64,000 nt of DNA, taken from assembly GCF_037975245.1 (NCBI RefSeq), contig NC_092576.1, positions 29,862,611 to 29,926,610 of the forward strand, read 5' to 3'. Below, piece by piece: positions 1-64,000 of this stretch (the first letter of the stretch is position 1; each line of letters begins with the position of its first letter). A program made the position numbers and the translations under genes. The stretch comes from Apostichopus japonicus. Lineage: Eukaryota; Echinodermata; Holothuroidea; Aspidochirotida; Stichopodidae. The notes beneath the pieces are model-generated. The model ran no database searches, had not been told where the DNA came from, and was given only the letters and a program-made list of their open reading frames with translations.

Positions 1-529
1 GAAAACTATTATTGGCTTTAATGTCACAAATTTTAGTAGAAAACTGTTGGGACACAAAAACTAATTTCAACCAATGCATCTTAGGTACATAATATTAAGT
101 TGCATAGACCTCATATATATGATAAAAGAATGGAAAAGAATTAAATGTGACGAAAATATTGAACGTTGATAACGTCACAATTTAATTACAACAGACTGTA
201 CATTTCCCATTGAATTTATGAACAGACCCATGTCCATAGTTAATACCGAATAGGACAGTACAAAAACCAAGAGTTCCTGCACTTTTTTCGACAAGTTTGA
301 TTAAAGGAGCAAGTCATCACTGCAATGTCCCCTAGGCTTCAGACAGAGCCTCATCAGACTCGATGACCACAGAGCCACGGAGTCGCCGTCAGACAGAGCC
401 ATTGGATCTGGCGATACCGGCGACGGAACTGGACAAGTTCATGGGGAAAGCTGGTGGAGACCCCCGTGTCCCCTTCGCGGTGTGGTGGAGGCGGTGTGGG
501 CGTGGGGTCTGCAACGACGGAGGAGGGTT
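1..529. other. no recognised feature
   Basis: I see no convincing gene here. A GC-richer block around 360-550 is open on both strands for about 60 codons, but neither translation resembles a family I know. It may be the distal, unrecognisable part of the retroelement described next, or unrelated sequence. Confidence 0.3.
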
Positions 530-1650
530 AACCAGGTGCGGAAGGTGAATCATCACCCGGTTCCCCCACCCTGCGTATAGCTTCCTTCGAGGGCAGTAGG
601 TGCGTCAGAACTTGGCGACTTTGCTCGACCCCACTCTTTGTCATAAAGACATAAGGCGCGAAAGACATGTCCCTTCTTCCCACAGAGTGAGCACACAACT
701 TCGCTTGGCAAGCAGAGGTATCATTCCCAAATACGGAAGGCAGCGCCCACATTTTTTGTTTGGTCAGCCCTTGGCTTCGTGCCCGGACTCCCCACACCTG
801 AAGGAAGGAGGGAATGTCCTGCTTCAGGTCGATCCGAACCTGTCGGTGCCCGTTCAATACACACTCATTATGTCATGACGTGACATTTCAAGCGGGACAG
901 CATAAGATGTGTTAGAATCACGCCATACTTCTCACCATTTACTCCTAGGGCCTCCAGTGATCGAACATGAGCGCTCAGCTCATCACGAATACCCCATAGC
1001 TCCGATGTTTTCGATGACTCAGTCTGTAGGTCTGAGCCGGTGTCCATGTTAAAAAGTGCCTGGATATGTGAGAAAATTATACTCTCTGGTCGTCCAAGAC
1101 GGTCTTGTAGCGTTTATAGAGCAATGCCTTAATTCGTATCAGTCAGTGCTAGCCCCACAATTAAATTGAGAGCCTCCCTTCCAACAGGCTTTTCAGGTAG
1201 GTGAACTTGTTGACCTTTGGTAGCGTGGTTTTGTCCACTGCAGCTTGGAATTGGTACAAAAACGTTTGCCGTTCAGTTATGTCACCACTAAACCTTTTGA
1301 TTTCCAGTCGTGGCAGTCTGGTGCGGAAAACAAATTCATTCCCGGACCCCACTTGTCCATCACTAGTGTTACTGTTACCGATTAGACCTATATCATGAAC
1401 TGTTATCATGTCTGTTGTGTGAGAATAGCTATTTTGTTTACAGCCTGCATTTTAGAGCACATTTATTTAGACCGAAATTCACCAATGTTAGCTTCGAGCT
1501 GCTCGTCATCTTCTATCGTTTCTCCAAATTTGCTTGTACATCATCTGATGTCATAACTCGTTTATCGAACTCTGCTCTCTGTAGGTTGATCGCTTCAATC
1601 GTACACGACGGCTCATCATTCAACATGGCCGCTAGCTGCTTGGCTTGATG
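530..1650 (-). pseudogene. BEL/Pao-type retrotransposon gag remnant (DUF1759-like)
   Basis: On the - strand, 1161-1409 translates to a segment with the pattern LPRLEIKRFSGD followed by a QFQAAVD motif and NKFTYLKSLLEG. This is the hallmark of the DUF1759 gag region of BEL/Pao retrotransposons. Upstream (1415-1648) lies a charged segment, and downstream fragments in other frames (about 860-1150) keep a 'RSLEALG'-like stretch. The 528-857 frame may hold the gag C-terminus. Stops and frameshifts separate the pieces, so no intact gag is present. A primer-binding site and LTR-like block lie directly upstream on the same strand, which supports the call. Protease, reverse transcriptase and integrase are not seen before the window edge. 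Function is inferred from family resemblance only. Confidence 0.62.
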
Positions 1651-1752
1651 GTAGCCCACCCGCGTGACGACGATCTGAATTTTAACAATCTTTCCATACC
1701 TACGTTCAGTATTTACTGCAACAACAGAATAAAAACTGCAAACAATAACCCT

Positions 1753-1770
1753 TCCCGGGTTTCGGCACCA
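1753..1770 (-). other. retroelement primer-binding site matching tRNA-Phe 3' end
   Basis: The + strand reads TCCCGGGTTTCGGCACCA. This equals the 3' end of animal tRNA-Phe(GAA) plus CCA over 18 bases, as I remember that tRNA. Its complement on the - strand is what a reverse transcriptase primer site looks like. It sits between the LTR-like block and the gag remnant, exactly where a primer-binding site belongs. No other part of a tRNA gene is present, so this is not a tRNA. Confidence 0.68.
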
Positions 1771-2285
1771 ATTTTAAAGACGGTTCCCTAACCGCTCCTC
1801 AAATCGGATAAATAGAACAGTTAACACAACAATCTTGTACTTCGACTTTATTAACTCACTTCACTGTGCTCAGTCCTACCGTAATAATAATCAAACCCAC
1901 GTATACATGCATGCATGTTGCTATGCAGCCTGCAGTGCCCGAGTGGCCCACTGTTCTCGCTTACAATAATAAGAAGATACCATGGAACGTGAAACCTTGA
2001 CGTTAGTGGTTCACAATCGGGAACACCAAGTACCAACTTAGAATTATTAAATTACCTTAAAAATAGAATATGATAGCTCGACAGAACAAATATCAATTAT
2101 GAACCACAATCCTCCTTTTACTTTCGATGATTTAACATCAATGTGTTACAACATACGTGTATGATCACACGTACTCACTGAGACAACGCATCGCTTGAGA
2201 CGACAGTAATTGTGCACATGCCCGTCATAAACTGAATAATGTTACAATCTCGAGGTTGACAATCGAACTGAACGGCTGGTTAACA
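1771..2285 (-). mobile_element. probable 5' LTR of the BEL/Pao element
   Basis: Read on the - strand, the block starts TGTTAACC, contains an AATAAA polyadenylation signal near 1845-1855, and ends immediately before the primer-binding site. The 5' boundary (TG) is reasonable. The 3' boundary is uncertain because no clean CA end is visible next to the primer site. The partner 3' LTR is not in the window, so the two-copy test cannot be made. Confidence 0.5.
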
Positions 2286-2464
2286 ATGACTTGTGGCATT
2301 GTATCTCAATATGATGGCTTCCTTGACTGATGAATCTATAAAACATTCGTATTTCTCTGTACTGGACCTCATCATTAACGAGTTTTCTTGAAGGCAGCGG
2401 TGATGGTTCCGGTAGACTTTTGGAACCTTTTTAATGTTGGCATTCAAAGGACTGGTAACCAGAT

Positions 2465-3154
2465 CTAAAAGCAACTTCTGCTGCACTTGATGCGGTCGTT
2501 CAACACGCACTTCAACGCGTTCTCTTTACCACATGCTTGTTTGTGGACATGACAGAGGAAGTTTAATCCCTTGGTTGTTTTATGTACCTTATAGTGCAAG
2601 ATGCACTGTCTACACGAATTCCATGGGTAGTGGTGCCAGTGTTGTGTTTGGTATGCAAGTGGCGATTGAGACTGCATTGTTGTAGTTTACCTTTGCAAAT
2701 ATCACATACCATTTTGGGAATTTTTCTGACCGTCTTCTTCGGTTTCTTCTTTGTTGTGGTTTCATTTCGGCTCAAGGATGTCCTCCGGTTGCACTTGAGA
2801 TCGTCTATTTTGTGTGTGTTGTATTATTGGCATGTGTTCATTAAATCTTTAGAAGAGTTACCAGTACTTCCTCTTATCTCTGAGTTTGTTTACTTCGGAG
2901 AAAGTGTTTTTTCTTGCATGCTCAATGATTGCCGGGAACCCAAACTCTTTCCAGCACTTAATGAAATGTTTCTCAAAGTCTAGTCTTCTTTGAATTGTCT
3001 TGTAGCAGATAAAGCAATGAAAATGATGACTATTTGGTGAAGCAGTAGTTGATTGATTGTGATGTTTCTTACAAAGGAAACAGGCAATACCATTGTAGAT
3101 TACATTACTTTTACTCATCCAAATGTCTGTTTTGTCTTGAGGGCCTCCCATCAC
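2465..3154 (-). pseudogene. zinc-finger protein fragments of transposon type
   Basis: Three - strand reading frames carry cysteine/histidine patterns. The frame at 2858-3154 has CFLC...HFHCFICYKT...H...C. The frame at 2563-2775 has CDICKGKLQQCSLNRHLHTKH, a C2H2-like finger. The frame at 2465-2677 continues the same protein after an apparent frameshift near 2590. This series resembles N-terminal zinc-binding regions of transposon-derived animal proteins. No transposase core is visible next to it, and the family cannot be named. The frame breaks suggest decay, although undetected introns could account for part of them. Confidence 0.4.
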
Positions 3155-5327
3155 TGAATTGGCACAAGAAGCAATCGTCTTTTCAACAACAAATTTTTCA
3201 CCAAATTAATTCTCCTTTGGAATAGACTGCAGAATCTGAAAAGATGATATGTATACATTTATTTAAAACTTGTGATGGTGGTGTTGTTCAGTGTAAATGG
3301 TCATCATAACATATTGTTCCTAAATATAACTCCCTCATATGTCACAATATCAATCATTTATGTTCTTGCCATTCAACTTCACCTATTCCTTTTTTTTTTA
3401 GGGTCTAAGTCACGGGATGATTATGTAGTCACATCAGAAAAAGTTAAGCGTTTCTTTAAAGGAAAGTCTCAAGTCATTCAGTACAGGGCTTGTGATGAAG
3501 TAACTTTGACGTGCATGGTTGAAAATATATTTCAGTGTAAGAGAAATGTAACTGATTTAAAGGGACACAAATACACTTTTTGCTTCTTCGTTTATATCTT
3601 CTTTTAACCATATGAAACTCTAAAACATAATTAGTTTCATCCGTACAAGTTATACAATATTTGTGTTCTGAGGGTATAGTAATGGTGTACAACATACTTG
3701 ATCTGAGTAATACAGTGTAAAACAGTGTGATGTCACAACCGAAAATTAACAATGACACATGCTGTCCTGAAAGAACCGAGGTTCACAAGATTTTCACAAT
3801 TTGACCCCTGGTGACCCTAAATGACCTTGGATCTCCATAAGAAACAAATGTGGTACTTGTACACACTCAATATGAAAATTGGTTTCGACCTTCACATACT
3901 GTGTTTACTAGCAGATGCTAAGGTTATGTCACTCATAGTAATATAACAAGAAAGGGCAGTCAGTCTTCCTCATCTGAGGAAACATCCTCAGGCAGCTGCA
4001 ACACCCCAAATAGGTTGTCAATGTCAATGTTTTCGTCAGGTATGTCACATGAGTGTGCAGGTAATGTGTATGTAGAAAGTTCGGTAAAGCGGGTGTGAAA
4101 CAATTGATGGCAGTATCATCTTTGTTTTTCATTTTACATTTTCATTATATATTTCATACAAAGAACGAAGTACGAAAACACATAGCGGATCAGGATGTAC
4201 AAAACGTAAACCAAATTCCTGTAGCCCGAAGGCCTGTACACCCTTGCAATAACAGACCTACAAGTATAAGAATTAAAAAGACAAATTACACATGTGATAA
4301 AGCTAAGAAATGTTCCTTAATATTGCGCACAAATGACTGGTAAGAACCACACAAGAGCAAATTCCTGGTCCGGGGGGGGGGGGGGGGAGGGGAGTTCATT
4401 CCAAATCCTATGAAATTGGTTCGAAAAACTCAATTTTAAAACATCTGTTCTTGCAAAAAGCATGAATAAAAAGTATATTATCAGTGTGGCTGGAATTTAC
4501 AGCCATGTTTACAATAGCAAGACAAGAAAATTTACCAACAAGGTACTTTGTAACACAAAGAACCAAGAGAAGTTTATACCGATAAGTAAAAGAATACCAA
4601 CCAAGAAACTTAAACGAGTACTATACTGCATTTCTTGTCTCCTTTGTCCAAAAATAAAACGGATGTTGTATGATTTCAAGGTGTTCAAGGTGATTAAGGA
4701 GACATCTCTGTCCTTAACTCTTACCATTAACTTGAAGAAGGCTCAAAATATGTTCTCTCTGTCCACAAAAATGCTGAAAGTTCTCCTCAAACTGAACTGT
4801 GCGAGTTCTTCCACATTTCTGTCAAGTTTGTTGACAAGGTCAATCCACTGCCTCTTAACATGGGTAGGGATAGTTTAATGAGATATATGACTGGTGTTGG
4901 TTGTTTCCATGCCTTTGGATGCAATCACACACACCTGAATATACAAGGTTGTCCACCAATCTCCTGGTAATAGTTTTCCATACCCTTATTCAGTTTGGTA
5001 GTAGCTGTCTTAATTTGACAAGATAATCGTTTGTCCATCTGCATGGCCAAAGGTGGAGCAATTTTGTACTCATGATAACACAAATTCTATCTTTACAATA
5101 GTTTTTTTGTCCTCCTGAAAGAAAATAAATTATCGATGATAGATGGAATGTTTTTTTTTCATCTTCCAAAGTACACATTGCCTCAACAGGCTTCCTATAA
5201 GCAACAATATATGTGACAGCTAGAATCCATTGATGAGAACACCATTCATGGGAATACCAGCTGAACCAATTGAAGATTTTGCCTATACCCAACTTACAAA
5301 CATTGTGACATTCGCCTTCAAATTGAA
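3155..5327. other. mostly unrecognised; possible - strand exon at 4745-4870
   Basis: About 2 kb without a firm gene. A stretch near 3798-3830 contains TGACCC/TGACCTT words similar to the 41-43 kb repeat cluster. A poly-G run lies at 4373-4387. On the - strand, 4745-4870 reads as an uninterrupted charged peptide (HVKRQWIDLVNKLDRNVEEL) that could be an exon or transposon fragment. I could not confirm splice sites or a family. Confidence 0.25.
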
Positions 5328-5530
5328 GGCGATCTTCGCCGTTCATCTGGGGCTGTCTTTTTTGGACGGTGGTGTGCTGGGGAGGGGTTTTTCGTTTCGC
5401 TGCGTGCTGGTCGGTCCTTCCTTTTGTGTTTTTTTTTTTAATGTTTGAGAGGGGGGTTGGGCGTTTTGTCTCTGCAGGTCGGCGGGCGTATGTTTTTTGG
5501 CTCGCTTGACCTGAGTTTAGTATGTCAGAA
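5328..5530 (+). repeat. dispersed repeat family A, copy 1 (partial)
   Basis: The segment beginning TTCGCCGTTCATCTGGGGCTG and ending near GACCTGAGTTT matches 13580-13745 over its length with small differences, including the TTTTTTGGACGGT..GTGTG core. It interrupts the - strand reading frame at 4990-5550, so that frame is not a real gene across this part. The type of element is unknown. Confidence 0.6.
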
Positions 5531-6258
5531 TACAATTTGGACAACACCATTGTTTTTCCTGATCATTTTAGCAGTCACAAGTTCTTTTGGCGTTCATGAC
5601 ATATGATACCAATCATACCATTGGTTGCATGTGTCACATCCAAGCCACCCAACCTTTACACTTTCTGCATATATTCCTCGACAGATAGGGCATCCAACTC
5701 TTTTGAGCGGCATTTGCTGATTACATATCATAGCCTGCGCCTAGCCTTCTTTACCCCGGTCCCCGGTCTTGCTTCAAGCAAGGATAGGTGGAGCAAAAAC
5801 TGTAACCGCAGATAAGCCCTGCAATTTGAACCCGCGTTTCAACGGGTCAACTCCGGGCATAGCGGCAGGCTTGGAAAACGCCCGAACCTGGTTATTGCAA
5901 TAGAGAATATGAAGAACGATCGGCAGCTATGCAGTGAGTCTTTTCGTGGGGGTATATATCATCCAAGCAGCGCACACACGCTATTTTCTACCGGGGCTTA
6001 CCCGATATGGCCAACGTTTACTATCTTTGAAAAAGTCAATGCACTGGGCAGGGAAATCCTTGTTCCTATCTGAAGCGCAATATTGGTTTTGGTGTGCTTT
6101 TACAAACATTCGCCTCATCGACCAGGCTTTGTAGGTCTAGAACACTCCACGGCGGAAGCACTTTGCAGAAATTGGACTGATGCAGCCTGATATTAAGAAC
6201 CTCTTATTGATTATCTTATTTGCGTATACTCATCACTACATCAAGGCCCCCCCACCCT
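5531..6258. other. no recognised feature
   Basis: Short open frames on the + strand around 5603-5815 and 5934-6134 show no family resemblance, clear splice sites or repeats. Confidence 0.3.
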
Positions 6259-6634
6259 CAGTGGCGGAGCTTAGGGGTATGGTCAGGGGGCGAGAATGGT
6301 TTGTAGGCCGGGGCGCTTTCGACACTATCTAAGCGGAGCGCCACCACAGGTTGGCGCGGAGCGAACATAATTTTTTTATGAGTAAAGATACTCCCTAGAT
6401 TGCCGGTAATGGCCCTTTCCGGGCCTTGCTAATTGCAGATAAACAAAGAATAAATAGGTGTCATCGCCATTTTGTCAGAAAATTACACCAACAAAGTGTG
6501 ACAATGTCAATAGGTATTTGAGAGCGCAATAAAATAGTCAATGATAAGTAAAAAGCTGAAAAGGGCGCCAGCAGTCAATTTGAGTCCGTCAGGGGGCATC
6601 CGCCCTCTGTAACTGTATGGACGCTCCGCCACCG
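6259..6634. mobile_element. non-autonomous hAT-like element (MITE)
   Basis: The left end CAGTGGCGGAGC and the right end GCTCCGCCACCG are inverted copies with one mismatch. They match the general form of hAT terminal repeats (CAG.GGCGGA). About 376 bp lie between them with no coding capacity. The flanks are C-rich on both sides (CCCACCCT left, CCCCCACCCCT right), compatible with but not proving an 8-bp target duplication. Confidence 0.5.
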
Positions 6635-8237
6635 CCCCCACCCCTCAAGGAAAAAATGCATACTAGGCCTGCAATATCCAATGTGCACATTGGAAAGAAG
6701 GAACAAGTTTTCTGTCGATGAGACAAAATGACGTGAAAACATTATAAAGCCCAAGTCCATACACACGCGATCGATACATGCATGAAACATGTGAAAATAA
6801 TAAAGGATGGGGTATAGGTTATGGGATATAAAAACTAAACTCATTATTCATAGTAGGCTATAAATGGCTTCTGCTTAATACAAAGTCACAATGTAATATA
6901 GCAATGTATTTTTTGGAAATGTATAAGGATTATTTTTTGGACCCATTGAATATGCTTAAAAGCACTCACCAGAATGTTAGAAGCCTTGTGATAGTAAACA
7001 TTTGAGTTTGACCCACAGAAATTCATTAATACTTCTAAATTAGGATTAGATGATCTGTTACTGACCAAATAAAGTGATGAAGAGTAAAATTTTTTATGTA
7101 GAGAAAGGGCACATTTTTATCCTGAGGAAAAGTGGGGGCACGTGCCCCCTGTGCCCCCCCCCCGGTTCCGCCGCCCTTGCCTTTATTACTAGATCAATTC
7201 ATGCTGGCTAAATATACATTCATCTCACCTGGTAGGCCTACGCATAACTATTTGAAGAAAAAGTATTTTGTACATCCCCTTATGTCGTATGTTCAGATGT
7301 AAGATAACGTGGTATGACTCCTAAGCAGCGTTTATAATTCATTTCTTACACTTTACAAGAAATTAGTGCTATCGGGAAATTAGTGCTAACCCAAACGATG
7401 GTCGCGGGAAATCTTACAAGTGTAACACGTCATACCTTTCGTCCACCGTTATTTTGTTGTTGTTTTTTGTTGTTGTTTATTTCGGACCATATTCTGAATG
7501 ACGTGAAACGAAAACTCGCTGGCGTGCCAAAATCACGATAATGCCACCCCCCCCCCACCCCCAGTTAAACAACAGTATGCTATCTTTAAAAGAATTGTCT
7601 GGTAGCCCTTGGACGTTTCCTTAAAAGCAATAAATAATTTTAAAAATATGCGTTTGACAGAGAAACGATTTTGAATCGTTTAGGATGGATATTTCAAATA
7701 TACTACAACAGTAGAGAATGTGACGTCATCTTCGCAAATGCAGATGGCGACGTAAACCACGATCCATACAGTTCCTGCAGTAATCACGACAAATACCGCG
7801 TTCGAATACAGATTAATTTCTTTGTTAATTTTCGGTGAAATTCAATATAAATTATATATGTTTTAAAAACATCGTTCAGCCGTCATATACATAAGTAGTG
7901 CATCGGTGTTTTCGTGGTTTTGTGTAACACGACGAAAGTTTGAACAGAAGACTTCCTTGTTTATCCTTTTGCTGTAAAGTTGATCCGTGAATTTTATCTC
8001 AGCAATTTTTTCTTATTTATGTTTCAATGATAATATTTATCTTAAATATATTCCATTCATAATGATTGCTGTGGTTACAACTATTCCATGTGTTATAACT
8101 GTAGCCACATATTTACCCTCTATTCAGTTTGAATTCATATGCTTTGACATTATTTTTATCCAAACGTTACGAAGTTTATGCGCAACTTAAATCCATCTTC
8201 TATTCGTTGAAAGTCCGATAATGGGGGGGGGGGGGAG
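6635..8237. other. unrecognised; hAT-like end and CRE palindrome
   Basis: Nothing coding is supported. Near 7140-7175 a G/C-rich run ending in GGTTCCGCCGCCC resembles another hAT-type terminus without an obvious partner. At 7721-7728 there is a perfect TGACGTCA (cAMP-response-element consensus) just before an ATGGCGACG context, but that frame closes at once. Confidence 0.3.
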
Positions 8238-8713
8238 GGTACACCCCTCAGTCCGACAAGTTTTCAGATTGAAAACGTGTAATATACGTTTTTCAGTCCG
8301 AAAGTGAGATACACGTATTCAGTTTGGCAATGAAAGCAGTTATAATGCCATAATATCACCAATAAACAACACTGGAATGCGAGGTGGGAGTTGCGAGGTG
8401 GGATCATTTCGGCAAGTAATCACCACGCACGGTTCTTGTTCGGTCATGGATGGTGCGTAGTCACTTAATTATCCATGTTGTTGCATGGGTTGAGCCCAGG
8501 GATTATTTGAAATCACGTTATTACTTTTTCACCCATACAGTGGGGGCTTTTTTTTCTCATTTAAGACGAAACACAGATGCACCAAGATGCATGTAAATTG
8601 TAAATTTTATTTTAGGACTGAAAAGGTGTCGGACTGAAAACTCCTTTTTTTTCGGACTAAAAACGTGTATTTTATCTTCGGACTGAAAACGTGTCGGACT
8701 GTCAACGTGTACC
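8238..8713. mobile_element. fold-back element with subterminal CAGTCCGA repeats
   Basis: The left end starts GGTACAC and carries CAGTCCGA, TTTTCAG and AACGTGTA words. The right end shows the same words in inverted order, ending ACGTGTACC. The arms pair over roughly 60-90 bases with gaps, and the inside is non-coding. This is the structure of a small non-autonomous DNA transposon. No target duplication is clear. Confidence 0.55.
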
Positions 8714-10164
8714 TTGAAATATTTGGCACTGTGCCATGATTTCAGTTCGAGCTCTACAGTCTACACTATTAAACAGCTGGTCCTGCGATTTGTGTTTTAT
8801 GTTTTTAGGTGATAGCAATTAACCAATCACATATTTCAACTGGTAAACGTCATTCATCAACCCTGTAGATAGCGAATGTAAACTCCACCCATATTCCCTT
8901 ATATGGACGTTTACTACGAGCTTCATTGACCATGATTTTGACTCGGGGACACCCAGTCTAAACGGCGGGAAAAAGTTCAGCACATCGGTTACATGTCTAT
9001 AAACATGTTCCCGCATCGGAATATGTACACAGCAATAATTCTTTACGGTGAATTGTAAGTCGTCTTTTTAAGTTAGCAAACATGTGTGATGTGGCTCTTG
9101 TTTCACTGAATGCAGAATGCATGCATTCTACTTATCCTTTTATTTTGACTTTGGTATGTGATTTACAAATTGTTCTTTTATACAGGCCTATAAGATTGTA
9201 AAATTTTACGGGCCTGATGAGTACGGTAAGTAAATAGGCTACGTGTAAGTTGGGCTACTACATATTATTTTCATGATTATCGATAAAATAGAATCCAGTA
9301 ACAGTAAGACCTACCTTAAATTTTCAGTTTGTACTTTATTTGGATGACCGTTCTGCCGTACCCTTTCTCTCCAATACGCATACAGATGTCTCAGTACACT
9401 GGAGCGTTGCGGCATATCCCATCAAGTTTCGACATATTATTTTCGTCGCACCAAATGCCAAGCAATGCGAATACTTCATCTTCCGACCACATACTTCGCT
9501 CTGTCTACTTCTGCGACATATTGTACAGGAAAATATCGATAATAATAATCATAATGATAGCCTTTGCGGTTATCTGGATATGTCTTCAAGAAAGCAACTG
9601 AAACTTTATACTGTATGTATGCGGATGTACACGGGCAGCTATACAATGTGTACTACTCGGCAATGCCTTATGTAATTCCTCCATTCTGCATCGGTCCATT
9701 GTACAAATGGACAACCAATATGAAAATAGACACAGTTAATGTCGATATAGAAATACGCAAGCGTCGCAAACCACAACTGATAAAATCCATCGTATCTTTT
9801 TCACCCCAAGGCAATAGTTTATTTACATTGATTAACGTTTACCCGGGCTTAAGCTGTCCTAACCCCACCTCTCATGAGGGGCTTAATCAAGCTCGGGCTT
9901 GCTCCGTTCCCATGGAGTAAAAGGGTGGATCAAGTTGCCCTAGCCTCGATAGGTCGATCAAGAGTGAAGCAAGCCCGCGTTCGTGGGAACAGGCCTCTTG
10001 TGTGGTTTAACCGAAGGAAGTTCTGTTACCTTTCTTCAGTGTGCTGACAGTTTTCTTTGTGCATCTGAGTTGTTGGCATGTGTCATGCTTGATTTGTTGT
10101 CACCTTGTCTGCACATTCTCTGTCACTAGTTTCTGGTCACTGGTAATCTCATCAGCCCCATAAC
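8714..10164. other. no recognised gene
   Basis: Overlapping + strand frames at 9329-9920 do not resemble any family I know. At 9885-9995 two inverted stretches (CGGGCTTGCT and AGCAAGCCCG) with related neighbours form an imperfect hairpin. Confidence 0.3.
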
Positions 10165-11165
10165 TCATGATATGAAGCTCTTCCTGATTAGCCCAGGCAT
10201 TTCCAAATCTTCCCAGATGTTGCCAATAATTCCAGCAACATTTCTGTGTGTAATCGCCTCCCCAGGATTACGTGCGACCCGTTTCCTGAGATAGTCCCAG
10301 TAGGACCATTTCATGTGTCCAAAGACATCATCTAGCGGCTGTAAAAGAGTGTGTGGCATTAGGTAGAAACCGGTAAAGATATATATGTTACTCTCTTCTG
10401 CTGTTTGGAAGAGATCATCGGCAAAATGCCTTTCATTAGAGTCTAACAGTAACACCAGTGGTCTTTCTTTTCCAATTATTTGGACAAAACTGTTTAGGAA
10501 CCAGTATTGAAAACATGTTTGTGCCATCCATCCTGACGCTGTAAAGTATGCCACTCTTCGGAGGTTCACTTGCCAGGGGATCCCAAGAATTGGGACTGGT
10601 TCCTCTCAATAGGAAAAGGGGAGAGAGAAGCAAACCATCTGCATTGGCACAAACACCCACTGAGATTTTTTTCACCCTCAGCGGTAGTCATTTGTGGCAG
10701 TGCTCCTTTAATATGTGGAGATCCAAGGGCATATATAGGTGGTTTGCCACTGAGTCCAAACCCTATCTCATCCAAGTTGTAGATCCGGTCTGAAAGGTTC
10801 AGGTCAGAAATGAAACAGTTGCGAGTTTATACATCAGTTTGGTAGCTTTGGCTCTTGTGTAGTTGAGCGTTTTTGTAGGCTTTAGTTGAATACTAGGATT
10901 CCTCTTCAGGAAACCTGTATGCCAGCCGTTATACGGCCTTCCGCTTCGAAAGGGAGCGTTTCTTCCATCTTTTGTGATCAGTTATTGTGTCCTTCAGCTA
11001 CTTGGGAGTAACAGGAAATCCCCGGTTTCCCATTGTGAGAACCCAGCGTGCTAGAGGTCTTTCCTCACCAAGAAAGAGATGTGCTTTAGGTCCATTTCGT
11101 CTGTGCCATTTTACTATAGCTTTTCGTTGAATCTCATCGTAGTGTACTCCATTGCTTCATGTTTT
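10165..11165 (-). pseudogene. pogo/Tigger-like transposase (DDE_1), decayed
   Basis: On the - strand the order is: an N-terminal segment near 11165-11040; a CENPB-type helix-turn-helix remnant with GWHTGFLKRNPSIQL near 10930-10880; a catalytic entry YNLDEIGFGL near 10780-10750; an ANADGL segment; LVLLLDSNERH near 10450-10430; and PHTLLQPLDDVFGHMKW near 10345-10300. This is the layout of pogo/Tigger DDE_1 transposases. The LLLD aspartate is kept, but the HxSH position next to it is altered to NERH. At least three frames and several stops are needed to follow the protein, so it is inactive. Confidence 0.75.
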
Positions 11166-11773
11166 CCAGAAGACAGAACCTTCCAGTGTATTTCTGATAC
11201 GTTCCATTCGAGGTTTAGGAAATTTACTTGAATCTTGGTCAATCATCCCCTCCCTCCGATAATTTCTGGTAAACAACCTAGTTTCTTCTTTCTGTCAGTA
11301 AACTGGCTTTCCCAAAACTTCCGCACAATTTATATTATTTCATTTGCACGATGATGGTCACCTTTAAACATATTAAACGACATATTAGCCCCCCCCCCCT
11401 CTCCCTCCAAAAGAAAACAATGTCCTTAAAACCGCGCTTGCACCCACTGCTACCGTTCACTTTTCTCACTTTGCATAGTCGCCATATTAGCATTGGAACA
11501 CATGACAAACCTTTTAACATGGTTACAAAACCTATCAATGTCTTCTTTAGTGATATTTTCTACTTATGAAATTTCCACTAAATCACAACATTAATCTGTC
11601 ATTTATAAAGATTCTGACGGGTTTCACACCCAGTCGTAAAATATTGTTTCGTTTATTATATTGAAACAATGTTTAGGGGTTATGGTTCATTATAAAGGGG
11701 CTTGTTCTTGTTGCAGCTGTTTTGAAATTGCAGTGTGAGTTAATTTAAGAAAACAAGTTGGAAAATTCCATAC
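11166..11773. other. no recognised feature
   Basis: Non-coding by eye. The open frames over 11335-11569 on both strands are low-complexity and C/T-rich. Confidence 0.3.
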
Positions 11774-11892
11774 CTAATGGTTCTAAAGAGCTTTTTCTTC
11801 AGCTCGTCCTCCTGCCTGTTCAGCGCCATCAGATCCGTCACTGGGAGGACTACTTCTAACTTCAATTCAATCACCAACTTCAGAATCATTCT
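11774..11892 (-). CDS. possible orphan exon, charged helix
   Basis: On the - strand a pyrimidine-rich acceptor ending GCCCAG precedes a 119-base open segment that ends at a GTATGG donor. The peptide begins RMILKLVIELKLEV and ends DELKKKLFRTI, a lysine/glutamate-rich helix that could form a coiled coil. It begins in phase 0 and leaves two bases. No neighbouring exon was found, so this could be a fragment of a real gene or a chance frame. Confidence 0.3.
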
Positions 11893-12594
11893 CTGGGCAG
11901 TTGAATAAAAGAAATGTATTATATGCAGACTACATGATCACCAACTTAAAGAGTATAACCTAGGTTAAACTGAAGAGCAAAGAGTAATTACTACTAATGA
12001 AAGGCTTATTTTAGGTAGTTCGGGAACGGTAAGCCGGGCCTTACACTGATAACGTCGAACCGAGCGTGAAACAGGAAATAATCAGGAAAAGCGGGTACTG
12101 GATAATATATGTCTTCTTTTATTGATTCTGAATAAAACTGTAACTGTAGATAATTAAAATGTAAAGAGCCCAAAGACTACAGACGTATAAATATAAATTA
12201 CGGAGCCTACTGTTCTACGGCCGTAGACTTCGGATGATAAACTTCAACTCCTCGATATGTCTTTATGAAACACTTAAACCCCTGATTTCAAAATAACAAA
12301 TTAGGACGCGTTGCACAGGGCACACGCTCTGCCCTTGAACCCGATTGGTGTAAACTTATTATTCACCCCTCACCAAAATCCTTCATTGGTTGAGTGCCAA
12401 CCTGATATGCAGATGGACATATGCAAATGGGCACTCAACCAATTTGAATCAGTTTGGCTGTCTTCCAACCCAGAATCATTTAAACAAAAGATAAGAAAAG
12501 ATTTATATAACGCCACACCACAGCGCAAACCACCAATGCGCGAGCCATGGGTGACGTCATAATAACAATAAGTAGAATACGCTTCATGTTCCGG
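11893..12594. other. unrecognised; short inverted repeat
   Basis: No gene supported. Near 12389-12441 the words GGTTGAGTGCC and GGGCACTCAACC face each other around an ATGCAAAT octamer. A TGACGTCA palindrome lies at 12552-12559. Confidence 0.3.
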
Positions 12595-12727
12595 AAACAT
12601 GTTGGTGTAAAAATTTTGGGTCGTAAAAATATTTTGGTCCGAAAAAAAGTTGGTCCGAAAACATGTTGGTGAAAAATTGTGGTGCAAAAAATTTGGGCTA
12701 AAAAAAATTACGAGTCCCAATAAATGG
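12595..12727 (+). repeat. degenerate short repeats of a GTTGGTCCGAAAA type
   Basis: Variants of TTGGTCCGAAAA, GTTGGTG.AAAAATT and TTGGGCTAAAAA follow one another with changing lengths directly before the perfect 16-bp array. It looks like a run of decayed microsatellite-like units. Confidence 0.5.
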
Positions 12728-13369
12728 TCGGAACGTAGAGACGTCGGAACGTAGAGACGTCGGAACGTAGAGACGTCGGAACGTAGAGACGTCGGAACGT
12801 AGAGACGTCGGAACGTAGAGACGTCGGAACGTAGAGACGTCGGAACGTAGAGACGTCGGAACGTAGAGACGTCGGAACGTAGAGACGTCGGAACGTAGAG
12901 ACGTCGGAACGTAGAGACGTCGGAACGTAGAGACGTCGGAACGTAGAGACGTCGGAACGTAGAGACGTCGGAACGTAGAGACGTCGGAACGTAGAGACGT
13001 CGGAACGTAGAGACGTCGGAACGTAGAGACGTCGGAACGTAGAGACGTCGGAACGTAGAGACGTCGGAACGTAGAGACGTCGGAACGTAGAGACGTCGGA
13101 ACGTAGAGACGTCGGAACGTAGAGACGTCGGAACGTAGAGACGTCGGAACGTAGAGACGTCGGAACGTAGAGACGTCGGAACGTAGAGACGTCGGAACGT
13201 AGAGACGTCGGAACGTAGAGACGTCGGAACGTAGAGACGTCGGAACGTAGAGACGTCGGAACGTAGAGACGTCGGAACGTAGAGACGTCGGAACGTAGAG
13301 ACGTCGGAACGTAGAGACGTCGGAACGTAGAGACGTCGGAACGTAGAGACGTCGGAACGTAGAGACGTC
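12728..13369 (+). repeat. perfect tandem array, 16-bp unit, about 40 copies
   Basis: The unit CGGAACGTAGAGACGT repeats head to tail over 642 bases, which is 40 copies plus two bases, without a visible substitution. Across each junction it forms GACGTC, a palindrome, and each unit has three CpG sites. Such homogeneity in a decaying neighbourhood implies recent expansion or an assembly artefact. Confidence 0.95.
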
Positions 13370-13579
13370 CTGCAGTTGCTTAGCCTAGATGAATCGAACC
13401 AACCATATCGTACATATTAACGTTCATGCTACAACTCGATTCGTTGCTAGAAACGAGCAAATCGAACCTAAAGCAGGCCTATTATTTTTCATTACAAATA
13501 TGAAAATACCCTGTACACGCAATCCCATTATTTTTGTCACTACAGAAGCAAAATGCATTACCTGATATTATTGCCATAT
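13370..13579. other. no recognised feature
   Basis: AT-rich sequence between the tandem array and repeat family A, with no coding signal. Confidence 0.3.
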
Positions 13580-14294
13580 TCCATATTCGTCGTTTATCTG
13601 GGGCTGCCTTTTTTTGGACGGTAGTGTGTAGGGGAGGGCTGTTGGTCGCTGAGTGCTAGTCGTCCTTTTGTGTTTTTCCATTGTTTGAGTGGGTTGTTGG
13701 GGCGTATTTTACGTTTTTGCTGGCTTGGCCTGAGTTTTCTTTGTTAGAATGGGATGTTTAGGTTCGGCCGTGACGTTTTGGATTCCGCAAGGCGGGTCAC
13801 GTAAAAAGCACTGACATATTCCATTGCGAAGCAGTGGTTACAGTGCTTTTTACGTGACCCGCCATGCGGGATACAAAACGTGACAGCCAAACGGCTGAAA
13901 AGACCCATATCGGGAAAACTTCGCAGGTAATGCGCAGGCCTGTTGTCTACCATCGGGACGGCGTACCCGGATGAAGTTTTGGAGTGGGTTAGTTGTTAGG
14001 TGTGGGGGGGGGGGTGTTGCGTGGTCGTTACATAATATGGGTTGGGGGGTTCTGTTTGTGGTTTGGGGCTGGTTTGTGGAGCTTTATTGTTTTGATTCTG
14101 TTGGCCTTTGGGTCCGTGTCCATTTCACGTCACGTTGAAAGCTACATTGTATACAATTGTGGGTGAGTGAGAAGATTTCTGTTTGTTGGTTTTCAGTTGG
14201 GTTTATGGTGGTTGTTAAACAGACTGGGATTGTTTTTGGTTTTGTTAACCTTTGGTACGTGTCTGTTTTCTTTGCACGTAAAAAGCACAGCCAA
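13580..14294 (+). repeat. dispersed repeat family A, longest copy
   Basis: The first part (13580-13745) matches 5328-5530. The second part (13945-14294) matches 17408-17745 in inverted orientation, including CATCGGGACGGCGT, GTGGTCGTTACATAATAT, GGCCTTTGGGTCCGTGTCC and the end TTTGCACGTAAAAAGCAC. The same end recurs at 60205-60262. A hairpin insert separates the two parts. G-rich, T-rich composition differs from the surroundings. Frames through it (14157-14603) are not supported as genes. Confidence 0.65.
13762..13892. repeat. long hairpin with 52-bp arms
   Basis: Arms 13762-13813 and 13841-13892 are inverted copies with about seven mismatches and a 27-base loop. They include the shared word GGCGGGTCACGTAAAAAGCA. 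The inner end of the arms (ACGTAAAAAGCAC) is the same word that terminates repeat family A, suggesting a mini-element made from element ends. Confidence 0.8.
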
Positions 14295-14762
14295 ACGGCA
14301 CTACCGAACCATCCCATTGTGGTATGCAATACATGCCATCCCTCTGAACCTTACAGTAGTCTTTGTATTATGCACAGTCGCGTAACGTTACTACCTGTCT
14401 GGCTGGTTACGACGGCTGAACTGAATTCTTCTTACGTTAGTGATTTTAACTTGTTTGTGAATTTTGGAAGGTATTTGCAAAATGAGAGCAAGATAATGCA
14501 CCATAAAGTCATCACATTTGTGTCATCAACATTGTATACTATACTGTCTAGCGTCAGCTATGTTTACATATCTAGCGAGGCTTACTTTACTCTCTTAAAT
14601 TGACCCTTGACTCAATTCCAAGTGCTGTATTCGCCAGTAATTGTGATTAATATACGTTCAATACTGTCACTGGGTGTTAATGTGACTTAGGTACATTCAT
14701 TATAAGCATTGGTTTTTTCCCTCTGCCATTGTTGGTTGGAGTAAACTAAATGATGCGCTGGT

Positions 14763-15205
14763 GTGCGCGCATGTGCAAAGCCATTTTAACATTTCATCGG
14801 GAATTTCAGATATTTCGAAATAATTTCAGATATCTGAAATTAAATGACAGAGATCTCGAGTTTATTTAAGATATCTTAAAATCAAATTCAGATATCTCGA
14901 AATACCGGAGAATATCAGATATCTGCAATTGAATTCGAGATATGTGCAATTCCATTTGAGATATCTCGAATTATCTCGAATTGAATTTCAGATATCTGAA
15001 ATAGAATTTCACATATCTCGAATTCTTTTGCAGATATCTGAATGAGAATTTCAGATATCTCGAAATCTGTTTAAGATATCTCCAATTAAATTAAAGATAT
15101 CTCGAATGTAATTTTAGATTCTATTTCAGATATCTAAAATAAGAAACACTTTCAGATATCTCAAATTCCCGATTAAATCTTAAAATGGCTTTCCATATGC
15201 GCAGA
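14763..15205. mobile_element. GATATC-rich fold-back element
   Basis: The outer arms contain AAAGCCATTTTAA and ATCGGGAATTT on the left, mirrored by AAATTCCCGAT and TTAAAATGGCTTT on the right, near GTGCGC and GCGCAG ends. Between them lie about twenty variants of AGATATCT joined to TCGAAAT or TGAAATT words, each a local palindrome. No coding capacity is seen. This has the structure of a non-autonomous fold-back transposon. Confidence 0.65.
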
Positions 15206-16599
15206 GCATCGACACATTTAGGTGTCGTCTGGCGTGCCGCTAGTGCTGTCTATCTCCCCATTGCGCAAATGTAATATGGGTTTCTGCAACGTAAGAAGAG
15301 GAAGACACTGATTCCACATATACTGACATAAGCCTATTACATGGCTTCGTTACCCTGTGGTACTGTGTATTAGTGGGGCGAACTTGGACTGGTCCGAAAA
15401 CTACTGGGCGAACTATATAGGCTTTGCTAATATTACTAATAATAATATAATGCTTGTATTAAAGTTCCATAAGTTGGTGACTGCATACAAATACACTGAT
15501 CCTAGAGCTTGTAGGGACGCTGTGATGTGTATTCATTTTTGTTTTCTCTCGCTATTTTATGAAGAGGAATGATGCACTGATTCCTTGTACCGATATAAAC
15601 ATGTAGGATTATTAAAATGACTCGGAAAAATCAAGGCTACACATTTCTCGGTCCATCCAACCAAGTGTTCTTTTCGTTACGGATTTTTAACATACGCTCC
15701 GTGGTAGGACCATACTTTGAAAGTGAGCGACTTATGGTGAAATTTTAGGATAATGTAGAAGGGATGTATCTTAGTATATTTGGTCATGTTTCAGAAGTAT
15801 TCTTTGTTATTTGGATGTCTGAAAGTGAAAAATGTTGTTAATAAGTGAATTTTGCCTACTGTAAGAGTTGCGGGATATGGGGTTGTTGTCGGCAGCTAGC
15901 TGTACAAAAGGATTATTGGGAAACCCCCTAGTGGTCACGATGTGTGGGGACAACTGTATTAGAAATACAACATGCTAAAACAAGAATAAGACTGGATGTT
16001 ATGTATAAAAGTAGCTATATTTGCTCGGCCTTAACACACAGGAAACTATGCAACATAATGAATGTTGGTAAATCACTCTTTACTGTTACATAATTACACG
16101 TAAATGGGGCTCAAATTACACTAAATTGTGGGATAAGAGCAATGTTGTTGACTGACTGGAAGAGACGGTGACTGGTGAGAGTTCCATGAATATACTGGAG
16201 TAAAAATAAATAGATCTGTTCAAAGAAATGGTCTTCCCAAGAGAGTATGTAACATAAAGTCCAGGTACAAGATAGGTAAATATAGCAACTAACAGAACAC
16301 AGCTCCCAGTTCCATAGATCCATTACAAACGATGTAATAACACAAACGTAATGCATATGAATTATTAACAATAAATTCATGCAGGAAAAGTTATATTTAT
16401 GTAGATATATATTCTTAAAGCATAAGATGCTGTAGACAACTTATTAACTATTTCTATATACGTATACTGTAGTGTACAGACTACATTATGTCAAGAGTGG
16501 GTAAAATACAAACATGCCTCGTTCACTGGCTGACAACCAAACTGCCTCTCTCCCAAAACACCTTGGAGGAAGCACCTTAACCACAGGGTAACAACATGT
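15206..16599. other. no recognised gene
   Basis: Short frames near 15357-15572 and 16111-16380 show no family resemblance and no supported splice sites. Confidence 0.3.
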
Positions 16600-16870
16600 G
16601 ACCCTCTCTCATTGGCCTATACACACCCCAGCTACCAAGAGTAACACTCAAAACCAATCAGAGCTTGTTACACAAGACTGAATCTGCATACAAATGCTGA
16701 CCCTATAAATGAAACAACTAAGACAAAGCATCCCCTTTCTTAGAGAAGAAAGGAAGAGGGAAGATGTTTACTGCAACCAGCAACTTTGGCACTGTTGCCA
16801 CTGGCTCACTTCTATTTATAAAGGAATATGAGCACATGATGTGGAAGAGTAAAGGCATACCTATTACATA
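16600..16870 (+). promoter_or_regulatory. candidate promoter with two CCAAT boxes and a TATA-like box
   Basis: An inverted CCAAT (ATTGGCC) near 16612, a forward ACCAATCAGAGC near 16653 and CCTATAAATG near 16701 are spaced as in a class II promoter. About 60 bases downstream an ATG opens a 35-residue frame beginning MFTATSNFGTVATG. No following exon was identified, so what it might drive is unknown. It could equally be part of a repeat. Confidence 0.3.
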
Positions 16871-17407
16871 ACCACTTGGATGGGGGAGAAGAAATAGACC
16901 TTTTTACAGTACCATCATATACTTTCATATCATTAGTACACAGTCGCTCGTAACGTTATACTACTAGATTGTTTCACTATACCATTTTAACCCTTAGGCC
17001 TAGGCTATAACGTAACGAGCGCCTGTGGTCTAGTAGTAAAGTGTAGCCTAACGTTAGGTCGGTACAAAGTTGGCGCGATCTGTGGTCTTGGCTAGACTGT
17101 TGATAACTTGATGTGTTAGCTGGTATTGTGTGTTAAATTCATAACATAAAAGATAAGTACATATGCTCACCAGTAACTTGATAAATAACTCTTCATTGGA
17201 ACTGCTAAGAACACAGAAGAATTTTCTTTCATAGGTGTCAAACCGCGTGTAGGAAATAAATGACCGCGTCCGCGAGGCTCACACGAAACGCGTAAAACTC
17301 ATCCTCGGATAGCACAAGCGATGAATGTTTTTACAATGGGAGATGATATCCACTGGATTAAATCTATATGAGAATTGCAGTGGATAAAACATAACGTAGT
17401 GCAGATT

Positions 17408-17745
17408 AGTTGTAATATACAGTGTGCGTGCTGTTTACGTGCTAAGTAAACGGACACGGACCAAAGGTCAACAGAACCAAAAACAAACCCGGTCTGTAAA
17501 ACAACAACTGAAACCCACAAATCTCTCACCAACGCAGCGTTTAACGTGACGTTAAAAGGACACGGACCTAAAGGCCAACAAAAGCAAAAGAAATAAAACA
17601 CTGCAAAACCGGCCCTAAAAAGCCAACCCCTAACCAAAAGCAGAAAAAAACCAACCTATATTATGTAACGACCACACAACCCAACACCTACCAACTAACT
17701 CACTCCTAATCATCCGGGGAACGCCGTCCCGATAGGCAGTGTCGG
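17408..17745 (-). repeat. dispersed repeat family A, inverted copy
   Basis: The reverse complement aligns with 13945-14294: CATC/TATCGGGACGGCGT, GTCGTTACATAATAT, GGTCCGTGTCC and GCACGTAAA.AGCAC in the same order. The - strand frame at 17299-17637 is a by-product of this repeat, not a gene. Confidence 0.65.
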
Positions 17746-18418
17746 GAAGCCATGCATGGTCCGCCTCCATGCGCAACCTAATGTCACTTTGCTGAGGGGG
17801 ACAACATCCTCTGCCCTCCAGACGGTCCCCATCGAAAACTAGGCGGCATCTGCTGTAATATACAGTTGCAGGAGTCTAGCAGACAAATCTTGCTTCCAGG
17901 GTGAAGTCCTTCTACCAAGATGCCACCTACTAGAGTACAGTAGTGTAGGTATTTAAACGACAGTGAGCTTGCCTTATTTATATTCCATTGAGTCACAATG
18001 TTGAATAGGCTGACCAGTAGTGAACAAAAGAGATGATTTCAAAAGGAATTGCTGGCTGTTGATGGCGAAAGGCAACTGATGGTTGTGAAGTATCATCAGC
18101 TGACAATTGTAAGTGCAAATGTTTTAGAATCGGGAAGATAACGGAAAGATGGGAGAAGTCCTAAGATGTCGATGTGTATGGCCATTTTTCGAAAAAAAAA
18201 TTTTCAGCCAGCCTCTAATTTTGGCAGCATCCTGTCGCTCACTATCTTGTTGTTCATGAATGCTAGCATCATTCAAGTGTGCTACAACTACAGGGAAATT
18301 CCAGTAGCGCCCGTCGCCTGTGGTCTACCCATGTGTGCTATCAACAAGTGTTTGCCGTAACACTGTGACTGCTCAAGCATGTCTGCCAACTCATTGAAAT
18401 AAAGTGTCAATCACAAAC
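17746..18418. other. no recognised feature
   Basis: No coding region, repeat or RNA gene could be supported here. Confidence 0.3.
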
Positions 18419-19133
18419 CTTCGTAGCGAAATAAGAATCTCTGAATGCAACTTTAGCAGCGAGCTCAAGTCTGTGGGCTACACAGCTGATGCCCATTAAC
18501 CATGGCATTGCATGATTCAACTTCGCAAGTATGCCCTCATTCCTAATAGCAGCTCCATCAGCACCAAAGCCAATGAGATTCGTCTTCCATTCAGTATTTC
18601 CTCTCTCTATGAACATTGTGTTGATACAATCCAATACAACATATGCGCTGGCATCTTCAACATCTTGAAACCTTAATTAGAAAAAGTAGATTTGTATATA
18701 ATTTTAATCCAACATATTACCCCACCAAACAATATCAGAAACAGATAGAGAGAGACAGAAGGGGAAGTGTATATTATATATCAACATTCAATTAAGGAAC
18801 ATGCCAAAATTGCTTTAAAACTGAAAGACACAAATGCAGTAATGCACTCACCCATAGAATGACATTTCTGGGACATTGTCTACTAGGTTCTTAATGTACA
18901 CCAATTCCTTTTCCTTAACACTTCTGCCATTGCTGCCATCTGTCAAGAAAGTGATGTATCGTACTGAAGATAATCTACTGATAGTATCCTGGCGAATATC
19001 ATCAGCCAGAAATTTGATAAAGGTACGAGCCTGCGTTTGATTGATGTAGGTGCTACCAAGGTAAACACCATGCCTTTCCTTCAGGGTTGAGGGCGGTAAA
19101 GTAGGTGAATATTTGTTCATGTTTTGCAAGGTC
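18419..19133 (-). CDS. hAT-derived (ZNF862-like) protein, two exons, partial
   Basis: Two - strand exons join cleanly. The first (18852-19133) encodes HGVYLGSTYINQTQARTF and YITFLTDGSNGRSVKEKELV, then ends at a GTGAGT donor. The second (18419-18671) follows a pyrimidine-rich AG acceptor and encodes LIGFGADGAAIRNEG and PWLMGISCVAHRLELAAK, ending at a GTTTGT donor. The join restores one codon (glycine) with no stop. The motifs match hAT-type transposase relatives such as ZNF862: an LTDGS aspartate segment, then the GFGADGA and CVAHRLEL block. The zinc finger and C-terminal dimerisation region are not visible, so this is a partial gene or decayed transposon. Kept splice phase argues against random decay. 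Confidence 0.6.
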
Positions 19134-19179
19134 CTAGGTTATTGTCAAACAATTTAACAATTCTGTCATGTTCCTCTCT

Positions 19180-19827
19180 TCATTTTCGAAGCCCACATTC
19201 ATATTCGTAATATATGCGCTTTCTGTTCATAGCCATGGCGCGTGCGTTTGATGAGCCTTCTGCTTTCCTGGGAGCTATGTTTGGGTGACGCTGCAAATAT
19301 TCTTCCAACCAAAAGCGTCCTGCCATCTTGGTTTCCATATTGAAGTTGTGGGGTATGTCGTTAGTGCATGAATAATGTAAAGCTAGCTTCCGAACGTCTA
19401 GTCGACTGAACCCGTGTAGAGACCGAGTGGAAAAACTCAAAGAACAGAAAAAAGACATCTGCACACTCTGGGGTTCTGTGCTACTGTGGTGTATTTTCTA
19501 TCACACTATTTACAAGAACCTGATGACCAATCTGGCAGATGCTGGTCATCAGTGTTTCAAACAACTATAAAGAAAACAATACCTAAGGCATTCATACAGG
19601 ACTGTAAGGTATTTGCCTACAGGTAAGTAACAATGACCCTCTGCTACAATATATACAAGGGTAGACTTTGGAACACCATTCATCTTAGAGGCGACGCGGA
19701 TGCCCATGTCTCCCCTTCGGCAAACCCCGACAGCACTCCTTGTCTGCCTTCGACCATGTGCCACGCGTTGATTTTTTTTGTATAATTCATCGGCATCTGG
19801 TCTATATGGCAAGACAGCCATTAACAT
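19180..19827 (-). pseudogene. pogo/Tigger-like N-terminal fragment
   Basis: At 19827-19549 the - strand carries a GDMGIRVASKMNGVPKSTL segment, typical of the first helix-turn-helix of pogo/Tigger proteins. At 19464-19180 follows LDVRKLALHYSCTNDIPHNF, then an AGRFWLEEYLQRHPNIAPRK segment and SSNARAMAMNR, the second DNA-binding half. The catalytic domain is missing. Instead, the hAT-like exons begin about 50 bases downstream on the same strand, so two element families abut. An intron or a deletion lies between the two pogo pieces. Confidence 0.6.
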
Positions 19828-20865
19828 TAATGTGTTGGCCTACCAGGCTAACACTAATCCAGGGTAAACGTCGACCGGGACTCTGTCCTGGAGTGGCGGC
19901 TTAGTAGTCGTAGTCGCTAAAACATTTTGTTGCATGACAGCGACTGCGCCTCCAGAGATTGTACCGTCCTGTATTTGTAGTTGTATCTGTGACTTCGACT
20001 GAACCTACACAGTCAGAATATTAAGCAAATGGTACCTTGAATACTGCACTTTGACGGCCTAAACTTCTGTCACTCGGTATCATGATACCTGCATACCAGA
20101 AAGACATGGTCTATTTCAGGATAACAGGCATAGGCTTACACAGACATGACAAGAAGTTTAGGGGTCTGATATTACTTACACACAAAACCCGCATATAGCC
20201 TACACGGTAATCTCATTAATGATTGTTGACATATACCAGTTACGCGAGACAATAGTTTACATTGCCAGCTACTCCAAACTACCAAAACTCTATAGAGCTC
20301 CGACCCCCTGATCGTCTTCTGCTAGACGTTTTTGAGAATCACATATCTTACAATAATGCAGGTTTCTCATGGAATTTTGGTTACTTTTCAAATTAAATGC
20401 GTTGTTGAAAAGTATGCATTTACTTGCGATACAGATATGAACTCCACAATTTCACCCATCTAATGGAGTTGGATACTGAAAGCATTTATGCAGAAGAGTA
20501 TATGTTTTGTATTCACTGGCAAAGCACAACCCATGGCGTCTAATACATCGACATGTAAAGTAGATGACACTTTGTAAATGAATAATACCCAATGCTGTTC
20601 GTCTACACAATATGGAGATAAAATGATAAATTTTTGGTCAACAATCCGGTCGTTATCAAAGCTCTGACGCAGTTATTCATCGTTAAATCTTCAGACATTT
20701 GTTGGTGAATATCAGTGGGGAGAATAAGAGCTCTTGATTTGCAATTCTTAAATAAAAGTGTAAGGTATGAATTGAATTCATGATATTACAAGACAACCAT
20801 GACGTAAATGAAAGTTTATTGAAACACTACTACTAAGCTGCTTTACTGTTAGCACACTAAAGTTA
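19828..20865. other. no recognised feature
   Basis: About 1 kb of AT-rich sequence without gene, repeat or RNA signal that I can support. Confidence 0.3.
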
Positions 20866-20869
20866 ATAT

Positions 20870-21902
20870 TGTAACGCTTTCCGCTTCGGTGGTATGGTGA
20901 AGTACCCAGTTGGCAATTGAGGAAGGGGGTTGTAGAAAGAGACTCGAGGACACCGTTGAAAAGAAGTAGACTAACAGTGCATTAAGAGTTTAAAAAGTAT
21001 AATTAGGTAAACAATGTACCTGCCGTACATCTTTCGTAAAGCATAATAAACAAATAATATATACAGAAAGTAGAACAATAAAACCTAAACACAATAACAA
21101 GGGCGTCGTACATGAACTAGCCCTAATATGTAAGCTGCCTAGCAGCGCAGCTAACTATAGGCGCTGCGTCAAAGACAACGCAGCGCAGGCACAACGCAGC
21201 TAATCTATAGGTACTGCGTCAAGGGCGACGCAGCGTAAGGACAACGTAACGCAGCTAACGATGAAGTTCGTCGGCCCGCGAACCCTACGCTGTGACGACC
21301 TTGCGCAGGCACAAGCAGTTACGCAGCGCAGCTGCAGAATGCATGCAGGCACAAGCAGTTACGCAGCGCAACTGCTGAGTGCATAACTTGACCCTCTGCA
21401 CAAGCCAAAAATAATCTAAGCCCCTAAAACAACATACAAATTCGGCATAGATTCTGCCTAGCAAATTACACTAAATATATCGCAACTTAATGTCTACAAA
21501 CGCTCCTTGCACGACATTATAAATACCCCCGTAACTGTTTAGAACCCTATACACGATTTAATTAACCAATTATGAAAAAGCCAGTGAGATTGACCAGCGC
21601 CATAGCCCAATGACAGCCGGTCAACGGTCTCTACAATACTATACGAATATGAAGTAAACCCCGCCCCACTGTCTATGCACCCCTAATAATTAACCGTATA
21701 CTAAGAACAAAGGAGGCCTTGTCCACCGGACTGTTTACATAAAGCCCCGGCAGCAAGAACCAACTTCCGCAGCCAGCAACAAACTGATACTCAAGTTACA
21801 CAAACTAGAGACCTCCTAGCTGAAACATTACGTAAGAAACATTTTATAACGGTAAATAGAAAATACGTACACACGAGAAAATTAGGTTGTTTTCTCGTAA
21901 CA
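20870..21902 (-). mobile_element. solo LTR, Ty3-like, with 4-bp target duplication
   Basis: On the - strand the block starts TGTTACGAG and ends CGGAAAGCGTTACA, so it has matching TG...CA ends with the inverted words TGTTACG and CGTTACA. The four bases ATAT flank it on both sides (20866-20869 and 21903-21906). A TATTTATAATG box lies near 21516 in the right orientation. Between 21140 and 21380 it contains a GC-richer cluster of GCAGCGCAG-type words. No internal region or second LTR adjoins it. Confidence 0.65.
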
Positions 21903-22309
21903 ATATAGTCACTTGCTAATTCAATGCATGTTGTTAAATATTCACGCAAATTAAATTTCTCAATATAACAAGTAATTTTTTCATTGCGTTCGTACCAACA
22001 TTATAATCGCTTACTAGTCACTACCTTTCTACTAAAATTTTATTTAAATGAAACCTTTCGTGTCATCAAATCATAGCTTGCAACAAATATGATACGATAT
22101 TGCACTCGTTGAAATATTGTTTGTCCATCAAATTTTCCTGCCGGAGGTAAAAGTTATCGCCCACTACCTTATAACTACTTGCATGTAATCTGGGCAAAGT
22201 AGAAGATAATTCTTCTGAATATATTCCGGATGATTACATTTTTCCTTGTCTACAATCCGTGAAATATGTTCCTGAACCATTGACGAATCACAAAAGTTAC
22301 CTACAACAA
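21903..22309. other. no recognised feature
   Basis: AT-rich spacer between the LTR and the duplicated segment. Confidence 0.3.
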
Positions 22310-22570
22310 ATACAACATTTCAATTTCGTTAATAAACCTGTCCGCGTATTACAAATGCAACACCCAGTGTTAGAGAGAGAGTATCCGCAGTGATATAATT
22401 TCGGAACTTATATCAAAGCTCATTTGCAACATTCTCTAATGACATGTTTTCACCATTGCATGTTGCCGAATCAGTGATAGATCGAAAACAAAATTGAAGC
22501 TTTGAAACGATGCTTTCGGTTTCAGATATTTCAGTAACATATATATAAACACATTCGTCGACTTCCACAG
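22310..22570 (-). repeat. duplicated coding-like segment, copy B
   Basis: This segment repeats 23110-23365 in the same orientation, with shared words such as GACATGTTTTCACCATTGCA. Its - strand translation parallels copy A (DECVYIYVTEISETES) but stops after VANEL, where copy A reads on. Copy B therefore looks like the decayed duplicate. The family is not recognised. Confidence 0.6.
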
Positions 22571-22792
22571 TGGGCCTAACGTTTCGCGACTTGTTAGCAG
22601 TTTTGGGTAAACAAATATTCGAAACCTATTTTTCATCAGTTATAAGGCATGGTATACCAGTGGATCGTCATGGATCAGGACAGGAATCTTTTGCATCTGA
22701 TTTACTCTCACTTCCCGTAGTTTGTTTGAGACTTTCACTTGAATCACAGTTCTGAATATATATGACAAACAGAATCATCTATTACAACTTAC

Positions 22793-23049
22793 CTGCCGCC
22801 TTCTTTAACAACACAAGTGAAATGTCCTGATTTAGATGATCCCCCATGCTGCTGAATCACTGAATGTAATTGATATTGACCATTCTTTACGCTTTTAATT
22901 GAATCCAGATTAATAAAATCTCCAATTTGAATCTGTCTATGTATTTTCTGGTTTGTCACCAAGTACCTGTTTGTAATGATTACCAGCACCTCCGGCGCTT
23001 CGTACAGAGAAAACTTACATTTGAAATTGTTTTCAGTTGGAAGGGCCAT
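22793..23049 (-). CDS. ubiquitin-specific protease domain exon (partial)
   Basis: The - strand reads CKFSLYEAPEVLVIITNRYL, then a basic linker, then YQLHSVIQQHGGSSKSGHF and CVVKEGG, ending at a GTAAGT donor. This is the C-terminal half of a USP/UCH peptidase, with the catalytic-histidine box of the form HSVI..HGGSSKSGHF. The catalytic Cys box would lie upstream on the - strand and is not seen. The open frame continues upstream to about 23095, so the exact exon start is uncertain. It lies between two copies of a duplicated segment. It may be one exon of a host deubiquitinase gene, or a captured domain. Family is fairly clear, gene identity is not. Confidence 0.6.
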
Positions 23050-23109
23050 GCAATAACGTATATACAGCCCGTTTAGAGAGGGGTGTGTATCGGGGTTAAA
23101 ACCTTAAGG

Positions 23110-23365
23110 ACACTTTGGTTAACAAACCTGTACATGTATTACAATGCAACACCCAGTGTAAGAGAGAGAGTACGCAGTAACATAATTTCGGAACTTATGT
23201 GAAAGCTCATTTGCAACCTTGTACAAATCCTCTATTGACATGTTTTCACCATTGCATGTTGCCGATTTAGTGAGAGCACGAATACACAATTTAAGCTTTC
23301 GAACGATTCTTTCGGTTTCAGATACTTCAGTAACATCAATACAAACACATTCGTCATCGGCCTTT
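23110..23365 (-). repeat. duplicated coding-like segment, copy A
   Basis: The - strand translates without a stop from about 23365 through DDECVCIDVTEVSETERIVR and SATCNGENMSIEDLYKVANE before ending near 23120. It is the better-kept copy of the 22310-22570 segment and lies just upstream of the protease exon on the same strand. It may therefore be an exon of that gene. I do not recognise the domain. Confidence 0.5.
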
Positions 23366-23527
23366 TAAATAAGCTCTTGTGTAGTATCTGTTCCCTTTCG
23401 AGGGGGGTTGGTGATTTAATTTATTTCGTCTATACATAAGAACAATAGAACAAAGTGGTATAGTATAAACAGGACATTAGAAAAACAATACTAGTTTATC
23501 GAGCTAGCGACCAAAAATATCGAGTAG

Positions 23528-24122
23528 TGTTACGTGACCGGGCTCAGACTTAATGTGGAAACAGATTACGTGACATAAAAAGGAGAACACGAGGATGAAA
23601 GTAACTTTAAAGCATTTAATAAGCTATTTACATGGCAGAACAAAGTATAAATATGAACATAATACATAACTATAGATTCTTAATTCAATTCACGTCTTTC
23701 TGGACTTGGAGAACCGGGGGGAGAGTTTCTGCTTATTTCTTGAGTTACCTTATAGTGCTAGGCGGATAGTGTCCAGGTTTGCTTTAGAAGTAGTTCGGCT
23801 GGATGTAGATACAATTCAGATAGAGCGACGCGAATCCATTAGAGTGAGTAGGTCGGGGTTCCGACAAAAGTATAGAGTTTAATATATACTGTGTTTAAAA
23901 TGGGCACAGTAATCAAGCCAAGGAACGATCAGAGGTGTGGCAACAACCTCTGAACGGAACGAACGGAGAAAACGGAGAGGGTGCTCAATCGGGCGTCTGC
24001 GGCTTTTATACCCGGAGTGTAAAGGAACGTTCCAGTAGGCTATGAATATTCACGAAGTGTGCGAAACACTTTGTTGGCGAGTTCCAGTTATGTAGTGCGT
24101 GAGCGCATCTGGGATCGTAACA
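23528..24122 (-). mobile_element. solo LTR-like block, 595 bp
   Basis: Read on the - strand it runs from TGTTACGATCCC to GGTCACGTAACA, with perfect TGTTACG/CGTAACA ends. A GGTATAAAAG TATA box lies at about 24003-24012, and an ATTAAA polyadenylation-like word lies downstream. The LTR shape is good. The immediate flanks do not form a target duplication, although ATCG occurs five bases outside the left end and directly outside the right end. An element internal region is not present. Confidence 0.5.
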
Positions 24123-24329
24123 ATCGGAAGACTCGAAGACTTGAATAATAACTTATATTACGTAATAGGGTAGGTGAATAAGTTGGTTACATAACAGTAG
24201 GTAATATTAAAAGAAGGGATAAATAAACATGAGATAATGAATACTCAGTCCGCGTAGTTTTTAACTAGGTGGGCTTAAACGCTTAAACGTTTTCGCTTAA
24301 ACGTTACATAAGAAGCACCTTCAATTTTT

Positions 24330-24700
24330 CTAGCAGTACTTCTTCAAGAGTAATTTACCGTGTTTCGAGTGATGTCTGCTAACAGAAAAATGGGTATTAT
24401 TCCTCGTACTGTTACGAATGTACGCGAAATTACAGGAATTAACAATAAGACACTGGAGGAATATTGTTGATATACTTATAAATAAAAGAAGAAATGTCGC
24501 TGACCTTAAGAATACCAAGGTCTTTGTGCAAAGTACTGGTAGGATAACGTCGATGTTTAAAAGTACTGGTTTTTAACATTCTATTTTGGAGGATTTGTAA
24601 AGGCTTAAGTATGGTAGCTTTAGCCATGCCAGAAATTTCAGCACCTTAAGAAATCTTACAACAAACCAGTGAATAGTTAAGCTGACTAGCCATGGAGGAA
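24330..24700 (-). pseudogene. LINE reverse-transcriptase C-terminal tail
   Basis: The - strand reads ILKPLQILQNRMLK, then STLHKDLGILKVSDI and a YKYINNIPPV segment, which matches the C-terminal region downstream of the polymerase in Jockey/CR1-like LINEs. Reverse-transcriptase catalytic motifs are absent, so only the 3' end of an element is present. Confidence 0.55.
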
Positions 24701-24710
24701 GTGAGCAAAT

Positions 24711-25270
24711 CCCTGGGCTGAGGTTCGTTCCAAGGAATTTCGACAACACAGCTAGTTGACCTCTAACGTCATATCCGTCTCAGATTCGCTCATAGTATTG
24801 TGGAGTTTTGGGGATAAAGATGAAGATGCTAGTTACTTTAAGAGCATTGTTAAAACGAAATGCATAAAATGAAGTCAAGAAATGAAGGAAAACGAAACAC
24901 TCCGTGTGCGGTACAAACTGTTTGCATCACTAACGTAAGGGAAACCCTCAGATCTAGGCCCTAGGTAAAGATGGTACACGAAACACTCAGTTTGCTGTTC
25001 CAGACGTTTGAATCACTGTCTGTGATGTGGTAAGTGAAACACCTTGCAAGGAACTCCAAGTGTTTGAATCACCCCTAAAAAACACGAAGTTTTGTTGTCG
25101 AAACTAGCCTCAACTAGCTGTGTTGTCGAAACACCTTGACACTAACGTCAGTGAAACCCTGAGAATGCAATACAAAGTTTTGTTGTCGAAACACCTTGAC
25201 ACTATCCTCAACTAGCTGTGTTGTCGAAACACCTTGACACTAATCTCAGTGAAACCCTCAGAATGCAATA
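24711..25270 (+). repeat. short repeat cluster with GTTGTCGAAACACCTTG words
   Basis: Variants of TGTTGTCGAAACACCTTGACACTAA...CAGTGAAACCCT recur several times between 25030 and 25260. A related stretch (GGGCTGAGGTT..TTCCAAGG..TTTCGACAACA) occurs once at 24715-24770 and once, inverted, at 47175-47222 beside another LINE. A small interspersed element spread with LINEs is possible. Confidence 0.5.
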
Positions 25271-25605
25271 CCAAGTCATCATTCATTCACTTCCCATGCT
25301 CCATTAATCCCCCATGCTTTATTCCTCATCGTGTCCCATTAATCTACCATACCCAATTCATTTAACACACCATTCACATACCTCCATTCATTCACCTACT
25401 AACCCCACCCACCTTTTGCCATCCACTGATCTACCAAATATACTTATTACAATTTAGTCAGTCCAACCTTAATTACAACCTTTACTCACTCTATTGCAAT
25501 TCAACACACCCAGCCTTTATTTTAGTCCGACATAAGTTTCTAAAAGAAACATGCCCAACTTTTTGGTTCCTTGCTTTAGCAAAAGGAACCTATGCAGTCA
25601 GGTTG
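25271..25605. other. no recognised feature
   Basis: C/A-rich, pyrimidine-heavy spacer without gene signal. Confidence 0.3.
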
Positions 25606-25740
25606 GCGTGTGTGTGTGTGTATGTGTGTGTGTGTGTACTTGTAAGACCTGTCAATCGGGGATAATCGTATGGATACACACCTTCCAACTGGGGATACAC
25701 CCCCAAATGGGGATATCCCCATTTGTCAAATCCCCATTTT
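25606..25740 (+). repeat. GT microsatellite plus GGGGATAC/GATATCCCC motif block
   Basis: A (GT)n run is followed by ACTTGTAAGACCTGTCAAT and then by AACTGGGGATACACCC and ATGGGGATATCCCCATTTG. The last words match the core of the satellite inside the downstream gene. The first part recurs inverted near 40945-40995. Confidence 0.6.
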
Positions 25741-26734
25741 CAATGTGCAAAACCATCCACAACATCGCAGAAGTGCCTCCTTTAATTTTCTAAATGATTA
25801 AAAAATTTCACCACTTTCATACTTCAAATCCGCATGTCTGGTGTGTTTGTTTAACAAAGATACAGTAGGTGTCTCAGCTCTGATTACTATAGCGCCCTCA
25901 GCTTTATACACACGGATGACGCATGTCCCCAGTTAACAGGTTAAGAGAGATATACACGTTTTTCCCGGTTGACTACTACAGCAGCAAACATACTTCCCCA
26001 GTTGGATACCAAAATGCCAAATACACATTAGTGTCTGCTTGTATATGCAGTGCTTAATACTATTTGACCATGTTGTCATCACTATACATGACATTGAACA
26101 TGTGGGAACTGGGAACCTGAAACGTACAGTACCATTTGAAGATTACTGAATGGTAGGATATATCTTTTACTTGTTTTCAATCCATTTTGGTGATATTCCC
26201 TTGGTATATGTGGCTTTCATCCGTAGGTTCTTCCCCATTTTCATAGTAATACACCCGAAAGTAACTTGGAAAAGCTGTGCCAGGCCTAACAAGCTATATT
26301 CAGTGTAGGCTACTTGTTTTCTATTAGGATATAGTGTAAAGCAAGTTATTACTAGACCTAACAGTATTACTATTAGCCTAACATCTCTAATATGCAACTA
26401 AACTCAGGCTTTATGTGATGTAGGATAGGTAGGCCTAGCCAATCAAACCAATTGTAAGATAAAATTGCCTAGCCCTAGAAAAGAGAAAGTATTTGGAGAG
26501 GTTTTTTTTTACATATATGCTAGGTTTCTTTGAACTTGAGGTGTCTATGCATTGTTCAAATACTAATAATTAAATAATTTTATCAAGTTTCATTGGTGCA
26601 TGATGATTACGGTAAGTTAAGAAGAAGTCATCTCTTAGGAATATGTATTTGAAACTACTATATAGACATATTGTTGGAGTAACCATATTGTACATAATAT
26701 TTAGCAAATATGTTTTCATTGTTGATTTTCACAG
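25741..26734. other. upstream region of the SET gene
   Basis: No coding exon is supported. A GTAAGT donor at 26612 and the acceptor ending ACAG at 26734 suggest a further 5' leader exon ending at 26611, but its start and the promoter could not be located. Confidence 0.3.
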
Positions 26735-26870
26735 ATTTTCCACAGATTCTATGGACAAGTACGAGGCAACATTATTGTTAGCACTTTCTGCAGTGATATG
26801 TTGCATCCTTTTTGTTTTCCTAATTTTTGTGGTGGTGTATATTAAAGAATATCATATATAAATCGGCAGT
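26735..26870 (+). other. 5' leader exon with a 36-residue membrane-like micro-ORF
   Basis: An acceptor (TTTTCACAG) precedes this segment and a GTAAGT donor follows at 26871. Within it, ATG at 26751 opens a frame ending at 26861. Its peptide starts MDKYEATLLLALSAVICC and is almost wholly hydrophobic after residue 6, as in a single membrane helix. Splicing to the acceptor at 27209 would place this short frame upstream of the SET-protein ATG. It could act as an upstream ORF or encode a real micropeptide. The splice path is inferred. Confidence 0.4.
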
Positions 26871-27217
26871 GTAAGTATACATTGGTGACTTTATTATTTG
26901 ACCCTAAAATTCACACAAGCTGTTGCATTTCTACCTGTCAGTTCAAATATTAAAAGCAAACTGCAAAGGCTATACTACAAACCTTCCCTAAACAGACAGT
27001 TTGTTGTGCATCTACATCAATTAAATCACCATGTGGTAGTTATGTAGATTCTTAACGGTACCTTTTTACAATTTAGTCAGTTAACAATCCCTTGATTGTC
27101 AAAGTCACTGTTTACTGCAATGAACATTTTATCTTTCTGGTTTGACGTCTAAAGATAAATGACATTGTAATAATTATTTGTTTTATTTATTTCCTCTCTT
27201 TATAATTAGTGTTAAAG

Positions 27218-30200
27218 ATGACATCTGGGCAAAAGATTAACAAACGAGTAAGTAAATTGATTGCTTTTTTTCTGTAATATACCTATGAATCTCTGTAGTC
27301 AACACAGTTATTAATTATTCTCTGTTACAGTATAAGACTACTCTTGTAATGTATGCGTTCTATGTTTACTTCAATTCTAGGTAAGTTCACGCCTGCAGCT
27401 GCGCAATGAGAAGTATCTACCTCTACATGCAGATCCTCCTGGGTTTATGGTGAAGTTACTACCAGAAAAAGGTATGTGAAGTGCTGCACATTGTTGGATC
27501 TATTCTGACTATACATGTGTAAAAATCATTAAATAATTGCAGAGAGGTCATGTTTTTTTATGGTTGGTCCCCCACGCTATCTCTTTTTCTCATTGGAAAA
27601 CTTACCTTCATTTATGTAATTTGGATTGCAACATCCCCAACCCTTATTGAAATGCTTGTCTACATATCATCCACCAATTTTATCAACCTCAGGTGTAAAA
27701 GATTGACTATAGAATTTCTCAGGCATTGTTGCATTGATTTATACTTTCTATTAATTTCTGAATAATACCAACTTCCTATTTGCTGATAGGTCGAGCAGTT
27801 TTTACAACAAAAAATGTTTTACACGGGGAACCCTTACTTGCATATGGCGGAGAGCTAATTTCTGGGGAAGCTGGGGAAAGACGCGAGGCGAGAGAACAAA
27901 GTGGATTCAGATATTTTTTTACCTGGAAAGGAAAACAACTGTGGTGAGTACTAAGAGTTCTCTGTATACATGCTACACATATATGTTAGTGGTTTAATAC
28001 ATAAATATCATGTATCTGTTTTGTCCTTGTCGCCCTGGAATTTTACTATATTTGCATAATATCAATTTCTTCTGAGTTTTATGAAACACAGCAAGTAATA
28101 TAGGAGATATACCTGCATCATGGGATAGTTTTTAATGTTATATCATGTAGTGAAATTTTTTGACAAGAAGTTAATAAATTGTGAGACAAGTTTATATATT
28201 GCATGGATTCTGGTACACGCTGTTATAAGTTTGTAATGCTGTATACTTTACAAAAAAGCATATAGTACCAGAGGAGGAGATACACCTACAATTGTAATAC
28301 ATAATGTAATATCATATGGACTTTTGTATTGTTCCGTTTCATTCAATTGTATAGTATACAATACAACATACAGTTTATACCATGTATCAGATACACCTTC
28401 AATTGGGGATACACCTGCATTTGGGGATATCTTTCATGTTACATGAGAACATATCCAGATTTGTTGAAATGAGTCTTTCACTTGTGATACATAATGTTAT
28501 ATCATATGGATTTGTGTATTGTTCCATTAAATTATGTTGTATAGTATACAATACAACATACAATTTATACCATGTATCAGATACACCTTCAATTGGGGAT
28601 ACACCTGCATTTGGGGATATCTTTCTTGTTACATGAGGACATATCCAGATTTGTTGAAATGAGTCTTTCACTTGTGATACATAATGTTATATCATATGGA
28701 TTTGTGTATTGTTCCATTAAATTATGTTGTATAGTATACAATACAACATACAGTTTATACCATGTATCAGATACACCTTCAATTGGGGATACACCTGCAT
28801 TTGGGGATATCTTTTATGTTACATGAGGACATATCCAGATTTGTTGAAATGAGTCTTTCACTTGTGATACATAATGTTATATCATATGGATTTGTGTATT
28901 GTTCCATTAAATTATGTTGTATAGTATACAATACAACATACAGTTTATACCATGTATCAGATACACCTTCAATTGGGGATACACCTGCATTTGGGGATAT
29001 CTTTCATGTTACATGAGGACATATCCAGATTTGTTGAAATGAGTCTTTCACTTGTGATACATAATGTTATATCATATGGATTTGTGTATTGTTCCATTAA
29101 TTCATGTTGTATAGTATACAATTTACTACATACAGTTTATACCATGTATCAGATACACCTTCAATTGGGGATACACCTGCATTTGGGGATATCTTTCATG
29201 TTACATGAGGACATATCCAGATTTGTTGAAATGAGTCTTTCACTTGTGATACATAATGTTATATCATATGGATTTGTGTATTGTTCCATTAAATTATGTT
29301 GTATAGTATACAATACAACATACAGTTTATACCATGTATCAGATACACCTTCAATTGGGGATACACCTGCATTTGGGGATATCTTTCATGTTACATGAGG
29401 ACATATCCAGATTTGTTGAAATGAGTCTTTCACTTGTGATACATAATGTTATATCATATGGATTTGTGTATTGTTCCATTAAATTATGTTGTATAGTATA
29501 CAATACAACATACAGTTTAAACCATGTATCAGATACACCTTCAATTGGGGATACACCTACATTTGGGGATATCTTTCATGTTAATAGAAAGATATACACA
29601 TAATATGTCCCCATATGATATAACATTAATGTAACACAAGTAAATGACTCTTTTCAGCAAGTCTGGATATGTCCTCATGTAAAATGAAAGATATCCCCAA
29701 ATGTAGGTGTATCCCCAATTGAAGGTGTATCTGATACATGGTAAAAACTGTATGTAGTATTGTATACTATACAACATGAATTAATGGAACAATACACAAA
29801 TCCAAATGATATAACAAGTCAATGACTCATTTTAACAAATATGGATATGTCCTCATGTAAAATGAAAGATATCCCCAAATGTAGGTGTATCCCCAATTGA
29901 AGGTGTATCTGATACATGGTAAAAACTGTATGTAGTATTGTATACTATACAACATGATTTAATGGAACAATACACAAATCCAAATGATATAACAAGTAAA
30001 TGACTCATTTTAACAAATATGGATATGTCCTCATGTAAAATGAAAGATATCCCCAAATGTAGGTGTATCCCCAATTGAAGGTGTATCTGATACATGGTAA
30101 AAACTGTATGTAGTATTGTATACTATACAACATGATTTAATGGAACAATACACAAATCCAAATGATATAACAAGTAAATGACTCATTTTAACAAATATGG

Positions 30201-33200
30201 ATATGTTCTCATGTAACATGAAAGATATCCCCAAATGTAGGTGTATCCCCAATTGAAGGTGTATCTGATACATGGTATAAACTGTAGTATTGTATACTAT
30301 ACAACATGAATTAATGGAACAATACACAAATCCAAATGATATAACAAGTAAATGACTCATTTTAACAAATATGGATATGTTCTCATGTAACATGAAAGAT
30401 ATCCCCAAATGCAGGTGTATCCCCAATTGAAGGTGTATCTGATACATGGTATAAACTGTATGTTGTATTGTATACTATACAACATGAATTAATGGAACAG
30501 TACACAAATCCAAATGATATAACAAGTAAATGACTCATTTTAACAAATATGGATATGTTCTCATGTAACATGAAAGATATCCCCAAATGTAGGTGTATCC
30601 CCAATTGACGGTGTATCTGATACATGGTATAAACTGTAGTATTGTATACTATACAACATGAATTAATGGAACAATACACAAATCCAAATGATATAACAAG
30701 TAAATGACTCATTTTAACAAATATGGATATGTTCTCATGTAAAATGAAAGATATCCCCAAATGTAGGTGTATCCCCAATTGAAGGTGTATTTGATACATG
30801 GTATAAACTGTAGTATTGTATACTATACAACATGATTTAATGGAACAATACACAAATCCAAATGATATAACAAGTAAATGACTCATTTTAACAAATATGG
30901 ATATGTTCTCATGTAAAATGAAAGATATCCCCAAATGTAGGTGTATCCCCAATTGAAGGTGTATCTGATACATGGTATAAACTGTAGTATTGTATACTAT
31001 ACAACATGATTTAATGGAACAATACACAAATCCAAATGATATCACAAGTGAAAGACTCATTTTAACAAATATGGATATGTTCTCATGTGACATGAAAGAT
31101 ATCCCCAAATGTAGGTGTATCCCCAATTGAAGGTGTATCTGATACATGGTATAAACTGTAGTATTGTATACTATACAACATGAATTAATGGAACAATACA
31201 CAAATCCAAATGATATCACAAGTAAATACTCATTTTAACAAATTTGGATATATGTTCTCATGTGACATGAAAGATATCCCCAAATGTAGGTGTATCCCCA
31301 ATTGAAGGTGTATTTGATACATGGTATAAACTGTATGTAGTAAATTGTATACTATACAGCATGAATTAATGGAACAATACACAAATCCAAATGATATCAC
31401 AAGTAAATGACTCATTTTAACAAATTTGGATATATGTTCTCATGTGACATGAAAGATATCCCCAAATGTAGGTGTATCCCCAATTGAAGGTGTATTTGAT
31501 ACATGGTATAAACTGTATGTAGTAAATTGTATACTATACAACATGAATTAATGGAACAATACACAAATCCAAATGATATCACAAGTAAATGACTCATTTT
31601 AACAAATTTGGATATATGTTCTCATGTGACATGAAAGATATCCCCAAATGTAGGTGTATCCCCAATTGACGGTGTATCTGATACATGGTAAAAACTGTAT
31701 GTAGTATTGTGTACTATACTACATGATTTAATGGAACAATACACAAATCCATATGATATAACATTATGTATCACAAGTGAAAGACTCATTTCAACAAATC
31801 TGGATATGTCCTCATGTAAAATGAAAGATATCCCCAAATGTAGGTGTATCCCCAATTGAAGGTGTATCTGATACATGGTATAAACTGTATGTAGTAAATT
31901 GTATACTATACAACATGAATTAATGGAACAATACACAAATCCAAATGATATCACAAGTAAATGACTCATTTTAACAAATTTGGATATATGTTCTCATGTG
32001 ACATGAAAGATATCCCCAAATGTAGGTGTATCCCCAATTGAAGGTGTATTTGATACATGGTATAAACTGTATGTAGTAAATTGTATACTATACAACATGA
32101 ATTAATGGAACAATACACAAATCCAAATGATATCACAAGTAAATGACTCATTTTAACAAATTTGGATATATGTTCTCATGTGACATGAAAGATATCCCCA
32201 AATGTAGGTGTATCCCCAATTGAAGGTGTATTTGATACATGGTATAAACTGTATGTAGTAAATTGTATACTATACAACATGAATTAATGGAACAATACAC
32301 AAATCCAAATGATATCACAAGTAAATGACTCATTTTAACAAATTTGGATATATGTTCTCATGTGACATGAAAGATATCCCCAAATGTAGGTGTATCCCCA
32401 ATTGACGGTGTATCTGATACATGGTAAAAACTGTATGTAGTATTGTGTACTATACTACATGATTTAATGGAACAATACACAAATCCATATGATATAACAT
32501 TATGTATCACAAGTGAAAGACTCATTTCAACAAATCTGGATATGTCCTCATGTAAAATGAAAGATATCCCCAAATGTAGGTGTATCCCCAATTGAAGGTG
32601 TATCTGATACATGGTATAAACTGTATGTAGTAAATTGTATACTATACAACATGAATTAATGGAACAATACACAAATCCAAATGATATCACAAGTAAATGA
32701 CTCATTTTAACAAATTTGGATATATGTTCTCATGTGACATGAAAGATATCCCCAAATGTAGGTGTATCCCCAATTGAAGGTGTATCTGATACATGGTATA
32801 AACTGTAGTATTGTATACTATACTACATGATTTAATGGAACAATACACAAATCCATATGATATAACATTATGTATCACAAGTGAAAGACTCATTTCAACA
32901 AATCTGGATATGTCCTCATGTAACATGAAAGATATCCCCAAATGCAGGTGTATCCCCAATTGAAGGTGTATCTGATACATGGTATAAACTGTATGTACAG
33001 TAGTAAATTGTATACTATACAACATGAATTAATGGAACAATACACAAATCCAAATGATATCACAAGTAAATGACTCATTTTAACAAATATGGATATGTTC
33101 TCATGCGACATGAAAGATCTCCCCAAATGCAGGTGTATACCCTATTGATGGTATACATTGTATATTGTGTTGTAGATTATAGGCTTACAGCAATATGAAA

Positions 33201-36200
33201 TTAAAAATATGTAGAAACATGCATAAGATTGAATGTCACACTTAATGACAATTGTGTTGCCGACGTTGGCCCAGTGGCTGCTGACCACAAGTTTGCCGCA
33301 AGCGACATGCCGCCCTCACACCACCAGCTTGCCGCTGCGGTGTAAGGAAGGCTCGCTGCTGCCGTCATGCTGCCTCTCTGCTGTCGGCGGCTTGCTTTCT
33401 GGGCTCTTGAAGCTTGTTCTTCACTTCATTTTATTTTGTTTCCTCTATCTGTATACAGCCGAGATGCCTCTATTGAACCAAAAAGAAGCCCCAGGCTCGG
33501 AAGACTAGTGAATCATGGCTGGAAAACACAAGTCAATAGCAAAATGAAAATTGTTGAAGGACCTGACTCAAAGCCAAATCTTGTCTTATTTGCGTTGAAA
33601 GACATTCCAACTAACTCTGAGATCCTGTATGATTACGGCATTCCAGATTCTTTCAAGTTCCCACAACCACCTGAATATGTTTTCCAACTAGAAAATGAAA
33701 AAGTGGCTGAAGGCCCCCCGACTGCTTCTCCAGACGATGTCATCGATGACACGGAGGTCACAAAAGAAATGAGTGGTGAATCAGGCAGTGACTCAGAAGT
33801 TCCAGATTCTACCCCTGACAATGATAACACAAAAGATGACTACTTACCAGGATTGCCTGTGACAAGGTCTTCGAGGACCATTTCAGAAAGTATGAATTCT
33901 GAGAGAACACAGTCTAACATACAAAATGACGCAGCTTCATTAGACACCGATGACACGGAGGTCACAAAAGAAATGAGTGGTAAATCAGGCAGTGACTCAG
34001 AAGTTCCAGATTCTACCCCTGACAATGATAACACAAAAGATGACTACTTACCAGGATTGCCTGTGACAAGGTCTTCGAGGACCATTTCAGAAAGTATGAA
34101 TTCTGAGAGAACACAGTCTAACATACAAAATGACGCAGCTTCATTAGACACAGATGATATGGAGGTCACAGAAGAAATGAGTGGTAAATCAGGCAGTGAC
34201 TCAGAAGTTCCAGATTCTATCCCTGACAATGATAACACAAAAGATGACTACTTACCAGGATTGCCTGTGACAAGGTCTTCGAGAACCATTTCAGAAAGTA
34301 TGAATTCTGAGAGAACACAGTCTAACATACAAAATGACGCAGCTTCATTAGACACAGATGATATGGAGGTCACAAAAGAAATGAGTGGTAAATCAGGCAG
34401 TGACTCAGAAGTTCCAGATTCTATCCCTGACAATGATAACACAAAAGATGACTACTTACCAGGATTGCCTGTGACAAGGTCTTCGAGGACCATTTCAGAA
34501 AGTATGAATTCTGAGAGAACACAGTCTAACATACAAAATGACGCAGCTTCATTAGACACAGATGATATGGAGGTCACAGAAGAAATGAGTGGTAAATCAG
34601 GCAGTGACTCAGAAGTTCCAGATTCTATCCCTGACAATGATAACACAAAAGATGACTACTTACCAGGATTGCCTGTGACAAGGTCTTCGAGAACCATTTC
34701 AGAAAGTATGAATTCTGAGAGAACACAGTCTAACATACAAAATGACGCAGCTTCATTAGACACAGATGATATGGAGGTCACAGAAGAAATGAGTGGTAAA
34801 TCAGGCAGTGACTCAGAAGTTCGAGATTCTATCCCTGACAATGATAACACAAAAGATGACTACTTACCAGGATTGCCTGTGACAAGGTCTTCGAGAACCA
34901 TTTCAGAAAGTATGAATTCTGAGAGAACACAGTCTAACATACAAAATGACGCAGCTTCATTAGACACAGATGATATGGAGGTCACAAAAGAAATGAGTGG
35001 TAAATCAGGCAGTGACTCAGAAGTTCCAGATTCTATCCCTGACAATGATAACACAAAAGATGACTACTTACCAGGATTGCCTGTGACAAGGTCTTCGAGG
35101 ACCATTTCAGAAAGTATGAATTCTGAGAGAACACAGTCTAACATACAAAATGACGCAGCTTCATCAGCAAAAGATGACATGGAGGTCACAAAAGAAATGA
35201 GTGGTGAATCAGGCAGTGACCCAGAAGTTCCAGATTCTATCCCTTACAATGATAACACAAAAGATGACTACTTACCAGGATTGCCTGTGACAAGGTCTTC
35301 GAGGACCATTTCAGAAAGTATGAATTCTGAGAGAACACAGTCTAGCATACAAAATGACGCAGCTTCATTAGACACAGATGATATGGAGGTCACAAAAGAA
35401 ATGAGTGGTAAATCAGGCAGTGACTCAGAAGTTCCAGATTCTACCCCTGACAATGATAACACAAAAGATGACTACTTACCAGGATTGCCTGTGACAAGGT
35501 CTTCGAGAACCATTTCAGAAAGTATGAATTCTGAGAGAACACAGTCTAACATACAAAATGACGCAGCTTCATTAGACACAGATGATATGGAGGTCACAAA
35601 AGAAATGAGTGGTAAATCAGGCAGTGACTCAGGCAGTGAAGCAGGCAGTGAATCCAGCAGTGACTCCGTCAGTGACTCAGAAGTCTCAGATTCTGACACT
35701 AACTATGATAACCCACAAGATCACTACTTGTTCGGATTGCCTGTGACAAGGTCTTCCAGAAGCATTGCAGATGCATACAACAGAGAACATAGAAGGAAAC
35801 CGGTGAAAGAGGTGGGAGATGATGGCAGTTCTGACTCTGGAGATAATACCACTGGTAATGAAAGTAAGATCTATGTAATGAGAACCAATAACGACGGAGA
35901 AAAAAGATGTTATGACAAGGTGGCATATTGTTTGTTCTGCTCAAAGCCACAGAAGAAATTGCAAGTTCACCTTGAACAACATGAAACCGAGATGGAAGTT
36001 GGACAATACCAAGCAGAGAGATCAAAGCAACAGAGGCTCATGCTCCTGACAAAGCTACGGAACAGAGGGAATCATAAACATAACTACGAAGTGATGGAAG
36101 AAGGAAAAGGAGGTCTTGTTGTTGTTTACAGGCCAAACTATTTTGCAAACCCCAATGACTACCAACCTTGCTGCCAGTGCTTAGGCTGGTATGCAAGAAC

Positions 36201-39200
36201 AGAAATGTGGAAACATAGATGCCTCTTCAGTACCAAGGATAAAGATGGTATAACAACAAAGAAGAGAGTAAACAATGTGCAAGCTGGCAGGCTTTTGTTG
36301 CCACCAGCAGTCAATACACAAGTACCTGACTTACTTCATCGCATTTTGGCAGGCTTAAGACATGATTCTGTGGCATTATGCATCAAAAACGACAAGTTGA
36401 TAGTGGATTTGGGAAAGAAGTTATCTTTCAAGCTGGCACACGATGAAGAAAACTTCAACAGCATTAGATGTAAATTGCGTGAAGTTGCTAGGTTGGTATT
36501 AGAGTATAGACTAACCACTGGCATAGATGATGCAGGCCTTGCAGCTCTCATTTCGCCAACTGCCTTTGATGATGTTTTGCATGCTGTGAGGCAAGTCTCT
36601 GGATTTAACAATGACACACATCTCTTCCAAACGCCCAGCTTAGCTTTAAAGCTTGGACATTCTTTGAAGAAAGCTGCAAACATATTGCTGAGCAGAGCAA
36701 TAAAAGAATCAAGCTCTACAATTGAAAAGTCCAGCAGGGATTTCATCACCCTTTGTGAGAAAGAGTGGGACTTCCAAGTTTCTTCCCATGCACTTCGAAC
36801 CATGTACCAACAGAAGAGGAACAACCCAAAGATGCTTCCACTCACATCTGATGTCGTCTCATTATCCACCTACTTGCGCAAAGAAACTGAAACCTACTTG
36901 GAAAGGTTGGATAGTGAATTGCCTGAAGTAGACAAGATGGATTTTTGGAAGAAGTTGAATAAAGTCATCTTGACTCATCTCATTGTATTTAACCGCAGAA
37001 GACAGGGTGAAGTATCAAAGATGACTGTAGATGACTTCAATCAAGTCAAGAAAGGGGAATCACATCTGGTGGAAGGCCAGATGGAGATGATGGCACAGTG
37101 GGAACAAGAGCTGGTGAAAGTTCTATGGAGAGTTGAGGTTGTAGGCAAGAGAGGAAGGACTGTCCCTGTTCTGATGACTGACTTTGTAAAGTCTAGCATC
37201 GACACTCTCATGAAATATCGAAATGGAGCTGAAGTCAGTGAAACAAACAAGTATTTATTTGCAGTAGCTAAGTTGGACACCAATTCACATATCAGAGGGA
37301 GTGACTGCTTGCGTGAGCACTCAAATTTGTGTGGGGCAAAACAGCCAGCGTTACTGAGATCAACAAGATTACGGAAGCACATTGCAACTATGTCACAACT
37401 AATGAATCTGCGAGACAATGAACTTGATGTTCTGTCAAACTACATGGGACACGATATCCATGTCCATCGCAACTTTTATCGATTACCAGATTGTGCACAG
37501 CAAGTTGCCAAGATTTCGAAGATTCTTTTTGCCATGGAAGGTAAAGGCGGGAACCCTGTCCAGTTGCTTGGAAAGCAAAGAGCATTGATGAGTTACAGAT
37601 TCATCCAAATGAAGGTAAATCGACACGAGGTTTGACCTAACACCTAAAGTAGATGTACAGTTTACTTTGTTATCTATGAGTTAGTCAAATTTGTATATAA
37701 GAGAGATTGGTTTTACATTCTTAATACAGTAGTTTTCATTCTTGGGCTAATAGCTATTTGTTCGTCTGTTACATCAAATCTGTGCCCTGTATTATTGGTA
37801 CAGTATATTCGTTTATTAAGTAGCACGGGAAGAATAGTAAATGATGTGATTTTAAACATGAAGCTAATAAAGTGAAGTTGCTGTAAAATAGTCAAAGACT
37901 TATTTCGTTTATTGACAGAATTAGAAGTCAACCAGTCAATTGAGGAGTCCTCTGGTGAGGAGGATAGTGATGATGATTATCAGCCTGATCTGCCTGCTGG
38001 AAAAGGTAAGGTAGTAGCATATAAAGAACAATTGCCATTACAACATATTATTATATTATTTAACTCGAGTATTTTTTAACAGAGGGAAATATGTAGTATA
38101 TACTAGCCAAACAACATCTATCACAACAATCATTACATCTCATTTGTATCAAATATTTAATAATAACTGGCAAGCTTTGTTTCAAATTTTAGACTTCATA
38201 CAATGTTCATGCATGACCATCATATACAACTTTAATAGATGTGTTGTTTGGTGGTAAAAATAGATTGAATTGTTCAATACTACAACAGGAAAGAATTCAT
38301 GTGTTATCATGCAGTATCAAATGAACACAATTTCAGTTACAACATTTTAAAACTAGTAAGTTCCTGGATCATTCTAAAGTGGCTGACAACATAGTTCATT
38401 TTCAGTGAGGCATCACTCATCTTGAAGTATGAATGTCATTGTAGTTAAAATCAATTGCATTGATATATCCTGGAGAAATATTTGATTGACCCCATTTTAG
38501 GATATTAGTTTAGAGTGCTATAATTTGGCACTGACTAAAAGATGAATATTCTTCAGTGCTGTAGGTATTGACACCTGCTGTCAGAAAGGGAAGAAATTCT
38601 TTGCTAATGTTAGTTAAATGTGTGTCTGTTTTGCAGTGCAAAAGAATGATGTTAACCAGATCTCATCAGCAGAATCAGAAGGATGTATCAAAAGAGGTAA
38701 GTAAGATGGGAAGTTTAGAACAATGGCAGATATTTGTTGTGAAATATCCATCACTTCTACTTTTTCATATGACAAAGACTGTTTCTGAGCTGCATGGAAT
38801 ATGCAGAAAGAGCACAAGAAACTTGAAGGAATTAGAAACTTAAAACAGAATGTTATCAAGTAGACACAAAAGCATTCAGGGGTACTATAACATGCTAAGA
38901 AACAAGTTTTTATCAAGATGCATTTAGCCTGACTGGAACTAGTATATTAATATTAGTTGGGGAATTTTTCAATTTGATGGAAAATCAATGTTTGCAATAG
39001 ACATCAATACGTTTTATAACTAAATTGTATCATTTTTGCCTTATGAAGGTCAAAAGCGTAAAATGCTGGAAGGTTACGAGGAAAAGAGGAAGACACCTAC
39101 AAGAAAGAAGTGGACAGAGCTGGAACGAACTGCCGTATTGAAACATCTTCATTCTTTTATTGAAAAGAGAAAGCTTCCCGGTAAGAGGGAAATTGACAAA

Positions 39201-39311
39201 TGTCTTGAAGCTGAAAAATGCCTTCGAAACAGAAGTTGGAAGAATGTCAAGGACTTTGTTAGAAACCATATTAAAACCAGAGCATCCACTTCTAAATCAT
39301 TCAAGTACTGA
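27218..39311 (+). CDS. SET / tyrosine-recombinase-like / SANT fusion protein, seven coding exons
   Basis: Coding exons: 27218-27247, 27381-27471, 27790-27943, 33459-37540, 37919-38005, 38637-38696 and 39049-39311. All have GT-AG borders, and the phases add up to 4767 bases (1588 residues plus stop). Domains in order: a KMT5A-like SET domain from about residue 40 (GRAVFTTK, YGGELIS, RLGRLVNHG, SEILYDYG); about ten 68-residue acidic repeats; two zinc-finger-like segments; a tyrosine-recombinase-like domain; an acidic linker; and a Myb/SANT-like end (RKKWTELERTAVLKHL...KLPGK...RSWKNVK). The usual NHS of SET enzymes is NHG here, so methyltransferase activity is uncertain. A nuclear chromatin role is plausible but inferred. 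The start is the first ATG in frame after an acceptor at 27209. The long exon stays open past its donor to a stop at 37635, so an alternative shorter end is possible. Confidence 0.8.
28258..33160. repeat. intronic satellite in two opposite-orientation blocks
   Basis: Units of about 190 bp containing TTCAATTGGGGATACACCTG and TTTGGGGATATCTTT run on the + strand from 28258 to about 29590 (seven clear units and one decayed). The same unit, at about 172-192 bp, continues inverted to 33160 (about twenty units, the last decayed). It lies wholly in the intron 27944-33458. Two 0.55 kb stretches starting near 31.41 and 32.15 kb are almost identical, offset by 736 bp, marking a recent internal duplication. 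The open frames across it are by-products of repetition. Confidence 0.92.
33755..35770 (+). repeat. in-frame coding minisatellite, 204-bp unit
   Basis: The unit begins at GAGGTCACAAAAGAAATGAG and recurs every 204 bases (33755, 33959, 34163, 34367 and so on), giving nine full copies and a diverged tenth. Each encodes 68 residues: an acidic serine/aspartate run (SGSDSEVPDS), DDYLPGLPVTRSSRTISESM, and a polar end. Copies differ by only a few bases. The last copy adds extra GS-D units (35620-35690). Unit length divisible by three keeps the frame during expansion. Confidence 0.95.
35880..37540 (+). other. zinc-finger and tyrosine-recombinase-like domains of the fusion protein
   Basis: First a C2H2-like finger (CLFCSKPQKKLQVHLEQH), then an RNRGNHKHN...GKGGLVVVYRP segment and a second metal-binding pattern (CCQCLGWYARTEMWKHRC). 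The recombinase-like core follows. Near 36990 is FNRRRQGEVSKMTVDD (first catalytic-arginine box). Near 37362 is STRLRKHIAT (second arginine box, without the usual His before it). Near 37447-37482 is MGHDIHVHRNFYRL (GH and catalytic-Tyr position). This pattern occurs in recombinase-like proteins of animal genomes. Activity is unproven because one box is altered. Confidence 0.7.
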
Positions 39312-40380
39312 TTGTTCTTTTCTCTACCTTGACAGTCTCACTTTTATTCAAAACATTGTTTTCAAAGGTTATCATAGATTTAAATAAGTTTATGCATCGC
39401 TTTGACTACCTGTAGCTCTTGTTAAATTTTACTGTTTTGCTGTTTTGAGTGTTACTGCTAATTTAATAGTTAACATCATAGTACCAAAAGTTTAAGATAA
39501 GGACATCCTTATGGGTAACAAATAGTTATTTCATTATGAAATGAGACATCAGAGAAAAACAAGGAGTAAATAGAACACTAGAAGGGAGGAAACCTTTCAA
39601 GTTTCAAGTATATAATATATTTACATGCAACAGATGGCATGGAGCTTTAAAATGCATATATACAAGTAAACAATGTGTATGACATACAGATTGATCTGAA
39701 CTAAAGAACTGACACATGAAAGATTTGAAACAACAACCAGAATACTGTTTCATTATTGTCTATACAATCAGGTTGATTCCATTGAGTTTAGTTCAAGCTG
39801 GTCTTGTTCTGTTCTACTGTTACATATAAAAGATAAGTGTTTTGTTATTGTTTGTTAGTTTTTATTTTCTTTTGTTGCACCTTTCCCGTAAACTGTTATT
39901 CGGAACTTAAGGATAAATGCTCCTTACCTTAAATACATAATGCTCCTCAACCTTGAAAAGTTCTGGAAAGTTTTTTTTCCCTCCAGTATGTCAAACTTGA
40001 AAGTTTAAGAAACTTTTCAACTACAAGTAATCATGCAGTTAGATCAATGATACCTACAGGTGCTTGGACCCAGAAAGATAATGCTCTCAAACATGTTAAA
40101 ATATCATGTGAAATATTTAATGCATGAAGACTCATCACTCATGAAACATAGTTTCTCTAATAACTTGCCAAGAATTTTACTGGTTTTATCACAACTATAA
40201 CAAGAAAAGAAATATAATATGTGATGTTATCAGTGCATGATTGTGAATGATGATAGGATCATAGTTATGTCCTTGGAATCTCTTCAGATACAGAAAACCT
40301 AACATTTGTTACCCAGTATGACTGCAAACATCTTTTGCAACATTGTTTATGTAATAAAGGCATTAAGAAATGCATTTCAT
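39312..40380 (+). other. 3' untranslated region and polyadenylation site of the fusion gene
   Basis: After the TGA at 39309-39311 no further exon is evident. AATAAA at 40353-40358 is followed about 20 bases later by a T/GT-rich stretch (TGTATTGTTTTATTT), as expected for a cleavage site. Earlier weaker signals exist, so the true end may vary. Confidence 0.5.
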
Positions 40381-40689
40381 TGTATTGTTTTATTTCTTCA
40401 TTTGTCTATTATTGATCATTAAGGGTATACTTAGTGCATGCTTTCAGTCACCCCAATGCCCCTCCCCCTGTATTTGTTGTATTTTTTTTTTGGCTTTTAA
40501 GGAGCTAGATAAATTTATATGAGTATCTAGATGCTACTCCAAGATGAATCATTAGATTCACACTTCTGATACCATCATTCCAAACAAATGTTGTAATTAT
40601 TCATATTTATTTGTGAAAGTTCTCACATCTTTAGTAAGTAATAGCAAGAGAAGGGCAGTTTCTCCAAGAGTTCATAGTATAAAAGTATT

Positions 40690-43085
40690 AGTGGGGATAT
40701 CCCCCCTTTCATTGTAGTGGAACAAACTATGGAGTGTGTCTACATTTTCACTGTTTAGTGTCAATGTCCTGTGTATCCCCAATTTACTAGCTATAACACA
40801 TACAAATATGCTGGTAAAAACCTAAGGAAACTTAAACATCTCTGTATGCCATACACATGAGGGAACCTCAACAGCAATAAGTGTGACTTGTTTAGGCTGA
40901 AAGTTACTAAACGAAGAAGTCCCCCATTCCCTGGTTCCAAACCCATATCCCCAATTGACAGGTCTTACAAGTATGTGTGTGCGTGTGTGCGTCTGTGACA
41001 CTTGCTTGGGTACGCTCTACCTCAAAAAGGGAATGTTGGATTGAGGCCAAACTTGGACTATAGATCCGCCATATGGAGAAGGTGTGCCCTAGGTCACCAA
41101 AGGTCAGTTATGGTCCAAAAACAGAAAATATTAAAACTGCAATAACTCCCAGTGCCAATGTGCGACAAGATTGATATTTTGGGAAAAGTTGAACTGGTTA
41201 AAGGAACATTTTCAAATTTAATGGTCATGTGATCCGAGGTCACTGAAGGTCAATTAATGATAAAAAACTAGTATTTTTGCGATAACTTGAGAACAAAATG
41301 TCCGTTAGGGTTGGGAGTTGCTTCAATGTAATCCAATTGTCGACCCGCATCTGGGTGACCCTTGACCTCAATTTTACCTCTTGTGACCTTTACATGTTTT
41401 TGGGGATGTTTACAGTTTTGATGCTATTTTGAGATGTCAAAGGTACCTTCTGATCATAAATGTCAATAGGTTGACCCCTGTGTGACCTTTATGTGCGAAG
41501 TTATATGGGGTGAAAGTTTTTCGGTCGGAGTTAGGATGGTTGTACAGACTTGTCGTTTTGTTTTTTGGAATCAGGAGATTAAACTACATCTGAAACCAAG
41601 GTCAAAGGTCACATTAGAAAAAATGTGCTTAGTTTGGGAGGAAACGAACAAAAAAGAAAATGTATGGTTTTGATGCTAGATTTGGATATCAAAGGTACCT
41701 TCCGATCAAAAATGTCAATTGGTTGACACCCGTGTGACCTTCGTGTGCGAAGTTATGCGAGGTCAAAGTTTATTTTCAGACATTTAATGCAACAACTCCC
41801 AGTTCCAAGGTGTGACATGGTTGATATTTTTGGACAAGTTGCAAATGGTCTAGTGATCCGAGGTCACCAAAGGTCAATTAATGTTAAAAACCTAGTATTT
41901 TGGGGGTAGAAAATGGGCAAAGAAAAAAATGTTGGAATTTGTATAGTTTGATGCTCTAATTTAGGTTTCATCAATCAAAAATGTCAATAAGTTGACCCAA
42001 GGTGACCTTTGTATGTTACGTTACATGAGGTCAAAGTTAATTCTCAGACATTTAGTGTAATAACTCCCAGTGCCAAGGTGTTACACAGTTTATATTTTGA
42101 GACAAGTTGCAAATGGTATAGGGGAATATTTTCAAACTTAACGGTCATGTGATCCGAGGTCACCAAAGGTCAGTTAATGATAAAAAAGTAGTATTTTTGC
42201 GATAACTTGAGAACAAATTGTCTGTTAGGGTTGGGACTTGCTTCAATGTAATCCAATTATCGACCCGCATCTAGGTGACTCTTGACCTCAATTTGACCTC
42301 TGGTGACCTTTTCGTGTTTTGTGGATTTTTACAGTTTCGATGCTATTTTCAGATGTTAAAGGTACCTTCTGATCATAAATGTCAATGGGTTGACCCCTGT
42401 GTGAAGTTATATGAGATCAAAGTTAATTTTCAGACATTTAATGCAATAACTCCCAGTGACAAGGTTGATTTTTTTGGACAAGTTGCAAATGGTATAGGGG
42501 AATATTTTCAAACTTAACGGTCATGTGATCCGAGGTCACCAAAGGTCAGCTAATGTTAAAAAAGTATTTTGGGGGGAGAAAATGGGCAAAGAAAAAATGT
42601 TTGAATTTTTACAGTCATGCTCTATTTAGGTCTCACCGATCAAAAATGTCAATTGGTTGACCTCCGGGTGACCTTTGTGTGTGAAGTTATGTATACAAGT
42701 TCCAAGTTAATTTTCAGACATTTAATGCAATTAAATCTCAATGCTAAGGTGTGACATGGTTGATATTTTGGGACAAGTTGTGAATGGGGTGGTGGAACAT
42801 TTTGAAACTTAAAGGTCATGTCATCTGAGGTCACCAATGTTATCATATCTGTTGACACGCTTGTAGGTCTCTTATATTTCTTACATTTTCGACGCCATAT
42901 TTAGCTCTCGAAAGTGCCTTTTGATCCAAATCCGATCACATTTTGTGATCACAAAAGTGTTGGCTATATTGTTTGTTTCTTTATGGGAACATGTAGGACC
43001 ACAATTACTTGGACTATTTGAGCCCAATCTTGCTTGATAATATTATGTGTATTGTCATATACCCCAAGCAAGGAACCACAGTGCC
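40690..43085 (+). repeat. repeat cluster with AGGTCA pairs and a ~918-bp long period
   Basis: 41195-41392 and 42113-42310 are near-identical (GTGATCCGAGGTCAC, GATAACTTGAGAACAAA, CTTCAATGTAATCCAATT), about 918 bp apart. Shorter related copies occur near 41840, 42500 and 42790. AGGTCA-N4-AGGTCA pairs occur at 41091, 41237, 41861, 42157 and 42533. The left part (40696-41060) carries GGGGATAT, CCCCAATTGACAGGTCTTAC and a GT-rich run, related in inverted form to 25606-25740. The right end near 43060 has CAAGCAAGGAACCACAGTG. Frames inside it are not genes. Confidence 0.75.
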
Positions 43086-43389
43086 CTTGGGCTCTTGTTT
43101 CCCATAGACACCAAATAGGGCTTACCTATTAACCAAATCAAATGTTATTATTAAAAGTCTATTATATTTCCACTCTATTCTATTGACACTATTGTTTTTC
43201 TTTACTTCTTTTCCAGACGGTTTGTGGAGGTTGATCTGACAGATTTACAAACAGAGGGACGGCTAACATGTGAACATACAGAGAGACAAATGGACCAACA
43301 GACAAATAAACAGATGAACAATAACGGTGTTATGTCCCCTCTTCACAACTTTGTCGGCAAAGAGATAATAAGTGCTTTGCATAAGGACA

Positions 43390-44574
43390 TAACGCAGGTG
43401 CATTGACCAGGATTCAAACTAGGAGCCTCTTGCTGTGCGGCTTTGCTAAAAACTTTAAAAAGAAAAGTACTAATAACTTTGTGTAATTCAGCCACAGGAC
43501 TATAACCAACTTTGGTCCTCACAACTACCAAGAATGGGCAAAGCATATTTTGTGGTCTTGTAGGTGGCATCAATGAGTACCATGTCTCCATAACGCTTTA
43601 ATAGCAGTTGTTGCTGGCTGATCTGATGGATGAACAGGAAAGTAGTGCTTTCTCCGGTGTCGTAGCTGTCATCATCCATGTCATCCCTATCATCTGTTGC
43701 TTGGACAAAGCCTTGTGTTTTGTGCTTTCTATGGATCCGCACCTCTGAGATAGCTGTTTGTTTTGGCTTGTCTGAGCACTTGCGAAGAAAAAACAATTTC
43801 GGTTGTCTTCACTTTGCCATGCCTTGACGTTTTCTTCTAGATTGAGTTGGTCAAATTGTGAAAACCTGCCTTTACATAGTGCCAGATGTATGTTTTTCTT
43901 ATTGTTCTCTTTGTGGGAAAATAGCACCTGTCATGTTTCAGAGGCTTGTAGTCAGGACAAAGCTCATTATAGACAAAATGCTCAAGTGTCTTTCTTACCA
44001 AGGGTACTGATATAATGTGTTGTGCCACATATTCTTCAATCTTGTTTCTAACTTCAGGATGAATATAGCATAATGTAATTTTTTTTTTTACAAATGTCAC
44101 AATGTGATTTGATCCTATACAACACTTCTACCAAGTTTCTTGAATATGTGGCCTGATGCTTGTTCATCTGGGCTATATATACAGAGCCTCTTCTTCCTTC
44201 ACAATTAGATATTATACTGCTCTCAAATTTGCTCAAGGTCTGGGAAACTGTGGGACAAGACCTTAGAGTGCACCTGTCCCCACCCCCAGATGTCAGTGGG
44301 TTTGTTTGTACCTCTTGTGTACCAGATAAAAACTTCACATTGTAAAGTCTATTATGATTCTTGCATTGTATGTGTAACAAAGAAATATAAAATAAACAAG
44401 TTTAATCTGTTTGTTACAAGTCCTACACTCTTTGTCCTTCCTGAAGCGGGCAATGTTTTTTATCCTTCCATGTTTGCTGGACTGAGCTGCTGCAATTTTC
44501 TTTACACCTAACGTACACACTTCGCCAAGGTTTTCTTGCCAATCAAAAGCAGCGGAAGTGAGCTTTAACAACAT
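43390..44574 (-). pseudogene. MULE-type (Mutator-like) transposase remnant
   Basis: The - strand shows, in order, an N-terminal stretch with CDICKKK near 44100; then LCYIHPEVRNKIEEYV and CYFPTKRTIRKTYIW (44100-43880); an acidic linker; then FIHQISQQQLLLKRYG and MVLIDATYKTTKYALP (43650-43560); and after a frameshift FLVVVRTKVGYSPVAELH. The LIDATYKTTKY.LP pattern followed by VGY.VVAE is the catalytic core of MULE transposases in animals, with the first catalytic Asp present. At least two frameshifts break the protein. Residues after CTCVMSL are lost. The 44335-44574 part is only tentatively linked. Confidence 0.65.
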
Positions 44575-45632
44575 CAGCTCCCAGTTTCCTTGTTTAAAAA
44601 GGAGGACACTGTCTTATGTGTTGTTGAAGAATTGTACACAAACTTTGTTACATCAATGTATGAAGCTAACTGTAAATTAAAAGACCTTTTTGTACTGGAG
44701 TTGCAGTACTGGAGTTGCAGTTGTGTATGGTGACCCAATATGTAAAAAACAAATCATATCACATTCACAGACAAAACTCCTCTGTAAGAAATGTCAGAAT
44801 ATTGATTGATTGATTTGCCAAATTGCCAAACACAAAATATCATGGGATTAGCCATTTATTCTATAGCAATTAAGTCATATTAAGTCATATTAAGTCATTA
44901 CATGCACAAATGATCAAATTCTTCTTGGAAACTGAGTGGCTTAATGTTATCTGTTGGTGGACTTGAACCACCTGCTGAATAAATTCTGCATCACCTGAAC
45001 AGACTTTTATTATTGCCAAACAAATTACCAAGAAGAAATAAGTTACTTATAACGACAGTTCACTGGCACCTTGAATACTGAAATTAGCTGCTACCAGACC
45101 TCTAATCGTTTGGTCTGTAATAAGACCGTATCCAATTTACGACTATCACTTCTCCCCATGAAAATCTGCAATTTACTACTAATATCTTCCCTTGTAAAAA
45201 ACCGTCACAAAATAGTTGTTCAAAAGATGTGCATATCCTGACAGTCAGTTACTATATTATATGCCTGTGGGTGCCCTAAGAGAAAAAATAGCATCTTTAA
45301 CTTTCTGCCTTGACCTGACATAAGACAAGAAAGCCTTTGGGTTATCCCTTAATATTTATGGCAATGTTATTCTCGAAATTCAATTTTGCATCAAAGACTA
45401 AGCGTTCCTACCTTCAGCTGATGAATTTTAAACTTGGCCAAAAGAGATTCAGAATTAGCCTTCCTAAACAACTTCCACATTCTACATTTTTGCCTAATTG
45501 CACATCATCCAGGAAGGCATACTGCTTTTACGATAATAATCATAAGAATTAAATAATAAATGCAAATGTATATATCGCCAATATTTAGAGGAAAACCAAT
45601 CCTCAATGGGCGCTAGTGCTCAGGGAAGGCAG
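44575..45632. other. no recognised gene
   Basis: Small direct duplications occur (ACTGGAGTTGCAGT twice near 44697; TTAAGTCATA near 44868-44893). No coding region is supported. Confidence 0.3.
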
Positions 45633-46660
45633 TCAAAAATAGATCAGTTTTGAGTCTGTTTTAGAAAATGTTAACGTTGGGTGCCGACTTGATGTGCAGT
45701 GGAAGTGAGTTCCAAAGAGTAGGAGCGGCATTAGAAAACATCGTTCACGGTGACGATTCTTCCATGGAACATGATTTTCCATAATGATCTGTAACTTATC
45801 AACTACAGTAAAACAGATCCAAGATTGAGAAGCAGTCATATCTCTAAAGAAATGAATCCAATATTTACCCCTCAGTAAAGTTTCAATTGCCTCTGTATCT
45901 GATCTCGAAAAATCAGGGACTTTATCCTTGCTAACAGCATTTACGACCTTGCAGACAACATCAAAAGTTAGTATATCATGATTGCTAGTTCCTAGTTTTC
46001 CTAAACCCGTCAAATCAACAACATTGCTTGGATCAAAACTCGAAACAAGATCAAGGATGTAACCCCCCCCCCCCCGTAGGAAAAGTAACATGCTGATGTA
46101 AAAAGCAATCTTGCACAAAATCTACAAAGTTATTACCCTCCCTACTACTGAACCATCTATCCAATTAATGTCAGGAAAATTAAAGTCGCCCATTATAATA
46201 TAACAACATCCCGTTTATTAGCCAAGGTTTCTAATTGAATCAAACAGCAAGACATTGTTATCTTCGTTGCTGTTAGGAGAACGGTAAACAACACCAAGGC
46301 AATAGTTATAACATCACTGGACCTCTCGGAGTTGTGTGTGGACAACTCACACCAGACAGAATTTACAAAAGAACATTGCAACTGAGATTTCTCAACACTT
46401 AAATTATCATCCCTGACATACAGTAAAACTCCCCCACCAATTCCATTAGGACTGGAGTATCCCTCCTAATCCTATCCTGACGATACACAATATACCCCAG
46501 GTAAGAAACCTCAGCACTATCAATGTCCTCCCTAAACCAAGATTTTGTGATACCAAACCAAAGGTTTCAGATCCTTCAGAAGAACAGTTAGTTGAGCAAA
46601 AATTTTACGAATACTTCTAGCATTGGTAAAGACAATATTCAGCTTATCCCCGTACTGTAG
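45633..46660 (-). pseudogene. LINE endonuclease region, CR1/L2-like
   Basis: On the - strand the region reads LNIVFTNASSIRK (46655-46615), GGGVLLYVRDDNLS (46440-46395), VNSVWCELS, and a second half with ILDLVSSFDPSNVV and GTSNHDILTFDV, followed by the linker with NHVPWKNRHR. This matches the apurinic-type endonuclease and start of the reverse-transcriptase region of CR1/L2/Rex-like LINEs. SDH is changed to SNH here. Frameshifts separate the parts. The reverse transcriptase is missing on its downstream side. Confidence 0.65.
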
Positions 46661-47207
46661 TGTAACTATGTACCTTACTCCTTATAGCATGCCTCCTGAT
46701 CATGTTAGAAATATGACTTTCCTTCCTTTCAAAATACCTATAAGTATAAGCACCTCCACTAGAAATATAATCCTTATCAAATTTGTGCCTGCCCCCATCG
46801 ACCCCCAATTTCGTTTAAACATAGCTGTTCAACACAGAGTAATTCACCAACCATTAGGCTAACGGTTATGCCTACAGTACCTTAGGCTTCGCCTTGAGTC
46901 TAAGCTGCGTCAGCTACAACCTGCAGCAAAGCCTGGCTCATATCATATAATTTTCTCAAACGTAAAAAGTTCAAGTCAAGAGAATACATTTAGGTCTAAT
47001 CTTTACGTCTAGGTTTCCAACCCATGCTGCCCAGTTGCCGTCATCTTCAGGTTAATCTTCAGCCTGAGTAGCCGCCATCAACAACTTGTACAAGTTATTT
47101 ACACTTTCGATTTCGCGCCATTGCCATGGCAATACTAGAGAGGGCTCTGGAAAACGGAAGTACGTCACAGGTCAACTGTCTGTTGTCGAAACACCTTGGA
47201 AGTAACC

Positions 47208-49560
47208 TCAGCCCAAATCCCTGAGGCGATAGAAAATGCCATTAAACTTAACAAGACTATTACAAAGATCATCAATATGTTGCTTGAATGACAATTTATC
47301 ATCAATCATAAGGCCAAGATATTTGACGCAATCTGTTTTACAAATATTAGTATTATTCAATACAAAATGCTCTGGACACGAATGAGAAACATCTTTGGCA
47401 TGAAAAATAGTACAGTTCGTTTTCCCAAGATGCAAGGTAAGTCTCTTGGCATCAAACCATTTTTGGAGACTGCTTTTAACGTTCATTGTGCTTTAAGCAC
47501 GATATTGGCACAGTTTTTGTCGTGGACAAAAACGTTTGTCATCAGCAAAAAGTCTTAAGGACTCCTCAGGTACAACATTATTAATATCGTTCACATAGAT
47601 TAAGAATAACAGAGGTCCTAAAACAGATCCCTGTGACACACCGATATTAACATTGGAAACACGTAAAATAAGTACTGTTAACACACATGAATTGCTTCCT
47701 GTTAGATAAGTAACTATGCATAACATCGAAAGCTTGACCTCGAATACCGTAACTGTATAACTTGGCAAGGAAAATTGTGTGGTCGACAGAGTCAAAGGCT
47801 TTCTGGAGTTCTTGATAAAGACCCAACACATTCTCATCGTTATCTAGATAAGTACGAATACAATTTGTAGTCTCTAAAGAGCATGACTTGTATCATGACC
47901 CTTTCTGAAGCCGAATTGAAAGTCAAAAAGGTATCATTGTTGTCCAAGAATATTCTCAGAAGTTTCTCGATATATCTTTCTAGCAGTTTATTCATACAAG
48001 GTAGCAAGCTGATCGGCCGGTAATTTTCTGGAAGGGTGTGACCTTCCTTTTAAAAAATCGGGATGACTTTTGCAACTGTCAGTGCATATGGATAAGTACC
48101 TCGCGTGAGCACAAGGTTGAAAATATGACAAAGAACTGGAACAGTAACATGTGAGATGGATTTCCAAATTTTATGAGGAATACCATCGATACCAGGTGAT
48201 TTTCCATCTTTTAGGAAATGGATTTCTGTGTGGATTTCTTCAGAAGTGATGGGCGAAAGAAATATAGTATTTGGAGTACCAGGCTGCATGAACTGCATAG
48301 CATCAGAACCATTAACAATATCATGACCAAGTTTTGTTGCCAATGGTTGAGAAATACTCAATGAAAGGATTAGCAATGCCAGTGTCATCAGTAATGGTTG
48401 CATTGTCGTAAGTGATATTATAAACTATAGAGGTACACTTCCTTTTCTAGTTAAGAAGTTAAGCACAACCCAAGTTTTTTGGGTCTAGTGCTGCCTAGCC
48501 TGAATGATATGTTTGTAGTAGGATGATTTGGAACAACTGATGGACTTGTTAAGAATATGCCTGTACTGTGCCAAATTTGCTTTCTTTTCTGGTGTAGGGG
48601 TCTAAATATATTTACGAAACATATTGTTCTTGTGACTTATTGACTTTTTAATACCAGTTGTGATCCATGGCTTATTTTAGGTTTCTTTCCAGACATTTTG
48701 ACTCGTGGAAAACAGGCATCGCGAGTGGAACTAAGTATAGAAATAAAAGTGTTGTAAGCGTCATTAACATCCGTTAAACCATAAATAGATGAAAAATCTG
48801 TACCATCGATTGATTGAGTGAATGTCGCAAAATTGTGACTTGTAGATCGTAACCATTCGTCTAGTCATTTTCCAGTTGGTATAAATGTCACTGATAATAG
48901 AAAAAATTGGCAAGTGATCACTAATATCAAAATATAAATTACCAGAAGTGATATCCGTTGTGTGACCAGTTGGAAAACGAACAAAAATATGATCGATGAG
49001 GAGTGTGAAGAGATTGCACCTCATAAGATTAAAATAACTATTTTACTACTGCAGCAATAGTATTGATTTTAAGGAGATCAATGTTTATGTCTCCTCCAAA
49101 AATACACATATCTTTGGACTCACCTTTTAGACACCTTTAGTGTCTGTTCAAATAAGCTGAAAAAAGCTGAAATCAAGTGATTGATATTACCTGTAGGATG
49201 CCTGTAACAAACCTGTAACAAACGCATAGTCAGGTAAAATATTACAAAAAGACTGAATGGCAGCGACCTATTTCAGAAAGCATTATAACATCAAAATTAT
49301 GAGAGAGGCAATACACAAAAGCAACAAGTTCAGTAAAGTGTTTGGAAGACTCCGCATTAAGTGGAATACAGAAAAGTCTTTAGTAGTGTTACTTTTGATG
49401 TCGGTGAATAAATCATCATCATAATAGTGACAGGAAAACTTACTGATTTCAGTATCTTCATTAGCGATGTGTTCTACATAAGTTTTAAAAATGTTATCAA
49501 TGCAATGATTAGTAGACTTACCAGAGACATTGAGTAAGTTCTGGAGTTGACTGTTAGTAA
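47208..49560 (-). pseudogene. LINE ORF2 (endonuclease and reverse transcriptase), broken
   Basis: In - strand order: FDVIMLSEIGR (about 49310), CIFGGDINIDLL (about 49110), LIDHIF and DISDHLPIF (48990-48900, endonuclease end), then SEEIHTEIHFLKDGKSPGIDG (48245-48185), ELQKAFDSVDH (about 47810), NIGVSQGSVLGPLLFLIYVN (47650-47590) and SLRLFADDKRF (about 47550), with a C-terminal part ending at RLRDLG. The AFDSVDH and FADD boxes carry the polymerase aspartates. Stops and several frameshifts disable it. It is a different element from the endonuclease fragment at 45.6-46.7 kb. Confidence 0.78.
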
Positions 49561-49616
49561 GGCTGGTGAATGGAGCGAAACAGGGGTCATCGTTGACGGG
49601 ACTGGTTTTACTTTCG

Positions 49617-50033
49617 TTAGGATTGAATAGTACGGCTTGTTTCGTGGCCTCCTCTGAGCTTCAAAACATCGTCATCGGTTTTCTTAGCATAAAAATTAGC
49701 TCTGTACCACCGGAAGTAGATACCTTCAGGCCAGATGTCAGGGTCCATGAAAACTGCAGGGTCGTCGCATTCAGCCTTCATTTCAAACGAGCTGTAATAT
49801 TCCGAATACTTGCTATTAAGGCGTTGAACAGAGACTGAAAGTGATAGCTTCTCTTTTAGGTTTCTTTTCGGCTCTTCAGGTGCTACATCTGGGCTGAAAC
49901 GGGTTGAAAATACATTAGCCAGTCGTTTACGTTTGACGGAGGTGAAGTCTGTAGCACTCGCTTTACCCACCCTTTTGCTCTCTTCTTGGTTTTTGCTTGT
50001 AGTGTATTCCTTTAACGTCACGGTGACTGTCAT
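49617..50033 (-). pseudogene. probable LINE ORF1 (C-terminal part)
   Basis: A 138-residue - strand frame directly upstream of the LINE ORF2 begins MTVTVTLKEYTTSKNQEE and contains a basic stretch (VKRKRL) and a PDIWPEGIYFRWYRANFY segment. The WPEG..x.R pattern near the end is typical of ORF1 proteins in several LINE groups. The position fits ORF1 of the adjacent element, and the frame is intact in this piece. Confidence 0.5.
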
Positions 50034-50898
50034 TGTTATCTCAGATTAATCGCCGCTTACCTCCTTGGCGAACAATCGTAGACCATGCAGGATCGAGGTG
50101 TGTAGTACTGTTTTCAGTGAAAGCGTCGGTTGCTAAGGGGATGAATTCGGTGTCCCCAGGCTCTTCACTGCTGGCCGTGTATTCTGCGTTGAACTAGCCA
50201 GCTCGGATACCCTAGACCGGGAATTACTGGTGGGTCTTTCATCGGAGTTGGTCGGCTGAGGCGGATCGTCGAGATAATTAAACTTCTTTTGAATAGATGT
50301 ATTCAACTCAAATGAGGTAAATCTCTTGCTGAATAGTGGAGGGAATTTTGAAATGGTTGTGATGGCAAGAAAATAACGCGGTATGCAATTTCTGCAGATT
50401 ATATGAAGACATAGGGGTTTCTCAAAAAGAGTCTGCTATTTTGTTGCTGTGGGTCATATATTATATATATATTTTCCGTGTGCGCCCAATATATGTATAT
50501 ATATCAATGGACATTGAAAAGGATTTATTACGTAACACATTACGAGGGTTGAACAAGCCAATCACGCAAGGTTCTCGTTAAAGCATGTGCGAATAATTAT
50601 GCAGCCGAATCTGAACGATTTGAAGTATGGTCAAACAAAGTTACCAAATGTTATGTAACAGACAACAATACGGAAACACGCAAAATACGGTGTCTATATG
50701 ACCTCCTTCCTGCTCATTTTTATGCTGCCTGATTGCCTTCTTAGCAAAAGCAGAAGTGAGAGCTTCTGCTTTGCTTAGTCTTTTTCTATGTTTACGCATA
50801 GTTCCTCCCCTCCCCCAGGTGCAACCGCTAAGGCATTGGGGATAATCTTGGAGCTTTGGACAGCCCCAGAGTTGAAATGGAGAACGGCTAAATTTGAG
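50034..50898. other. no recognised gene
   Basis: Probably the 5' part or flank of the LINE in its left portion. A TA-rich run lies at 50450-50510. No gene supported. Confidence 0.3.
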
Positions 50899-51850
50899 TC
50901 AACCTGTACAACGTAGGGACCTCTCCATACATGCTTGCTTCCAGATTAGACTGTTGAAACTTTCATTTTCGTTCTGTGTATAACCTGGAAGACAACGCTC
51001 CAGCAAGGAGCCATCACTTAGCCGCGTGAATGTAGGAAGTAGGAGGTCAAGAAACACTCCATTGACCCTTTTTCTTTTTGAACATACACCATGATTCCTC
51101 ACCATCAGGACAGAATTGGTGTCTGAGCTGATCATTAGTAGTCTTGACAAAGTGGTACAATATAGCTAATATGAATGGTACAATATAGCTAATATTGCCC
51201 GTTTCCTTTTAGTAATACCTGCAGCTTTGTCAACATCACTTTCATTGCTTGTAGATTAACATTTTTACGGATTTCATCTCGATAGAATTCACTTAGTCTA
51301 CTTATAGCCCCACCTGTAAGCCTCCCCCTTTGTCCATCCCACGAACTTCCCACCTGATAATTTACCTTTATTCCCTTTTCGCACATTATCCAAACTTTTA
51401 TACATTCCTCTACCCACATGACCAATACAGTCCAACTTTTGAAGTACGTAATCATTACCATAGATCCCCTTTACACACTCAAATGACTTACTGTCACCGT
51501 CACTCACCATCCACCTGTACCTCTATTTATATTTTTCAATGGATCTATCCCATACAATTTCTGCTGCTGCTTTCCCCATCCCTGGAATGGACCCATCATA
51601 GTTCTTCTGACATTCTCTAGAATCCTTATCCCTCCTCTCCCATTCTGCTCCGTTGTGGCCCTCTCTGATGCATTATACAGTTGCTTCACATGTGCAGTAT
51701 AATTACTATCACTGACGGGAGGTGGCATGTTTAACATTGTGCAAATGTCAGCTTCCCTTCCCAAACCTACTTCAGTTGCCGCATATGTCATTAGGTGATT
51801 GATGTCTGCCACAGCTGATGTTGAGGTTGTCGATTATGTCCGGAGTTATG
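50899..51850 (-). pseudogene. Mutator-like transposase remnant (PF20700-like)
   Basis: The - strand carries DICTMLNMPPPVSDSNYTAH near 51740; then MVSDGDSKSFECV and YVLQKLDCIGHVGRGMYKSL near 51510-51410; GRLTGGAISRLSEFYRDEIR near 51310-51250; and finally TFTRLSDGSLLERCLPGYTQ with NENESFNSLIW near 51030-50930. This order is that of the Mutator-like transposase family seen in many animal genomes. The SDGDSKS segment holds a conserved Asp. Frame changes near 51300 and 51190, and loss of the ends, show it is inactive. Confidence 0.68.
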
Positions 51851-52549
51851 TCCCAACACCGCATTCACTACAGCAAAGTAAATATAAGTTAGAAAGCCCT
51901 TCTCTTCTGCATGGGTCTTCTTTCAGGCAAATCCTGGCTGTAAAATAAAATAGGAATATGTTTTGAATGATGCTCAATCATTTCAATACTGAAATAATAA
52001 GACCAAATGATACTTCTAATGGTAATTATACTTCTACACCGCGCATGAGAATTTTATCCCCGACCATCCTCGCACCATCCACTTTATTAGCTGAATCCAC
52101 TATGTCAAATAAGGCCTATAAAGTTATTCTTGTCATGAAAAGGTACTGGTGGTATTTTTTTTCATTGCTAATTTACCACTTAGTAAGTTGGGCTAGGCTA
52201 ACATTTTTTTTATGCTTAAGTAATAACCTAGGGCCTAGCCTAGTTCATGAAACATTCGTGTTAGGTCTAAGTTAGGCTTCCAAATTGAAACGTTACTGTA
52301 CAAGAAAAAAAAGCTGAATATATCCATTCAGGATATTCATACTCACCACCATTGCATAGATGAGCTTCCCGTAAGCCTCTAGCTAGACTTTCTCCATCGA
52401 CCAGTCGGTATCCTTCAACGTTTTTTGCCCTGGACGATAAACTTGCTTTGAGTTATTTTTCTGGAACTGGTATCTGTACATTATGTACTGTAGAAAATTT
52501 TCTCCCAGATGTTCTTAGAATACTTGCATTATTTTCTGCCCTTTTCTAA
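51851..52549. other. no recognised feature
   Basis: AT-rich spacer without supported gene. Confidence 0.3.
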
Positions 52550-52623
52550 CCAAATGTTTGGGAGTACCCGCAAAATGTACTCCCAAAAAGGGGTACTCCC
52601 AAATGTTTGGGAGTACCCCTTTT
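52550..52623. repeat. nested palindromes with GGGAGTACCC words
   Basis: 52586-52623 is a perfect 38-bp palindrome with 18-base arms and a TG centre. Just left of it, GGGAGTACC and GTACTCCC form a smaller hairpin, and ACCAAATGTTTGGGAGTACCC of the left part nearly repeats in the right. This is the structure of a very short fold-back element or a hairpin with alternative pairing. Confidence 0.85.
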
Positions 52624-55600
52624 CCTTTTTTAGCCCTTCTAGGCATGCTGGGTGTGTGCAAATATCAATAAGTTGAAAGATAGGTGGTTTTTGAAGATTC
52701 GTTTCTGTTGTTACTCTCTGAAATTATGTAGGCAATACTTGGTTTGTTGAGAAAGGATGATACAGTCAAAGAACTCAGTAGTAAGGGTGGCGCTAAACCA
52801 ATCTATATTTGAAAAGGGAATGAGTGCCTTAAAATCATTGAAAATCCTACCAAAAGTGGATGAAAATGACAGAAATAGATCACCAAAAAAACCATATTTC
52901 AACAAAATGCACTTCCGGTTTACTTTCGGGTTGCCTATTATTTTTTATTACCAGGTATATGGCTAATTAATGTCATTTTGGTAATCTTTTGTCTGGGTTT
53001 TGAAAGAAGACACTTCAAACTGTCTGAAAATACCAGTTATTGCACCAGAACATGACAAACGTTTACTTCATTTACCTATTTTGGTGACTGTATTCCAGCC
53101 AATTGTATATTCCGTACCAGGTGACCGAAAAACACCTGTCATGCATGCCAAATCTGGATCGGGAAAGTATATAACTGACTTCATTGATGGATCCCCTTTT
53201 GACGATAGGTCATCAGGAGCAGCAGGATAGTTGGGGCGCAGTTCTTCAAACTTAAAGGTTTGTCAATGTTCGTATGTGTTTCTGATGATTGTTTACTTGA
53301 TCCGTGCACACTTTACAGCAGGATCTTCTCCACATGTTTCTTGAATTAATGCTGTTATTTTCACTAGTAGACACCTTATGGTCAGCACTCCCAGCACTTT
53401 GTTTCCTCTTCAGCAGAATTTGGAAGTTTTCGTTTTTTACTACAGAGGGAGGACAAAGTTGTTTGAAATGCCATCTGGATATGAGGTGAAGGCAATTTCT
53501 GTCTAAGCTTCATCAAAAAAAGATGTCGTCCAGCGTCAAGTTCCTTTTCCTTTTTTTTAAATTACTTATTAGGCTGTTAGTGGTCAAGTGACAAATTCTC
53601 AAATTCATGTTAGCACAGGATTCGCAGCACATCTATCAAATCCTGATGATACCAGTGCACAGTATTCACGACAGAATCCAGTCTGTTTCCGTTGCTAGCT
53701 TCATACTTTTCAATGCATGAGGTGAAAAAATTATGCTACCTTCAATATATTGCATAAGTAATAGTAGCCTACTGCGAAAGCAGTCAGGCAGTGGTGACTG
53801 GCTGAAAACCCTTGGCGTGTGAAGAATGCGTACTTAGCGATACCCACTTAATCTTAACCAGACCCCTAATTCTGTAACAGCCGTAAAGACGATTCGGTGG
53901 AGGGGCGTTCGCTCCGTTTATGCAGAACACTAGTGCGGGTAGCAGTTCCGCGAATTCAACAAGAAAAATGGAAAGCTCAATGCAATTGGAACAAAAGAAA
54001 TTATAATTACAAATATCAAACTATGCACAGTTCATATGGGCCCAGAATAAGAATTAAATAAAATAACTTACAGTTGTATGGTCCCAACCCAATTGTTAAT
54101 GTAATTACAGTATGCTTAATTTTAATGTTGACTCTGGTTGGCTGGCCCGCTGGTGTCATCAAGGGGTTAACATCTGATCTTCCGCGACATCGGTATATAT
54201 GGAGTCCTCCAATCGTCAACATGTAATGTAAATGGAAATAGTGTTCCAGCATTGCGTGTCACAGAGTATCCTTTATAAAAAAAATTGTGTCCCAGACAGC
54301 CAGATAAAATAACGAAGGTAACAAAAATAGTGTCCCAGACATCCAGATGAAATAAATAAGGATTACAGAATTTCCACTCACAAGATTTACAATAATAGAC
54401 CGTGGGCCGAAGTCCAAAATCGTTTAAGTTCGTTGCAACACAGAGAGGACTACCAAAAAATGCCATTATAATTATGAAAATAATATGAAATCACCATTAT
54501 CGATTGTTCCCAGTTGTCTAACGTGCACATTTTTGCAGTTGTTATTAATAACCGTTACCATTTTAATCAAATTTGGAGAGAGTTTATAAGGCGAAAATAC
54601 AGCGTATGATGTCACGAGTAACCAATCACAATCGCGTCTACAGGCTTGCGCAATACTTTTTAACATCTGGCAACATTTGAACATGGCGACAACTAGTGAT
54701 AAGGCGGCCTGCCGAACGAAAATGAAATTATAATGCATTATCCATGTTTCAAAGACAGCCTCAGAGAAAATGACTGCATTTACCAATGTCTCCAAAGCTT
54801 AAGTAATCAGATGTGCTAAGGAATGGAAGGCTTTAGGTGGAGAATTAGGGGATATTGCCAATAGTATTTTGTCTGACAATGCATAACTCAACTTGACGTT
54901 GGACACAACAACGTGCGGGTATCATCGGCAATGTTATATGAAGTTTACCGACGTATGCAAAATCTCCAGGGCTATATCTAAACTTACACAATCAGTTGGT
55001 GAGTAGTATTAAAGTATTCTTGAAATATTACATTGAAAATGAATGCTCTAATCGACTGGAAACTGTGTCATTCGAGTTCGTACAGTTACAGTAACCACAG
55101 TCCTTCTCAACTAATGCGAGTTTAACCAACTGAACAGTTTCAACCCGTCTCTTAAATACAGGCCTTGAAGTAAATCATAATCACAAAGTAAATATATGAT
55201 CGTCATCCTAGGCTCAATTCAACAAAACTGTTGTTGAAATCTCTTTCTTTATTTTCTGTCTTGCAGAGGATTTACCAGCTTAAACTGATACTGCACAGAT
55301 TTTGGAGACTTCACACACAATGATCAATCAGGTAAGATTTCCGTCTGTTGCCTTCAAATAGAGTGCAAATATGTATGTGTTGGAATATAGGCCTATACAA
55401 ATACTTATGATACTGTAATGATGCAAAACATAGCTCTTTTAACATACATAACTGCTTGTAGTCCCGTTCCGTGTGTGAACATGTCATTGAAAAAAACGAC
55501 AACATGGTTCGGTAAGTAAACAGACATGCATACTGCCTTGCTTATTTAATGTATTTCAATGGAAATTCAGGTCCATGTACTGTTTAAAAGTAAATAAGGG

Positions 55601-58600
55601 AGGGAGGAAATAATTGAATTGTAAAGTAAAAAATTAATGTAGAATAATCAATTTTGCAAAGCTCATGGTATGCAGCATAAGTTAATAAGCATATTTTATT
55701 TGAGCTTTATCAGTCACTGTTTTTTATTAATGTGGACATTTATTGCAATGTTGCATATCTCTTTTTAAACTATCTATCAGCTATGCAACATTGAAGTGAT
55801 TGAAAGCAACTTTAAGTTACTTGAGGTGAAGTAAAGAAGCTCATTTGTGTATCACAAATACATATTAAATAAATCTTCATCTGCTCTGTCAACAGAATCA
55901 ATGGATCAAGGACCTGCCCCAAAGCTGCTGAGATCAGTCCACACACTACACAGTGGCCACATTCTGTCTCCAGTAGTTATATTATTCAAGACCTTCAAAT
56001 TAGCAATTCTGCATGAGAGATGACATGATGGAAAGTTGCCATGTCTAAATTCCTGCAAATTTTCACGAAAATGTACAATGTACTTCATAGGTACATTCAC
56101 AATTGATTCACAGTTCATTCACAATTTCTATACGTAAAATCTATTCATTGTTATTTAAACATGTTCGTATTCATAATTTGTGAGCTTGGCAGCAATCCTG
56201 TGCTGTCCTGCATGGCAAATATTCCCAGATGTGGAATTCTTCACATTACAGTACCGCACAATGGTTACTTTAAATTGTTTTGTGTACGAGGCCGAGATGT
56301 CTCTCACTCGGCATTTTTTGAGAGAGGGTGCACAGCCTTGTACAGATAGGAATTTATCTTTGCCACACCTATCAGAGTGCTTAACTGAGCCGACATTTGT
56401 AAAGAGTCCAAAGAGGTTCGTTATTTTATGTTATGGTTTAGATGCAAATTTACCCCGGACCTAAAGGCTTCTTCCTGTCCAATTGTAATATGTAAATCCA
56501 TCAATTACAGAGATAGTAAATATTCTTTTCGTAAGAACTTAGCGACAGTTTTGATGGGACTATATCAATCAATGGACTAGCCTTACTACCATAGATGATA
56601 TATTCACTTTTTAGTGTATATGTATTCGATAGAATGTGCATATTGTAGTTGTTTGTATAATTATTATTTTTATTTGTAGTTTTCACGAAGGTAAACAAAG
56701 AAAACCAGATGAATAAGTAAAGAGCAACCTTCCGTGGAAGACTCGGTCCTAATTTTTGACGGCTACAGTTACAGGTCCTGTTCTATGAAAATGTATACAT
56801 ACTGTAGCTATTAGATATAGTAAATGTTTTCAATTGTTACTTCAGTTTAACAATATTTGTAAAAAGGAATTTATGCACTGGTGATGGTGTGTGCCTGTGA
56901 TGTCTTGGATTGTACACATAATAGTTTAAGTACATTTTCAAACTTGCATGTAGGCACACCAACTACATCTCTTTTGGTCAAAAGTGGTGTGAGCTTTGAA
57001 AATCTTGTTTTCCAAGGAATCTCCGACTCAGTTGACTCTCTGAATGGTTATATAAATGTAATTATCATCGTACCACATAATGTCCTCACTCAGTGCATGT
57101 TGAATGTCTTGTTCAAAAAGTGTAACAATAACTAGAATACTGTCACTGTTCATATATGCCGTTGACCAAATATGCTAAATGCTTATTTTTAGTTACACTT
57201 CTTATTCATAATGTTTTGGCCCTTTATAAAGTAACTGTAAAAAAAGAAATGCTTCCAAAAAAATTATGAAAAAATATCTTTTGCAATAATAATATAATAC
57301 AGAACTGAAATTAACACACCTTTCTCGCCTTCTTTACATAACACTTTATGGTTTACATTGGAGCTTCACTCCCATATGCTTTCCTCATTTATAAACTAGA
57401 TTTATACATATACCCTCCTTACACCACCTCATCCTTCCCCATACCTTCCCAATCCCTTAACTTTGCCTCAATATTTTCAATTCAAGAGGGGCTTCAATCT
57501 GTGAAATTTTCGAGAGGGGTAGGATTTTAAGCACCATTTAATATATCCATGTCCAGCTACCAAACAGGTATGGGAATTGCAGTGCATAGAATTGGGCTAG
57601 GCAGAATGATGTTTGGCACATGATCAAAATAAGACAGATTTTCCATGTAATTACAATGAAAAGCATCGCGAAGTAATTTTAATTATAATTTTTCGCATAG
57701 CAGTATGCAATGCTCCGATATACTGAAATGGACAGCGCCCTCTATTTCTGTTTTTAGTGCTTTGTGACCTTTTAGTAGACCCCCCTCCCCACACTAAACA
57801 AATTATCATTCCACATATGTTCAAAATAGCCGGCGGGACCTCAACATGAAGGTAGATTCTCCTTCTGATCAATTTTATGGTATTTATGGTCTATTCTATT
57901 TTGTGCAGGATATGTATGGGGAAATTGCCGCCATTTTGGCCTAAAAAACATTAATGTGCAACATTGACACTTGGGAACAACTGATTTTGGAAAAAAATAC
58001 ATATTGCTAATAAAATGTTATGGGTTTCATGTAGACCCCGTGACTTTGCAACGAAAATTAATTTTTAGATCACTTTTCCTACTTCGGCCCACGGCCTATA
58101 AAACAAACTATCCAAATGATTAATATGTCTCCTTTCTCTCTACCTCAAATTCTATCTCTTTGCAACTGCTTTGCTTTGGTACATATCAATGACTGCCTAC
58201 TCCTGACCAAACTCATTTGTTCCTAAAAACTCATACCACCCAGACCCAAGTTCCTTTGGTGGCTTAAATCCAGGAAGAACAAGATAGTTGCCTGGCAACC
58301 AAGGAGAGGTAGCAGTGGAGTCCACTCTTTTGCTGCCACAAGACAACATACAATTACACACACTACAAAAGCATAGCCCCCCTGTATAGTGAGCTCTGTA
58401 AAATTTCTTCACTACTTGTGTACCAAAAAAAAAACATTACTTGTAAGTGCAGAGAAGTCTTTTCGTCAATTTTACCATAAAGGTTGGCAAGACAGAACCA
58501 AAACTTGGAACTATTCAACACTCCATACATATTACTGTAGTCCTTGAAAGTACCATCCTGTATACTTACTACATCTTTGATATTGGATTTTGCACTGTAT

Positions 58601-60204
58601 CTTTTTTGGTGCTTTCATATATTTCCATTATTCTCTTCACCTCTTCCAAAGTAAACATGGCCCTTTCGCGTTTCTGTAGAGTAATAAAAGATAGCCGTCA
58701 ATGCCTTAAGAGAATAACCTACTGATATAAACTGAAATGTCTCTTAGGAAGAGGGACTGTCCTGTCAAGGTATTACTAAATGCAGCTCTATTACTTTATT
58801 CCTACTGTAATGCCGCTATGTGCGTCTCCATTGGAATGAAATAAATGTGTAGCAGTAGAGCATTCTCAAAATATAGAACATGGCAGTACTTAAGAAGGCT
58901 TTAAATCTTTTCAAGATAAGTTATGTACATTTATGCATCTGGCGAAAGGTTATCGAGGATTGTGCACCGAATTACAAGTAAGAAGACTTTTTTCTAATAC
59001 ACCATAATACATCTGCTTTGTGGTGTACCTGTAAATGCAAGACTACCTTTGCTAGGCAGCCTCTCAAACACCTCCACTGTTTCTCAAAGATTGATTATGC
59101 TATACTTACACCTTAGTCTGTGGACGTTGAAGGTAATGTGCTGAACTGTGAATACAAAAATATTATTACCTCAATAACTCCTAATGATTGTATATGAATG
59201 AAAAATATATGCTTATCTTCAAAAAACATTTTTTTAAAATTAACTGACAGTCAAAAAGAAAGATCCATAGTACCACCCTAATGTTTTGTTGATTTATTAA
59301 CAGCTAATAGTATTATGATTCTGCACTACTCCTTAGAGACAAAGATGTAGGGTTGGGTGAGGAGGGTAATGTTATGTTATTTATCCAGAACTCATGCAGA
59401 TATATGGTATCGTAGGGTTATCTTGTAACCCTCACAAGGCCCACATTGTAACTCTTCACTTGCAATTAACGAATCACATTTCAATTTGTTTTACAGTTTA
59501 TTTCATTGATTGAGAAGAGGAATGTTATCTCTCATATTTTAGAAAGACTCTCAAACACTTCCCCTTCCCCACCAACACCCCCACCTTCACTGTTTCTTAA
59601 ATATTGTATTGGAACTTAAATTTGTTTATGTCGTTGTTACATTTGTTCATGGTGGGATGGACTGTGATTAGAAATTTAAAACCATATATTAGTTGAAAGA
59701 CACCAATATAACTGTCCATTTGAAGGAAAATCCCACCAAGTAATTTACAGTTGATACTTGAAGGAATTCCATTTTCCTTCATAACCTCTGTTAAGGTCTA
59801 ATCCTATCTAACAGTTGCTTGAAAAAAAAAATCCATTTTAATGTTAACTTACCATTAATTAATGTTCAATATGACATGAAATATATCGTACGGGACATGT
59901 TGGAGGGGATATACCTGTCCTTACCAGAACTACAGTTAAATTCAACCATGACCATATTATACTGTATGTTGGTCATAAAATGTATAATCCTTGAAGTTCA
60001 ATGAACTCTTAAACTCTTATGTAACATGTACAGTAGTTCATTCAATTTACTGCTGGAAGTTGAAAATGGAGAAATTGAATTCGTTTGAATTCACTTCTTC
60101 ATCCAAAATTTGTAAATAAGTCATCCAAAGGTAAAGATTGGAAATAACTATATTCAGTAAGAAAAATCTTTCAAATTTACAATCATGGTGTTGTGATTTT
60201 CTTC
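52624..60204. other. long stretch without a supported gene
   Basis: About 7.5 kb. A + strand stretch at 52770-52890 (SALKSLKILPKVDENDRNR) faintly resembles the C-terminus of Mutator-like transposases. At 54610-54720 a CCAAT-containing region precedes ATGGCGACAACTAGTGATAA, an ATG context typical of a first exon, but that frame is only 16 codons. A 71-residue - strand frame at 58197-58412 (PGFKPPKELGSGWYEFLG) looks exon-like without a known family. Nothing else stands out. Confidence 0.25.
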
Positions 60205-60262
60205 CTGCTTTGTGCTTTTTACGTGCAAAGAAAACGGACACGGACCAAAGGTCAACAAAACT
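60205..60262 (-). repeat. dispersed repeat family A, terminal piece
   Basis: GTGCTTTTTACGTGCAAAG and ACGGACACGGACCAAAGGTC match the end of family A at 14225-14294 (inverted) and 17428-17490. Only this terminal part is present. It interrupts the small frames on both strands here. Confidence 0.65.
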
Positions 60263-63122
60263 AGGAAGAACTAGAATTGCAGATTGCTGCATCAACCACG
60301 CCATTGACAGGCAATTGGCAAGTTGGCTTCCTGCTTTGTTTTAAACTTACGTCTTGGGCATCATTGTCAAATAGTGGAGGTGGCGTTGATGGCCGACTCT
60401 GCATATAAAAAGTCAAGAATAGGATGAGTTTTCAGAGAAATCCTATTTTAATGAGAATCATGAATATCTTTATGACACTGAAAGTTGATATTGTGAGTAA
60501 AGGATCATAAAGGTTAGGGAAACAGACACGGTAGGAAAGAAAATGTTATCCCGCATGTGACTTATCATTTTCGCAGAAACAAATGGATGAACTGCTCGGA
60601 AATATTGCCAATCGAAAACAAATAGCTCAAATAGATGCTTAGCCCAGCCTTCTCGTCACATAATGTTGAGGCTACTTGTGCATATTTCGCAGATCTGATT
60701 GCCCCCCCCCCCCCATAGCAATGCCACTAATCAAAAGTTATTTGAAAGATTATTTTAGTTGAGTTTAAGAAGCTATCACTCTGGCTGAAATCATAACTGG
60801 ATATTTAACTTAGGTCAGAAGAGGTCAATGGCTCAGCAGTAAAGTTCTCAGAGCTTGTGGGTGGCGCAGTTGTACCAGGTAGCGGAGCAGATGACCCAAG
60901 AGACTAAGAGAATAATAATTCAGTATGAAAGGCCTTAAATGGATGTCAACAATTTACGTTTTTGTACAACCGCAAGAACACAAGAAATGCATGTAATTCA
61001 TGTTTCATCTTGCATATCTAATTTCAGCAAAGATGCAGCCAAAAATATCAACTGTGTCAGTTCAACAATTGAATTCGAAGAACCATTTATGTGGTTGAAG
61101 AACAGCTTCCTATGACATGTAATGCCTTTGTCATTTTCTCCTGCATCTTTTTTCAGTATACAATCCCATTTTTCTACTACTGGAAAATGAACGTTCATGA
61201 TACTTAACCGACATAGTTGTTATGGATCAAAACATTTTAAACTCACAATGTTAAATCTTACCCTGTCCAAATGGCCATGTATCGTCATGGACGCATTTCT
61301 TGCCATGTTGTTGGTATTTTGTGCCTTATAGTAAGTGTGGACTCACTGTGGGCCATGTGCTCTGCTATCTGGGACCTGGAAGCATTAGACTGGGTTTCAT
61401 AATTCTGTGATGTAGAAAAAAGGATTTTTGTAGTACAAATTTAGAAGGGGTAACTTTGGCAGGTTCTGCATTCCTTATTTCCATGTTAAGGGTTGTGGTT
61501 GAGGTTTATCTGGACATGTTGGGGAAAAAATGATATGTTGGTAACATCTTCAAATATTCAACAGACATGCTGATATTCTGTCTTTCTTTTGGAATATGTT
61601 CACTTTCTTTGAAGGTGTCACAAATTGCTTGCATGAAGTTCTTCTGCTGAAGACAGATTTCATTCCTATATGCTGTAATGCCTACCTTGATTTCAAGAAA
61701 GTATTGATGTATCTCGTTTCATGCCATTCTTTTAATATTTTATCAAACGTTTAAACTTATACAAACATGAATTTTACAATAAACCCTACCTTGATAAAAT
61801 AGGACTCCTCCTCCCCGTACAACTCCATCACTGTATCTTGGAACTTGCCTAGACTTAGTTGAGTGATTACGCCACTGCGTTAGCCAGACACTAAAAGAAT
61901 TAATGTGATGAGAATATTTCTCATACTGGCCACCTGTGACCACTCAACTAAGTTGGGAGTGGTCTGTAATGCACCTGAAAGGATAAGTGTTATAACATTT
62001 TGCAAGATGCATGTGCAGTACTTACATAGCATTTTATGTGTTTTCTGTTTTATTCCATGGAATATAACACTAAGGAGTTGTACTAGATGGTGTATGTATG
62101 TGAATGAGATGTCTTGGTTTTATACAAAATATTACAAAGCATAGAATGGGGAATGTCATATTTGTTATGTAGATGCACCTTTAATATTGAGGACAACAAA
62201 GGTCAATATCGGGATAAAAAGGACTTATTCACTTGATAAAGCAACTTGGATAAACTTCACACTTGCTATGAAGATCCACTTTATCCAAGTGCTATAGTTC
62301 TTTCTTTTTCTGTCAATATTCCCATCCAAAACCTTCTTTTCACATTTGCTAAAATTATACAACTTTAGTGAACTGGCCAACAAGATATCCCTATTCATAA
62401 TTTTAAACCTTCAAAACCTTGTAAAAGTGAGGAACTTCATAGTGGGTTTACCGATCCACCTTGTTAAAGGCTTTTGTGTGCAGTGCTACCTGAAATGCTC
62501 TGACAAGACACATGGCTTGGAAGGAATCACTAAGCCAAACGGCTTTCTCCTTTTGTGAAGCACGCATGTACTTTCTACCACCCCTCCTCGAATCCATTGT
62601 AAATGGTTTAGGTCCAAGCATAGAAATAAATGGCATACTCTTACTTTTCATGTTGACTGGTCATCTCTTAGGTAAAGGAATATTTTTTCTTATGATTTTG
62701 CTTTAACTTGGATTGGTTGGAAGGATGGATGTTACCATTCAAATTACCTTTCTGCCATTCACTATATATGCTTAATTTAATATTTGTAGAAGGACATCTG
62801 TTTGTATGGAAAGATACATAAATAATGTAATATGTTGTTTATATTATATCCAGTGAAATGGGCCTGGCGTGGAAAAGAAGACGGAGAGATAGATTAACAA
62901 TGGAATGTAATGCTATTGTACTTGGGAAGTGCTTTATGAATAATGGAAGTGAGGATGGTTAAGAAACAAAAGGTGTGTGTATCATATCTTGTTTTACTGA
63001 AGGTCTAGTCTAGTTAGATTGTTGTTACTGCTAATCCATAAGGACATTTAATTTGAATTTGACTGCAGAGAAAGGAGTGCATGATCATCTTTTTAAAGAA
63101 GCACATTACTCTGTAATATTAC
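60263..63122. other. no recognised gene
   Basis: A near-palindrome, GACCACTC...GAGTGGTC, lies at 61937-61963. The - strand frame at 62448-62651 (RRGGRKYMRASQKEKAVWL) might be an exon of the recombinase-like gene at the right edge, but splice sites and family were not confirmed. Confidence 0.25.
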
Positions 63123-64000
63123 CAGTTATCTTTGCCCTCAGTTCCAACTCCCTGCGGACAGTCTGAGCAGGGAGTGAAGCTGTGAAGTCATCTGCACTGC
63201 TTTGCGTATCACGAATGATGGCCGTGCTGTTGATCCCTAGACAGCTTGCCACCTCCATATTTGCAATTCAAAAATTGCAGAGCTTCTTAGCAGAAAGAAG
63301 GTAGCTTCCAACAGTTTTAGCTTGCTTCGCTTCTTTCTGTAAAGATTCCACAATTCTAAAACAAAAGAGAGATAGATGCATTACTTACACAGGTCTGACT
63401 TAGTGTTGTTTGTTTAGCGATAGTCCGTTTAGCGATAGTCCGTTTAGCGATAGTCCGTTTAGCGATAGTCCTGTTGTGAACATGAATTAATGATTAAAGA
63501 ATATAAACATGTGCTTTCACATCCAAAAAAAACACAAAGTTTACTTTGCAGATGTAAGCATTAAACTTGACATGGAAGGTTTTGTCTATACTTTTCATAC
63601 TTGGCATATGGATATTTGAATACAAGAGCTCAACTGTTGTTGGTGTTGGTCCAAGGTCAGTTTTTAAATAATAGAAGTGAAAGTTTGTAGTACCTCATAG
63701 GTGTATTAGGGGTAATCAGCTGCCTAGTTGTCACGCTGAGACGTCTCAGTAGGGCCTCCACCTGCTTTCGATGCTGCAGTGCAGACTTCCTTGCAGCAGC
63801 AGTGTTCCCTCCGCGCACCTCATAGTACTTCTGGAACTGTCCTGTGAGAATTAAAAGAAATCGTATAGATACTACCATTATGCTCTTACGATTGTGCATG
63901 TAACGCTTAAGATAAATCCACCAAGTATCAAAATAGATTTCTTTTATTTACCTAAAGTGTTGTCCTGCAAAAGTTCACTTGACATCTCAGGATATGTCAT
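63123..64000 (-). CDS. partial tyrosine-recombinase-like protein, N-terminal region
   Basis: Three - strand exons join in phase: 63952-64000 (continuing past the window), 63694-63841 and 63123-63355, with donors GTAAAT, GTACTA and GTAATA and pyrimidine-rich acceptors. The joined peptide has QFQKYYEVRGGNTAAARKSA, then an EALLRRLS segment and TVGSYLLSAKKLCNF. This resembles the helical core-binding segment before the catalytic part of tyrosine recombinase-like animal proteins. A TGA at 63268-63270 interrupts the last exon in frame, yet coding-like sequence continues to the donor. That could be a nonsense mutation in a decaying gene or the true end. The catalytic domain was not found downstream. 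Confidence 0.5.
63412..63471 (+). repeat. perfect 15-bp tandem repeat, four copies
   Basis: GTTTAGCGATAGTCC is repeated four times without change over 60 bases, in the intron between the second and third exons of the partial recombinase-like gene. Confidence 0.95.

Follow-up and report, generated by a model that had tools for sequence, protein, structure and literature searches.

Cryptons, CryptonA and CryptonI among them, are eukaryotic DNA transposons whose tyrosine recombinase (YR) has an R-H-R-Y active site, and a circular intermediate has been proposed for them (PMC3212892). In the accessible part of that paper, Crypton ends are described without terminal inverted repeats (TIRs), having 4-6-bp terminal direct repeats or none, and the animal members are described as having neither a C-terminal domain nor terminal repeats. 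According to the accessible part of another report, in Phytophthora, HarbingerS and MuDR transposons have acquired a gene for a SET histone methyltransferase (PMC12730594). Endogenous nimaviruses carry telomere-repeat-specific YRs with (TAACC)n as target, and majanivirus genomes measure 278-401 kb (PMC10871703); the term 'SET domain' does not occur in the available portion of that text. Transposons with a YR, transposons with a SET domain and YRs that target microsatellites have each been published already.

We consider it probable, from comparison of sequences, that the window, i.e. the whole stretch of 64,000 nucleotides of Apostichopus japonicus DNA analysed here, contains one copy of a large DNA transposon family, whose gene would encode a KMT5A-like SET domain, a zinc-finger YR and a basic SANT/Myb-like tail. 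The window family shares the YR catalytic residues with Cryptons, but it has 27-bp TIRs, and a related family with 31% YR identity, lying between GTAT tracts, has an imperfect TIR. Compared by description, SET-YR elements also differ from Cryptons in their SET domain, tail, introns, length of 15-53 kb and GT microsatellite target. Like the Phytophthora elements, as far as their source describes them, they are DNA transposons with an acquired SET; but those belong to oomycetes, whereas here SET and YR are predicted in one polypeptide of an animal. Harbinger and MuDR carry DDE transposases. Nimaviral YRs, in the part of the source at hand, are similar in that they carry a zinc-binding domain, insert into simple repeats and belong to large elements; they differ in their target, (TAACC)n as against GT/GTAT here, and in belonging to full viral genomes. 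Starships, on a partial source, are also large elements with a tyrosine recombinase, but they are fungal and have many-gene cargo, and no fungal Starship recombinase model was among the Pfam matches of 19 members of our family. The combination of SET and YR in a transposon was not found in a search of open-licence literature.

The seven-exon gene and its protein

A sequence-only reading of this DNA had predicted a seven-exon gene at 27218-39311, which is borne out: the exons sum to 4767 nt, corresponding to 1588 aa plus stop, all seven join in a single frame, and GT-AG borders are found at six of six introns. The parts of the predicted gene are as follows, in positions of the window.

27218 to 27247, + strand: exon 1 with start codon (splice border read)
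27381 to 27471, + strand: exon 2 (splice border read)
27790 to 27943, + strand: exon 3, N-terminal half of SET (splice border, PDB and Pfam matches)
28292 to 33152, no strand assigned: satellite arrays of intron 3, with a 190-bp unit at 28292-29583 and a 182-bp unit at 29636-33152
33459 to 37540, + strand: exon 4, with the SET C-terminal half, linker, zinc-finger motif and YR (open frame 33346-37635)
33459 to 33639, + strand: C-terminal half of SET (PF00856 up to profile end 105), ending at residue 152 of the joined protein
33745 to 35632, + strand: coding minisatellite (204-bp unit, 9.3 copies) that forms the acidic, Ser-rich linker
36169 to 36222, + strand: zinc-finger-like motif CxxC...HxC, invariant in family alignment A1
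37000 to 37479, + strand: YR catalytic core (invariant residues in family alignments)
37919 to 38005, + strand: exon 5 (frame join)
38637 to 38696, + strand: exon 6 (frame join)
39049 to 39311, + strand: exon 7, SANT/Myb-like basic tail and stop codon (frame join)

Exon 4 lies inside a stop-to-stop frame of 1429 codons, and its donor was placed at 37541 because the frame into exon 5 then stays open. In intron 3, the 182-bp array is inverted relative to the 190-bp array. The domain order of the 1588-aa protein is KMT5A-like SET, minisatellite-encoded acidic linker, zinc-finger motif with YR, and conserved tail. All exon borders are kept in a twin copy on contig C3, which has a 1108-aa open frame and a shorter 204-bp linker array of fewer repeats. 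Because both frame and splice sites are conserved in this twin, we take the gene model with its predicted splicing to be real. Other frames of at least 90 codons in the window element are satellite frames, exon-4 antisense frames and two short ones (one of 92 codons that overlaps exon 6, and an antisense one of 110 codons close by), and no second long coding frame was recognised among them.

The joined N-terminal part (178 aa) matched the Pfam SET profile PF00856 over profile positions 1-105 with an E of 7.6e-13, and its 14 best matches among PDB sequences were all KMT5A/SETD8/SET8 (best E 3.8e-16). The SET profile match in the genome at G000:C16:29896073-29896249 is the C-terminal half in the window. 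The full profile match and these closest relatives place the predicted domain in the KMT5A group. Its active-site motifs are NHG and YDYG; it differs from KMT5A/SETD8 in that the NHS motif reads N-H-G, and in its predicted fusion to YR. Among 16 readable element SETs, the motif is N-H in seven and N-D in nine, a split which puts catalysis by SET in doubt, and the second Tyr of Y-D-Y-G is present in all 16. The SET pairs listed gave dN/dS ratios of 0.25-0.68, mostly at high dS.

Tyrosine recombinases are recognised by the residues R, K, (H/T)xxR, H and a nucleophile Y, with the spacing H-x8-Y. This pattern is found in the window family, where the catalytic codons begin at 37000 (R), 37147 (K), 37372 (R), 37450 (H) and 37477 (Y), and all five residues are unchanged in every one of 21 aligned relatives and throughout the 19 rows of alignment A1. 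In the YR family, Thr or another residue takes the place of the box II His, and T435 is nearly invariant. Searches of Pfam, PHROGs and PDB sequences with the window protein did not find the recombinase, with no match to PF00589 in Pfam, and a single-protein query of viral contigs found no relative. At family level, Pfam YR matches at E up to 0.1 were obtained for four of 19 members, all below cut-off; the best (4.6e-5) lies outside the catalytic residues, and only that of L043 (E 0.0044) spans them. One of the 19 matched the phrog_1 integrase (E 3.9e-4). Profile alignment of the catalytic domain with ten phage YRs gave an E of 0.0065 and a score of 24.1, a modest margin above 40 shuffled controls (at most 20.8), and in this weak alignment the catalytic residues are in register. 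With the whole protein, hhalign gave no significant match to phage YRs, and the top full-set alignment lay outside the catalytic residues. A single-sequence AlphaFold2 model of the window YR (mean pLDDT 35.7) was discarded.

Because none of the five residues varies among the 21 relatives and the weak phage alignment is in register, the assignment of this domain as a tyrosine recombinase is, in our judgement, right. The HMM check proposed by the sequence-only reading succeeded for SET (E 7.6e-13) and failed for the recombinase in Pfam and PDB sequences with the window protein. Taken literally, this missing recombinase match is an outcome which that reading had named as refuting, but we judge it to be outweighed by the family-level evidence. 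The reading's central claims both hold: one gene unites a KMT5A-like SET with a tyrosine recombinase, and the C-terminal SET half is on the same 4-kb exon as the recombinase. The tail fared otherwise: called SANT-like, it had no Pfam match and no match among PDB sequences at E up to 10, and a counterpart is recognisable by eye in a family of 45-53-kb elements. As for the zinc-finger motif, a single family member has a match to zf-C2HC_2, at E 0.0027 and below the cut-off of that model.

Members L042-L044, which look Crypton-like, show clear homology to the SET-YR group (hhalign E 9.5e-44). Recent YR pairs gave dN 0 and dS 0.034 (L116/L117), 0.004 and 0.024 (L116/L118), and 0.001 and 0.022 (L125/L042); between families synonymous sites are near saturation, and dN/dS is not taken as proof.

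Element borders, target and related families

Judging from the twin copy and the terminal repeats, the gene is part of a 15.3-kb transposable element and not a host-gene fusion. What the sequence-only reading missed is that the gene is the mobile element's own, the element being inserted in a GT microsatellite, and is no joining of a recombinase to a host chromatin gene.

25608 to 25637, + strand: GT microsatellite (period 2, 15 copies), left target tract
25638 to 40972, + strand: SET-YR transposable element, 15.3 kb (identity step against the C3 twin, and TIRs)
25638 to 25664, + strand: left TIR, 27 bp, 26/27 identical to the right TIR
40946 to 40972, - strand: right TIR, 27 bp (alignment to the left TIR)
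40973 to 40992, + strand: GT-rich right target tract (sequence at the element end)

The alignment score of the two TIRs was matched by none of 500 shuffles. Window and C3 twin are 99.1-99.6% identical inside the TIRs (25638-28280, 35700-37540 and 37541-40970 compared) and 93.7% and 96.1% identical outside them, and the recombinase part (313 aa) has one genome match at 100% identity, on contig C3. Near-identical copies in different surroundings demonstrate, as far as sequence can do so, that the element has been mobile.

A GT/GTAT microsatellite tract was found at 24 of 28 element end flanks, compared with 55 of 10288 background 40-mers (0.5%); the tract rule is failed by four flanks, one of which, the single end on C16, has no GT-type run at all. 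By dinucleotide counts, which also assign the four flanks without a tract, the GT strand is found at 5/5 left ends of the window family and 6/6 A-ends of the 45-53-kb family, and the CA strand at 6/6 B-ends of the latter and 8/8 right ends of the 52% family. Each end type has one strand orientation. For the copies on C8 and C19, right ends only were located. These flanks suggest YR-mediated integration with microsatellite DNA as the crossover core, and a target duplication would be hidden inside the microsatellite. The earlier suggestion that the protein could target DNA sites finds support in the form of the element's preference for microsatellites, and modification of nearby histones by the SET-YR protein is something that we infer.

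The pairing of SET and recombinase, treated as a single case by the sequence-only reading, is recurrent in the genome. At least 118 genome matches were obtained with the recombinase part; 127 of 171 candidates were scored in this search and 150 of 272 in the SET search, so that absences are not firm. The linkage count used 109 of the 118 YR rows, with nine small fragment rows left out. Among the matches listed, 59 of 75 YR matches of at least 850 nt have a same-strand SET match upstream within 45 kb, and any SET match within 45 kb is found for 1.2% of random positions in an approximate control that assumes 23 equal contigs of 30 Mb. For the other 16 of the 75 matches listed, SET may be dispensable or may have escaped the search. 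At three loci, the C-terminal half of SET and YR lie in a single uninterrupted frame, with lengths of 1429 in the window and 951 in the C3 twin (equal in SET and YR searches) and 1484 aa at a C15 locus, whose YR identity is 41%.

Six copies of one family measure 45-53 kb and agree at 100% in their end pieces; the TIR of this family is weak, 11 of 500 shuffles reaching its score. In the 44.9-kb copy on C9, of which 27.1 kb were read, 22 frames of at least 110 codons are present; two are the gene's own exons, and ten of the 20 others, scanned as foreign frames, gave no Pfam match at E 0.01.

Proposed transposition mechanism and alternatives

In the mechanism that we propose, YR most likely binds the terminal inverted repeats and would excise the element, probably as a circle, in which the two ends, once joined, would make an inverted-repeat site with a short core at its centre. 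This core would then be recombined by YR with GT/GTAT microsatellite DNA, and such core exchange would account for the choice of target, the constant orientation and the lack of any recognisable target duplication. SET probably methylates a histone or other chromatin protein at donor or target sites, which may make chromatin accessible for transposition or adjust how far the element is silenced. A wider reading, offered tentatively and with considerable doubt, is an animal superfamily of large TIR-bounded YR transposons with a KMT5A-type methyltransferase in the recombinase polypeptide; the GT repeat would be a degenerate attachment site, the target would be chosen by core homology, and chromatin would be written by the same protein at integration.

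Two alternatives are about equally improbable. SET and YR may be separate genes that give separate proteins in one element, the fusion being an artefact of the gene model: splicing is known from prediction, in the 45-53-kb family the SET C-half and YR are up to 22-31 kb apart, and in many families the two are on different frames or exons. However, the uninterrupted frame at window, twin and the diverged C15 locus, and the preservation of all splice borders in the twin, are against separate genes. The element may also be moved in trans on its TIRs by a DDE transposase, with YR and SET as cargo or accessory. DDE transposons typically have TIRs, a short duplication would go unseen within the microsatellite, and animal Cryptons are reported, in the accessible part of the source, without terminal repeats (PMC3212892). 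But no other long coding frame was recognised in the window element, and the single strand orientation per end type fits core-directed recombination; moreover, YR is the one gene in every family examined, although these families were found by YR and are not independent in this respect.

A domesticated gene, captured long ago to serve the host and duplicated in the genome, would account for long open frames with introns and for the many copies with open frames, but we think it very improbable in view of the precise TIR-bounded copies in different surroundings, the microsatellite target, the identical end pieces of the six large copies, and a twin that is 99.1-99.6% identical with unrelated flanks. 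Slightly less probable still is that the mobile unit is the whole of 25560-43099, over which window-twin homology extends, and that short units sharing its ends, hundreds of them (687 left and 865 right ends were counted genome-wide), arose from it by deletion. This was our first window-twin reading, and it was rejected, since divergence is greater in the outer parts (93.7% and 96.1% identity) than in the interior, whose borders are TIRs lying within the GT tract; other SET-YR families also end in GT tracts of unrelated surroundings. The short units are now read as the unoccupied repeat, and the 12 fully read ones (L005-L016) were picked for close-set ends and give no gauge of repeat occupancy. 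Least probable of all is an origin as a large endogenous DNA virus, intact or as a relic, that had captured a SET gene; the parallel would be the endogenous nimaviruses, whose YR-bearing members also enter microsatellites according to the part of the source available (PMC10871703). Although the six copies of 45-53 kb would suit such an origin, the window element has 15.3 kb and one gene, and the ten of 20 foreign C9 frames scanned had no Pfam match.

Under the preferred reading of a SET-YR transposon, our results suggest a mobile element carrying its own chromatin writer. If this is true, a histone writer lies inside the mover protein, and one could test directly whether the element edits chromatin where it inserts. 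Integration into GT repeats in a fixed strand orientation would mean that microsatellites serve a eukaryotic tyrosine recombinase as landing sites. In addition, there is a practical warning, that KMT5A-like gene models found in many copies in genomes of this kind can be transposons.

Borders and mobility of the element

A search of the genome (671,581,487 bases, 35 contigs) returned at least 118 matches to the 313-aa recombinase part, one of which, on contig C3, was 100% identical, and among the matches listed many groups of equal-scoring copies were spread over different contigs. The window and this C3 twin align from 25560 to 43099. Identity is 99.1–99.6% within 25638-40970 (three compared segments, repeat arrays excluded) and 93.7% and 96.1% outside, and the change coincides with 27-bp terminal inverted repeats (TIRs; 26/27 identical) within a GT tract. 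Because the identity shift sits at these TIRs inside the GT tract, we place the SET–tyrosine recombinase (YR) element at 25638-40972. At ≤3 mismatches the two TIRs occur at 11 genome sites, comprising the window pair, the twin pair, four singles with 0–1 mismatch and three with 3 mismatches. In the twin gene, every splice border is kept and the frame is open across 1108 aa. Comparison of these copies indicates that the element is mobile.

Beyond these borders lies an abundant repeat, with 687 left and 865 right ends in the genome (≤3 mismatches) against 0 sites for the reversed pattern, and the element has entered this common repeat at its GT tract in the window and the twin alike. The common repeat (also at loci L005-L016) has a left-end hairpin and an internal GT tract, and inserts without target duplication; at two insertions with empty paralogues, the empty site holds a pentamer, either TTTTT or TTTAA, with one paralogue of nine showing TTTA instead. 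The repeat may be a Helentron/DINE-like element.

Repeat features of the window
12727-13369, 16-bp unit, about 40 copies, 100% matches
25560-25637 and 40973-43099, common repeat outside the element
28292-33152, intron 3, two inverted satellite arrays of 190- and 182-bp units
33745-35632, coding minisatellite, 204-bp unit

The SET–recombinase gene

The gene model of the sequence-only reading was borne out, with seven exons of predicted splicing, 4767 nt, one stop at 39311 and 1588 aa. Its KMT5A-like SET domain was likewise recovered: residues 1-178 match Pfam SET across the entire profile, and the 14 top-ranking PDB sequences are without exception KMT5A/SETD8/SET8. The 1429-codon open frame around exon 4 contains the SET C-half, the 204-bp minisatellite, a CxxC/HxC motif and the recombinase. 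The minisatellite differs in length between window and twin with the frame kept (1588 versus 1108 aa); the intron 3 arrays are stop-free in several frames and shorter in the twin.

Among YR matches of at least 850 nt, a SET match lies upstream on the same strand within 45 kb in 59 of 75, and at that distance on any side or strand in 62; random positions have such a neighbour in 1.2% of cases. When all rows used are counted (109 of 118 recombinase match rows), these numbers are 69 and 74. No YR match lay within 45 kb of 29 of the 112 SET matches listed, some of which (L096-L098) are by eye clearly other SET genes. SET C-half and YR share one stop-free frame in the window and twin, and likewise at C15 locus L080, from a family of 41% YR identity, where it spans 1484 aa; since that locus holds both in one frame, the fusion does not depend on splicing alone. 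This genomic pairing indicates that SET and YR belong together.

In 15 readable element SET exons besides that of the window, the domain starts with S[V/I]D, preceded by intron-like sequence, which would fit a single old SET capture with the intron position kept. The SET active-site motif is variable (N-H in 7 and N-D in 9 of 16 readable element SETs), and dN/dS was uninformative, dS being high.

Contig C17 (37.2 of 671.6 Mb) carries 26 of the 109 YR rows, many stop-broken. This contig may be a graveyard, either heterochromatic or sex-linked. Three SET matches exactly 40,027 bases apart (G000:C13:9229189, 9269216 and 9309243), with no YR match within 45 kb, are a recent 40-kb tandem duplication carrying a SET gene.

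The probable recombinase and the microsatellite target of the element

R334, K383, R458, H484 and Y493 (numbered from the translation of 36001-37539) are invariant in the window protein and 20 relatives, and all five agree across the 19 family proteins of alignment A1. Their order and H–Y spacing follow the tyrosine recombinase pattern, with Thr replacing His at the box II position. Against ten phage YRs, the catalytic domain gave E 0.0065 with catalytic residues in register and a score of 24.1, versus a maximum of 20.8 among 40 shuffled controls; the whole-protein comparison with phage YRs gave no significant match. Of the 19 members, 4 gave a hit to Pfam PF00589, each under the cut-off and only one spanning the catalytic residues. 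Of the profile hits anticipated for the window protein, SET was found but PF00589 was not. The catalytic residues and their register argue that the protein is very probably a tyrosine recombinase. Three remoter YR genes, L042 (C7:17233634), L043 (C9:14170499) and L044 (C6:17743888), with 21–22% identity to the window, look Crypton-like; only L044 has an upstream SET match within 45 kb, and the three may represent a state preceding SET capture.

A strict GT/GTAT tract rule holds for 24 of 28 end flanks from three families (the window family and those of 52% and 35% YR identity), versus 55 among 10288 40-mers drawn as background from the window and C3 flanks. The remaining four flanks comprise C6, the C13a B-end and C12, which have interrupted GT-type runs, and a single end on C16, which has none. 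Each type of end keeps a single strand. In the window family, 5/5 left ends carry GT and both tract-located right ends carry CA; in the 35% family, 6/6 A-ends carry GT and 6/6 B-ends CA; in the 52% family, 8/8 right ends carry CA. Several target tracts are part of the common repeat, while those at C13a, C13b, C14 and two on C17 are not. Outside the 28 flanks, the 31% family (C16, about 3922189-3939689) has GTAT tracts on either side and an imperfect TIR equalled by 0/500 shuffles; the 35% family has a weak TIR, with 11/500 shuffles scoring as high. When a site-specific tyrosine recombinase reads a core that is asymmetric, it does so through a fixed strand and inverted arms. The same arrangement here favours the YR as mover, and the element is probably moved by its own YR.

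The 35% family has six copies of 44.9–52.9 kb whose end pieces are 100% identical. In the 27.1 kb read of the 44.9-kb copy there are 22 frames of at least 110 codons, two containing exons of the gene itself; a Pfam scan of 10 of the other 20 gave no match at E 0.01.

Relation to known elements

Cryptons use the same enzyme class, but animal Cryptons are reported to lack terminal repeats (PMC3212892), unlike the SET–YR element with its TIRs. Other papers mention SET genes in Phytophthora HarbingerS and MuDR elements (PMC12730594) and report insertion of nimaviral YRs in telomeric microsatellites (PMC10871703). A literature search, with Repbase outside its scope, found no published report of a transposon combining SET and YR. 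Thus, the parts are known separately and their combination is apparently new within the literature searched. That the SET domain acts on chromatin, to serve either transposition or silencing, is about as likely as not, and we propose it tentatively.
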